From Nautilus pompilius (Eukaryota > Mollusca > Cephalopoda > Nautilida > Nautilidae): a DNA stretch of 64,000 nt. The position numbers and the translations under genes were made by a program. The stretch is taken from NCBI GenBank assembly GCA_018389105.1, contig JACATO010001005.1:186001-250000 (forward strand). The letters are read 5' to 3'. Shown one piece after another: positions 1 to 64,000 of this stretch (its first letter is position 1; each line of letters starts with the position of its first letter). The notes beneath the pieces are model-generated. The model was given only the letters and a program-made list of their open reading frames with translations, was not told the DNA's origin and did no database searches.

Positions 1-1285
1 ATCTTAGAAAACATGTTGTAGTGGTTAAGTCATCATCTCTCGTCTTCCAATGAAAGCTGCTAATCCAAGTGCACCTAAACCCCATAAACTTCTCCATCTT
101 CAAGACCTATGGTCTTCAGCCACAGATCTTCCAAAAGTATCAAAGTTTAAGGAAAAGTTGAACTTATTAGGTTTAACAATTAAGGAAAGTTATTACCAAA
201 AAACAAAACAATAACAACAACAAAAAAAAAATGTATTTATTCAAAGCAAATTAATAATTCTGATTACTAAAAGCTGACTTAATTGCTGCAACAACACGAT
301 AGAAAGTTTGAACGGGTAAATATTTAACATTCTAGTGGTGGACAATGTTCAGGGATTGGGTCAGGGATAAGGATTTCAGACTGAAAAGATATTTTGAGAC
401 ATTATGGAAAATGAAACTGTTCACACAATAACAAGAAAATTAAAAAATTCTGCAATCTACCAGTACAACCAAACAACACACAAATTATGAATATTTTGAA
501 CTTTCACAAATTAAGAATAACATCCAAATGAAGAAAATCAAATAATTTAATAAAAATCTGACAAAAATAACTAAACGAAACTGTAGACACCTAATTAACA
601 TTTGGTTTTATAACAAATTTTCTTTTTCTAAAAGAAAGAAATAAAAGAATATAATTCTGGGTGATACTATACTCGGTCATATACAGGTAAATGTTTTCAA
701 CCCTTGTAGTCATTACTAATGCATATTTGAATCTACCAAGCTTTTAGCTTAGTACTAAATAGATGGTAGATGCTTATAAAGGATTGTGATGTATGTTAAA
801 AAAACCCATCACTTAACTGTTGTCACCATGGATATATCATCTTTGTGCCTTGGTTGCATCATTTGTAGCCATTCATCTTTGTTAAGCTTCACCACTGGTT
901 TAATTTAATAGGCCAGCAAGGAAATGATAGAATGCAGATAAAGTAAGACACAGGTAGAGAGAGAGAGAGAGAGAGAGACTGAAAGAGAGAAAGAGGGGAA
1001 AAAAAAAGCATATAAATGCCGAATTGAACGAGCAGCGAACGAACTGAATAAAATGTAGCTAAAATAAATAATGCTTTATATAATTGAGCATCCAAGAAGA
1101 GAGCTGATAGGTAATCAGCCAATAGGTTAGTGAGCTTTTTTGATCATGCTTTGTATGGTCATGTACTCGACATTAGTGAAGTAGAAATGAATGTAAGATA
1201 GACTTTAGTGACGGCCATGCCAAGAAATGGAGCTCATTGGGGGTCACCCATGTCGTGTTGGGCAGACCGGCCTGCCCCTGCCCAC

Positions 1286-1381
1286 CTCTTTGTACTCTTG
1301 AATCTGGCTTTGGGTGAACATGGCGAAAATGTTCGAGGTTGCCCGCTGTGCGCGTTTGACGGTTTTTCCCCTTTTGCGGGC
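1286..1381 (-). CDS. RLC alternative exon, phosphorylatable smooth/non-muscle type
   Basis: Ninety-six bases encode 32 residues, with acceptor TTTCAG before 1381 and donor GTGGGC after 1286, phase 0 on both sides. The peptide starts with a basic stretch ([10 protein letters not shown]), then [13 protein letters not shown], then [13 protein letters not shown] carries the Thr-Ser pair that myosin light chain kinase phosphorylates in vertebrate smooth and non-muscle RLC; joined to MTEE these are about residues 19 and 20. It lies 71 bases downstream of the muscle-type exon in transcript direction. Including both exons would keep the frame but would duplicate the QxQExKE helix, so mutually exclusive use is inferred. 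Confidence 0.85.
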
Positions 1382-4300
1382 CTGAAACACAGAAAAAGGT
1401 GGACACGGTTAGGGATGGAGGGAAAAGGGTTGATAAGAAACGCTTCTCCTACCTCTTTCAACTCCTGCATCTGTCGCTGAGACAGCTTGGCAGGTCTTCT
1501 TTGTCCCTACAAAAATTGAAACGGGCATTTTATTGGGAAATGAGATAAACAGAGAAAAAAGATCTGTCACTTACAACCAACCAACCATCAATGGAAAACA
1601 ATCTTTTCTTTCTTAATGAAAGGGTCAGTAAGACAGTGGGTGGTGGGTGGTTCATTTGATGTCTTTTTTAAAAAATTTGTTCTAAACCAGCCATTTACGT
1701 CCGAAATCATGCTGCAGCAGCAGTGGGACTCTCATCAACAAACACCTGAGATGTGGAATCAAAATGGTACTTAAGAATATCCTCTAAACTTTACATGACA
1801 CGTTTTTCGTTCATTCTAGCTAAGGAAAATACAATAACCACTGTGTTAATGTATATTTAGAATGAATAAAAGTAACATTTCCCCCTTCTCGGTCTTACAA
1901 AAATGGTCTATGCACCACACTACTCAGCCCTCATACCCTGCAAATGATTATTTTTTCTATTGTCTTAATTTTGCGTGACCTCTTTGTTATATACAGTAAC
2001 CCCAAGAAAAGTAATATCGTTGAAATAAGAGTCCTGCCATGCAGACCCCATTCTTGCATGGTGTATTATCCAGAATATTTAGTCTCTCTACTGTACATCA
2101 TATCAAAGAAATTCAAAATTTAAGTATAAAAATGACAAGAATTTAATTGAACATTTATTTTTAGCTGTGAATGTAAATGACTTTGATACAGGTATTGCAG
2201 GTAGTCTTCGGTGGCTGATTAAATATTAAGCAGTCTGCAATGGCTCCATGAATACATTTCTTTGCAGGGACATATTCCTTGGAACTCCAGCAGTAATTCA
2301 AGGCAAGATGTTTCACTTACCTCTTCAGTCATTGTCAGTTCTGCAAAATAAATAATAAAAACATTTAATCTTCAGCTTATCAACACAGAAATTAATAAGC
2401 TGATGTTTTCTTTTTACCTAAATCCTTCAGTTCCAGGAGACACCTTGCCAAAGAACTGTCTGTAACTTGACAACAAACAATTCTGAAGTCTGTTATTAGT
2501 CGGATTTCATTTGTTTTATAACTAGATTTTTCTATTTTTTTTTTGTTCAGTATCTATCATTAATTTTAAGAGAATTATAATTAAAAAAAATCTTTTTAAA
2601 TACTTGTCAGACATATGTGCAAAAACACAGCTCTCATCATGGAGATTATCCCCTTTTGTGTATGTCATAGTTGTGCATAATGTCATATGGCATCCAATTG
2701 AGCAAGCTAGCGTGCTGTGTACAAATCCTGAGCCACTACCTTTTCTACTCTTACCTCGAGAGCCAAAATACAAGATGGCAGTCCCAGATGTATTGATATT
2801 TCAGTAAATAATTTTAGCACCCAAAATGGATGTTTAGTATTAATGTGCGCTTCAGTATTTAATTACTCTTTAAATGAACCATGCTTTCTTTAACCCAGAG
2901 GGAAGAAGCTATTTCAAGACAAAAATCTAGACAATATTTATTATTAGTTATATCAGTAATTAGATGAATGGCAACTATAAATCTACAATAAAAAGTTTAA
3001 ATTAGCTACATACTCAAAAATATAATTTCAATCTCTCTCTCTCTCAGATAACATTCATTTTCCCTCCCTGTTGATTCTCTGCACATGAACAACTTGCTCC
3101 TAATTGAAAATTTAAATGTCATCTTCATTTCTAGCAGTCAGTTATAAAATATTACAGGGATCCTGCAAAACTTTGTCAATGTCTGTACTTTGTTTTTGTT
3201 ATTATTGTTATAAAATTACTGTACCTAAAAAAAAAAAAACAACTGGTGGATTTGGGTAATTTTTCCACATACAAAGGGGACACTGGGACTAGTTAGTATG
3301 GAGGAAAGTTGTTACAGTGCCACACATAAAGTTGATTACAGTAACCCTCCGTCATATTGCAGCCCCGCTATTTCGCAGCATTGTTTATGAGTTTCGATCT
3401 CCGCTGATCTGTTTTAGAAGCATCTTGCAGGGAGAGAAGCTGTTCGCCTTGCTGTTTTATTGATAACCCCAAGGATGCCACCCAAACGCCCATCATCTAA
3501 GGCTTCTGGTGAGCCAAAGAGGAGAAAGTTCTGGACCATTCAACAGAAGGTGGAACTTCTCGATATGATAAAGGAAGGACAGAGTTACGCTGCCATAGCC
3601 CGTCATTACGGTATGAATGATTCAACGGCTCACTACATCAATAAAGATGAGAAAAATATCAGGGCAACCGCTTCGCTGTGCACCAACGAAGGTGCAAAAC
3701 GAGTTATTTCTATCTGCAATAAAAACATCGTCAGGATGGAAACTGCCTTGGCTTTTTGGATCCAAGATTGCCGAAAGAAAAACATCACTTTGGATGGTAA
3801 CACCATCAGGACCAAGGCAAAGAAGCTGTACGACACTTTTGCCGATCAAAGAGGTTCTGAAGATGATTTGTGTGTTTTCCATTGCTCTTGCTTTCTCTCA
3901 ATATCTTTTGTGTGTCTAAATGTGTTTCTATTGTTTTAAAAGTGTGTTTAAAGACCTTAAAATGTATTTAAAAGTACTGTAAAAGTTATAAAAACATGCC
4001 TAGGGTGTATTTAAATAGGGTATTTATATTTCGCGGATGGGTCTGGAACGTAACCCCTGCAATGGAGGGGGAACTACTGTATACAGATAACTCATCTATA
4101 CATTCAGTTAGGAATAACCGGTGCTGTAACAACTCACCCATCTTTCCTATGTTACAAGCCCACATAGGAGGCCAAACTGAGCCGACCTGGGATTAAACTT
4201 GACACCCCAGCCTTGGAAGTTCAGTAGTCATAACCACTGGTCACTGCTTTGAAGATGGCTACCGGATTTGATTTTAAAACTCATTTACACTACAAAAATA

Positions 4301-5900
4301 TAGTTTGGTAATTTAATAAATCATTAAAAATTTCATTCTCAGGCTGTTTAATTATTTTTTAGTGTTGGATAACCAAAGGAACTTGCCCTGTTCACCCTCT
4401 AAAACCCCTTAACTTAAATACCTCTATTAGATCTCCCTCAAAAGTCTACCACCCAAACCTGATAAATTTAATAGTTTACATATTTATATTCCAAAATCTT
4501 TCAATCTGGAACCATTTTTAGAGAATCCATGCAAAATGCTCTCCAATACATCAATGTATCTTTTCTTACACAAGATCTCTCTCTCTCCACGCAATGCACA
4601 GTTTATTCGAGGAATGGGCTAACTGAAAGACTTAATTCCTTTTAGTTTCACATTCAACAGTTCCCTCTATTCCTCCCAGCTTTCCGTTAGCAGCTGAAGA
4701 GGAGGAGGAGGAGGGGGGTGGGTAGGTTGTTCTCTACATTTAAGACTGATTTTAACTGGACTGGACTGGACTCTAGTGTCCGATGTAGAAAACAAAGAGT
4801 AGACAACTCCTGCAGATGTAACACTACACTACCCCCCCCCCGGACAGACTCTCTCTCTCTCTCTCTCTAACCGTTGTTGTTGTTTTCGGATACCGATGGC
4901 GGAATGATAACTTTCCGAGATGCAGAAGAATTCGCTCCTTTCCTCGCAGCCTCCTCCTCACCTTTTAGGTATCCGGCGGGGGAGGGTGTAAGCACTAAAT
5001 ATAACACACACTCCACCACCCCCCCCCCCCCCAGGCTGGAGGGGGGGTGGGTGGACCCGAGAGGGAGGGTGGGGTGAACCACTTCAGCCGGCCAGACGCC
5101 GTCCCTGGAGGTATTTCGGGATCCGGTGTCCGGTTACCACCGGGTCCGCGTTTTAGCACAACCCCCCCTCCCCTCCACCAGACTCCCAGTACCGCGTTCT
5201 CTCCACAGTTCTCCCCCCCCCCCTCCTCCTCCTCTCCCCACATCATTTCCATCCTCTCCTCCCGTTACCGCGCTGGGCTGACGGAGCTGCTACATTTACA
5301 TTAACTGGAAGCAACAGACAGACGGACGCCATTAACCGGGATGCGAAAGGGGGGAGGGACTGGGTCGGAGGCGCGGTACCCATCGGACATAACGGGGCCG
5401 GCCGGGGCCGCCTCCTCCTCTTCGGATTCCGCGAGCGCTGTTTACTCCATTACAAGGGTCCCCGAGCAGTGGAGGGGAGGGGAGGGATTCCTGGTTCGGG
5501 TTCCGCTGGAGGGAGGAGAGAGAGAGAGAGAGGAAGGGAGACCAGAGCTCGGAGGACGGGTGGCTAAAAAACCCTAACCCATCCTGGCGCCGGGCAGCCC
5601 GTCCCGTCCCTCCCGGCCGAACGTCCCGAACCCCGATCGAATTAAGCTACAATAAGAATAATAATAATAATAATAATAATAATACAACATTCTAAACAAT
5701 GGTCGGTCGGTAAGCTTCGTTATTAAATTTCTGAGAGAGAGAGAGAGAGATCAACCGAAAACCCTGCTCCGGCAATGGCGACGCTTTCTCCTTACCTGCC
5801 TGGGTCCTAGAAAGGGGCTGGTTTGTGTTAGGCTAACGCTCCACGCGCAGACACAGACGGCAGGTCTGATCTCTGTAAAGACAACTCGGCTACTCAAAGA
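1286..5900 (-). CDS. Myosin regulatory light chain gene (5' part, alternative N-termini)
   Basis: This is the 5' portion of a myosin regulatory light chain gene, whose product binds the myosin neck and switches the motor on, by calcium in molluscan muscle or by light-chain kinase phosphorylation in smooth and non-muscle cells. Exons in transcript order are a noncoding exon ending at 5796, a start exon at 2321-2340 (ATG at 2332-2330, MTEE), and two candidate second coding exons at 1453-1506 and 1286-1381. All have GT/AG borders and phase 0 junctions. Both second exons end in QELKE or QEYKE, the point where the family continues with the first EF-hand. No EF-hand loop was found below base 1286, so the remaining exons lie outside the window. 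Family identity comes from the motifs RAQRATSN and [12 protein letters not shown], recognised from memory, not from a search. Confidence 0.85.
1453..1506 (-). CDS. RLC alternative exon, cephalopod muscle type
   Basis: Fifty-four bases encode 18 residues ([18 protein letters not shown]), with acceptor TTTTTGTAG before 1506 and donor GTAGGA after 1453, phase 0 on both sides. With the MTEE start exon this gives a short N-terminus like the one I recall for squid and scallop muscle RLC, which lacks the RATSN phosphorylation site. The tail QMQELKE corresponds to QIQEYKE of the neighbouring exon, so the two exons encode the same structural segment and probably arose by exon duplication or replacement. 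Confidence 0.85.
2321..2340 (-). CDS. RLC start exon (MTEE)
   Basis: A 20-base exon on the minus strand lies between a pyrimidine-rich acceptor ending TTTTGCAG and a consensus donor GTAAGTG. It holds eight bases of leader and the codons ATG ACT GAA GAG, ending in phase 0. That fits both downstream alternative exons, and known molluscan muscle RLCs begin with a similar short acidic stretch. The exon is too short for ORF searching; it is supported by its splice signals and by frame continuity. Confidence 0.75.
2342..3338 (-). other. RLC 5' intron, AT-rich, no gene seen
   Basis: This is CpG-poor, AT-rich DNA between the start exon and the Tigger element. A minus-strand donor-like site (ATTTAG followed by GTAAAAAG, near 2415-2425) could mark another 5' leader exon, but it has no convincing partner. 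A short CT run lies near 3033-3046. Nothing else is supported. Confidence 0.4.
3339..4079 (+). mobile_element. Short Tigger/pogo-type DNA transposon
   Basis: The element is bounded by TA duplications (3337-3338 and 4080-4081). Both ends start CAGTA when read inward (CAGTAACCCTCCGTC at the left; CAGTAGTTCCCCCTCC at the right on the minus strand), and further in the ends are only loosely similar. At about 741 bases it is an internally deleted derivative: it keeps the N-terminal DNA-binding part of the transposase and lacks the DDE catalytic core. Confidence 0.75.
3475..3939 (+). CDS. Truncated Tigger transposase, CENP-B type DNA-binding part only
   Basis: An uninterrupted 154-residue frame begins [20 protein letters not shown], the usual start of Tigger-type and CENPBD1-like proteins. 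Residues about 20-65 form the first helix-turn-helix ([25 protein letters not shown]), and residues about 90-135 the beginning of the second CENP-B-type domain ([18 protein letters not shown]). The last 20 or so residues are hydrophobic and unrelated, which marks the deletion breakpoint after GSEDD. The upstream TTG-initiated extension is ignored because the ATG at 3475 fits the family. It could still bind DNA but cannot transpose by itself. Whether it is expressed is unknown. Confidence 0.7.
   Translation: MPPKRPSSKASGEPKRRKFWTIQQKVELLDMIKEGQSYAAIARHYGMNDSTAHYINKDEKNIRATASLCTNEGAKRVISICNKNIVRMETALAFWIQDCRKKNITLDGNTIRTKAKKLYDTFADQRGSEDDLCVFHCSCFLSISFVCLNVFLLF
4140..4250 (-). repeat. tRNA-derived SINE fragment
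   Basis: Read on the minus strand, about 4248 to 4188 resembles a tRNA-like SINE head: an A-box-like CAGTGGTTATGACTAC, then a B-box-like AAGTTTAATCCCAGG about 35 bases later. It lies about 60 bases from the right end of the Tigger element. The body and tail family could not be identified. Confidence 0.45.
5796..5900 (-). other. Predicted noncoding first exon of the RLC gene
   Basis: On the minus strand the sequence CCCAGGCAG is followed by the donor GTAAGGAG at 5795-5788. Upstream lies a CpG-rich stretch with promoter-like elements. The start is an estimate, placed about 25-30 bases below an A/T-rich TATA-like element at 5917-5935. It would splice to the acceptor at 2341. Donor and location are seen; the transcription start is inferred. 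Confidence 0.5.
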
Positions 5901-5916
5901 CCCAGCGCCTAGGAGA

Positions 5917-5985
5917 GGGGGGCATTTATTATGCATACCTCCGACTCCCCTGACGTCAGGCCTGCGAGAGCCATATCAGGAGCGG
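5917..5985 (-). promoter_or_regulatory. Putative RLC core promoter with CRE and CArG-like box
   Basis: A perfect CRE palindrome, TGACGTCA, lies at 5951-5958. CCATATCAGG at 5971-5980 is one base off the SRF CArG consensus CC(A/T)6GG. An A/T-rich TATA-like stretch (minus strand ATAATAAATG) lies at 5922-5931. The spacing fits transcription toward lower coordinates. SRF control of smooth-muscle light chain genes is established in vertebrates; applying it here is inference. Confidence 0.45.
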
Positions 5986-6612
5986 CCCGCGGTGCCTGGT
6001 TTCGGGTTTTTCGCCGCTCGGGTCTTTCCGCCGGACGGCTTCGGCCGGCTCCGGAGTCGCCTGCATGCGCTTATATGTCGAGATAGCGGGGGGACGCGAG
6101 AAACTTCTCCATAACCACAACCCGGGGAGGGAGGGAGCCATGTGTAATCGAGCCGATGACGGCGCATTGTCGTCTGGGTCGTTTTCCATTCAAAACTGAT
6201 CGGTTCTGTGTGTGTGCAGCAGCAAACCGGGTCGCTCTTCTTCGTGTACAGGCGCTTATTTGTACGCCATCATTGGTAACTAAATGGCGGCTCTCGCGCG
6301 CCCCAGCACCTCCCACATTATTCCCTCTGCGTGCCAAAACGACGGCGACCCCCTACCCCGAATGGCCCTTATTTGTTAGCGAATAAGTAATAAATCCACA
6401 CGTGGGGGGGGATTACAGTAAAATGCTGTTGTTGTTTGTTTTGTTTTTTTTTTTAAACTAATATCTCTGCGCGCTTCTCTTTCTCGAATTTAATCTTCTG
6501 CTTCGATATCCGACCGTGGAGAAACAGGATGAACCCCTGGTCCTCATCATTCCTCCGGGGGAGGAGGGACGACTTCTGGCAGGTAATTAGATAAAACACG
6601 CCACGCCATCTA

Positions 6613-6620
6613 ATTTGCAT
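6613..6620 (+). promoter_or_regulatory. Octamer (POU) motif ATTTGCAT
   Basis: A perfect octamer lies 11 bases upstream of the ATG of the candidate divergent exon and about 640 bases from the RLC CRE. It fits an Oct/POU binding site; function is inferred only from the motif and position. Confidence 0.35.
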
Positions 6621-6631
6621 AGCGGGAAAAC

Positions 6632-6702
6632 ATGAAAGGCGGGTTGGAGTCTACCATCGGGAATACCTTGATAAGGGATGTACTAGACGCAGCATCTCTC
6701 GG
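6632..6702 (+). CDS. Candidate first exon of a divergent gene, unidentified
   Basis: From an ATG at 6632 there are 23 open codons (MKGGLESTIGNTLIRDVLDA, then ASL), ending at a consensus donor GTGAGTAT after 6702, phase 2. It lies on the strand opposite the RLC gene in the same CpG-rich region. No family was recognised. The nearest strong acceptor (T run plus TAG at about 7350) would lead to an immediate stop, so the next exon is unknown and a noncoding divergent transcript is equally possible. Confidence 0.25.
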
Positions 6703-9700
6703 GTGAGTATAGGTTACCCACTTCGTTGCCATGCATTTATTTCCAGCGCCCTCTATGCCATTCCGCGCCAACCAAACCTGGCGGCCGGGTCGCGAACTGA
6801 AATGTTAGTTTTCTACTTTTTTTTGGTAGAACAGGAGCATTCTGGGTAATTTTAATATCCAGATCTTCGTGACCGAGAATTGTCAGTGCACATATTTGCC
6901 GAGTTCCCGGTAGCGCCCAGGGATCAAATAGGCACCGTACGGTGGTGGGCAGACGCTGCGATTCCCCTGGCCAGAAGAACTGGTTGAAGATGAATGGTCC
7001 GATGTGATGCGAGTGATGAGGGCGAGATGCGACAGAGGAAACCGGTTCGGGTTTTGAGAGAAACTCCCGGATTACAGTGATTGCGAAGCGTGTGGCGTAA
7101 ACAGGCGAGGATGATGGTGCAGTCGGCGATGAAGAGAGTGGCACCTAGCTATTCCGAGCCCAAGGAGATGCTTGACCGATATAATTCGAATGGTTGGAGC
7201 GACACTTGGAGGAAACGGAAATTGCTGTTGCGCGAGCGCATGCGTAATGTCGTAAGCGGGAACGACGACTGGAGCAGCGAAGATTTAAACATCTCAAACA
7301 ATCGCAGTAAACCACTCTCTTATAACGCGTGTTTTTTTTTTTTTTTTAGGGCGGTGAAAGGTCTCTACAAAAGTGAAGACATGAGGTTACATTTTTGGGA
7401 GAAAAAAAAATCTTACTGGTTGACATTAGAGTTTTAAGTTCAAATATGAACAGCCGGACTCCACGAACTTTCCGTAGGATGCCGGGACAATGTTCGAAAA
7501 TCGCTCTTCTACTGGAAAAATGGGAGGAGGGAGAGGCGCCCTTCTGTCCCCCCTCCATTTTGCCAGCTTTGCTAGAGTATTAAGAATTGCCGTCTTATTC
7601 ATTAAGTCTCCTAATCTCGATTTTTATAACATCCTCTCGCCCCCGATTAGTTTGGATAATCGAGGTTCTCTTGTACTAAGATCATAAATTAAATATATAT
7701 CAACTTTCGTCTATTCTGATGTATATCTTAAATCTAAACCGTGTTTGTGGTCATTTTATACTAGAGTTAAACATTTTAAAACTGATATTTTCATATTTCC
7801 AAAAACTATCACAAACTTTCGAGACAAACTACCAAAATTAAAACAAACTGTATTATTCGCTTTACATTATCTAAAAAAGTTATTCAACAAATTTTGGATG
7901 CCATTGTTAGCAATGATATGAATTTTGATGAATCAAACTTTTTACAGAAAAACATTTGGAACCAAAACTATGGGTTTACAGTTATAGATTTATTTAATAA
8001 ATATAATGGGTGATTTCGATCAGAGATCGATCAATTTCTTCATCCATGCTAACTATATCGTTTAACGATATAAATTTTTATATATCAAATGCTGTTTTTT
8101 TTTTAAATACCTAATAGAGAGAGAGAGAGAGAGAGAATTTGATATTAACAAGATATTAAAGGAAAATTTTTTTATTGTGACGTCATTTTGGGAGTAATGG
8201 CGCCGGGAATGTTCAAATTCTTTAACCACAAAAAGCTGCTGTATTAGAAACGTTATTGTTTGGCATCCCGATATATTATGCATCTTATTCAGTATCTGTC
8301 CTCATTTTTTTTTTTTTTTGGAAGTTGGCGGTGTATCTCGTAGCCATTTCAAACTTTGCAATAATGGTTAGTTTTGTCACTGAATTCTGCAATGAAAAGG
8401 TAATTTTTGTTATAAAAACGTAAAGAAAACAACGTGTTGACTATCTGTGAGCCCACATTTGTGCTAAACCTTTTGCTTGCTAGATTTATTAAGTACAACT
8501 CAGACGTATTTAATTTGGTACACGTTTGCTGAAAATATATACCTAACTAAACTACAACAATATAAGCAGGAAACTTGTAGTACTTGCATACTAATCTAAA
8601 CTCTCCATAATAAAGCGATGCCAATGAGAGCCAAGTTATACTGATAAAGCTTCAGATATCAGGAAAGAAAATGGGTTTAGCAATGAATGCGTTGATAAGC
8701 GGACTAAACTATCAGCGTAATATTTTATATTAGCTAGTATAAAAATCCTTCTATACGGAGTCTGGCTTCTTGTATCCACTAAAGTAAACTAATCTTGTGT
8801 CGATCAGAAACAATTGTGTAAAGTTTATTTAGTTTAATATATTACTGGTTTAGATCCAGATTAACTTAATCTGTTTTATATTAATAACTGCTGCAAAGTC
8901 AAAACCGCATCAGGCAATGTAGCATTTTACATATGAGATTAAAGACTCAGATGAATTCCAAAAGTCACGTGTCGCATCGTCCACGCGCCGCAGTATAAAT
9001 TATTAATGTACGCGATTTATTTAGTATAAGTTATGTTACTTTTATATTTATAAAAATATAATTTTGCGTCAAAATTACCACTGGAAAATGGAAAACTAAA
9101 GAGAAAAATATATAAATACTAAATAATTTTCAATGTGTGACGAAACACCATTCCGGATTTTTCCTTTTAATAATGTCTGGGATGTTTCTCTTACTTGCTG
9201 CTTTTCTTACGCTAAAACTCACTGGCTTTAGTGGGTCTTTACATTTAATCCCCCCTTTTTTTTCTTCATAATTTAATGTCCGGTCTAAACAAAGAATACT
9301 GTACTGTCGTGAAGTTGGAATATACATTTCAGTTGATCTATGACGTCACAACTGGATAAAAACTTGCTTATACAGACATTACGGTGCTAATAGCAAAGTG
9401 ATGAATCGGATGAATGGCGTAATAGATGGGTAAAATTTACGTTTTGGTTGTGGGTCCTAAACCGCTCCTCATAATGACATCAGCTAGACACCACTGATGC
9501 CCCCCCCTATAATTTCAACGTATATCTATTGTTTATTATTTGATTTCAGGGTTAAGATTATTAATCGTAAATTATCGGACGCCTATAAAAGATAAATAAT
9601 TACAAAATTTTCACATGTCGATATTTCAGAGATCTTCCCCCCCCACCACCCACCTACCTTGCGTGCCTGAGCTCTCTGAGGCGAGAAAAAGGAGCCAGGT

Positions 9701-12700
9701 CAACCCCCTCATACGCCTTAAGCCATAGCAGCTTCCAATAGTTAGACGCGCGACCGGATGCCACACAGCGCTGTGCACAACTATGACGTACACGAAGTTT
9801 GCAGTCTCTTTGAGTGTTGAAGCATCGTAAGTTTATATTTAATGGAATCTCTTTTGAAAATAACGGATTCCTAGGCTTCCGAAACGAGGAGCGAGCACCT
9901 GCGAGAACAGAGGGCGAGGCGCAATAAGTTTTCAGTGGATGTTGTTGATGGTGATAGTTCAAACCAGTTGAACGTAAACCACCAGAAGAAAACCCTTCCT
10001 CCCCGGGGCAGGGGGAGACGACACGTGGCTTCTCGCCGTTCTAGTCGCAGGGCGGTTCTATAGACCAATTAGCGAACGACTGGCGCGTGTCGTGGATTTA
10101 CTCGATCGCGGTTTGCGTCAGCTGTTATCACGATAAGGAGTTTCCACAACGAATCTCCCCGTAAATACAAGCAGTAATCAACTAAATTTAAAAAAAAAAA
10201 AAATTCTTTAAAAAAACCCGTTGTAGATCACGCTGGGCCCCCATTAGCCAACAGGTAATTCACAACTCCTGAATTATTTTAAACAAAACCCTCTCTATTA
10301 TGTCTTCTCTTAACCGGTCCAGAGATTCTTTCCTAGATCTCGCGGCAACGAACTAGGGGGAGAGAGGAGCACGCCTTGGCGAAGACCAGCGTACACCGAG
10401 TTTAGTAATCTTTAATATTACAGAATTATGACCATTTATTTAGCGTTTATGTAACGTTTAGAAACGAACGAGGCGCACTGGGGACTGACCTCGTGGTCTA
10501 CGCCAGTCTCGTGACTGAGAGCGCGGTTAATGAAGGAACCAATATTTTTCAAACGATGGGTGAAAGCTTCCGATAAATTTCTTGAATGTTTTAAAATTAT
10601 TTCGTGATTTTATCTGAGTTTATGAAAAAAACGGTCTAAAGGTGAGTTGTGTCTAGACTTCCGTCTTTTAGTGTATTTGTCTCCCCGCCACCGGATCTAA
10701 TCCTTTCTTACCTCCCCCTGCCTGACCTGCCGAGGCTCTGGACCCAGGGTTACACTCAAAGCTTACTTGTCGAGAGGTCGGTACTTGGCTGTGAGCGAAA
10801 CCCTGACCCGCTGTTATTACGTCACCAATCAAGGCTTGCAGTTACCATAGCAAATAACCCATTCTCGATATTGAAAAAAAAAAAACTTAATGTTATTTTT
10901 GTAAAAAAAAATAAGAAAATAAATCATATTTGACTACGCGCAAAACACGGTGAGATCTTTCTCGACCAAGCAGATAACTGTTCTTCCCTCTCGCAATCCC
11001 CTACCGTGGCGATAGGAAAGTTTGGGGCCGAAATTGCTTTTTAGGGTTTAAAATTTAATTATGGAAAAAAAAAAAAAAGTCAAATTTTCTATCGCGCTTT
11101 TTTGAAATATGTGAATAAACAATCTTATATATACAGTGGGGTGAGGGCACGAGTTCGATTCCCAGTCGGTGTCGGCTCTGCTTGGCAGTGGTTTCTCCTT
11201 GCTCTTCTTCACCACCAGTCGCCGGCCGCGTGAGGAAGCTACTTCCCATCCTCAGGGAAAGGGACAACAGTGCCATGAAGTAGTTAAAGGAATTCTGAGG
11301 AAACGGACTTCATATCGATCACAATAAAAAAAAAAAACAACAACCTTTTGTCACATTAACTTTTACCTTTATCGTTGATTTCAAAAGACTTCCAGTAAAT
11401 TCAAACTCTGGATACTTTTAAATATGTGCGCGCGACACCAGAGTTCGCTCCCCTGTGCGTCACTGTTTTAGTTGTATGGTATCATTACCATTATTACCTT
11501 CACTTTAAGAGAGTTAACAAAAACACACATACGATGGCTGTCTCTGGAGCAACGCTATCAGAACAGTTATAAATTTTGATATGCATTTCGTAATTAGCAA
11601 TTTTAGCATTGAAATCAAATCATAAATCGTAGTGAAATACTGATATATGTTAAAACTTTGTGAACTTCGGTGCCCTTTGACAGCTACCTCGGCGATGGAG
11701 TCACAATTTTTCTGTAACTCTTTGGAAATTCGAAACATAAATTTAAAAAAAAAAATGCACATAAGTAAAGGTTAAAATTTCATTTTATATATATATATAT
11801 CTTGTAAAATCAAATACTGTTTAATGGACAAGTGCCAGAAAATGTATTAAAAATCAAATTGACAAGCATTGCCACATCACACTTCATTGTTAGAAAGTTT
11901 TTTTCTTTTTTAAAAAAATTAGACGTGAGGAATTTTTACTTTATTAAGTCATTGTGATGACGTATTGTTCGGGAATTTAATACGATTTATCTGATTTTTC
12001 ATTTAAAAACAGCTGCCACTTTGGCGGATACCTGCGACCGTGACAGTTAAATATCTATCGGTGTGTGTGTGTTCTACTGAATAAGAGAAAAAAGTACAGT
12101 TAAGAATTAGTTGTTTACCTAGAAATCGCGAGCTGAAATTTGAACGTAACGCACCTGTTGACAGGTACAATCGCGCATTTAGCTTGTAGAGAGCAGTGTT
12201 TAATCACAAGGGAACTTCTAGGACCGCGCAGATTTGCTTAGTAAATGAGCAAGGGCGTCGTGAAGACGCGATTTCTATGATCACTTACATCCCATAGAGC
12301 CTTAAGCACGTTCCGAATCGCTGTATATCGCTATTTGGTAATTGCAAAGAAGTACCAAACCTTTCCGAACTCGAACAGAGAAGAAAAACAAACCATACCA
12401 TTTTTAACTTAATTTGTGTCTTTAAAACAGCGACTCTTCCTCATGTTTAGGGATTTTAACCACTCATCTTCTCGTAAAAAAAATTACTCTGGAGGTGGGG
12501 GGGGGGGGGAGAGAGAGAAGAAAACCCAGAAGACAAAAGGGCCAGACGGACTGGTGTTGACTTAAAGCGACCCCATTTTACAGAATTATCTTGAAACAGA
12601 CAAAGATAGTATTTGTTTTTAATTGGAGAATCGGCACAAATAAACTCTTACACAAGAGACAGACCGATTCTACGAATGTTTATTATTATTTTTTTTAAAA

Positions 12701-13780
12701 TTCCTGACGCTCTGATCTAATTAAGAAAGTTGGCGAGGAAATCCCTCAATCTCCCAAGTTTCTCGGGCCCCTTATATGCTTAATACGGACTTCGCTACTT
12801 AATGTTAAAGCTGTATGCTTTTCTTTTTCGAAATAAATGCTCTAAACCCTTTTTTTCTTCTTCTCCTTTTCTGTCTGTCTAGAAAGTAGTTTCCCTTCTT
12901 TGAAACGAGGTGAATGAAGACATAGTCTCGTTAGATGCTCAGGTGGAAACAGTACCCTGATTACGGCGCCAGTGGATGGAGGAGTAAGAGAGCCCGGAAA
13001 ACGCAGACTCCGACTGATTTGATCTTGTTCGGTTGTAAATAAAGATGAAAAAAGAAGATGTTTATTGAAAGCGTAAATGTAGCAATTCTTTATTGATGCC
13101 AATTTTGATTTCTGCCCGTTTACAAACGTATACGGTCTTGGAAAAGACAAAAACGAAAAGCGATTGAAAACACGGGGGGAGACCGCGAATTAGTCCCAGA
13201 ATTATCGTCTTAGAGGAGCAGGTTTTATCATACGGCGTCTGATCCGGACAACAACAAAAAAAACAACATTTTAAGGTAAAAGATGCGGATGGGGCGGACT
13301 GCCTGCCAGTAGGATGGAAGAGGTACATATCTGTTCATGAAGAGAAAGAAAACCTCTATATTTATATAGGATATATATGAACTTAATGACTTTATAGCTT
13401 CACTTCGAGACATCCATCCGGCTGTTTTTGAAAACATTCGCATCTTCTTGGCTGGGGGTGTACGGAAAAGAGATTGAACCGTAGAAGTTATTTATCTTGT
13501 TTTATGAATACCTTGTAACTATAGCAACAGTCAGTAAGCCTAGAAGCGTTCTCCATGGCGGAGATGCAGGCGGCACTTTCCTAGATGTTAGCGCGGCAGG
13601 TGTTATGTGTGGAACGAACTTCGCCCCTTTTCACACAGGCGGCGTTGCCATGGGGAGAATATTCATCGAGCAGTCATGCTTGGTTTCCAATAACTGATAC
13701 TACAGTTTCGTCGCGGTAACTCTTACATCTCCTTTTACAGTCATCGTCAGCTTTCCTGTGCTGCAGAGGCTGGGCTGAAG
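6703..13780. other. Intergenic DNA, no supported gene
   Basis: CpG content is normal and the DNA is moderately AT-rich, with many short frames that lack coding character. It contains small GA runs (8116-8135), homopolymer tracts, a SINE fragment at about 11.13 kb and a minus-strand donor-like site at 9651-9657. No recognisable domain was found in any frame. Confidence 0.4.
11135..11285 (+). repeat. Possible tRNA-related SINE fragment
   Basis: ACGAGTTCGATTCCCAGTC contains a near-perfect RNA polymerase III B-box (GTTCGATTCC), followed by a non-tRNA body (TCGGCTCTGCTTGGCAGTGG). The A-box half is not evident, so this is probably a 5'-truncated copy. Confidence 0.4.
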
Positions 13781-13829
13781 CAGGATGGATGGGCTGGCTA
13801 AATTTAGAGCGGCATTTGAGGGCAGGCAA

Positions 13830-14045
13830 GTCGTCTCTCTCTCTCTTCCCCATCTCTCTTTCTCTTCTCTCCCTCCCCTTCCCCATCTCTCTTTCTCTCT
13901 CTCTCTCTCCCCCCATCTCTCTTTCTCTCTCTCTCCCTCTCTCCCCCCCATCTCTCTTTCTCTCTCTCTCTCCCCCCATCTCTCTTTCTCTCTCTCTCTC
14001 TTCCCCCATCTCTCTTTCCTCTCTCTCTCCCTCCCCTCCCCATCG

Positions 14046-14077
<32 letters not shown>

Positions 14078-14102
14078 CCCCCCATCTCTCTTTCTCTCTC
14101 GA
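13830..14102 (+). repeat. CT-rich minisatellite/microsatellite array
   Basis: A polypyrimidine array of about 270 bases is built from a loosely repeated unit of about 35 bases (CCCCCATCTCTCTTTCTC followed by CT repeats). Long Ser/Leu/Pro-rich and Arg/Glu-rich frames across it are artefacts of the repeat. Confidence 0.9.
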
Positions 14103-14673
14103 CTTTAATAGATGGTGTTTTATTATTCTTCCTGTTTTTTTTACTTATCGATTAAGAAAAAATAAAGTGAAAGACAATAACCGATTTTAAGTCTACGTTA
14201 CTAACAAAAGTCAGCGTTTGTTACTTCTTGTTGGTATATGGCCGCAAAGGGCCCAGTGCTAAACTTGAAATCCGGGTCCCCTTTCCAAATAGTATCATAA
14301 TATGTCATTGTCATTTGCGGAACCAGGGGCCCCGGGGTAATTACTCCACCCCTGCCCTCTTGGCGGTCCCGAGTGGTAGAGAAGAGACCATTCCAGCTAT
14401 GACAGGTGTAGATTTATTATCGGGCTTTACACACATCGCCCAAATACTGTCACGTGTTTTGTTTTTTCATTGATGAGCACTGCGACGACAAGCTTTTCCA
14501 CTGAACATTAAAAGAAAATCAAAGATATGATTGCCATGAACTTCGTCATTAAATACCCCTTTCAATGTGATGGTATGTATTGATACACTAATACATATTT
14601 GAAAATACAAAATATTCTGTTATGATAATTAAAGAATGGGTTGTTCTAATAAAGTGATCAGAGATCTAGACTC

Positions 14674-14676
<3 letters not shown>

Positions 14677-14714
<38 letters not shown>
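14677..14714. repeat. AT dinucleotide microsatellite
   Basis: A run of alternating TA spans about 38 bases. Confidence 0.95.
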
Positions 14715-14717
<3 letters not shown>

Positions 14718-14804
14718 TATAGTCATATGAAAATAGCAGGGCGAGCCCTTTCTAACTTATATCTATATATATAGGCAAAGAAGATAGCATTGAATTTCGG
14801 ATAA

Positions 14805-15077
14805 TACATACATACATAACATACATACATACATACATACATACATACACACATACATACATACATACACACACATAATACATACATACATACACACATA
14901 CATACATACACACATACATACATACATACAGACATACATACACACATACATACATACATACATACAACACACACACTACATACATACATCAACATACATA
15001 CATACATACATACATACATACATACACACACACACATACATACATACATACATACACACATACATACATACATACAG
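14805..15077 (+). repeat. CATA tetranucleotide microsatellite
   Basis: About 270 bases of CATA repeat are interrupted by short CA runs. The opposite strand gives spurious Met-Tyr-Val-Cys frames. Confidence 0.95.
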
Positions 15078-15242
15078 CGAGGCTAAAAATAATTTTAAAA
15101 ATTTAAATTTTATAGTTGAGTAAACAGTTATACAATTTTTCATTAAAATGAAACGTCCAAGATTAACTGTATTAATGGATGGAGTACAGATGATTAAAAA
15201 AGAACAAGTTTGGAAAGAGCTGATGCTGAAAAGAACTTACAA

Positions 15243-15955
15243 CTTCTAGTGAGACTCTCCTCTGCTTTGAACATTACCCATTAATTTATTAATATTTACT
15301 TGTCCTTCATGAAGAGCTACACGTCTGTGGCCAGTCTCGCTGGTTTCTTGTTTCTTAATGTTGTTCATTAACGAAAATGCACTTTCACTTCTGTATGTTG
15401 CTCCAAACATTGCAGGATCTCTAAATCCCTCGCGCTTTAACAAAGGAAATTTGTTCTCATAGTCAAATGATCTCCAGAATGTAAAGACAAACAAAAGTCT
15501 TCCTGTTGAGACAGGTGCTTCATGGCCAGTGATGACCGCAAATCTATAAGTTTTAATTCAGCTGCTACCATCTTTCACACTGGAAAATTCTTGAGAAACC
15601 ATTTACTCGGAGACTTAAAGGATGATATGTCGTCAGCTGACATTTGGGCACATGTCCCTGCAGGAACTCAAGTCCCTTCCCGAACTCGCCCCTAAGGTTT
15701 TCGTCAGCCCCGGTTACAAGCGGAGGGAAATATTTACTTTTACTTTCGGTTTTTTGACAGAATTTTCTCAAGTCGTGAAAAATGCCTTATGACTCCTTCA
15801 CATACCTGACCTACCCGCCCAGAAAAAAGCACCGTTGCTTTTGGAACACCTGCGTTATCTTTCTGTTGAAGGTTCCACAATGTTCGAGTTTGCACCGCTA
15901 TTCCGCCACTTAAAAAAATCTGTCCCTTGACGAGGAAATCGAATGTGAACAACAG
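15243..15955 (-). pseudogene. hAT-type (ZBED5-like) transposase remnant, C-terminal part
   Basis: The minus-strand frame at 15246-15494 contains DPAMFGATYRSESAFSLMNN, matching the hAT dimerisation signature (FGSTYxCESAFSxMNxIK) shared by ZBED5/FAM200-like proteins. Upstream fragments in other frames (15565-15952) carry plausible middle-region sequence (ECVIRHFSRLEK-like) broken by frameshifts. It is a decayed 3' portion with no intact ORF. Terminal repeats were not identified. Confidence 0.5.
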
Positions 15956-16054
15956 TCATCAATTTTTGCGACGACAAGCGAGGCACTGACTCGACCGCAC
16001 GGCGCACGTGCGAACACCTGAATCAGTTAGATACAGCGATGTTGCCACGTGCTC

Positions 16055-16056
<2 letters not shown>

Positions 16057-16104
<48 letters not shown>
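16057..16104 (+). repeat. GA microsatellite
   Basis: About 48 bases of uninterrupted GA repeat. Confidence 0.95.
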
Positions 16105-16106
<2 letters not shown>

Positions 16107-16653
16107 CAGGGTGACGACTGCCTGCAATGTAGTGTCAGATATTAAGGTCTCGCATATCGAAACCCCGGAGATGACAAGGAGAGATGCATACCCACGTAGC
16201 ACTAATTCGAAAGTATCGAGCTACACAACCCTTATCCCGTCTCCTCTACCACCGCTAGAACTTAAGACACGCATAGCTGAGGAGTAAAAACATAACCATC
16301 TTTGCCTGTTGTTGCTCTGTGAGGCGGGTAAAAATAGTACCTGAAGAAAAATCTCGCAAGAAACAAGGCTAGCATTCATTACACTGTACAACAAATTACA
16401 GGTTCAAAAAAAGTACAAGTTAAGAAAGACTTGTTTCTGGGTCAAAAAATTGTCCTGATTCTGAATCTGACCTTTATTTATCCAGATTAGGCACCGTTTT
16501 CCTGTGCCATGAACCATATGTTTTATAATATACTGTATAATATTGCGTAACACAACATTGTAAATACTGAATATTACAAAAAAACAAAACAAAAATTTAG
16601 TTGGTATAACAAAACATTTATTGGTTATGAATTAAAAATACACACATGTCAGT

Positions 16654-18329
16654 TTAAACAACCTTTGTCCTTCTAACCCTTTTGTGTGGAGTGTGATCAT
16701 CTGTATTTATACCCCAGCAGTAGTCTGCCAACATGCCAGGGTTCCATTTTCCTTTGAATCGTCGCTCCATCACTGATATATCCTGATGAAATCTCTCGCC
16801 ATGTTCATCACTCACATCACCAAGATTTTCCGCAAAAAAAATCCAAATGAGAGTGGAGCACATGAACTTTTAGAGACATGTTACATCCCATGTCATGGTG
16901 ATGACTCAGCAGATCATTCACAACTTGCACATAGTCTTTTGAACGATGTTTGCCCAGGAAGTTATCGCAAACTTCCTTGAATGATTCAAAGGCAAGCTTC
17001 TCTTTTCTCATGAGATGTGTGATGAAGGTTTCATCAAGTACAATTTTTCAAATTTGGGGACCTATGAAGACACCTCCTTTAATTTTAGCTTGACTCAGGG
17101 AAGGGAACTTTTCTGCATGGTATGCAAATGCGGAGGATTCCTTGTCCAAGGCTTTCACAAATTGCTTGAACAAACCAAGTTTAATATGCAAAGGTGGTAA
17201 AATAATTCTATCACTTTTTACAAGTGGTTTGTGCATAATGCTGTGTTTTCCTTGCTCAATTTCATCTCGGATCGGCCAATCCTTGCGTACATAATGTTCC
17301 GCTCTTGCTCTGGAATTCCATAAGTACAGGAAGCAGCAAAATTTAGTATAGCCAAGCTGTAGGCCAGTAAGCATGGCCACAACCTTAAAATCTGCACAAA
17401 TATGCCAGTGATGGTCATCATACTGTATGCTTGTTAGAATTGCTTTCAGATTTTCATATGATTCTTTCATGGTTGTGCTATAAGCTATGGGAACAGAAGG
17501 CAGAGTGTTACCATTGTGTAGCAGAACAGCTTTGATGCTGTTCTTGGATGCATCTATGAAAAGTCGCCAGTTGGGTTATATTGTATGGAATTTCCAGTTG
17601 CTCAAAAAGTTCGGTGATGTCATTACAAAAGCATAAGTCACCCTTCATGGTGAATGATGCAAGTAGATCCTCTGTACGTTTTATGTATAGTGTTATTTTC
17701 ACTCCTTTCTCAAGAAGATTACGTTCTTGAAGCCTTGATGCCAGAAACTCACTTTTGTCTTTGGTTAAATAGAGATCCCTGCACAAGTCATTTAGAGCCT
17801 CTTGAGAAAATGGTATTGGTTTATTTTCGCTTTCTGGATCACTGGGCTCCATATATTCACCACTGGAATGTTCATCAGCACTGCTGGAAGTCTGCATTTC
17901 TTGATCTGGAGGTTGGGGCACAGGCAAATTTTCTGAGTGTTCTACTGGGCGCACTGCTGATCGCAAATTTGGGTAAACGATGTGTTTCCTTTTCTTTGCT
18001 GTAGTACAGCCTGTAAAATCATGCTGACAGAAATAGCAATCATTAGAGTGATCTTTCTGCTCACGCCAAATCATTGGCACACCAAACTCCATGTGAACAT
18101 GTTTTCCTGCATACCAGGCACTCAGTGTCTTCACACATGTAAGGCAACACACATGAGGAGCCCATGACTTATCCTGGTCTCCTAAGTAACAATCGAAGTA
18201 CGCCTTGTACATTTCCTTGATATGGTGTGTAATACTGCGCTTTTCTTTAGCAAAAGTCAATTCCCCACATATGTAACAAAATCTGTTTGGATCATTTTTG
18301 CACTGTCTTGCACTCGTGGTTGAAAACAA
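16654..18329 (-). pseudogene. Dispersed invertebrate transposon-like gene (GERFHQDI family), lightly damaged
   Basis: The minus-strand coding region is almost continuous. It starts with a Cys-rich module (FCYICGELTF, then CCLTC, then CYFC), passes an acidic linker, and continues with the conserved blocks CNDITELFEQL, LGYTKFCCFLYLWNSRAR, LPPLHIKLGLFKQFVKA, GVFIGPQI, CNMSLKVHVLHSHLDFF and SDEHGERFHQDISVMERRFK. I recall this protein as a very common uncharacterised family in insects and molluscs, copy-rich and therefore probably transposon-borne; its transposon class is not clear to me. Damage is light: a frameshift near 17580, a TGA in place of the usual Arg just after GPQI (about 17045), and a frameshift at an A8 run near 16833. 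No terminal repeats were found. It is probably a recent insertion or a recently dead copy. Confidence 0.65.
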
Positions 18330-18399
18330 ATAAGATCTGAAACAAACAAAATAAAATTAAACACAAGCTTTGAGGTATAAAGTATTAAGTGATCAACTC

Positions 18400-19055
18400 A
18401 ATTAAATGTGAGCACACATTAAAATAAGCAAATAAATTAATATTAAATTAAATAAAATATTTTATTTAATGATAATAACAAAAAGGGTATACAGTGACAA
18501 TTCTGTAAAAACCATGCCTAATTTAACAAAAAGAAGGCCAGAAATGGATTTCCCATGTAATTTTGCATATAAAGATGGCCACAGATGACTCGTACTTTTT
18601 TGAGTGTTGCACAGTGTTATTTTAGCCGGTTACTCCCAAAGGAGATAGTGGAGAAGGTGATGTACAACTAACCAGCCCAGCTATGAACCCTTTTAAGAAC
18701 ACGTAAACAATTAACTGCTGCCCACAATTTCTCTGCACCAGTCGGCATCTTAAGTTCCACCTTCAAACGCCGGTTAAGAAAGGTAACGATAAACAGCGAC
18801 AGGGCGAGCAGCACAAGAACTACATTTAGGAGCAGTGATAAGATGAGTTGTGATGGGGCAAGTCAGAAATATTTGGTTATATGAATGACGAAAGTATGTT
18901 AGGAAAAAGGCCGGATAAGGGGAGTTTTTCTGGTTGTCTTCTTTTTGTCCTACAGTTGAGTTTGGCGGTGGAAATGTAAAAGTAAGGGTTGTTTGCTGGT
19001 TACTCGGATGGCGACTTGATAAAAATCGATGAGACTCACAAGAGAGAGAGAGAGA
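18400..19055. other. AT-rich intergenic stretch, no gene seen
   Basis: The sequence is AT-rich at its left end and of mixed composition thereafter. No domain or convincing splice signals were found. Confidence 0.35.
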
Positions 19056-19058
19056 GAG

Positions 19059-19200
19059 ACATGGCGTCATTAAGAGAGATGACGTCATTACAGAGAGAGA
19101 CATGACGTCGTTAAGAGAGATGACGTCATTACAGAGAGAGACATGACGTCGTTAAGAGAGATGACGTCATTACACAGAGAGACATGACGTCATAAAGAGA
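19059..19200. repeat. 41-bp minisatellite of CRE (TGACGTCA) sites
   Basis: About three and a half units of about 41 bases occur in tandem between two GA runs. Each unit reads roughly GAGAGACATGACGTCGTTAA then GAGAGATGACGTCATTACA, so it carries two CRE-type palindromes. Across the array there are four perfect TGACGTCA, two TGACGTCG and one TGGCGTCA. The last unit degenerates (GATGTAATTA). Flanking GA runs lie at 19041-19059 and 19211-19230. Confidence 0.9.
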
Positions 19201-19239
19201 GATGTAATTACAGAGAGAGAGAGAGAGAGATCACAATAT

Positions 19240-21340
19240 TCTGCGACGCCATGCAATTCTATCAGGGATAGTGTTATAGTAAGTCGAATCGTGTGTGATG
19301 AACTAGATGGATGAGCGAAAGGTTCCAACCAATGCCAGTCAGATTTGGAAAGAAATTGGAAGAGGAATACAAGTTATTTGCATAACAATATTTTGGAAAG
19401 TTTCTGAACAGAACTCGCTAGCTGATGAAACAAACATAGAATGAAAACAAAATCACAGTCAATGGCGGATGCGTGATTTTTCTCTTCTTTTTTTATGTGT
19501 GGAACGAAGCATTTTAATAAACAATAAAGTGTTGAAATGGCAGCTGACAGGGTTTCCGTTTGATAGCTCATAATTCCGAGTGCAAGTTTATACTTTCTGA
19601 TTACTGCATAAAACCAAATGAAGCACGAATTTCTGCAATCTGGATAGCGTCTGATGCTGTTTCAGTCTACGCTGGCCTGCCATAAATGTAGGCCACACGA
19701 GTGCTTCGTTTTCTGTCGTGTCCTCCTTATCTGATCCAGTCATTCTTCCAGAAGCGCAGTGGACTGGCCTCCAGTCTCCACTATGCTGCTGCGTCACTTG
19801 GCACCCTGGCTGGCTTTTGTTGGCTCATGCAAAACCAGCGCGGACTTCTTATCTGGTGCTGACTCGGGATATTTTTATTACTGTTCACGTTCCCAACATG
19901 ACAGCGTCCTATACGAAAAGCGGCCTTAAAATGGCCCCCTTATGCAATCGAAGTCTAATCCTTATTCTGACAACAATTAAGAAAACCTTCCCACAATGCA
20001 ACATTACAGAACAGGATTATTTCTGACCATCGCAGGCTGCTTCAGTATGGCAGGCCAAAATAGAGTGCAACAGAAAAAATAACTAATCTAGGATCCGCTT
20101 TTGAAGACTGGCAGACATTTTACCGACTTTCGGGCCGCCGTAATAATGGTGAGATTCGGAATGTCTGAAGCGCTTCGTCCTCCTCGGTCGATATCACACG
20201 ACAGACACAGCCACTATAACGCGGCTGCATTTACGGATAAGCCCCGGATCTACTTGAAATGACACCGCGGAAAATATTTACCGCTATCTACACTTTCAAA
20301 AAAGATTTGAATTAAAATTTTTTTTTTAAAATTCGAACTTTATTTGAGAACCGAGGTTTCGTTGAACGTCCCCCCCCGGTTGTTGCTGACTGGCAGCCTG
20401 TACAAACAAGCACCCCTTCCAAAATTGGAAGCAGTTTTATGGAAGTCAATTTTCATTGGTAACCTTAAGTATACATTCCCTTCTAAATGAGGCAGTGAAT
20501 GCCGTCTCCTTTGTTGCCCCTTTCGTGTAACATAATCCGGTAAAATTTAGTAATAGTAACTAAGTAACTGAAGAGGAGAAACTCCTGCCGTATCACGCAA
20601 GATTTCGGCTTTTTATTTTTGGAGAACTAGAAATATTCTTGTTCTGTTGCCAATTATTGCATAAACTTGTACTTTTTGTTATTCCTACTATAACAACTTC
20701 ACCTAGTGTATAATTTGTCTAAAACCCACCTTTTCTTGTTATTTACTTAGTTCGTTCTTAACTTTTTTCCATCTTGAGATTGACGCCCTTCTCCCTGTAT
20801 GGACAGCAGGTGTCGACACTTTCTTTCATTTGAATTCGTTTTACTTCGATCGGACATCCTTTTTTCCTTTGTTTACACGGAAATAGTCTCTGGATATTGT
20901 TTTTTTTTTTCTTCTGTGATGCTGTTTTTCAATATGATTTTCTATTCTTTCTCCATTTTACATCTCGTCAAATATATTATGTTCCACAAGTCAGTTTTTA
21001 CACGATTTGTTTTCCCTCAAACTTGCCAGACATTTTTCTCGCATCACTATTAGTTTCTTCTTTTTTCTTTTCTCATATGTAAACGACTAACAGCTGAACC
21101 TGGTCAATTGTTGCCTTCCTGTGATTTTTGATAATGGTGGCATTATGACTGGTTCAGACTTGATTTTATTCCCATCGATTTTACGTGGGACCAAAAAATG
21201 TATCATCGCCCCTTTGCTGTTTGCTTGTTTTACCACCTTTCCTTAACTCCCCTTTTAGCTAAGCTTGGGAGGCTCAAAATATAGATGTTTCTGAAATGGA
21301 ACACCGGCGCCGAAAGGGTTAATGGCGATTTCTCGTCATG
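19240..21340. other. Intergenic DNA, no supported gene
   Basis: CpG content is normal. Frames such as 19588-19797 (minus) and 19718-20026 (plus) overlap each other and show no known domain. A C run lies at 20370-20377. Nothing further is supported. Confidence 0.35.
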
Positions 21341-21359
21341 ATGGTTTCCCGTACCGCGG

Positions 21360-21483
21360 TAGCAGTTCCTTAGGCCTCGTTCGCACATTTTTACAAGTCT
21401 CCTCACATTTTTTTTTAGGCCCCCGCGGATTGTGAGGCCCTAAGCTGTAGCTTGTATAGCTTATGGCTAAATCCGGCACTGTC
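21360..21483. mobile_element. Possible transposon terminus (hAT-like end)
   Basis: The block from GGCCCCCGCGGATTGTGAGG to TAAATCCGGCACTG, which reads CAGTGCCGGATTTA inward from the right end, resembles a terminal sequence common in animal hAT-type elements. No matching left end was found nearby. Confidence 0.3.
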
Positions 21484-21989
21484 TGCATGGCCCCACCCCA
21501 ACCCCTCAGAAGCATTTTAGAGCCTCGAGATTTTCTTCTAGATCCTGGTGGGTGGGGGGGGGGCACTCACGCCAATGCCTAGTGTCAAGTATGCTCGCTA
21601 TTTACCGCCCTGGCTTGGCGACGCAAGGGCGGGATTGCAAGCTTATATACAGTAGATGGGCCCACTCCGTCCCCTGCCTGCTGCCGAGGCTCAGGCAGAT
21701 CAGCCGTTCTCGGCCGCTTGCTCCTTCGTCTCTCATTTATTCCTTAGTTCAGAGATCCCGAAGACAGCTTTTCTGGTGTTCTAACAGTGAAGGTGAGAGA
21801 AAAAAACAAATGTTCCCTTTTTTTTCTATTTTAGGCAAGGTGCGTCGTTTACACAGCGGGTCCAGCATCTTTCATGCGTTCTCGGCCACTCCACGGCTAC
21901 TCTGTTAACACCCACCACGTGAGCAGCTCAGCCAATGAAAACACTGGTTACACACACAAAGACGACTTGTTCTGTCGCTGGTGGTAGTC

Positions 21990-22030
21990 ACGCCGCCGCC
22001 ATTTTGGAAACGCGGTAAATTGGAAAGATG
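21990..22030 (+). promoter_or_regulatory. YY1-type promoter element at a start exon
   Basis: GCCGCCATTTT at 21995-22005 is a YY1 motif, commonly found just downstream of CpG-type transcription starts. The ATG of the candidate first exon follows 23 bases later. The surrounding 21.6-22.4 kb is CpG-rich, and CpG frequency falls in the DNA that follows. Confidence 0.45.
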
Positions 22031-22059
22031 CCCCCCTCGGATGCCGGGCGTGGAAATCG
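22028..22059 (+). CDS. Ig receptor, candidate first coding exon
   Basis: The ATG follows a YY1-type promoter element; 32 bases encode MPPSDAGRGN plus two bases, ending at donor GTGAGGG. Spliced to the acceptor at 33675 the frame continues through R-L-I-S into MMALFTTEIC, giving a basic n-region in front of a signal-peptide core. Frame agreement has a one-in-three chance of being accidental. The intron would be 11.6 kb. Translation could instead start at the internal Met pair of the next exon. Confidence 0.4.
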
Positions 22060-25000
22060 GTGAGGGAAGGAGAGAAGCCGCCGAAGCTTCTAGAAACTCT
22101 GAGGCGAGTTACTCATCCTGTTCTTTTTCCTCCCAAGGGGGTGCGGAGGGGGTCTTAAACCAAGCAAAAACGTTATGAGAGGGACATGAGTTCAGAGTCG
22201 TCGTTGTGGGGGACGACTCCTGCTGCTGCTGCTGCTGTTGTTGTTGTTGTTAAGCGAGTTGGACGTCCAAATGCCGAGCCCTCCTCGTTACTGAGAGATG
22301 TTCGTCGAGCCGACAAGCGGCCCGGTCCCCCGACACCGTGGGCCCCAAGGACCCGGGAGGTCTCTCTCAAGTCGGGTGCTGCTGCTGCGGCGGTCCTACC
22401 CCCTTCCCCATCCCTGGTATTTTGCTAAGCTATTTATCATTTTTCTGTCCCCCCTCAACAGCTCACCCTAAGCCCCTCCTCCCCCCCGTATATATATCAA
22501 ATAATAATAATAATAATAATAAAAGAGATTGCCCAATTCTGATGAGTAACTTAGCGAGAGTGTGCCAGCTCCAAAGGGTGGACTTGGAGCCGGTCTACAG
22601 TTACAGTGCAACCTCACGTATCCGAACTTTCACACCTTTTTGTTCGGTTGTCAACGTTCTATTGTATTTTTTTTAATCAAGGGGGGAAATGATAATTACT
22701 TAATTTAAGTAATTTATTTAATTTAATATAATTTACTAAGAAATATTTTATCTGGTTTTTCATATCATCTTTGAAGTGCTTTAATCTACATTTCATTTTA
22801 GACTGTATTGTTCACGACACTCGCGTTCAAAATGTCTGACAAAAGTTTGAAAAGAAAACGCAATGTTCTGTCTCTAGACGACAAAGTGAAGATCTTGAAG
22901 AGACTCGACTCTGGTGCAGTAGCTGCACTGCACGTTTAGCTGAAGGATATGGTGTTGGGCAATCTACTATCACCGACATCGAAGAATGGACAGAGACCTT
23001 GATGCTTGCCAACAGCTCACTGATCAGGAGATCATACACAGTGTGACAGGTGACCCTTCGTCTGAATCAGACTCTGATGATGAACCATCTCCTGATAACG
23101 CTAATCCCGTACCATCCAATGCTGAGGCTGCAGACATCACGGACAAAGCATTGTGTTGGTCAGAGGCAGACAATGACGCTGAGCCCGTGCACTTAAGCAT
23201 TCTACGATTACTACGCGAGAAGGCAGCAGGAAAAATATTGTCTAATCTTAAACCACAATCAAGACATTTTTTAAGCCTGTGTAATAATTAGTATTTTTGT
23301 ACGTGTATTTTTTAAATTTTGTTTTCATAATAAATCATTTTTAAACATTTATTGGGTTTTTATTAAACATCTTGCACTTCATCAAATTACATCATTAACC
23401 TTACAGTATTATGTCAAGCAAGACTCATTGATCATGTGACCATAATTTTTGCAGCCAGACAAAATGGAGGTTAACAAAGACGCACATGCAAACATTTTCA
23501 CTCAAATTACATTGAAAATCTACAGTAATTAAGTAATACAGTACTTCACTTTGGGTTAGAAAGGCATTGTTTTGAAACAGTTTACACAAGTGACATTTAA
23601 CATGCATAGCATCTATTGTTCGGATAGGGTGTCAATTGGATGTTCGAATTTGACCCTTGGCATGCTCACAGCAACACCTGCATTTGGTTTTTTTTCATGT
23701 ATCTGAACACTCACGTATCCAAACAAATAGCTTGCTCCGGGCTTGTTCGGATACTTGAGGTTGCACTGTACGTGTATGTGTATGCTCCAAACATGCAGAA
23801 TTTTCTTGGAAAATAAAGTCCTTTCGCAACAACTGATGTTTGAACGAAGGATGTCTTCATAAGTGAGTTTTGTTGTTTCTCTCTCTCTCTCATTTGGCTG
23901 CAACTTTGTAGAGATTTACATATGTTGTTTTTAAAATTTTAACTAAGCCCTGTAGGTATCACGACTGACTGAATGATGAACATTTGAAGTTTTAATGGTG
24001 AGTTCAGGTCTCTTACAAAATCATTTGCCACCTAGAACACGGAAATTAGTGGATGCTTGTTACAGACGTTTTAACATGGAATATCTATTGGAGGAATTTC
24101 TTATGGTCATTTAGAACAGTGGTGGTTGTGGCTTGACTATATTACTTGGGGAAAGGGAGTCAAAATGAGACACCCAGAGTCTCAGGTGCTCAATTAATTA
24201 TTCATTTATAACTTTTTTTTAAGAACAAAAGCATAACAAATTTCTAGAACTTAATGCGATTCTTTTCTTTTTTTATAAGAAATATTAAAGCAGCAGTGTA
24301 CAGAAACAAGGAGAGCCATTTCTATCCAAAACTAAACATTAATGCTTGATTTATTTAGTTATTTTTTCTCTTAGTTAATGTTAAACTTGGTTTGTCATTT
24401 TTAAATTGATGCTATAAAGACTGGGAATAAATTTTTCTGATTCACAAGACAAGTAAACTCAAGTCTCCTGCATTTGGGTAACTGAGTTCTATGTAATCTT
24501 TTACAGGATGATGTGGTTATTTTGGTTAATAATACCAGAACTGTCAACACAAAATTGTTGTTCTTTACAGAAAGGGTCATCTGACAGGATAAGTAACTTA
24601 TTTAATAAGAATCCGAATGAAATAGAAATTTTAATATCAAAATACTCAAACGTTTTTGTCTTTAAATTTTTTCTAAAACAGAAATAGAATAAATACAACT
24701 TTCTTGAAAATGTTGATGCATTACTTTAGACAAAGAATGGTAGGTACTATTTGAAGGAAACAGATTTTTGTAGTGTGCAACATTCATTATCAATTTTGGC
24801 AAAGATTCCATTGTCTTTGTAGGCTTGAAACTGAACCAGATTTAGCTACTGGATGCTTAGATGCAGCTAAACGTTTTAAAAATATCTAAACAGAAAGAAA
24901 AAAAAATATTCAAAACTAAATTGATATTGTATGCTGATAGCTATTTAAGATGCTACATTTTGAATTTTGGCATAATACAGGCTCTAATAAATGAAGGGAG

Positions 25001-28000
25001 ATAACTGTCAGAAAAAAATGTGAATACTATGGTATTTTAAAATGTAATGCCCATTATAGTTATACACAAACATTTTGTAATCTGAAGTTAGAAAATATTC
25101 TAGGCATATATAATTAATTACATAGAGAAATTCTAAATACTACAAAAACAAAAAATTATAAAAGACGTTTAGTTAAGAAGAGTTGCTTCCCCTTATTAGT
25201 TGTATGTACCAAATCTGATATACATACCTATACTTGTGAGAAAAGGAAATGGTAATCTCCATGAAATAAATTTTTCACATTAACTTAATCTATGATGGTA
25301 GGTAAGCTCATAAAAGGACTTGCTTGCTAACAAAATCAATGTTAAGTCCACCTAGACTTTGGAAAAATTGATTTTAATCAAACTAGTAATGGTATAAAAT
25401 AAAAAAAAACTAAACTGGGTTGAATATAGTCAGGTCCATGGCCTTTTATGATTTTCAATAGCATGTGAGAGCTGCTGGTTTAACCATCAAACTGGATGAC
25501 AAAATCCACTGACAAAACAATTTTATTAAGTGGTGGAATAAATACTCTGAAACTATTGAACTTTTCAATTGGATTGGAAAAAAACTTATTTGCTGTTTTT
25601 TAACTATGCAGGATCAGTGCTTTGTAAGTTAATACTATCAGCCATCTTTCCACTCACGTACCATTGGTATCGTATATTCCTTTGATCAAAACAGTTATAA
25701 CTAATACCAGGAGTACACAAAATACAGTACTGGAATGGATTAACTCAATCCAAATTCAAGTAAAGTTTTTTCACTTAATCATTGACATACTTTTTGTTTT
25801 TATTTTTTTGTAAAATTGTGCTATATGTTTTTGTGCCTTGTGAAGCAGCCATTTCCTTTTGTTTTTGTGGTTTTAAAAATGGAATGTTACTTATGTGCAA
25901 CCTGTATTTTAATTTCATAAGCTTTTGATTGATTTTTATATAATATATCCATATATATTTGCAAAGAATCTTGGTATAATATAATGACAAAAACCACAAT
26001 GTGTAAGATACTAAGCCCATGTGAATGCCATTAACTTAATCTGAGCCAGGGGGCTAAATCACAGACATTTCAGAAATCTGCTGAATGATATGGAGTGCGA
26101 ATATTCAGATGTACTGTATCATAGCAGTGTAAGTTGGTTAAGCCTGGGAAATGTTTTGAGAAGAGTGTGGAATCTGAGAAGAAATTTTGCTCTTTCTTGA
26201 AATGAACATTAGTTGTGAATTTCTAAGTAACATGAAAGAATGGGTGTGCGATTTAGCATTCACATGACATTTTCGACAAATTGAATGAACTGAACATTAA
26301 GATAATTGTATTTTTGTGTGAAAATAACTTTTATTAAATTTATTATTTAGTTTTTATGTCGAATGCGGCCTGCCAGAGACCTTATGGGTGTCCATGTGGC
26401 CCTCGGGGAGAAACGTTTTCCCACCCCTGCTCTAAATGATGTCACTCAAAGAATCAGCTTCCAGTTTTGGCAACTTGAAGAGGAAAACAAAAGATCTTTA
26501 AAACAACTATCTATCTACCTTTATATTAAATTAACATAAGGTACAACAAAAGGTAATTAGATTTCACGTTTAATTTTATTACTTGTGTAGAATTTACTTG
26601 ACCCCATACTACTGAATTTCTGATGATTGCATTACCAGAATGTCTCCACTATTCCTTATTGGAGAAACTGATGATTATCTTGTTATTTTAAGTCTCTCTC
26701 TTGTTCGCAAACATTCCATTGTTGGAATGTAAATATTGCTTCCCCTATTAGGCTTGTGGCTGTTTATTTCTGTGGTTAGTCAAAATTTGCTTGCAGCACA
26801 ACTTTGTATTATTAACTCTCTTGCTGCTGCGAACACTTGTCACAGCAAACTGTTCAGTTTCTGTTAGTTATCCTTGCCAATAGTCAGCTTCCTGAACTGA
26901 TTATTTTTAGATCCTGCACTTAAATCAATTCACACAGTACCTGTTGTCTGTGTTAACAAAGTATTGGAACAGGAACAACTCCCAAGGCTACAGTTGAGTT
27001 TACATTTTACCCTGGCTTTTTGCTTTTTATAAACTCTTACCTAACAAAATATTTCTGCCTTGGAGAACATATTGTGTCCTCATCACAGCTAGTTTTATAC
27101 ACTACTTTTATCTATTTTTTTTCCCTCTTTTTATGGTTGACTTGAGCTTCAGTATTTGGTTAGTAGAAGTGGAGTAACCATGTGAAAGAGAAACCAAAGC
27201 CCACATGAGTACCTGTGTTTCTGACTGTTCTCCAACTACTGTAAAGTTACTTCCTTGTCATAGGTAGTCCTTTGTTAATGTTGAGATAGGGAGTTTTCTT
27301 TTTTACTATTGCATCATAACCCTTACTTCAATGTAAAGCCTCATTTGAGGTTCATCTTATCTTTTATGGCAGAGTATGTGAGATGAATTATTCGCTTGAG
27401 AATGGTTTGTTATAAAATTCTTTTCTATAAATTTGTTTCACTCTTAGCTGATTAATCTTCATGTGTATGAACTATTATTATTACTGTGAGTATGCCATTG
27501 TGTGATGATTTTTTATCAGACTTTCTAAAGTCTTTAATAAATATAATCAGAGGAATCTGGCTTTCAGCAGTATCTAGACCGTTTTAGGAGATTCACTTAA
27601 CAGTTGCCCACTTAATATTTTCACAAATTACTTTAAATCAACTTTCCTTTTTATATTGCTTCAAATTTTAATTTTTAAAAATTTTTTATTTTTGTATTAT
27701 GTCATTCATCAGACTTTTAGTAAATAGGTAAACTTAATCTGTCATCATTATTCAAGCAGCATTCTATTCACCATATTTTTTAGAAATCCCTTGTTTTATT
27801 ATATTATTCTTGAGTCCAAATGACCATGACTGGAAAGTACTACTTTATAATTTTATGAAAAAAAATATATTACTAAACAAACACATTGCATTATAAAGCC
27901 ATATGTTTAACATTTCTTAGTAATGCAGTGATGAATCCTTAAATTCCATTTTCATTGAGACAGTATGTGCTTCTATTTGCCAAAGCTTAGATAGAACACA

Positions 28001-31000
28001 TGTTAATCTTTTGAGAGTCTATTCCATGTTCCCATACTTTGTGGAGGCTTTCTGATTCAAAAACGTGACAAACTTGATCGCTACCCTGACATTTCAATAA
28101 ATACATACAATTGCTTCATCTGAAAACGTTAACTGTGATAAAAATGTAGGTGATTGTGCTTTTTTCCTCAGAAATCTATGCTGGCAGCAGAATAATCCTC
28201 TAGAACAAGTGCCGAACAACTTGGATTTTATAGGTACATTAATGTAGTTTCGCTCTCAAAAATATATGATCTGTTTAAAGGGAGCATTCAGTTCTTGAGA
28301 AGCACGTCTCTGATTTTTACAGGCTTCTGGAAAACATTCCTTTAACAGCTACAATGTTCCCCTGACTGGTGTTTTATCCACCAGAGCATTTTCTATCATT
28401 AATTAATGCTGCTGCTTTCAACTTCTGCATTCAACATCAGATGGACTTGTTGGACAGTGATTATATTGTAATGTGTCCTAAACCATTGTTTCAGTGCAGC
28501 AACCAACTTTAATTAAACAAGCTGCAGAGTGCCATTAATCTTCTCATCAGGAGTCACTGTTTAATTTCATAACATTTTGAGCAACAAAATGAGTGAATGA
28601 GAGGACTCTGGGGTTATGGCTACAGTTTATTTTTTTTATGTTGGTAAATAGCATGCACCGAAGCTTTCAAAGATTTGGTAATATATTAACTAGTTTAGCC
28701 AGAATGTATGCAATTTTTTGCATGAATAGAATAGTAGAGTTTTTTTTGTTTTTTTTTTTTAAAAAAAGAGTCCTCAACTACCTCATAAGTTGTACAAAGG
28801 TAGATAAGGCTTTTTTGTCTTTTGGTGCTGTCAGAAGTTTTACTAGATCCTTCAAATTAAGGATTTTGAAATCCCTTTCATATTTACCAAAGAAAATAAT
28901 TTTATGATCAGTCTTGCTAACCTTTTAAAATTCTCTGCCCTAGTCATATAAAGGAGTAGTAATCTTCAGTTTAGAACAATTTTCAATTGAAGTTTGAATG
29001 TTTGATGACTGAAATTCTATTAGTTTGTTGAAAGTTTCTTGTCTTATTGACTTATTTGTGTTTGTTTTTTTACTTAAACATACTGATTTCTTAATAGAAC
29101 ACGTTTTGGTGTAAGGTCATTAAAGGATTTTCAACTAATTAAAGTTCATAAACAACATCATTGTATTTCCAGTTATAGTCTTTTAAATAATGCCAGACCT
29201 TAAACAGTCCTTTCTTTTTTTATATTTTAACCAGGTTATCTTATTTCATTACCAGTGATGCTTTTTAAATGTTAGATCATCAAAATTTCTAGATACTTGT
29301 ATATCTTTTTCTTTATTTGGTTTTGATATAAAATGATATTTAGTTTTTATTCTAAATTAATTGTGTAGAGACCATCTCAAATATTTCTTGTGGTTTATGT
29401 CTGAAAGGTACTTAGCCCTTTTTTTTGTTGCTGTTTTAATCTGTTGATTATGGATAACTCAAACTTTTAAAATAGTTACCTTGAAATGAAGAATAAGAAG
29501 AAAAGAAACTTAAACCAAGTGACCTTTGTTCATTTGTTTGATTTTATTTTCTTCCAAAAACGAAATAACTGGTAGTATTTTATTAATTTAGTTGGGGGAG
29601 AAAAAACAAAACTTAAGGCAACAAAGTGGAACAGAATTTTTGGCGTCATTAGGTATAAATAGGCATTAAATATTTAATGAAAGATTCTTGAATTTCACAT
29701 TTGGAAGTAAATTGAGTTTAAGGCCAAAATCTTGACGTCATTCAAGTTAAATGTATCACTTCCATTTAGAGCTAATACAAGCTTTGTTGATTTCCATAGC
29801 AGAGGTCAGCTGTACATTAATGCAATCATTCCAACTGCCTATAAATTGCTATTCTATAGCTTAGGCTGTGTGTACAGACAAAAATGCAACGATGGAATGC
29901 TCCGAATGTCTGATTGAGGACAAACTGGCTTTAGAGAAGTAATTAAGTGACTGATGATGGACCATATCTTTTAGTAGGTCGGGAATCATTTGAGCAAACG
30001 TGAAGTAATTTAGCTCAGTTCAGCTACAAGGAAGATAATTGCCAATCCACATGACTGTTGCTCAGTTATTCCACACATTAACTAAAAAAGAAACTTTCTG
30101 ATAATTAATGTCAATAAACAGACAGTTGAGTTCAGCAGAATGATTTTTCATGTAAGCTTTCATTTTTTCTTAATAAAAAATTTTTTCTCTTCATAGAATT
30201 TTCAAATAATTCAATAATGTTATTTTTTCTTTGTTTTGTTGGTTCACCACCTGTTATATGAACAAAGAAATGGTATATACTGTGTAACAAAGAGGTAGAG
30301 AAAAAAAGTCAGTCATCACTTTTCTTTACCAGAAAAAAAAAGTGTAATGTACAGTAATGGAAATAACCATAGAAAAAACCACAGGATATGCATTATTTCA
30401 AAAATAGACAAAAACTCAAATGAATATGTTGTACAGCTGCTTAGTTCTTGGTATGTAAGCTCTATGCTTTATACAGAGCAACACACTTTGTTTTCATGGG
30501 TTATGAATGCCTGACTATGGAATGTTCTAAATAATCTTATAGCACTTTGGACAATTCATCCAAAGTGTTTGGTTGTCGTTTGATTGTCACAGTTGATGTA
30601 TCACCCAACATAGTCCCAGTGAAGTTCATATCAGGATTTTATGCAGGCCAAGGCATCTTTGTGAGTGATCCATCAGCCTCTTTCCAGATAGTTTTTCGGT
30701 ACATTAACTGCATTCTCTGAGGTCATTGTCATGTTGGAAAATTAATCTCTGCACATGAGATGCCATCCTGATGGAATAACATGATGAGTGAGAACCTACT
30801 TGTGAGCAGTCAGTATACCTTTGATTTATATACAAAGATCTTTACTGGCTCATTGTCTATCATGTAGAGAACAAATGCTGTGGTACTTAACATTACTTTT
30901 GGGGGAGCTTAGGCTTCCTTTCTCAATGTGTCAACAGAACCAGTTTCGTCTAACCTCTTCAGATTCTTGCATACAGCTCTTTTTAACGTATGAAATCATG

Positions 31001-34000
31001 CTTCACACTAGCTAAGACTGACTTGTCCTGTACATTGTCTTCTCAGGAGCCATAGTATTCATTGAACTACAATGATATCAACACTTTTGCTTTTAAGAAC
31101 CTACTGCAAATGTAGTACCTTCTGATTGCTTGCTTGACAACAATCACAGCATCCCATATCGACACATGACTGCAGTATGGAGTGTTTCATTTTTACACTT
31201 GAGTTGCAATTTTATCACAATTATTTGCATTTTATAAGCAGATTTCCCTTTGTTACTGTACTTATTCCAAATACTAATATATATATATATATAATGAATG
31301 AAGACAAACATTTGGAGGAAAAGGACAAAAAAAAGAAAGAAAAGTTTCTGCTAAGCTCCAGTGGCTCCACCTACATTTTAACACTGATAAAGGTTTCAAT
31401 AAATGACATCATTTGTGATTTTACTAGAATGATTTGTTAAGACTGGTTTAAACCTGATGCACATGATGTGGCACATTCTTGGTAGTTTGCCCCTCTTAAA
31501 TAGTTTTATTATTTGGTGCACTCTAACTTTCAGAGACCTCCAGAAGAAAGAAAAGCTGTATCCAGTGATGACGAGATGGCAGAGTCATTTATTGATGAAA
31601 TTGCAACAAATGGTTGCTCCATGCCCCAGTGGTCAGTTAAAAGGATTCTGTAGATGATGGAGTTGGTAGAGCAGCAGAAGGCCTTGGGTTAAGGAAAAGT
31701 TGTTATGTGCAGCATTGCTGGGAAATACAAAAAAAGAAATTGGTTGGTGTCAGGAAGGAAAAACAGAAACTAACAGAGCAGCAGGAAAGAAAAAGAAATG
31801 GCTTTGGTTGAAAAATGAGAGAGAAAAGCCTGAGGACAGAGAGAGATTGCGAGGTGTTCAGAATGTTGTCAAAACTGGAGAGAGAAAGGAAGAGAAGTCC
31901 TGAGTCAGAATAAGATGATGAAAGAAAAGAGTGGCATTATCATCATCAGAAGCTGAAAGTTTCACTAAATGTTCAAGAAAAACTATACAGGGATACAACT
32001 GACTGACAGAAAACACTGATGACTGACTGGCCAGGTAAATGTTGAAATATTCCCAAAGCAACAAAGATTGCAAGAGGAAGCAAAACAAAGTGCTTCAGTG
32101 GAATGGTGTGAGGGAACATGGATAATGAGGCAAATGATGAGGTCAAAAAGAACCTGAATAATAAAAAGAAACAACAAGAAGACAACCAGTGACCTAGAGT
32201 GGAGAAAGGGGAGACTCTTGAGACACCATCAATTAATTAGATTCACTCTCACCATCTGTATTGAAACATGCCATGGCTACAGTGGCACCAACATCAAAGA
32301 AAAAGGAAACAGGTAAAAGTAGGCATTTTAATTCTCTTTGTTTTGCCTTCAGTTAAAGTTTTTAGCTGTGACTTAAAACAACAATTAGAAGACATTAGAT
32401 ACTTTTTTCTTTAGTCTCTCTCACTTTAATGGAACTCAGTCTGCTATATAGCTTCACAATAATTTTGTTTGAGGACCTTGATTGTGTATTTATTCCCCTA
32501 AATTGGCTGGATTTAGAGAAAAGCGAGATAGTGCAGGAATAACGTTATTTGCTACCTTGAGGGATCAGTCAGTATTTAGTTGGTAGTTTTGGTTTTCCTC
32601 CATAGCAGATTCACCACCTTCCCAGAACAGTAAGGAAGATGGCTGCTGATAACAGCTGGTGGAAACTGTAAACCCTTTTCTTTGTTGTATCTGAACAAAA
32701 ATGTGAGTTGAAAAGTTCTATTGAGATTACTGAATATGAAGGGGGCTTGGAAAGTCTCAGGCAGGCAGGCGTACTAAGATGGTTTGAATTGTACAGAACA
32801 GATGCTATATTCAGAAAATTGAAGAACCATTACCGCAATTAGAAAAAAATTGTACTAATTGAGTCCTAATTAACATTAGCTATAAAATTACTTCAGTCAT
32901 CTATCTTGGAAAACACCAAACTTGGCCATATGGAAAATAAAAGTTAAAATACTTCCTGCTTTCTACTGGGAAACAAAAAAAAATCTTCACTTACTGAAGT
33001 TGGTCAATCTGATTCTAATTACCTTTATCAGTTGTACTGTGTGAAAGCTGAAACTGTGGCTTGTTTCACTTGGATATATATTTTATTTCTCACCTGGTTT
33101 GAGCAAAATAAGTTTTAATGATGAACCTGTACACAAGATCAGGAAGAAAATGAATGCTAAATTCTTGTCAGTTCTTAAGAAGCCTATGTTTTGTGTTTTT
33201 TTTAATTTTTATTTTCAATATTACAGTTGTTAAATAGTTCAGATATAAGTAGTCTGTTAGCATGTGTTCTGAAAAACGTTTTGTGCTGCATAGTACTCAA
33301 AGCCAGCTCCCTACCACGTGGATTAATACGTTAGCAACCTTGTAGTCAACAGGGTGGGCTAATTTTCATCATCTCTCTTTTTTGATGGATATAAAAGTTT
33401 GGGCTCGAGTCCTTAGGTTTCTGGTAAGAAACAAAACTTTTGCCCTGATAATTTTATCACTAGCATTTTTGTAGTGTTTGTTTTGAATTCTTCTTCATTA
33501 AATTCTAGCTCGTGATTGTGGAGAAGGAAGGCGAATTTGCCACATTTAGTAACCAGGCATGCTCTGCTGCCTTGCTGTTATTAAGTCATGTGCGAACATC
33601 CTGCTTGAATTTACATGGTAAAGTATAAATAACATGATCCAGACTCATCTTTGTCCCATAAGTATTTTTCCCCAGACTGATTAGCATGATGGCATTATTT
33701 ACTACTGAAATCTGCATCTTCTTACTATCATCTTTTGTGTGCTGTTCAACTTTAAATAGTAAGTCTGTTGAACTTGAATAGTGAGTTTTTATTTCATCTG
33801 TTTATTGTCTCAGGTTGTATTTCCTCCATCGTTAACTCGTTTGTTGTTTTATTTCCAGGTGTTTGTGGACTAACAAAATAGTAAATTATTACATAATAAT
33901 TTAAAGTATCGATATTGTTATATAATGAATATCCTTATGCAGCTATAAGAATTTAAAAAGTAAAGTGAGTGTTGAATATATACAAAATTAAAGAAAATAA

Positions 34001-37000
34001 TGAGGATTTATGAGTATTTTTTCTGTAGTTAGGAAAATGAATGAAGAAAACGTTTTAAGGAGGGGTTTATAAGAATTCTGGATATATTTGGTTAAAAGCA
34101 TCCCTTATGGAATCATAGACAGGAAGAGACAAAGGTAAGGGAGAGGAGATGGACTGATAGAAAGAAAATATTTCAAATGTTTCTAATTAAACATTTAAGG
34201 TCAGAATTGTCAAGTCTGTGTTGGTGATGTTAAAGTAATCCTAATCTGTATTTTAAAATATGATAAATGCAGATAGGAGCGAAGTTTAGAAATTATAAAG
34301 TGTGTGTGAGAGAGAGAGAGAGACGGTTTACAGTTGTAGACACCTTTGTTACCGATTTGCCACATCGAAGGACGAAGTACTTTAAAGCTTTGATTGATTA
34401 AATAAAGGTTCAGATGATAGATTCACAGGTAACTGACTTATGGGCCACCCTGTACACACATTATTTTTAAAATTTCCACGAGAAGGCTTTAGTAAACTGG
34501 TGGCAAATCAATTCCAAACATCCAAGACTACAAAGCAAATGCTGTTTTATTGTTGGATTTTTTCATTTTTTGTCAAAGCTAAATTATATAATGTGGTGGT
34601 TATTAGATGGGTCAGGCTCTTTGCTCCTGTGCACACCAGTAGTCATATTGTGTGAGTAGCTGTAGCATTTCAAATTTTGCATTAGCAACAGGCAGGCAGG
34701 CATTACTGGCTTCACTTGCAAGACTGGAGCACATTTCAATTGTGTGTAATAAGACACCTATATCTTTTACTTTTGAAAGATGGGTGGTCTGCTTTTATCA
34801 TTCTGTAGTATTTCTGATTACTGCAAGCAACAAGTGGTTTTCACTTGTCATCCATTCCTTGAATGTCAATCATTTGTTTATTTTGAAGGACGACTTGCCC
34901 CATTGCATATATCTGCTTCGTTTCTCCTCCTTGCCTACAGAACATCACCATCTCTTCCTGATCACAGATCCTGATTATAATCACATGCAAAAAGAGACTG
35001 TCAATCAGGAAGTATGGCTGACCGTGTCACATGTATTGCTTTATTTGGATGATAACAAAGAGCATGGCTAAAGTACAAACTCTGGGTGTTTAGACCCATG
35101 TGTTCCAAGTATCTGAACCCATTTTTTTTTAGGGTAGACCTATGTTTTAGAGTGAAATGTAAACTTTTTACAAAATAAAATCAAAACCTGTCATTGAGTT
35201 CTAATGGTATCTCTGTATCATTTACCCTTAGATTGCCGGTTGGTTTGCTAGTTCGATTGGACAGACATGAAATATCACTACTCACACATTGGTTTGGATC
35301 TATCAAAGGCAAAGTGTTTTCCCTATATATTTGATGGCAGCAGATTGTGAAGCCTACTCTTACCTCTCCTGAAAATGCCAGCTTTCTACCAGTAAACCTT
35401 TTCAAGTTTTGTTCATTGTAAATCTACATTGCAATAGTGGAATATAGTTATAGGTGAGAGAGGCAAACTTCAAGCATTGTGTTGGTCAGTTCAGAATCCA
35501 CCAACTTCGTTACATACACTTGGTTCTCCAGCCAATAAATATTGATCTTATCCGACCATTGTTTATATTGTTGACTCTGTGTCCTTTTGAGGCTTCAAAG
35601 ATTCTGTTAGCAATTTAAAATACTTAGAAGGTATGCATCCTCCTCCATAAGTACTTTTTAATTTACTGAGTTTTATGTAGGAGGGATACCAAAAGGATGG
35701 AAATGTTTTAAAGAGGATGAGTCAATTTTTTATGGTTTATTAGTCTGTCTGCCTTTGATACATTTTTACAAAAGTTTTAAAATAATTGCAGTGTACAGTA
35801 CCAGTTAATTATTAACACCTGAAGAATAGTCACTAAAATTTCATAAAGTTAAGATTTTTTTGAATGAACAACAATTTTAGATTTTACTCAGAATTTGCAC
35901 AAGTTTTAAAATTGTATTCTCATTAGTTTTAATTCAGGCTACAATGATGTCCAGTCTTTCTTCATAAAAACAAAATCTTTTGATATATGGATCCGTTTTG
36001 AAATACTTTACAGATCTAATCAGGAGAATTTTCTCCCACCTCTCACTGTCTGCCATCTTTAATGTTGTCACATTTGGTGATTATTTGAGAAGCTCAGGTA
36101 TTGTTCATTATGGTACAGATGGAAACTTTATTACTTTTATAGGCAAGAAATTAAATGTTAAAATAAGTTAACATGGCCAACTTCCTGAAAACCAATTACT
36201 GTGGTGTTATTTATTATTAGATGCTTGAGTAAAAGATAACTATGATGATTATTTGTTTGTTTTTTTGTTTTTTACAGATTCACAGGTTCCAGTGATTAAA
36301 GTTGGCAAGAATCCATTCATTGGAAGTCAGACTGTCATAACCTGCTCCAGTTCTGGAGCTGCTAGTTTATTTGAGATGATAATAATGAAAGATGGCAAAA
36401 TTTTACTTGTAAAGGATACTTATGGTACATCATTTGTAAATGAGACTTTAAAACACAGAGTGAACGCGACTGGTGATATAAAGGAACGGGAAGGCAACAT
36501 ATCACTGACAGTTAAGAAAGTCCATTGTGACGATACTGGAAACTATACCTGTGTAGTACATACAGAAGGTGGGTTTGTTTATTCTGAAGCAGTACCTCTG
36601 ATAGCTGCAGGTAAGACTGAGAAATTCTTGTAACTGAGATTAATTTTTTAAATTACTATTTACTGTGCTTGCTTTAGCCTGAATGTTAGTAGGAAGAGAG
36701 ATTATATAAAAAAAACTAATCTTAATTCATTTGAAGATGGGACTAAAGAATTGAGAAAAAACAAACAAACAAACAAATTTACATCTCAAAATATGATAAA
36801 TGGATGGGAGTCTGACAGACCACCTGATATTTTATCTCCACCAGCAGTTGTGGATTAGGTTGATTGTTGACTTTTGTGATATATATTATGTCCAGTCTTG
36901 ATGATAGTGTTACTGTGATATTTCTGGTTTTGTATTCAAGGTGAGTGTTAAAATCATCTGTTTTACTGTGTAAGTTGATCGATCAGTTATCTGCCAGATG

Positions 37001-40000
37001 AGGCTGTAGTCATCTGCCTGCTTGAACATTTAGATGATTGCAGCGCCCTCTAGGAAGGATTCTAAAATGTGGTGCTCAGCTACAGTAAGACAGTAGTTGT
37101 ATCATAATTTTGGGTTTGTCACACACCACTTTATGTGTATCTCAGTAGTTAGGGATAACAAGTTAGAGAGAAACATTTATCTGGAGTGTTTTGTGGACAA
37201 GGAAATGTAAAGAATTCCCTGATGTTAAAAGAAATGTAGCTGTACTTTCTAGGCAGCCCAGCCCATGTCCTGAACACTATTCTGATATGGAGTATGTTAT
37301 CGAAGCAGACCACAGTAGTAACCTCTCTGTTATTGATAATCTGGTATTTGGCGTTTTGAGTTCTCCGGTCCACTTCAACCAGCAGCCAGGATTTGATTCG
37401 TTCATTGTAAACGAAGATAATGATACTGCAGGATAAGATAGTCTTGCACCCAAAGGAAAACATCACAATTTGAGCAAGTGGGGTTTTCCATAATTAGGAA
37501 TGTATCAGGAATAAAAAGAATTTTTAAAAAATTATATTAAACATTTAAATTTTCTATTTCTATTCAATAAAATTATTGTATATTCCTAATTTAGCTGGAT
37601 TAGATTTCTGTTTACATTTTGAAATAAAACAAGTAAACTACATATTTCTACTTACAACTTTTAATTTTTATTATTTGTGTCAGTTCCACTCTTTTATTCC
37701 ATATCTGCATGCAGCATTAATGTTCCATTCATCATTTTCAGTTCAGATTGATGGATGGACTTTTCAGTCAGTATGTCACTTGGTCCTGGTAGAAAGAGAG
37801 AAATGGGGAAGTTATTTATTGTGATCTGCAAAGCAGAAAAGAAAGCTTGGGTCGATTTTGAAGTGCGTTCAACTTGACAGCGCCCACTGATCTTGTTGCT
37901 ATCAGCAATGAAAACAGATGAAAATTTGATAAAAATGGTGTTGCAAATATGCTTTTACAGTCTACCAGGATTTTGTTTTGATGATATTAAACCTGTGACA
38001 GATGTTTTTATGCAGGCTAATGTAGAATCTTGTCCAAAAATGATTTGTTTTCAATGTGTATACTAATGGTCTTGCTCTCTGGCCACAGCAAATAACAATA
38101 GTCATTGTCAATTTCTGGTTGAGAGTGGACCAAAACAAGTCACTGGTTTCAACTTTCTAGCAGATGGATGGTGATCCATTCCATTGTTGTACATACAGAA
38201 GTTGGTAAATTTGGAGTGATAACCGATGCTAGCTCATGTATACAGTCATTTCTGATGCAGCTTTTAGTTTCTGTTATAACTACTACAAGCTGGTGGGAGA
38301 ACAGGTACCAGGCTTATTTTGCACAAGATTATCTCTACAATTAGAAAACTGTACACAACCAGTTGTAGATGCATGAAGAGTCGAAAGATTACATGAGCAG
38401 CTTGCAAATGTGGATTGTGTTAGAGAAAAGATTAAAGATGAGAAAGACCATCAACAGAGTTGATGAATGGCTGATTATTAAAGTGAAATTTCACTGGGAA
38501 AGGATTTATCTTTCTATTGTTTAATGTTTATTTGAACACGGTCTGGCCTTCCACAGTTCAGTTGACAAGCTAATGGAGACTTTGGGGGGTTTATACAACT
38601 ATTCACCAGTCAGTCTTGCAAGAGTATGAGAGATTTCTTGATGAGATTCATGATTTTGAACAAAAAGGCTGTTAAGTTCTATTGCTTTCTCCAATATTCT
38701 CTTGGATATGTTGGAAAAATACAACATGAGAGGACAATGTGGTGACAACAGTTCTAATATGAAAGGCAAGAATATGGACCTTAAGCTCAGATTTTACAGA
38801 TGGACAGAAAGGATTTTCACATATGCCCATGTCACACTGGAACATTTGATTAAGTATGGTAAAAACCTGTCACAATGAAACTTCTTTCTAAGGTCTGCTC
38901 CAGCAAATCTGTTATTCGCAACATCAACACAGAGATGGGCTATTTTCAAGAATCATGTCTGTAAACTCCTAGGGAAGCTTGTGTCAACAATGCCCTGCAT
39001 ATTCATTATCATCTTGGTGCCTTCTATTTTCCGATGCACTGTTGGAAGTAGCTGATGTGACAACTGATCCATTAATGTGCAGTGAGGCTGAATCACTTAC
39101 ACAGCATATGAAAGATCATGGATTCATTGTTGCTCTTGTGTTTTGGGATGATGACATTTTGCATAACAGTAACATTGTCAGCAAGGTTTGTAAAGCAGAA
39201 CTACTGATATAAGAGCTACATTTGACCTGATGGTATGTAATGGATAGCCTGCTGCGAAATATGGAATTTTACTTGGTATGCATTTGTTTATCTTACAGTC
39301 AAACCAGATTCAATAAAAATTGCATCAACTAAGGTGAAGGAGGAGACAACATTGGAGCTGACATGTACCGGGAACATTGGAAACCCTCCAGGAAACTTCA
39401 CCTGGTTTCTGTGCAGAGAAAACAAGGCAAATTGCACTCTCTTATCCGGAAGTATTGAGCATGGAGATGCAGAAGCAGTTCTGGAAAGTTGTCAGTATAA
39501 TGGCACATCAACTTTGATGTTCAACTATTCTAATGAGAGCAGTATGTTCTATATCCAGTGTCTGGTGACCTACCACAATGATGGAAGTATTTACAGTGTG
39601 AGCGCATGGGAAAAGTTTGAATTTCCAGGTAATGATTGAGTGTTAAATGTATATTTTATAGCATTGTTGTTGTTTTATTTCTAGTTATCAATACTTAAGC
39701 AGTGTAATTTGGCCCCAGTTTTAACACTGATCAGTGTCAGTCATAGGATCCCTTATTCTTCAGCTGTGGTTTATCACATCTTCACAAGTGAACATGGAAG
39801 CAGCAGCAGATATACAAGGGATTTTCTTGTTAATCTGAAATGGAGCCATAGACTGTAGATGAAATACTGTAGAGAGTGGTAGTTTTAGCAGAAAAATGCA
39901 GTGAACACCACAGAGAAATTCTCTAGTCCAGTTGATAAAATTGATATTTCATAATATTTAAGATATTTGAAATGAAATACTGCACTTTGTAAAATCTTTT

Positions 40001-43000
40001 AAATAACAATGAACCTGAACAACTTTTGAAAGAACCAGTCATCTATTTTTCTTTTCTGTTTCATCAAATGATAAAAATAAAATTGTATAGTTTACTACTG
40101 TATTAGGATAATATGGAACTTGTGTAATCGTTGATAGTAATAATGCCACCTAAGGTATCTGTGTCTGGTTTATGCAGCTTGGAGAGACTATCCTTATTGT
40201 GTTTGTGTTCCATTTACTTTACCAATACTACTGAATTTTTATTTGCATTACTAGAATGTTCTACATTATTTCTTATTAGAAAAACTGATAACTTATTTGT
40301 TATTCTAAGTTTTCTTTCCACTCACAAGCATCCAATTTCCTCCATTGGGTGTGGCTGTATTTCTGTGGTTAGTCAAAATTGTTACCAGAATAATCTACAT
40401 ATGTCATTTGCTTGCTGCTGCATTTCTGTCTTATGAACTTTTATTTCTGTTGTAAAAACTTTGTTCATTTTCTGTCAGTCATCATTGCGAATAGTCAGCT
40501 TTCTGGATGTCTTATTTTAAAATCTCATACCTTAATCAGTTCTTACAGGGTATCTTTTGTCTGTGTTAGCAAAATGAACAGGAACACCTTGTAGGGTCAC
40601 ATTAGTTGCACATTTTACCCTGGCTTTTCATTATTAATAACGTTTCATGTAACAAAATGCTTTATATCTGGAAAAATATACAACATCCTCATCACAACCA
40701 GTTCTCTACACCAGATTTCCAGCTAATTTTCTCCCTCTCTTGCACATCGCAGGTAAGTAAGTCAAAGCTCACATTAGTGCCTCTGTTTCTGCTGTAAGCT
40801 ACTTGCTTATTCAGTTAATATTTAAATAAGGAGGTTTGTTTACTATTCTGTGACTACCTGACATTATAATACTACAGTTGAGGTTCATCTTGTCTTTTAG
40901 AGCAATGGATGAGAATTTGGTGTTCACTTCAGAATTTTGTCTGTTATACAATCATTTTTCTAAATGTTTTTGAAGTTTTCCTACATATGAACAAATATAA
41001 CTACTTTTTTCTTTTTTTTTTAGTAACCTCTGGTAAAGAAGATCAGAAAAATGGTAAGTATATACCTTTGTGTATGATTCAGAAAAAGTTACTGTCACTA
41101 TGGAATAATAATACTAATAATAATACCTACCAAAAGCTGACCTTCATCAGATCCTTATCTTTATTTTGCTAATACAGTGCGCGCCACGTAATAGAATCAC
41201 TTCAGGCCGATGTACATTGATTCTACTAACCGGCATACATGTTTTCTTGAGATAAGGCTCACGCGAGAAAAAAATGGAAATGGACAATGGAAATAAGAAG
41301 TAAGCCGCTGCCTCCTGAATCAAGCTGGTTATCTTTCTTTAGTGTACATAGCAACCAATTGTCAGGAAAAGTGCGAGATTTAAACATCCTATGGTCAGCG
41401 TTATTCTACTGGTCACCGACAAAAACATCAGGTCTTCTCTTTACACCGAGAAAAACGCATCAATCTTTCCCTGTGTCATGCTGTCAGCAAGTCCGCGTGA
41501 TTCCTCTCATTCCAGTTTTTTCATGAGTGAGAAGTCATCAAACCCATGCCCATATAAACATCTTTTGAGTGTATCAAGAGCAGCGTACTTCGTGGTTCGA
41601 GGAGACTGGCGTGTCATCCTCTATCTCTTCGTCTATTGGCGCATGTGCCTCTGCACCCACTGCGGCAAGATTCAGCACGTCAGCAATAATATCATCGTCA
41701 ATAATCTCCAGCTGTATCCTAGTCTCTGTTTACATCAATCCATTCTTCCTGAGAGATAGACACCAAGCTTGTGCAAAGAAAATTGTGGCCCTTTTCCATC
41801 AAGTGTATTGTCACTTTTTTGTCCCTTCAATGCTGATTTGCGCCAGCAGTTCTTGATAGAGATGCTCTGTGTGTCCTCCCATACAATATCCAGGAGTTCA
41901 ATTGAGTCCTGAAGACTTACTTTTTTCGCCAACTCTGATGCTGTCGTGGAACTGTCATCACTGTCCAACTGCTGCACAATCCGCTGACACACATGATGAC
42001 GATAGTGAGCTTTAACCATGCGTATTATACCTTGATCTCAAGGTTGGAGAATGGCAGTTGTATTCGGTGGAAAGAATGCGACTTCTATGTTGGTCAGACT
42101 GAAATTTTTTGGATGGGCAGAACAGTTGTCAACGAGGAGGAGCACTCGCTTTTTTTCACCATGTAGTTCATTGTCCCAGTCGGATAACCACTTCTTGAAG
42201 AGCTCCATTGTCCTCCAAGCTGAACTGCTCGCAGCGTAGTCAACTGGAAGACTCTTCACCCCTTTAAAACACTGTGGATTCTGACTCTTACCGATGGCAA
42301 ACATTTTCCGTTTCTCACCAATGGACGAACACGCAAACATGACTGTTATTCTTTCTTTTGGTTGCTTTGCACTTTTGCATCTGTCATCTTTGAATGTGAG
42401 GGTTGCATCAGGAAGAGCTCGTATGTACAGCCCACTTTCATCAGCATTCCAGATCTCTTGATCAGTGTATCGCTTTCGGAGGTCGGGCCAGACGTGCTGT
42501 AGCCGGTGTTCACATGAATCCGTATCAGCCGTCTGTCCTTTGCCATGTAGTCTTTTGTGAACAAGACCTTCTCTCTTTTTGAACCGTGTGAACCAACCGT
42601 CTGACGGTTTGAAGTTAGACACATTCAACTTTTTGGCCAAATCCTCACCCTTTGACATCACCACCTTTGCCAAGATGGATATGTTCTTCTTCCTGGCCTG
42701 ATCCACTCATTTCACGAGAGCTGTCTCAACAGTAGGTGGTTTACCAGGTTCTTTTCCTCTTCCTTGTGGAGTCAATAGCTTTCTCGATGTGAGAGCGATC
42801 TTTCAGTTTACACTGCAGTGTTCTCTGAGAAACTTTCAGTCCGGCTGTGGCTTCCCATTGTGAAGTCTGTAAGAAACAAAAGATCTTTTTGAACAGTGCA
42901 TAAATGCGGTAAGTTCGTCATAAGTAACCAAGCATCACAGTCTTGAATTCACACTGAATTTATCATCATACATGTTACATGTAAGTGAAATCCTTCCTAT

Positions 43001-46000
43001 TGTATTGTAGGAAGAGTTTCATAGGCAGACAAAAGCTGCTGCTTGTCTGTCGACAATAGTCCAGTTCTCTTTATTTGTGACATTTTTGGCTCTGCTGACA
43101 GCTTTTCACATGTTGGGGTCGCTGTCTGGCATGTGTGCATCCGCTGTCTGTTCTGTGAAGTCCCTGTCCATTCCTTTTCTAGTCTCTGGTCTCAGTGGTG
43201 CCAGCCAATCAGAGCGTGACTCAACTGCATCAGTCGTACAGTGTAAACAGTTTAAGTTCCGGTTCTTGGCATTTGCTGTGAGATGCATTGTCCATAGTGG
43301 CAGGATGAGTTCTAAGGGAATCCCATGAACAGATAGTTTTATTTTCAATTGCAACCGATTTTGATTCTCTTAAGCGGCGACTTGATTCTATTAAGAGGCG
43401 TATTTTTATATGGGAATACATTAATGCAATTCTGTTCCAGCTTGATTGATTATACTAAATTGTGGATTCTATTATTCGACATTCAATTAAGCGGCACCAA
43501 CAGTAATAAGAATTAATGATTGATTGCTCATCGTGTGCTAAAATTAACTTTTTTGCAATATTTGACAGAAAGACGAATCCACTTTTGGTATTGGCTCTCA
43601 GATAACCAGCCAAATAGATAAAATTGTTTTATCCTTTTAGTTTTTGATCAACTTTAAAAAAGAAATAATACACTATAAAACAATAACAAAGAGGAAAATG
43701 ACAAAACAAGTTACTTTAAATAACTAATTTATGGTAGATACACTAACTGTTTAATAAAATTGTCTAAATATATTGAACTGATGTTGCCATAGGTACAGGT
43801 CTTCATTTTAAAACTTTTCTTTCTTGGGTTTGTCACTTATTTCATGCTTCAGGTGTGATTATTTTTATATTGGACAACTAAGTGCTCACATTGAAGACAT
43901 TTCTCCTTTTAGCTAATGTCATGTTATAGGCTGCTCAGAGTGTGGCCAGACTCAGTGACACATTATAAAGATGTCAACCTTTCTCATGGATTTGTGGCCA
44001 TTATTATTATTATGAAGCTGACCATTTCAAATGTTGCTGCAGCACATTGACCTGGATGGCCTTCAACAGGGACGCCTTGACAAGAACATGTTATTATTTG
44101 CAACATCCACACTCGAACAAGGTTTTCTTGCTGATCTAATTAACAGAAATTAGCCAAGGAGGGTCTAATGCTATCTTCTTTGACTTCACTACAGAGGTTG
44201 TATAGCAGGTAAAACTTTTCTGTTTATTAGCTACAGAATACTTCAAAAAGTCTGGTTGGAAGACATTTCTAGCAAAACGTTTGAGAATTAGTGGCTTTGA
44301 CTTTCTGATGTGTCCAGGTTTCATCATTTGGTCTGAGATGGTCAGATTGTTGTCATTGGTACCTTAGTCTTTTGTCCACATTTGAGCGTGTTGGTTTGGA
44401 GCATCATGGTATGGGGTGCAATCTAGTGTGGTGGAAAGAAAGCATTGGTGTTTATCGTAGGATGTCTCAATTATGCTTGGGTACATTGCTATTTTAAAGA
44501 CGCATCTGCCATTGTGTGAAGAAGGTATATTGTGATTCACTACCTGTATTCCTGAGGATTTGGAAGAAAAACCAAAGTATTTAACTTCTTTGGGTACCTG
44601 AAAACCCTAACGTGAATCCAGTTTTCTACTCTGGATTGTCAACTAAGTTCAACATGACATCTCACCATTTTACGTTGGCATTAAATGAAGTTATCACAAA
44701 CAAAAGGAAATCTGCTGCAGGCTGTGATACAAAATCTCACTGATTCATTATCAAACATCCCAGAAGCTATTTGTTGCAAAAGTGGCTCAAGCAAATATTA
44801 GCATATAGAATTCCCCTTTATTGCTGATCCTGCAATCAGTTAAGATATTATAATAACAAAAGGTTTGCCAAATTATTACCACAGGGCCTTCCTTGTACAA
44901 TAGCTAGTTTGCTAACAGAAATCTAATGTGCAATGTTTGTCCATGAAAAAATCACAAATATTTTTGTATTGATTCCCTAGTTATTTGTGTGTTTAACCGA
45001 TGTGACAATTTTCCTGTTGTCTTTGTCAGATTTTTAACTCAATTCTTTAGGTTAATGATTATGTAATCCCAATGTAAATGCCAATAGAAGGCTTGAATTT
45101 TAATTGATATTTTAAATATTTTAGCGTTTACATAATTGCAGGATTAATTTGGCTTACTCCCTTAAAGTTTTCAGGCTGGCTCCATTATATAATGGATCGC
45201 TTATTAGTTTAGAAATCTGACTGATTTTTCTTAGTTTATATTTTGTCTTGAATTGAGAATGGAGTGTTTGATTTAGTTTGGTTTCACTATTTATTTATTG
45301 ACTGACATCTATTGTTTTCTGCTTAAACGTGCAGCCACAATGTGTTGATTTCCTGAGAGGTGGTTTGATACTATCGTTTTCATAGGTAATTTTGACCAAT
45401 CAGAATCCAGACTTTAATTTTATGCAATACTTGATTTGATTCAGAAACCGAGTGAGTGTATTTCCATCTATTTTCTTTAAAATAATGTCAGATCTTAAAC
45501 TATCTATTTTAAAGAGGTTCTCTTATGTCATTAGAAGCATTTGATTACGGATGCTGCTTACAGGTGATAGCTGTTGAGAAAATGATTATTTGTGTGGAAC
45601 TTTCACAGAAGAGAAAACCGAAGGTGAATTTGACTTCATTAGTAAATTTGGATTAAATAAGGTATTTTGTGCTTTGGTGATTTGCTAATTCATGTCACAA
45701 TTTCACACCCAAGATATTTATTTTCCATTATTCAAACTTTACATCATTAAAATTTGTAGATACACTCTACATCTGTTTGTTTTTGATATAAAATGATTTT
45801 GAATTCTAGTATCTTGAATTATTGTGTTACGGCTATTTTGAATACTTGATGAGGTCTGTGTCTCAAGATAATTAACTCTTCCATTTCTATTACAATTTTT
45901 TATCTTGTCTAGATGGATGTTTCCTCAGTTTTACACACTTTGGACTTATTGTTGGTGTTGCCGCTCTAGTTTCCATTCCCACCATCTCATTTTTCATCTG

Positions 46001-46786
46001 CAGAATGATCAAAAGAAAGAGAAAAGGAAAATCAGGTTTGTTTGTTTTTTTTTTTAATATCTTAATAATTTTATTCATCTGAACTGATTTTGACTAATTG
46101 GACATAACTTTAACCTTTATCTGAGCCGTGAATAAGCATTTCTGTACAAATCAGTTGATCATCATTGTATTTCATTGCTAATTAATTCAAGACAAGTCTC
46201 TGGTAGTTTGACATCTGTATCAAAGGGGAGAGAACTTTTTCGAGTGGTTTTATTCGAATTATAAAGTGTTAAGTATGAAAAAGAAATGTAATCTACTACT
46301 TGATTGTTTTGTTGTTGAAGTTTACTGTATGTCTGAAATACTTGAGAGCGCTTGATTTTTTTTGTGAGAGAAAGGTGCTGTGAAGATTTAGCACGAAAGC
46401 TCATGCATTACTAAGAGAATTGTGTCCAGGGATCCTAATTTAAATAAGTGTCATTGTATTGGGAACCATTGCTCGTCTCCAGCAAATATTGCGCATCCCG
46501 GCGAGATTTTTTATATATTAATATTTCTCTCATTAGGTTTCTGAAATAGTAAAAGTGCCGAATAAAGGGATTATTTTTGTACACTTCTGTTGTTTACGTT
46601 TACAGAACTGTTTCAAAATTATCTTAATAGTTACATTGGAAAAAGAAAAAGAAAAGAGAGGTAACCCAAGTTACCTTTGTTAATTTGTTTGGCTTTTCTT
46701 CCAAAATCAAAATAATTGGCAGATCCTGTTTTTATCCTTTTTGTGAAGATGCACAAAATTAAAATAGACAATCAATAATACCAGAA

Positions 46787-46819
<33 letters not shown>

Positions 46820-49652
46820 TTGTTTTCTGTGGATACTTAGTCACATTTGTGGAATATTCCAGATAAAAATGTATATTAAGAATCTTATTTGTCTGTTTTT
46901 TTGATATATAAGCGGAGGACCTTAATGCTGATATTTTCTGTTATATTTGGAGAGTTGTGGATAATCCTCCAGGAATGTTTCCATAACGATAAGAAATGCT
47001 AAAGTTAGTTCATGCTATTACCATCAGCTTCAGCCAGCTTGCACAGATGGCTATAGATGATGATGATGATGATGACAAAGTAAAATTAGTTTTTACTTCA
47101 TCAGGGAAATCATACAAGCAAACTTATGGATAGAAGAATGTTGGCTGTGTTTTGTTAATAGTCATTTTATGTTTTTTACAAAATGTAAAAAAGTACTCTC
47201 AGTGTATCATTTTTCATTCAGTCATTGAGGTTTCATTTAAGGATCGCAACCTTGGCTGGTCTACTTTCGACAGATATGATTCCCCTTTTTGTGTATTATT
47301 TGTTTATTCTACGTGAGCCAAACTCAGCGACATCCCAATAACTTTCGACCCTGAAATTTGAGATAACAAAAGAAAAGCCCTGGTGGTTGTGTGTCTTGCA
47401 ATCTCGTTAATGGTAATTCCTAGACAGTGCACATAATAGGCAAGACCTATATAAGACCTACATAGATATTGGACACCATATTGCATTGGTCATGTGACAG
47501 CAGCTATCTGCACAAATGGCAAAGTACACGTAACTAGAGTAAGAATTTGTGTGTACATGGAATTACATGCACTGACATTTTCTGTTACAAATGCATTAAA
47601 ATAAGAATCAGAAATTAGAGAAGTTGGTAATCATCTTTTGCTTTAAATTTTCTTTGTACACAATGTCGATAAAGTCTTTGAAGTTAACCTTGCAGTGAAA
47701 CGTGTGTTCAGAATGATTTTACCTCTAGCACAAAATATCACAAACTCTACACAAGACCAAAGGGGCAACAGGTTGGTGGACTTCCTCAGTATCCCTGTCA
47801 GCATTCTTGACCATTGGACATTCAGATGGCAGGAATGGCTGATTGCTCTGTAAACAGTGGATGTTTGAGGTAACCGAGTTGGAGATATTGAGATTTCACT
47901 AATTCTAATACCTAGAGAGTGGCGAATAAATGAAAGGTATGCTAAAGTAAATTTTAATATTCTTTTTCTCTCTCTCTTTCCAGAAAATTCTTCAGTGAAA
48001 GCAAGGTACTGTGTGTATTTTGTTTTTTTTTCTAAAAGAATGTAATTTAGAATGTTATTTGTCTTTGAGACAACAGAGTAATTACCAGCAAATCTCATGT
48101 CCACAGTTATCTTTACTGTGCCCCAAATTTTCTTCCCGTGAACCTGACTCTCAGTTTAAAAGTGGTACATTTCCAGTGGTTAGCTGTATTCTCAGTCCCC
48201 TCACCAATTCTGAGAAAGATCCAGTTTGTAATATTTTGACCAGCTAGAGAAACAATTGCTGAAAAACACACAAGCTTGCCTCAATGTTTGGTGATTCCTC
48301 CCTTATTTATCTGTAAAACAAGTTTCAGGAAATATTTGAGCGGTAAATCTGCATGCAGACTCTGCCTTGTCATAGGATATGATTGATGGTCAGACACGTT
48401 AAATTAGTTATAACTTTCATTGTTTTTCACTATAATGCCATGTATTGCTCATGATTTCATTTATTTTAAGTTACTCATAAAAGTTTACTGTTCTCATCTT
48501 AACTATTAGAACATCAGGAAAGTACCTCCTGAATCTTCAACAATGTAAAATTGTTCAAGATAAACGCAGAGAAGAACAGCGCTGGAGCACATGAGCAGGA
48601 GGACTGATCTTTTTGTGTCTGAATATTGGTACAGTAGGTAAATAGCAAACGTTGATATGCGAGTTTACAACCTGGTCCCAACACGCAAGAAAAACTGCCA
48701 CATTTTACACCACTGAATCTGTATACATTAAACCAGCAACAAGGGCTTCAGAGTATTTCAAACTCAGCCAGAGTTCATCATCAGTTAATGAAATGTACAG
48801 AGAACCACAAATAACAAAGAAAGTGACCGGTATCTATAAATCTGGTTGGGAGAGAAGAAGCAAAGCGTATAAAGCTGAATGTAACAAAGGGAGACGGAAG
48901 TTTTGTTGTCATTTGGTCTAAATAGGCCCTAAATACTAATGAGAAAGGAATCTTGAATATCAAATTTGGAAGTCCTTAGAATTTAAGCCAGAATCTTGGC
49001 ATCATTCAAGTTAAATGTACAATTTCTATTTGAAGCTAACAAACTTTGTTGTATTTGCAGCAGCAGGATCAGCTGTACCTTAATATGCAGTCATTCCAAC
49101 AGCCTATAAATTACACTGTGCCTGAGAGCATCTACATCGACATGGTAAGTGTTACACTTATTTCCTGTCACACTTACAAGTGAAGTGGTCCTTGCCAAAC
49201 CGTGGAAAAGGAAAGTTTTTCTGTTTCCTTAATTATGCACTGTATATTTGCAGTATTTGTTTAGTCTGTACAGAATTTCAGCAGCTAATGTAGGTAGGTA
49301 TTGATAAATAACTGATTTTGGCCACCAGTCACTATTGAGACAAAGTATCTTGGAATTCTTACCTCGATTCATTCAGCGTTAAATAATGGTACACTAATCT
49401 ACACTAATTTCCAGAAATTAAGCAAAAATATTTCCCAAACAGTTACATTTCATCATCAAATGTTCGACATAGACTCTTTTCATGTAACACAACTTTTATC
49501 AAAGAAATATGCAAATTACCCAGTGCCACGGTGCCTTGAACAGACAGTGTGCTCCTGGAACCATTCTTGAAGTGTATCAATTCTTGCCAGAAGACTGTCA
49601 GATGTCTGATGAACACACACAGATAAAGTTACTACATTGTATTGCAAATTAA
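22028..49652 (+). CDS. Two-Ig-domain membrane receptor with tyrosine-rich tail (assembled model)
   Basis: This is a plus-strand gene model joined by eye from splice sites and reading phase: 22028-22059, 33676-33758, 36278-36610, 39299-39628, 41024-41053, 45913-46035, then cytoplasmic exons of uncertain order (47984-48005, 48680-48921, 49061-49144, 49524-49652). The product would be a type I single-pass receptor with a signal peptide, two extracellular Ig domains rich in N-glycosylation sequons (at least nine), a short linker, one transmembrane helix with a basic stop-transfer (RMIKRKRKGK), and a tail with YxxM and ITIM-like tyrosines. Ig, linker and membrane exons are all phase 1-1, the usual arrangement for such receptors. 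No orthologue was recognised; a role in cell adhesion or immune signalling is inference. The core (33676-46035) is well supported; the first exon and the tail are less certain. Confidence 0.65.
22186..22425 (+). other. GC-rich open frame with CTG/GTT repeat, doubtful
   Basis: An open 80-residue frame (MSSESSLWGTTPAAAAAVVV at its start) crosses a (CTG)n(TTG)n run. Its composition (Ala, Val, Pro, Arg) is that of a GC-rich promoter or 5' leader. It lies inside the intron of the receptor model. It could be an alternative first exon, but no in-frame donor stands out. Confidence 0.2.
22604..23768 (+). mobile_element. Tigger/pogo-like transposon with 24-bp terminal repeats, internally deleted
   Basis: The ends match over 24 bases with one mismatch (left CAGTGCAACCTCACGTATCC; right, inverted, CAGTGCAACCTCAAGTATCC), and TA duplications flank the element (22602-22603 and 23769-23770). 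At 1165 bases it keeps only the two ends of a transposase gene. The near-identical ends suggest it is fairly young. Confidence 0.85.
22831..23291 (+). pseudogene. Deleted Tigger/Jerky-like transposase remnant
   Basis: The N-terminus MSDKSLKRKRNVLSLDDKVK starts a CENP-B-type helix-turn-helix. After GDSGA-like sequence a one-base shift moves the frame to CTARLAEGYGVGQSTITDI, the recognition helix region. Downstream, ACQQLTDQEIIHSVTGDPSS and an acidic tail (SESDSDDEPSPDNANP) correspond to the C-terminal end of Jerky/Tigger proteins, running to the stop before 23291. The DDE catalytic core is missing, so the element is non-autonomous. Confidence 0.65.
23800..26320. other. AT-rich intron DNA, no exon seen
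   Basis: CpG is strongly depleted and no frame shows a domain. A possible hAT left end (CAGTGGTGGTTGTGG) occurs at about 24117, but the flanking bases do not form a direct duplication with those at 26433. Confidence 0.4.
26340..26433 (+). mobile_element. hAT-type transposon right terminus
   Basis: The segment running GAATGCGGCCTGCCAGAGAC ... CCCTCGGGGAGAAACGTTTT and ending CCCACCCCTG is the characteristic 3' end of hAT elements, whose inverted repeat begins CAGGGGTGGG. CTCTAAAT follows as the expected 8-base target. No transposase ORF remains nearby. Confidence 0.5.
26440..29870 (+). repeat. Diverged duplicate (copy A) of the receptor gene's 3' introns
   Basis: Collinear similarity joins this block to 40.1-49.1 kb. 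About 26600-27380 matches 40210-40915, including TGTGGTTAGTCAAAATT and CATTTTACCCTGGCTTTT. About 28960-29600 matches 45220-46750, and 29620-29870 matches 48890-49130. Copy A lacks the linker and transmembrane exons and the TE insertions of copy B. The counterpart of the YLNM exon survives only as a broken pseudo-exon near 29805-29850. Confidence 0.75.
29800..29860 (+). pseudogene. Pseudo-exon matching the receptor's YLNM exon
   Basis: Following TTTCCATAGCAG, the sequence GGTCAGCTGTACATTAATGC parallels GATCAGCTGTACCTTAATAT of 49061-49144, with the next stretch (ATCATTCCAACTGCCTATAA) also shared. A base loss breaks the frame after the first tyrosine motif. Confidence 0.55.
30480..31170 (-). pseudogene. 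Decayed Tc1/mariner-like transposase
   Basis: Minus-strand fragments include a helix-turn-helix region ending VCKNLKRLDETGSVDTLRK, comparable to FQETGSVEDRPRSGRP of the family, and a catalytic-region relic (VLFHQDGISCAE, then PWPA-NPDM, then QPNTLDELSKVL). Many stops and frameshifts interrupt it. No ends were defined. Confidence 0.5.
31530..32320 (+). other. Purine-rich stretch, possible decayed coding remnant
   Basis: The plus strand is unusually rich in A and G over about 780 bases. Fragments in different frames read like a Lys/Glu/Gln-rich protein (SSDDEMAESFIDEIATN, EKQKLTEQQERKRN, EKPEDRERLRGVQNVVKTGE). No family was recognised; it may be an old processed pseudogene or a low-complexity tract. 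Confidence 0.3.
32320..33670. other. Intron DNA, no exon seen
   Basis: AT-rich, CpG-poor sequence with no domain. It ends in the polypyrimidine tract (TATTTTTCCCCAG) that serves the signal-peptide exon. Confidence 0.35.
33676..33758 (+). CDS. Ig receptor, signal-peptide exon
   Basis: The exon lies between a strong acceptor (TATTTTTCCCCAG) and a perfect donor (GTAAGT at 33759). From the ATG pair at 33686/33689 it encodes MMALFTTEICIFLLSSFVCC then STLN, a typical hydrophobic secretion signal. It ends in phase 1 and joins the Ig exon at 36278 to make an Asn codon. It is too short for the usual ORF cut-off, and both splice sites are close to consensus. Confidence 0.65.
33765..36277. other. Intron between signal and Ig exons
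   Basis: The intron holds a short GA run (34307-34322) and non-credible frames such as 34652-35071. No further exon was recognised. Confidence 0.35.
36278..36610 (+). CDS. Ig receptor, Ig domain 1
   Basis: This 333-base, phase 1-1 exon starts after TTTTTTACAG and ends at donor GTAAGACT. It starts D/N-SQVPVIKVGKNPF and contains the first Ig cysteine in VITCSSSG and the second in DDTGNYTCVV, the latter a textbook Ig F-strand. The usual core Trp is not obvious (FEMIIMKDGK). Four N-glycosylation sequons are visible (NET, NAT, NIS, NYT). It is closest in feel to V/I-set domains; no specific family was recognised. Confidence 0.8.
38090..38720 (+). pseudogene. Possible hAT (DUF4371-like) transposase remnant
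   Basis: Broken frames contain GPKQVTGFNFLADGW, FEHGLAFHSSVDKLMETLGG and LYNYSPVSLARV, resembling the LAFRG...GNF...L region of hAT-derived zinc-finger MYM/DUF4371 proteins. Many stops are present. It lies in the intron between the two Ig exons. Confidence 0.35.
39299..39628 (+). CDS. Ig receptor, Ig domain 2
   Basis: A 330-base, phase 1-1 exon lies between acceptor TTTATCTTACAG and donor GTAATGAT. It starts V-KPDSIKIAST and has the Ig pattern LTCTG ... FTWFL ... YIQCLVTY, with the core Trp present. Additional cysteines (FLCRENKANC and LESCQ) suggest an extra disulfide. Five sequons occur (NFT, NCT, NGT, NYS, NES). The exon ends EKFEFP. Confidence 0.8.
41024..41053 (+). CDS. Ig receptor, juxtamembrane linker micro-exon
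   Basis: Thirty bases after a strong acceptor (CTTTTTTTTTTAG) and before the consensus donor GTAAGTAT encode V-TSGKEDQKN, phase 1-1. The exon is small but both splice sites are near ideal, and the hydrophilic sequence suits a stalk before the membrane exon. Confidence 0.6.
41175..43503 (-). mobile_element. Full-length Tigger/pogo transposon with decayed transposase
   Basis: TA duplications flank the element (41173-41174 and 43504-43505). The ends are related when read inward (CAGTGCGCGCCACGTAATAG and CTGTTGGTGCCGCTTAATTG). The 2329-base length fits an autonomous Tigger copy. It sits in the intron between the linker and transmembrane exons, in opposite orientation to the receptor. Confidence 0.8.
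41500..43080 (-). pseudogene. Tigger DDE transposase, inactivated
   Basis: Reading on the minus strand: an N-terminus (MSQIKRTGLLSTDKQQLLSA) near 43080-43010; a helix-turn-helix region near 42870-42760 (GLKVSQRTLQCKLKDRSHIE); a long frame 42706-42041 with the second DNA-binding domain (FKPSDGWFTRFKKREGLVHK) and DDE motifs (IWNADESG, LLLVDNCSAHP, FFPPNTTAILQP); then a TGA replacing Leu in the invariant QPLDQGIIR; then 42019-41735 (MVKAHYRHHV onward). A further frameshift near 41730 leads to an acidic segment (EIIDDDIIADVLNL) and another near 41600 to the C-terminus (AALDTLKRCLYGHGFDDFSL). It also has frame breaks upstream of 42706. Only a few lesions separate it from an intact family member. 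Confidence 0.8.
43980..44850 (+). pseudogene. Decayed Tc1-like transposase
   Basis: Broken plus-strand frames include VWSIMVWGA, comparable to the VMVWGCF motif, and LLQAVIQNLTDSLSNIPEAI followed by CCKSGSSKY, comparable to the C-terminal SLPRRCQAVIKAKGGHTKY. The intervening catalytic region is eroded. It lies within the same intron as the Tigger copy. Confidence 0.45.
45913..46035 (+). CDS. Ig receptor, transmembrane exon
   Basis: A 123-base, phase 1-1 exon lies between acceptor TTTTTATCTTGTCTAG and donor GTTTGT. It encodes D-GCFLSFTH, then a hydrophobic span of about 21 residues (from FGLIVGVAAL to SFFIC), then the basic stop-transfer RMIKRKRKGKS. This orientation places the Ig domains outside and the following exons in the cytoplasm. 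Confidence 0.75.
46786..46819 (+). repeat. GAT trinucleotide microsatellite
   Basis: About eleven GAT repeats; a second short run lies at 47056-47075. Confidence 0.95.
47984..48005 (+). CDS. Ig receptor, small cytoplasmic exon
   Basis: Twenty-two bases follow a very strong acceptor (TTTTTCTCTCTCTCTTTCCAG) and precede donor GTACTG. It enters in phase 1 (E-NSSVKA) and leaves in phase 2. A later GT at 48013 would give a phase 0 exit (NSSVKARYC), which is what the YLNM exon needs. Which donor is used cannot be decided here. Confidence 0.45.
48510..48594 (+). CDS. Ig receptor, candidate alternative terminal exon
   Basis: Following acceptor TCATCTTAACTATTAG, a phase 2 entry from 48005 gives R-TSGKYLLNLQQCKIVQDK and then RREEQRWST with a TGA at 48592-48594. 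KYLLNL is a tyrosine motif. It could be an alternative short tail; splice evidence is moderate and random openness of this length is likely enough to be careful. Confidence 0.3.
48680..48921 (+). CDS. Ig receptor, candidate tyrosine-rich tail exon
   Basis: The open frame ends in TAA at 48919-48921 and encodes ATFYTTESVYIKPATRASEY, FKLSQSSSSVNEMYREPQIT and KKVTGIYKSG. Six tyrosines lie in acidic or polar contexts, and SEYFKL fits the ITIM pattern (S/I/V/L)xYxx(I/V/L). Possible acceptors are weak: GCAAG before the A-rich start (phase 2, fitting the donor at 48005), or TTCAG before AGTATTTC (phase 1, fitting 46035), the latter paired with a donor GTATCT near 48833. Composition suggests coding; borders are unresolved. 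Confidence 0.35.
49061..49144 (+). CDS. Ig receptor, cytoplasmic exon with two YxxM motifs
   Basis: Eighty-four bases follow acceptor TTGTATTTGCAG (NAGNAG-type, CAGCAG) and precede consensus donor GTAAGTG. In phase 0 it encodes QQDQLYLNMQSFQQPINYTV and then PESIYIDM. YLNM and YIDM both match YxxM, the PI3-kinase SH2 docking motif of CD28-type receptors; YLN also fits GRB2 binding. The phase 0 entry does not match the phase 2 exit at 48005, so an intermediate exon or another donor is required. Confidence 0.5.
49524..49652 (+). CDS. Ig receptor, candidate last coding exon
   Basis: After an AG at 49522-49523, phase 0 continuation from 49144 reads CHGALNRQCAPGTILEVYQF and LPEDCQMSDEHTQIKLLHCI, AN, stop. 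The upstream polypyrimidine tract is weak. An alternative acceptor at 49504 gives a shorter peptide (KYANYPVPRCLEQTVCSWNH, S, stop). A polyadenylation signal follows at 49814. Confidence 0.3.
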   Translation, partial: CHGALNRQCAPGTILEVYQFLPEDCQMSDEHTQIKLLHCIAN

Positions 49653-49813
49653 CGCTGTCTATACTTGCTACTAAAAGTGTGTAGGTGGAAGTGCGTTTTC
49701 CTTGTCATTATAAGTCACTAAATTCATCAAACAGTAGTCCTCTTATTTGGGAAAATGAACTCTCCATGTCACATTTTATGTCAGTTATGCGTTTTTTATG
49801 ATATTTTATCCTT

Positions 49814-49819
49814 AATAAA
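49814..49819 (+). terminator. Polyadenylation signal AATAAA
   Basis: AATAAA lies about 160 bases after the candidate stop, in an AT-rich context followed by a T/G-rich stretch (TTATGTGTCAATATTGTCG), as expected for 3' end processing of the receptor transcript. It is also close to the point where CpG depletion ends. Confidence 0.45.
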
Positions 49820-50299
49820 TGTATATAATTTATGTGTCAATATTGTCGTGGTCAGTGTACTTCAGGAACATCAGACTGACGTAGGGTGAACTTACCAACT
49901 GTTAACGCAAGATAACAGACAGACAGATTAAACCATTTGTTTTTATCTTTCACAAATATTTAGTTTTTAGACTTAGCAGTTCAAGTGAACCAATGAATAT
50001 GATAGGCAGCAGATCTGAGATCTAAGGTCAGAGCGCCATCTCTGATAACTGCATACAAGTAATACTTGCCATTAAAGAGAGAATAACCACAAATTTGTTT
50101 TCATGCTCAAACAAAACACTTTTTTTGACAAAATAAACATAGAATGATTTTATTATCATTGTTCCTACTTAAATGAAGTAAAAGTGAAAAAACCCGACGT
50201 ATGTAAAGAAAATTCAAGGCAAAGGAGGTATGTCTGTTGTTGTTGCTTTTTGTCCAGTCTCATTTTTTTCTTCTCTTTTTTATTTATTTCACCTTTAAA

Positions 50300-52245
50300 A
50301 ATTTATCCTGCGTATTTATCAGGTCAGGCATCGCCATAGTAACCGTAATTACTTTTTGCTGGAGTAATTTCTGTTTTCAGAATAATTTAGCAAGAACCAG
50401 ATAAGTAAGTTTAAATCGCAGCTCGTAAGGCCTTGTTTGTCAAGTTTAATGGTTATCTCCTGGAAATTATCACACCGCCGAACTGACGTCTCGGCGAATC
50501 TCTCGTCCGCTAACGGAAACCGCCGATCGGTTACGACACACGATCAGTGCCGTAATACCGATCGATCTCCGTTATCGACACCCGATCCTCCCGTCTGTTT
50601 TCCCGTCACCGCCACGCACGGGAAAGTAGTTAATCCCTTCGGATCTTTCCCCCTCGCTCTCTCAGCTATATACATCTGTCTAAGTAGCTGTCTCTTTCTC
50701 CCTCCCTCCCTGCCTGCCTGCCGCCTGCCTGCCTGGCCTGTCTGTCTGCCTGTCTGCCTGCCCCCCCTCTCTCTCGTCCCGTCCTTTCCTCCTTTTATTC
50801 TTCGTCTTCCGATTACTCTCTCTCGACAACGTAATTACTCGAAGAACATGTGTCAGATTCGGCCGAACAGCGGCAGGAGTGACCTTCCGCGCGCGCGCGC
50901 GCGCAGAAAAGAGAAAAAAGGGCGGGGGTGGGTGGGTGGTGGTGGTGGGAAGCAAAGGAGGAACAGACTGTAATTAAAGTTAACCAACTCGGGAGAACCC
51001 GAGAAAGCCTCGTCGTTCGCCGAGTTCAGGGTCACTCTTGTGGGAATAACGCGGCCCCCCCCCTCTCTCTCTCGCGCGCGCTCTGATATCGATACCGCGA
51101 GACGAGTTGACTCGGCTCCGCTCTTCGCCCACCGCTCACCGTTCTCTCCTCCGCCGCCGGAAGAGTTCCCAATTAATGTCATTGTTGGCAGCGCACGGTA
51201 GAGATGCACGTAATTTCTGATCAGCCCTTCTCCGGCGCTGAGAAGAACGATCGCGTTACCGAAGATGGATTCCGATATTGAGGAGCCACCTTTCTTTTTT
51301 TTTTTTTTTTTTTTTGTTGTTTGTTGTTTGCGATTCGGGGGAATAATTGAAAGTTAATGGAGGCGAAGCCTGGGGTCAGCGGGAGAAGCGCGGAGAAAAA
51401 TGGCGGGACTAATTAAGCCATAAAAGTTGTATAGAAATAACACGCTGTGCATGAATGCGGGACAAGAAAGCTGGCAAACAAGTAAAATTGATTATGCCGT
51501 ACTTAAATATGGTCTTTGTGTGTTATGTCGGTGATTTTTGACATGATGTTGGGCGGGGGGGGGGAGATACATCGCGTTTGTCAGCCACACTAACAGCCAC
51601 GACAATAAACCGTTCGTGTTTTTGTCTTTTCCCTGTCGCGTTAACACGGAACAGCCAGCAGACAGACGGAATTTTTTAGCATCCTGGACTGTTTTTCCTA
51701 TCCTTCACCAAACGTGTATTCTTAGAGCTTGTTTGAAAAAAACAATACAGCATCTAAATATCCATTAACTTGGTTTTCAAATAAAGCTTAACCATCTGTT
51801 TTGCATCAGTTTGAGAACGGCTGACGGTATACTGTTACCTGGGGAGCATGCAACCACTTCGAAAAACAATTTACTGTACTTGAAATTATCCTTATGATAA
51901 GTCAAAAGATTTCTTCTGGTCCGGAGGGGAATTGGAGCTTCAGCTGTCTCTTCGCTCTCTCTCCTCTCTCGCTCGAGTTCGTCGCGCTCTCGCGCGCGCG
52001 CGCTCGCTCGCTCTCGCTGTCTCTCGCAGAGCTCTGGGCCTCGTCGGTCTCTCTCATCGCTGCTCGCTCGTCTCTCTCGCTCGCGCAGCTCGCTCTCTCT
52101 CTCTCCGTCGCGTGCTCAAGCGCTGCTCTCATCTCTTCTGCTCTCTCGGCTCATCTCTGCTCTGCTCCCATCTCTCAGCTCTCCTCCCATCTCCTCTCGT
52201 CTCTATCTCTATCTCGATCTCTCTCTCTCTCTCATCTCTCTCTCA

Positions 52246-52279
<34 letters not shown>

Positions 52280-52323
52280 TCTCTCCATCTCCATCTATCT
52301 CATCTCTCTCTCTCTCTCTCATA

Positions 52324-52354
<31 letters not shown>

Positions 52355-53900
52355 ATCTCTCTTCATCTCTCTCTCCCTTCTCTCTCATTCTCTCTCTCTC
52401 TCTCTACAATCTCTGTCTTTCTTTCTTTATCAGATCACTCTGAAATCTGTCCCCAATAAGACCACGACCCAACACCGAAAAGAGCTTACTAAACGTATTT
52501 GTGGCAGGAGAAATTTCTTACATGCTGTATAACGTTAGATACATTTTGAAACAAACAGAAAAAAAAAAAAACCGCCTCACAGCAGTTATAAGGGAATATC
52601 TTTTTGCTTCGAGTAAAAACCGATGGAATTTCATTTTTAACCTCGACTCTAAGAGACTTTTATTCTTTTGGACTTTTACAATTAATTTCTGTTCTGAAGT
52701 TAACTTGTCTGCTTAGCCGCACAGGTTTTATCGCCTTAGCTCGGTACCCGTACGGTCTTGCTAAAGGTCTACACGGTTTTTAATCTAGCCAATTGTATTC
52801 CGCCACCAGCCATTTCCCCCGGTGGACACCTTTGAATACGGACAGACGGTAACAGGTTATTTAGTAGTGAACCAAACTGACACCAGCCTATCCTTTCCCA
52901 CTGCTCTCCTGTCAAGAAGTCCACGAACAACTTCGCGTACGTCATAAATGAGCGTGGGTGCGCGTGTATTGGAATCGATTGTAGGAGTCGTTAAGCAAGA
53001 TGGCATGGGTGTGCATAAGTACGTTAGCAATCACTTACACGCCGTTCTTACCCTTGTTTCTAAATCTCGAGGAGAAGGGAAAGCCAATCTAAGATATAAA
53101 TGATAAAATTAAAAACTCTCTTGACACCTGAGCTTCGTTTTGCGTTTCTGGTTACATGCCGTCAACACCTGTTTCAGCTACCCACAGTTAAAATTACTAG
53201 GGGCAGACAATTATGAACCCAGGAGGATACTTTTCTCGCCATAGAAATATAAATAAATCTCTCTGATATTTCCCAGCATCAGGTTAAAGGGGTCATTGAT
53301 GCACGTTTCCCGTTCCCAGGAACCTTGTATAAGACCAAACCATTGTTTTGACTAAACCATTAAAACCACGAGGACCCGGATGTAAACCTCTCGCCGGTGT
53401 CTCCACAAACCAATCAGTGGATGCTAGCTGACGTAATTGAGCCGACTATTGTTAACAGAGATACTTATAAGGGTCTAATGCACCGGTAAATCCTGTTTCC
53501 TGTAAGTTTTTATCTGAGGTGTGTGTACACCTACGTATACAGAAAGTTTCTCAATGTGTTAAGCAAAAACTAAATTATCATTATATCTTTTAAAGCACTA
53601 GCCAATGTTAAAACTTACTGAAGTCCACTTCGTTAATATATATATATATAGTTTTTTTAAAAAAAAAAAAGAAACGAGAATTATATTGCGGCTATTTAAT
53701 GCAGGCATTATAAGAGCTAAACGTCTTCTGAAGTTGTCCTTTTACAATCCTCCATTAACGGTTCCACATGACGCATGTATCTTTCAACAAGATGGAGAAT
53801 TCTATGCCGGCTCTCCAAGCCATTTTGTGACGCTCAACAGCTCCAGCAAAGCCGTCGCCAATAACTGAATTGATTGCATTCTACTTTCGTTTTATTTCGC
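50300..53900. other. CpG-normal intergenic DNA with repeats, no supported gene
   Basis: This stretch contains a CTGCCTG/CTGTCTG tandem run (about 50703-50762), alternating CG runs (50889-50904), a T20 tract near 51295 and CT-rich arrays. The long frames at 50437-50973 and 51894-52532 are low complexity. No domain was recognised. Confidence 0.4.
51950..52425 (+). repeat. Imperfect CT/CTCG polypyrimidine array
   Basis: About 475 bases of CT repeats, with CG-containing units at the left (CTCGCGCGCGCG) and CATCTCTCTC units at the right. The Ser/Leu-rich and Arg/Glu-rich frames over it are artefacts. Confidence 0.9.
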
Positions 53901-53984
53901 CATCTCGAAAAGCCCCGAAATCGCGATAAATACGGTTTCTGATCTCTCAGAAGATGACATGATCTCTGTTTTGCAGCCTTTCAT

Positions 53985-54400
53985 ACGGCCGCAACAATAG
54001 CGTTATTCTGGGAGTTACCTTAACGACCCGGCGCGGGCCCCAAACAGACGCGGCTGACATTTTTCGCCTTTTGTCCGCCTCTAACGAACGCGATCGAAGC
54101 TAATATCCTAATTGAAAGAAACGCTGTCGACATTCTTCTCTTACATGGCGCGCTCCAAAGGCGGCTACTGAAGTGAGCTAATCTCGTTTCCTGCGCTAAA
54201 AACGGCGTAATTCAATTTTGACCAATGAAAGCGAAGGAAGCCGATTGAAGAGCCGGGCTTAATTAATTTGCCCGGACTGAATGGGTGGAAAATTAGCGCA
54301 GTTTGAGGAATATTCGGCTCGCAGACAAAAGGCCCATCCGACAACGTAGACATTTTTAAATAATTCAATTTCTTCTCGGTGGTTAATATTAAAGGTTCAT
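53985..54400. promoter_or_regulatory. Candidate enhancer or promoter block with homeodomain and Sox-type motifs
   Basis: A non-repetitive, CpG-containing block stands out between low-complexity arrays. It holds AACAATAG (53993-54000, Sox type), CCTAATTGAAAG (about 54107), GACCAATGAAAG (about 54220, CCAAT), and TTAATTAATT (54259-54268, homeodomain). No coding frame explains it. Regulatory function is inferred. Confidence 0.3.
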
Positions 54401-54435
54401 TTGAGAGGGCCAATATGTCTCAATAAACATCCACG

Positions 54436-54530
54436 GGAGGGAGGGAGGGAGGGAGGAGGAGAGAGAGAGAGGAGAGCGAGAGAGGGAGAGAGAGAGAGAG
54501 AGAGAGAGAGGGAGCGAGAGAGAGAGAGGT
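54436..54530 (+). repeat. GGGA/GA microsatellite
   Basis: A GGGA run passes into GA repeats over about 95 bases. Confidence 0.9.
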
Positions 54531-56403
54531 GGTTTTAATGCTTTAATTTCGGTTTTAATTCGCTGCTGTTGCTGCAACGAGCCGACGAAAGAGAGGGGCA
54601 GCCACTAGACGGAGCCGTCACTTGTGATGTCGCATTAAAGTTGAAAAAGAGCACGGATTTGGATGAAAAGTCGTGATGTTTCATCTTTAAAACGAAGCAG
54701 AGTCCCGGTGCCTGTGAGGGCGCACAATTTCGAGGAAAACGAGAGAGGGAGGGGGAGAGAGGAAAAGTTATTTGGTTTCTAGTCGGGGGGGGGAGGTGTC
54801 CGACAAGCGGTGGTTTTCTTCAAATATTCCTTCGCTTCACAACTTCCGTCTCTATAAAGGGAGATAACTCCAGAGCGTTTGTCGGTTAATCCCTGGTGGC
54901 TTCTGAAAGCTGGTACAAAAATTTTCTATATTTTTTTTTAAAGAAATCTCATTGTTGCTTCGGTTTCGGAAGAAGGTAAACTACGAGAGCAGCTTAATCC
55001 GGTGTTGGACAGACGGGCGTCGCCGCGTGAACACTCGAAATATAAAAAAAAAAAAAATTTTTGGCGTCCCGTCTTTCCTCATGTTGACTTGTTGCGCAAA
55101 CGATGCAGCCTCACAACATGGACAAGTCACGCGCGTCCATCCCCAGGACTGGCCGGCGCAAGGGGGCGCGAAAGAAAGAAGCGGCATAGAAAAAAAAAAA
55201 ACAAAGTTATAATATTGCCCAGGGAATTCTCCCTGAACTAGTGAGAGGTCTGTTGGAGTCCGGGTTCTCATTCTTGGTATCTTTTCCTTCATTTGACGCC
55301 AGCAAGCTTCGAAAGTCGTTCATATGAAGGATGTAGACATCTGTGTCTTTCTGTAGTTGAGTGGAGCCTACAACCGTCGAGAAGTCGGGGGGGGTTTAGA
55401 TTAAATGCGGCTTATCTGTGCCCTGCTGTGCCCAGATAAGTCCAGCAGCAGTCTAACTGTATAAAGAGAGGAGATGGCTGACGTGTTTTTGGTTATAAAC
55501 CAGAAAAGGTTGTCAAACGGAACCCGAACTCTTCTGTTTTGTGCAAGTTCCTTTTCGGGAGTTCAAGGTCGAAGAAAAATTGACTAACTCTGATAATCCG
55601 CTTAGACCATGGAGCCAAAAGAGCGCAGGAATTGGCTCTGGGGGGTTGAACGACTAGCAAGCGGGGAATTTTTTAAGGAACCGTGAAAGTTCCAGAGGCC
55701 GATGGATGTTGATCCTTGATGTCGGCGTAACATTTCTTCTTACCTGCCATAATAGTCCGCCTTATCAGCTTTCGGGGGCGGAATGAGCCCATATTGTACC
55801 TGGTTTCTTACCGCACGGTTGTCTGAATTTTAAGAAAGGCTCGTATTTCCGAGTGATCGGACCATGGAGTCTCCCTCTAACGTCGCCCAGAAAATTACCC
55901 GAAGAGAAATCTAAACGCCTTCCACCATATTATTACACAGGGGTACGAATATGCTTCTTCCTCCCGCGACTTGTAAACCGATATTTCCGTGTGCTTGAGG
56001 AGGGAACCCGAACTAGTGGCAGACTGTCCCGTCCTTTAGCCGTAGCTATCAATTTCTTGTATAAAAAAAATCGTCCCAGATTTTCCTAGAAACAGAAATA
56101 ATAACGACGGTTTTCGGGAGGTCGGCACATTTCCTATAATGGACCGCGCCATTCCGAATGGCCGACAAGTGAGCGTGGGGCTGGAAGAGTTGTCTCCCCC
56201 CCCCCATCTCCACCTCGATACTTGGATGATATTTTTGAGAACTGGGACCGGATCTCCAGAAAAGATCCATTTCTTTTTATAAAGTTTGACAGGGACTTCA
56301 CCCGGCCTCCGTGCCGACAGCGCACAGACGAAAGAGGCGCCCGGGTCTCTAGATTGGCGACGGCCTCTTTTTACATCAGCAGCAATAAATTGCGGAACGC
56401 TAT

Positions 56404-56434
<31 letters not shown>

Positions 56435-56816
56435 CTATTTTTTTTTCTAGTCTCTTCCCCTATATTTAAATAAGATGGATATTTGACTGCGGAATGAGAG
56501 CTTCCGGCTTAGTGTAGCGAAGTATTACCAGGCTTTAGAAGCCGTGAAGATAAACGCTATCGCGTTCCGCGTGTCTAGTATGGTAGCTGTCTGGCTCGCC
56601 CCGCCTCCGAAGATTTATTAGCCTACGCGAAGGTTCTCAATTCTTACGAGAAAAAAAAATCGTTTCTAGTAAAAACCTTCGCGAAACTTTCCACACAAGC
56701 TCACCAAAAAAAAACAACAACGAAAACAACCGGAAATTGCTTAAAGTGCTTGCGCGCGCACCCGCTCTTCCCAAAAATTCAATACAGAACAACAACAACT
56801 CCATCTCTCTCTACCA

Positions 56817-56849
<33 letters not shown>

Positions 56850-57174
56850 AGGGCTTAGTGTTCCCGAAGTTCTTTGCGAAACCCTCCTGACGTTCCGGTG
56901 GTGGCTGAGGCTGAGAAAAGGGCCAAGGTCTTGGTTCAGTCTAACAGGAACGAGCCGACAGCTACCGCGGGGCGAAACATTGCGTACTTTCATCAATTTG
57001 GCTTCCTGCTCCATAAATCTGTTCGTAGCCCGAAATACGCATCGCGGCTCTGTAATTAAGTGAGGCTGACTCTCCGCGCGGCTTGATCCGGCTCAATGCG
57101 CGGTGCTCCAAAGGCCGCGAGTATGAATTGCTGCTGCGCACGGAAACGTCATCGTAAATCAACGCGAGGTCCAG

Positions 57175-57241
57175 CCAATCAGCGCCGGGTTGCCTAAGGT
57201 CAGGCGTAGAGCGCTTAATTTACCTTTCCGCGGCATAAAAG
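57175..57241 (+). promoter_or_regulatory. CCAAT/TATA core promoter candidate
   Basis: CCAATC (57175-57180, in CAGCCAATCAGCG, a strong NF-Y context) lies about 57 bases upstream of CATAAAAG (57234-57241, TATA-like). Start would be near 57265-57270. A CRE (TGACGTCA) occurs about 370 bases downstream, in CGCAGTGACGTCACAACC. No confident coding exon follows, so the transcript is unknown. Confidence 0.4.
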
Positions 57242-57269
57242 AATCCTCCCTCCGGATCAAGCTAATTTT

Positions 57270-60200
57270 CGAAAACTGTGAGAGAGGAATAACACCGAAA
57301 ACAAGAACAAAAAAAACCCCGCCATACCCGAAGATTGCTTATTACAGTCGCAAGGTGTCGTGAAATTGAAATCATGACTGGAATTCTTCGGAGAGATAAT
57401 GGAGTATTAATTCCAATAGGAGATATTACTATTATTATAAATGTAATACACTTAAAAAAACTTTTTTTCTTTTCTTCCGCGAAATATTTCCTTTTTTTAA
57501 TTCGGGACGTTGCTTGTAGAATTTCTGGATTAAAATACTAAAAAAAAAACAAAGAAGAATAAAAGAACAAAGGGTTAAACCGGCTACCGTATAAGATACA
57601 GAGGGGCGGAGTTTCGGACTTCGAGCACACCGCAGTGACGTCACAACCCGCGCGCCGTCTGTCGGGAAGACGAGTACCCGCGCCCGCCGTCTTTTGGAAA
57701 AGGAAGACAAAAAAAACGCAACCCTTTAGATTAACAGTTTCGAATATGTCCTCGCCGAAAGCTCATCTCAGGATTACTTTTATCTTCCTTAATTAAGCCG
57801 AAAAATAGCCGAAAAGGGCTAGAGCGGACAGATTTGCCTGTTATAATAGAGCGCACCTACCACATTTTTGGAAATGGTCTGGACTCCGTGGGTTGGAATA
57901 AAAGCATTGTAGCAGAACTCTGTGCCAAAGTTATATCCGTTGACCTCGGGGGGGGGGGACCCCCCACGCTTGGATCTATTATTCGTGGTCTCCGAACAAA
58001 ATGGTATTTTAACTTAGGAAAATGTTAAGGGTTTAAGCGTTCGTATATACTATACTGTACATATATTTTTAAAAACCTTTGTGGCCCCTTTTAGGCTGTC
58101 AATGTCTTTAGCAAAGTAAGGACTTCGCGAACACTCGTATGGCGAACAAATAAGTACACACTTCTGACGTTCTCACAGCTGATAATGGTCCGATAGATTA
58201 CTTCCAAAACTCCCTTCGCTTTTGGTTTGACTTTACGATGAGTTTATACCGGGTCTTCTTCTTCGCCTTTACATGGTATTTTAGCGCTGTCTAATGTTCG
58301 GGTCACCCCTGCCCCCCCCACTTCACGATCGGCGCCATTGTGATAAATATGAACGTGTGCTTTAGCCGGACCTTACAGAAGCTAGAGAGTCCGAAAAGCC
58401 CGACCAGGTCGTACGTCATCGTCTCAAGTATACAGGGCTACTACTACTACACTTACACCCACCCAAATAGTTTTCATACACCGAGTTTTCTTATCCGAAA
58501 TTAAAGTTGCACTATACCTTTATTATTTCTGGGGCTGTCTCATTATTCATTTAAATCAGAGATTTGAAATATGAAACAAGAAGAAACGTCGCTTTTGTAA
58601 GAAAGCCGTTACATCTCACGGTTCACTCAGATGTAAGAGATCCCGACATCCATGTATATATATGGAATGATTAGATAAGCTAAAATCCAAAAATTACCAC
58701 TAAGTTATCTCCCTTCTGACTCTGGATAAACTTGGCACGCGATAGGGTGCATCTCTCTGATAAAGAAGTTTCTGTTTTGAAACAACACTCTTGTACACGG
58801 ATATTTTGTCCCTCATCAATCATCGAAATACAGCTTCCGAATTAGATACACCAGATTCCCTCGCCTTACTTGCTTCACGCATAATTACGTCACGGGTGCG
58901 GGCACTCGTCTGATGAGAGCGAAGCGCCGAAGTCGAAGGGCGCGCGCGTGCCACCTGGCGGCTGTTCAAAGGTTCAGGAATCGCCAGTCGAGAAAAAAGA
59001 AGCTGGGCGTATTAAATTTCCCGACATCACCTCACCAGAGGAATCTTCATCGGGTAAACAGCTTCTCTACGTGGCATCGACTGATTGTCACTGTCGTAGG
59101 TGCGTAAGTTATCCTGTAGCAGCCGTAACCGCGCCGCCAGGTGGGAAGGGGGGCTTAAGCGCTTCAGAATTTCACAGTCGTCCGACCAAGAGTGTCTTCA
59201 GTATAGCGGCGTTTGTATCTCTCTCTCTCTCTCTCTCTCCCCCCCCTTTGTGCCTTCACTCCTCCGCGGTTGGTCTGTGGAAGCCACGGTATGCGTTGAA
59301 ATCTGACAGAAGAGCGGAATTTCTGGTTGTCAAAGGACGTCTCAATTCTTCCGGGCACACTGCCATTTTAAAGGCAGATCTACGTTGTACCAAGTAAGAT
59401 TCAATGCCCATATTCTGCAAGAAAAAGGCGCTACGTGCCACTCCTCTCATGTGACCAGTGTGAGAAGCATTCAAGTTTACCCATATATACCCAAAGCCCC
59501 GATATGAATCCGTTTGAGTATTTGTAGGGATGCTCAGATTTCTAGTTAAGAGTAACTCGGCAATGTCCCCACAGGTACATGACGTAACCTTTCGGTTATA
59601 AAATCTTCCTGGTTCATTGTAAACTGAGTGGACGGTCTTCCTGCTGCAAAGGTTGGCCCCAACTATACACTACTTTCTGTTCGCTGTTTCAGCATACTGT
59701 GCTAACAAAAGGTTGGCAACTTATTATGGAAGGGCGCTGTACTTAACGCGTTGATTTCACTTTTTATTAATTTTTTTAAAAAATTAAGAAAAGGAATGTT
59801 ACATCTTTAAACTAGTTTTTTTTAAAAAAATGTTTCAACTTTTTTCGTATTAATCTCTTGAAGATTTCTTCTGTGTTCTTTAAAAATTAAAGCACAACTT
59901 TAATAGTATTCTTTCTTCCGATAAAACATCTCTTACTGAACAAGACCAGTATTTCATTTTCGTGCAGCTCTTACAAGACAGTAATTAAATGAGGCCAAAT
60001 TATGGAAGCTTTAAAGATGAAATATCGCTTTTTATTAAACTCTTTAGAAAAGAATTTTTTTCTCCCTGTATTCTTTTAGAAATGAGAATTATATAGTTTT
60101 TGCGTTTTAAAATGGTTTTAAAATTATAATAAACAATAACTTAATAATGTGCATTAAAATAATAATGTTATTGCATAGTTATAGAATATATCGTTTTTTT

Positions 60201-60450
60201 AAAATTATTTATTTAAAAAATCTTTAAACAAAGAGATTAATAAGGAAAAAATTGGTGTCAACCTTCGCTTCCAATTTGCAAAGCACCATGACGACCGTTA
60301 TAGAATTAGACGAATAAATCAACAACGTAATTAAAAACAAAGAAAACGGTTAAATTCTCGAAATACTTTGATTAATGCTTCGGAAAACCGAAGTAAAGCG
60401 AATTATGCTATTATCTTGTTGATTGCTTTCTGGGTTGTTTTCTTTGACAT
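57270..60450. other. CpG-normal intergenic DNA, no supported gene
   Basis: Frames such as 57335-57541 and 58948-59397 show no domain, and one crosses a CT run (59219-59240). The last 700 bases are very AT-rich with A and T tracts. A G run lies at 57949-57957. Confidence 0.35.
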
Positions 60451-60465
60451 TAATCAATTTTTTTT

Positions 60466-60858
60466 TCGAGTTGTCGTCCTTGGGTTTGTTTTTGTTTTGT
60501 TTTTTTTTAAAGCTTTCGAGTTGTCGTCCTTGGGTTTTTTTTTTTTTTTAAAGCTTTTGAGTTGTAGTCCTTGGGTTTGTTTTTGTTTTTTTTTTTTTTA
60601 AAGCTTTCGAGTTGTCGTTCTTGGGTTTGTTTTTGTTTTTTTTTTTTTTAAGCTTTCGAGTTGTCGTCCTTGGGTTTGTTTGGTTGATTATTTTTTTTTT
60701 AAAGCTTTCGAGTTGTCGTCCTTGGGTTTGTTTTTGTTTTGTTTTTTTTTTTTAAAGCTTTCGAGTTGTCGTCCTTGGGTTTGTTTGGTTGATTTTTTTT
60801 TTTTTTAAAGCTTTCGAGTTGTCGTCCTTGGGTTTGTTTGGTTGATTTTTTTCTTTTT
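60466..60858 (+). repeat. 51-bp minisatellite, eight copies
   Basis: Units begin near 60466, 60517, 60559, 60608, 60657, 60709, 60762 and 60814, each with the core CGAGTTGTCGTCCTTGGG, then a T-rich spacer of one of two kinds (GTTTTTGTTTTG or GGTTGATT), then AAAGCTTT. Unit length varies from 42 to 53 because of the T runs. Confidence 0.95.
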
Positions 60859-61762
60859 TAAATAGCGGCCTTCACTAAAAAACACAATGTCAGAGTTCTC
60901 GCCCCTGAACAGCGTCACTCGGAACAAAGGCCGAATGTAGCCCCTGTCACCATGTACTTCTGTTAATCGTAATTTTTTATTCAATTCTTTTGAAGCCAGA
61001 CTTCAAATCTTCTTCCCCCCCACTTGAATGTGTTTTTCTTTAACGTAACCTGTATTGCCAGTAGTTTTGTTTTATCTCCCTTTCTTCTGATTAGATGAGG
61101 GTTAAGCATAAACTATACCACATTTTCATCTTTTGGCCCATTAAAAGCTCCAATCAGGGATCTCACAGAGTTCATAGCAATACACTGGTAACATTTTCTT
61201 GACGATATAAACACTTCTGGATATCGTATGAGCTTCCTCAGCAGAGCTTTCGGTTGTGAAATCTTTACGATTTGAATAATTGTGTTACCATCGTGATTAT
61301 TCTTTTACTTTCATTTTACTTCTAGATTTGTATTAATTCTATTTTTACCTTATATTTTGAAAACAAAATACCACGAATCCAGGGAAATTACAGCAGTTCT
61401 ATTTTCACTCACCGTTTTTTGTTTTTGGCGGGAGGGTTCTTTAAAATTAAAATCATCCACCATCTTTTTGGTCCCTAACTGACGCCTTCAAAATGTAAAG
61501 TATCTTTTCCCGTGTTAAAAGCGAGTTTTCGGATTGTATTAAAATCTAACCCTTTTAACTCCGGATCCAATTGGTTCAAATTCCACGATTTATCATTTAT
61601 CGCTCCGATGTAAAAGCAACCTAAGCTCGCGATCCCTAATTTTGTAATCCAGAATAGGGATCTACCCTACCACACACTTCTCCCTCCCACCCAATAACCG
61701 GGGGAGCATGTGGACGGTTGTGGGTTCAGATTGTTAATATTTTCTTATATCCTGACCGACAG

Positions 61763-61916
61763 TGCAGCAGTCATTCTTTGCCTTTATCCCAAACAAGAGA
61801 CGCCAGCCCTGACTCGTGGCCAGTCGCGACCAAAACTGTCAGCGGACTGTTACTGGTGATGGAGTATCTACAGGCGCTGTACTGGAATACTCTTCAGTCG
61901 ATACCCGCATTCCCGG
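61763..61916 (+). CDS. Candidate coding exon, unidentified
   Basis: The exon is bounded by a pyrimidine-rich acceptor (TTTCTTATATCCTGACCGACAG) and a consensus donor GTGAGTCG. It is open throughout in one frame (CSSHSLPLSQTRDASPDSWP, then VATKTVSGLLLVMEYLQALY, WNTLQSIPAFP) and ends in phase 1. An ATG at 61859 would give MEYLQALYWNTLQSIPAFP if this were a first exon. No family was recognised and neighbours offer no help. Confidence 0.3.
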
Positions 61917-62039
61917 GTGAGTCGAGCAAACAGAAAAAAGAATTCTAATTAATTAACGACAAGTCAAACAAATTACATTCTTATATCCGCAAACTCTTCG
62001 CTGTTTTTAAAAATAGAAATCACTTAATACCTCCTTTAC

Positions 62040-62102
62040 TCTGATTCTACTCTCACTCTCTCTTCATCTCGCTCTCCCATCTCGCTCTCTTCATCTCTCT
62101 CG

Positions 62103-62134
<32 letters not shown>

Positions 62135-62207
62135 ACCATCTCTCTCTCTTCATCTCTCTCCATCTCTCTCTCTCTCTCTTCATCTCTCTCCATCTTCGCT
62201 CTCTCTC

Positions 62208-62266
<59 letters not shown>

Positions 62267-62268
62267 TT
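62040..62268 (+). repeat. CT-rich array
   Basis: About 230 bases of CT repeat with CATCTCTCTC and CGCTCTC interruptions, ending in a pure CT run. Confidence 0.95.
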
Positions 62269-62999
62269 GGTAATTAGCACTATTTCATGGACTGACGTGA
62301 AGAAGACGAACCGTTTCCTCTTCGCTCGATGACTGGTGGCAGTCCAAAAATAGATTACTTCCAGTTGTCGTTTCAGTTTAAAAAAAAATAAAAACAACAA
62401 CAACAGAAAACTGGTTAGGTTATCCATCTTGTTACAAAAGGCTGCCCCTGGGGGCGTTACTCATCGCCCATTAGCAACGGTAACTGATGATCACAGAGTG
62501 TTTGGTCCCTTTGGTTTCAAACACAGCGACCATAACACAGACAGTGATCCGATAAATCTTTAATTTTCCGATTACTTTGATAGCGCACTTTCTATAAGCT
62601 TTTTCATCGCATTCTCCTTGAAAATACCTGCACAATTAACTTAAAATAACCAGGTGGCCATTTTTTCTGCATAGACTGCGGGTGTAGTACCCTGTGAACA
62701 TGTTACTTAAAAAACTTTCTTTTTTTTAACTGTCTGGTTCACTTATCAAGAACAATAAGATAGCAACAATGTCAATGTGTACGAGGTAATCGATTTCTCC
62801 CTTTACTTCATCGGAGCTTAACCAATATCGTTTATTGGTTTATATATATATATATCGGTCTGAAATATCCGCTGATTTCGCGTTTAAAATGATGTTTTAA
62901 TTAAGAGAACCGGAATTATTTTTTCTTTTGGTCGAATGTCTCCAATTAAAACTGAATTTTATTTCATTAAAAAAAAACTTCCGGTTTATCTCCCGCAGC

Positions 63000-63161
63000 A
63001 TTCTCTCTATCTCTCTTCTCTATCTGTCTCTCTCTGTATCTCTCTCTCTCTCTCTCTCTTGTGTTCTATCTCTCCTCTGCTCTATCTCTCTCTAGATCTC
63101 TCTCTCTATTCTGTACTCCAATCCTCTCTCTCTCTATCTATTCTCTCTCTCTGTACTAACA

Positions 63162-63211
<50 letters not shown>

Positions 63212-63260
63212 TTTCTCTCTCTCTGTCTCTGTCTCTCTCTCTCTCAATCTTTCTCTCTCT

Positions 63261-63294
<34 letters not shown>

Positions 63295-63296
63295 GC
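63000..63296 (+). repeat. CT-rich array
   Basis: About 297 bases of CT repeat with TATCTC, TGTCTC and TACTAACATC interruptions. Confidence 0.95.
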
Positions 63297-63830
63297 TCCA
63301 AGGAAACAGAACGAACTTCGTGACTAAAAGTATTCTTTATAGTAACTTAGCAGTGCCGTTTTATTTCAGGGGAATACCACCAGTAAATCAAAATTTCTGA
63401 TACCCATCGAGCTTATGCGAGATGCGGTCATAAAGACCGAAAAGGCTTTCTAGGCGCCAGGCGTCGAGTCAGGGGTTTTGCATAGTGCTGACGTAGAAAC
63501 ATGGTATCATAATAGTTTGGGAAGGGGGGGGCAGTAAATTCCCGAGACATTTGACCGAGGGACCCTTCGGTGTATATTCATCACTTTCGGCTAGAGACCG
63601 GTGACTTCTACTGAATATCTATCCACAGTCCGGGCAGATTTACATCCTTCGCTACAGTCAATTTGTCTCACTGCTCAGGTCTGAAGTCGCTTCTTTTTCT
63701 ACTTTCACTTACAAAAGAGCTAAGAAGCAGCACAAAGTCGCTCTCCGACAGTAGAGCGGGGGGAGAGTATTTTAGGGACATCTTATATAAGTTGTGGTTA
63801 CCGACCTTGAAACAAGGGAAATCGAAGAAT

Positions 63831-63881
63831 ACTAATAATAATAATAATAATTAATAATAATACTAATAAATAATAAGAAAA

Positions 63882-63918
<37 letters not shown>

Positions 63919-63928
63919 TAATAATAAC
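63831..63928 (+). repeat. AAT trinucleotide microsatellite
   Basis: Imperfect AAT/ATA repeats over about 98 bases. Confidence 0.95.
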
Positions 63929-64000
63929 TGGTTTTAAAACTGTGAATATCATTGTTCCTCTAAATTGTATTTACACGTGTTCAGCTTAGTGAAAGTAGTT

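Follow-up and report, generated by a model that had tools for sequence, protein, structure and literature searches.

Alternative N-terminal exons, one with a kinase motif, before a single EF-hand body in a probable muscle myosin regulatory light chain gene of Nautilus pompilius

Introduction

Can one gene of a cephalopod supply two forms of the myosin regulatory light chain (RLC) that differ in how they are controlled, by choosing between two neighboring N-terminal exons? The question is raised by a 64,000-nucleotide stretch of the Nautilus pompilius genome, hereafter the window (C960:186001-250000), in which two such exons, A and B, lie 71 nt apart, and in which exon B alone of the two carries a kinase motif. 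A reading made from the letters alone (the sequence-only reading) had proposed that the exons are mutually exclusive and that the choice between them swaps the control mode of myosin. Here, we examine the locus, its continuation below the window and related genes elsewhere in the assembly. The genomic architecture of the locus is well supported, and the gene is probably, as judged from sequence, a cephalopod muscle myosin RLC gene. We propose that a shared start exon encoding MTEE, either A or B, one at a time, and five muscle-type exons would together make up a single RLC gene, a reading to which we assign a probability of roughly three in four.

Exon structure of the locus

The start exon and both alternative exons lie on the minus strand, at the following positions of the window.

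Shared start exon: 2321..2340, minus strand; ATG at 2332, codons ATG ACT GAA GAG (MTEE), ending in phase 0; donor GAG/GTAAGT, an 8/9 match to the consensus CAGGTAAGT
Exon A: 1453..1506, minus strand; 54 nt, 18 residues; N-terminus of squid muscle type, lacking the RXXSXBB motif; donor GAG/GTAGGA
A-B intron: 1382..1452, minus strand; 71 nt; candidate branch point CTAAC at 1412-1408
Exon B: 1286..1381, minus strand; 96 nt, 32 residues; N-terminus of smooth/non-muscle type; donor GAG/GTGGGC, a 5/9 match to the consensus and the weakest of the three donors
RATSN codons: 1331..1345, minus strand; inside exon B

Inspection of reading frames and splice borders bore out the coordinates, phases, spacing and common QxQExKE ending that had been given for the two exons. 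The joins among the start exon, A and B are all in phase 0, acceptors ending in AG and donors beginning with GT, and the acceptor of exon B is pyrimidine-rich (14/17). Junctions 2321-1506 and 2321-1381 are both in frame, yielding products of 22 and 36 residues, respectively. The exons are homologous (24 of 36 bases are identical over their last 12 codons), adjacent, in the same phase and flanked by the same exons, as tandem exons are. For A and B alike, no ATG lies between the exon and the stop codon before it, and both therefore need the upstream start exon; the same absence, together with the 71-nt gap, rules out alternative first exons or promoters for either. A third alternative exon was also discounted, as a pattern scan for KE ends across 14 kb of the minus strand (window position 4000 to C960:176001) gave seven matches, among which A and B were the sole RLC N-termini. 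When the 311-bp A-B stretch was searched as DNA against the assembly (727.6 Mb in 2558 contigs), its sole match was itself.

Identity of the two N-termini

Against PDB chains, the product of exon A had a single match up to E 10, to the squid mantle RLC (3i5f_B, E 0.065), and that of exon B had 15, headed by MYL9 and its relatives (6xe9_C, E 1.5e-8) and including 3pn7_B (E 0.0053). A Pfam search with the short A and B N-termini gave no match. As a control for chance, the window was shuffled 100 times with dinucleotide composition preserved, and scores were compared among the matches listed. On this measure, the MYL9 N-terminus scored 45.4 bits on exon B, where the best shuffle gave 20.4, and 3pn7_B scored 32.7 bits against 25.4, such that exon B is well clear of chance. 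The full squid RLC scored 27.7 bits on exon A, and shuffles reached 30.0 and then 26.6 among the matches listed; by score alone exon A fails the control, the best of the 100 shuffles being higher. Its identity is instead drawn from the match to 3i5f_B taken together with its position between the start exon and exon B and with the squid-like exons downstream, and the exons that come next in this gene encode the residues that follow the exon A part in the squid RLC. The proposed assignment, of A to a cephalopod muscle-type N-terminus and of B to one bearing a kinase site, agrees with the closest structural matches of each.

A single muscle-type body below the window

Muscle-type RLC exons continue on the same strand below the window, and the EF-hand body that they encode begins 6.1 kb below exon B.

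Downstream exon 1: C960:181204-181129, minus strand; 92% to squid 3i5f_B over the aligned stretch
Downstream exon 2: C960:179980-179880, minus strand; 88% to squid 3i5f_B over the aligned stretch
Downstream exon 3: C960:178154-178076, minus strand; 65% to squid 3i5f_B over the aligned stretch
Downstream exon 4: C960:177306-177258, minus strand; 89% to squid 3i5f_B, containing ENMGDNF
Downstream exon 5: C960:176667-176566, minus strand; 56% to squid 3i5f_B, with a stop codon at its end

This body is closest to squid and scallop muscle RLCs (56-92% to 3i5f_B) and does not class as MYL9/12-type. A tblastn search of the 20 kb below the window, at E 1 with three RLC chains and the MYL9 N-terminus as queries, returned no second EF-hand set, from which it follows that exons A and B both precede one body. 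The sequence-only reading had named, as one of the cases that would overturn it, an exon B belonging to a different gene with its own EF-hand exons; tblastn below the window gave no sign of such exons, and the muscle-type body, the only one found, lies downstream of both A and B, in keeping with two alternative exons of one gene.

One feature of the body calls for comment. If canonical sites are used, the frame slips by one base between the first and second EF-hand exons (C960:181129/179980); another acceptor would preserve it, at the cost of two residues that are present in squid and other muscle chains. Such an offset would fit a locus that is a damaged copy, or misassembled, with the working gene elsewhere. 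Against this, the three later EF-hand joins are in frame, DNA searches with two stretches of the locus each matched the locus alone, and no other muscle-type RLC body was found in the 727.6 Mb in an exon-by-exon search, in which weak exons can escape. We therefore consider a working gene elsewhere highly improbable, and, given the single DNA matches and the lack of another muscle-type body in that search, read the offset as probably an assembly error or an allele.

Separate smooth/non-muscle genes in the same genome

The assembly also contains two RLC genes of smooth/non-muscle character. That on contig C308 is MYL9/12-like: the 116 residues that were traced match MYL9 at E 4.1e-68, and its EF-hands are of MYL9 type. 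A single exon of this gene holds the ATG, RATSN and the first EF-hand, and a look through the next 10 kb did not find its C-terminal exons. A second smooth/non-muscle-like gene, on C623 (MSTSYKSKKRQRSRTQRCTSNVFAMFNQAQIQEFK), likewise has its own EF-hand exons. In the region C623:1543957-1546772, RCTSN replaces RATSN and an intron falls one codon before the KE/A boundary. Each of the two genes thus has an ATG in frame and carries both a kinase motif and its own EF-hand exons, and since both are present, splicing at C960 is no substitute for separate smooth/non-muscle genes. The suggestion that splicing supplies the two kinds of light chain in place of separate genes is accordingly not sustained.

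The existence of these genes, together with the far greater similarity of exon B to MYL9 than to the squid RLC, could be taken to suggest that exon B is part of yet another separate smooth/non-muscle RLC gene which adjoins exon A by chance. We regard this as extremely improbable, as every RLC-like exon detected on C960 below B is of muscle type, exon B has no start codon before its motif, and the smooth/non-muscle-like genes on C308 and C623 carry RATSN or RCTSN exons of their own.

The kinase motif and maintenance of exon B

Defining the kinase motif as RXXSXBB (PMC2674065, section 8), we find it as RATSNIF at residue 17 of the product that joins the start exon to exon B, and at the same position in the C308 and C623 products; it is absent from the product of the start exon and exon A. 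That the spacing to residue 17 is kept provides independent support for the join between MTEE and exon B. Over 25 codons compared between exon B and the C308 exon, nine are identical, 11 differ synonymously and five nonsynonymously, with 24 base differences of which 15 are at third positions. In 20,000 simulations with 24 random substitutions, five or fewer amino acid differences never arose (mean 15.1); the NG86 estimate of dS for this pair was not finite (returned as -1). Exon B is under purifying selection relative to its C308 paralog, and recent copying of B from C308 is ruled out by the differences at 15 of 25 third positions.

These data also bear on whether exon B might be a decaying relic that has fallen out of use. 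Its donor is the weakest of the three, and the squid muscle RLC whose structures have been solved is of the A form, both of which would suit a relic. Yet the frame of exon B is open, its acceptor tract and kinase motif are intact, selection relative to C308 is strong and the residue spacing is kept, and we judge a relic very unlikely. In our preferred reading, exon B remains one of two N-termini of a working gene and would be used in mRNA.

Exclusion between exons A and B

Introns of about 60 nt are spliced in some animals, such as flies. In the present assembly, the shortest of 18 sampled myosin-head introns is approximately 165 nt, as against 71 nt between A and B (the sample comprises 18 adjacent exon pairs from the 74 myosin-head matches listed; 65 of 226 first-look candidates were scored). 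The candidate branch point A of CTAAC, a guess from sequence, follows 43 nt of the A-B intron counted from the 5' splice site of exon A. A comparable spacing is described for the cis-enforced exclusion of exons 2 and 3 of rat alpha-tropomyosin (Tpm1), where a distance of 42 nt from the 5' splice site to the branch point blocks exon joining (PMC6572816); the branch point is guessed in Nautilus. By this analogy, the short intron and the candidate branch point 43 nt into it make steric exclusion of A with B plausible, and to that extent the earlier idea that the 71-base gap could enforce the choice is consistent with the spacing.

Exclusion need not be complete. The lengths of A (54 nt) and B (96 nt) are both multiples of three and all junctions are in phase 0, so double inclusion, double skipping and every other combination would stay in frame. 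Both exons could therefore be real and yet be chosen as cassettes, either joined, to give a 54-residue N-terminus, or both skipped. The A-B intron, however, is shorter than all 18 sampled and has its candidate branch point at a Tpm1-like distance, and a double N-terminus appears in none of the few RLC alignments listed; cassette choice is thus unlikely in our estimation, and use of A or B one at a time remains the reading that we prefer. A scan for Rbfox- and PTB-like motifs from window position 2400 to 200, run without a control, recorded a single TGCATG, at 2043, and a run of CT around 961-989.

Calcium and phosphorylation control

The body shared by the two forms contains the MGD motif (within ENMGDNF, in the fourth downstream exon). 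According to PMC2674065, section 8, in molluscan myosins this motif helps to stabilize the site at which the essential light chain binds calcium, and its glycine occurs in RLCs of calcium- and phosphorylation-regulated myosins alike; the "single glycine" of PMC13089345 is a different matter, belonging to the heavy-chain tail. As the A and B forms have the same MGD-containing body, both should be calcium-competent, with B adding phosphorylation. The notion of a swap in control mode, or of a smooth/non-muscle product from this gene, therefore needs revision: the B product would keep the muscle body with its MGD motif, such that a phosphosite would be added, and not exchanged.

Comparison with known systems

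The closest parallel lies in two scallop chains that are each named myosin regulatory light chain, 3pn7_B and 2os8_B; we take these to be the catch-muscle and striated-muscle forms, respectively. After the KE/A boundary, 133 of 133 aligned residues are identical between them, as against 13 of 22 before AFTMID, where 3pn7_B carries RATSNVF and 2os8_B lacks the motif and reads ADKAASGVLTKLPQKQIQEMKE. Identical bodies suggest that both scallop forms come from one gene. Like the Nautilus gene, this pair has two N-termini, one with a kinase motif, a KE/A boundary and one body; the scallop pair is known from protein sequence, whereas in Nautilus the two lie as exons in a single gene. A further difference is in the tail of the RATSN segment, MYL9-like in exon B and more muscle-like in 3pn7_B (RLPQKLMQEMKE), which makes descent of the two pairs from a common ancestor less than certain. 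An exon pair such as that described here would nonetheless explain the scallop-type RLC pair at the level of the gene. In catch muscle, two RLC isoforms occur, of which the catch-specific one has a phosphorylation site (PMC12040844, a review citing Morita and Kondo 1982), and the review gives the role of this isoform as unknown.

Among other light chains, the squid mantle RLC (LC-2, 3i5f_B) shares exon A, with 12 residues identical, and the downstream body, and its record lacks an alternative RATSN form. MYL9 and MYL12B, like the C308 and C623 products, resemble exon B in having the motif at residue 17, and exon B has FAMF-QSQIQE-KE in common with smooth/non-muscle RLCs. The Nautilus gene differs from the latter in its muscle-type body and its two N-terminal exons. 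Myosin variation through exon choice is likewise known from the mutually exclusive exons of muscle myosin heavy chain (PMC3912159), in contrast to which the exons here belong to a light chain and the choice between them would add a regulatory phosphosite. Within the open-licence literature, we found no description of an RLC gene whose N-terminal exons are mutually exclusive; older papers on scallop light chains fall outside that body of work, and an earlier report of such an arrangement is quite possible.

Proposed mechanism and implications

Taken together, we envisage that where exon A is chosen, a classical mantle-type light chain without the kinase motif would be made, and that where exon B is chosen, the same body would acquire a smooth-type N-terminal tail with an MLCK-type site, RATSNIF. 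The 71-nt intron may be too short for joint use of the 5' splice site of A and the branch point of B, which would enforce exclusion at least in part. By analogy with catch muscle, some cells, perhaps those of smooth-like or tonic muscle, could thereby have myosin under both calcium and phosphorylation control, provided that a kinase acts on the site. We further suggest, tentatively and at somewhat less than even odds, that the exon pair is older than the split between bivalves and cephalopods, and that splicing alone adds a phosphorylation switch to a calcium-regulated muscle myosin, cell by cell. If so, one motor would carry two stacked controls, selected per cell, and a muscle gene would have retained or captured a smooth/non-muscle N-terminus while separate smooth/non-muscle genes persisted. 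A gene-level account in a cephalopod makes the role of the catch-specific RLC isoform testable. As the RLC forms would differ by one exon, they lend themselves to counts of junction reads, to isoform-specific probes and to comparison on the same heavy chain.

Other features of the window

An open frame on the plus strand (3418-3936), opposite in strand to the start exon and approximately 1 kb upstream of it, encodes CENP-B_N and Tc5-type DNA-binding domains. A transposase fragment at 42041-42706 (minus strand), which we take to be Pogo/Tigger-like, has DDE_1 (E 1.2e-21) and Tc5 transposase DNA-binding domains. At 17051-18356 (minus strand), open frames of 175 and 282 codons overlap; the longer had no Pfam match at E 0.01, and the two are perhaps the relic of a mobile element. 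Finally, a tandem array of about eight copies of a T-rich unit, with a period of 53, occupies 60464-60862.
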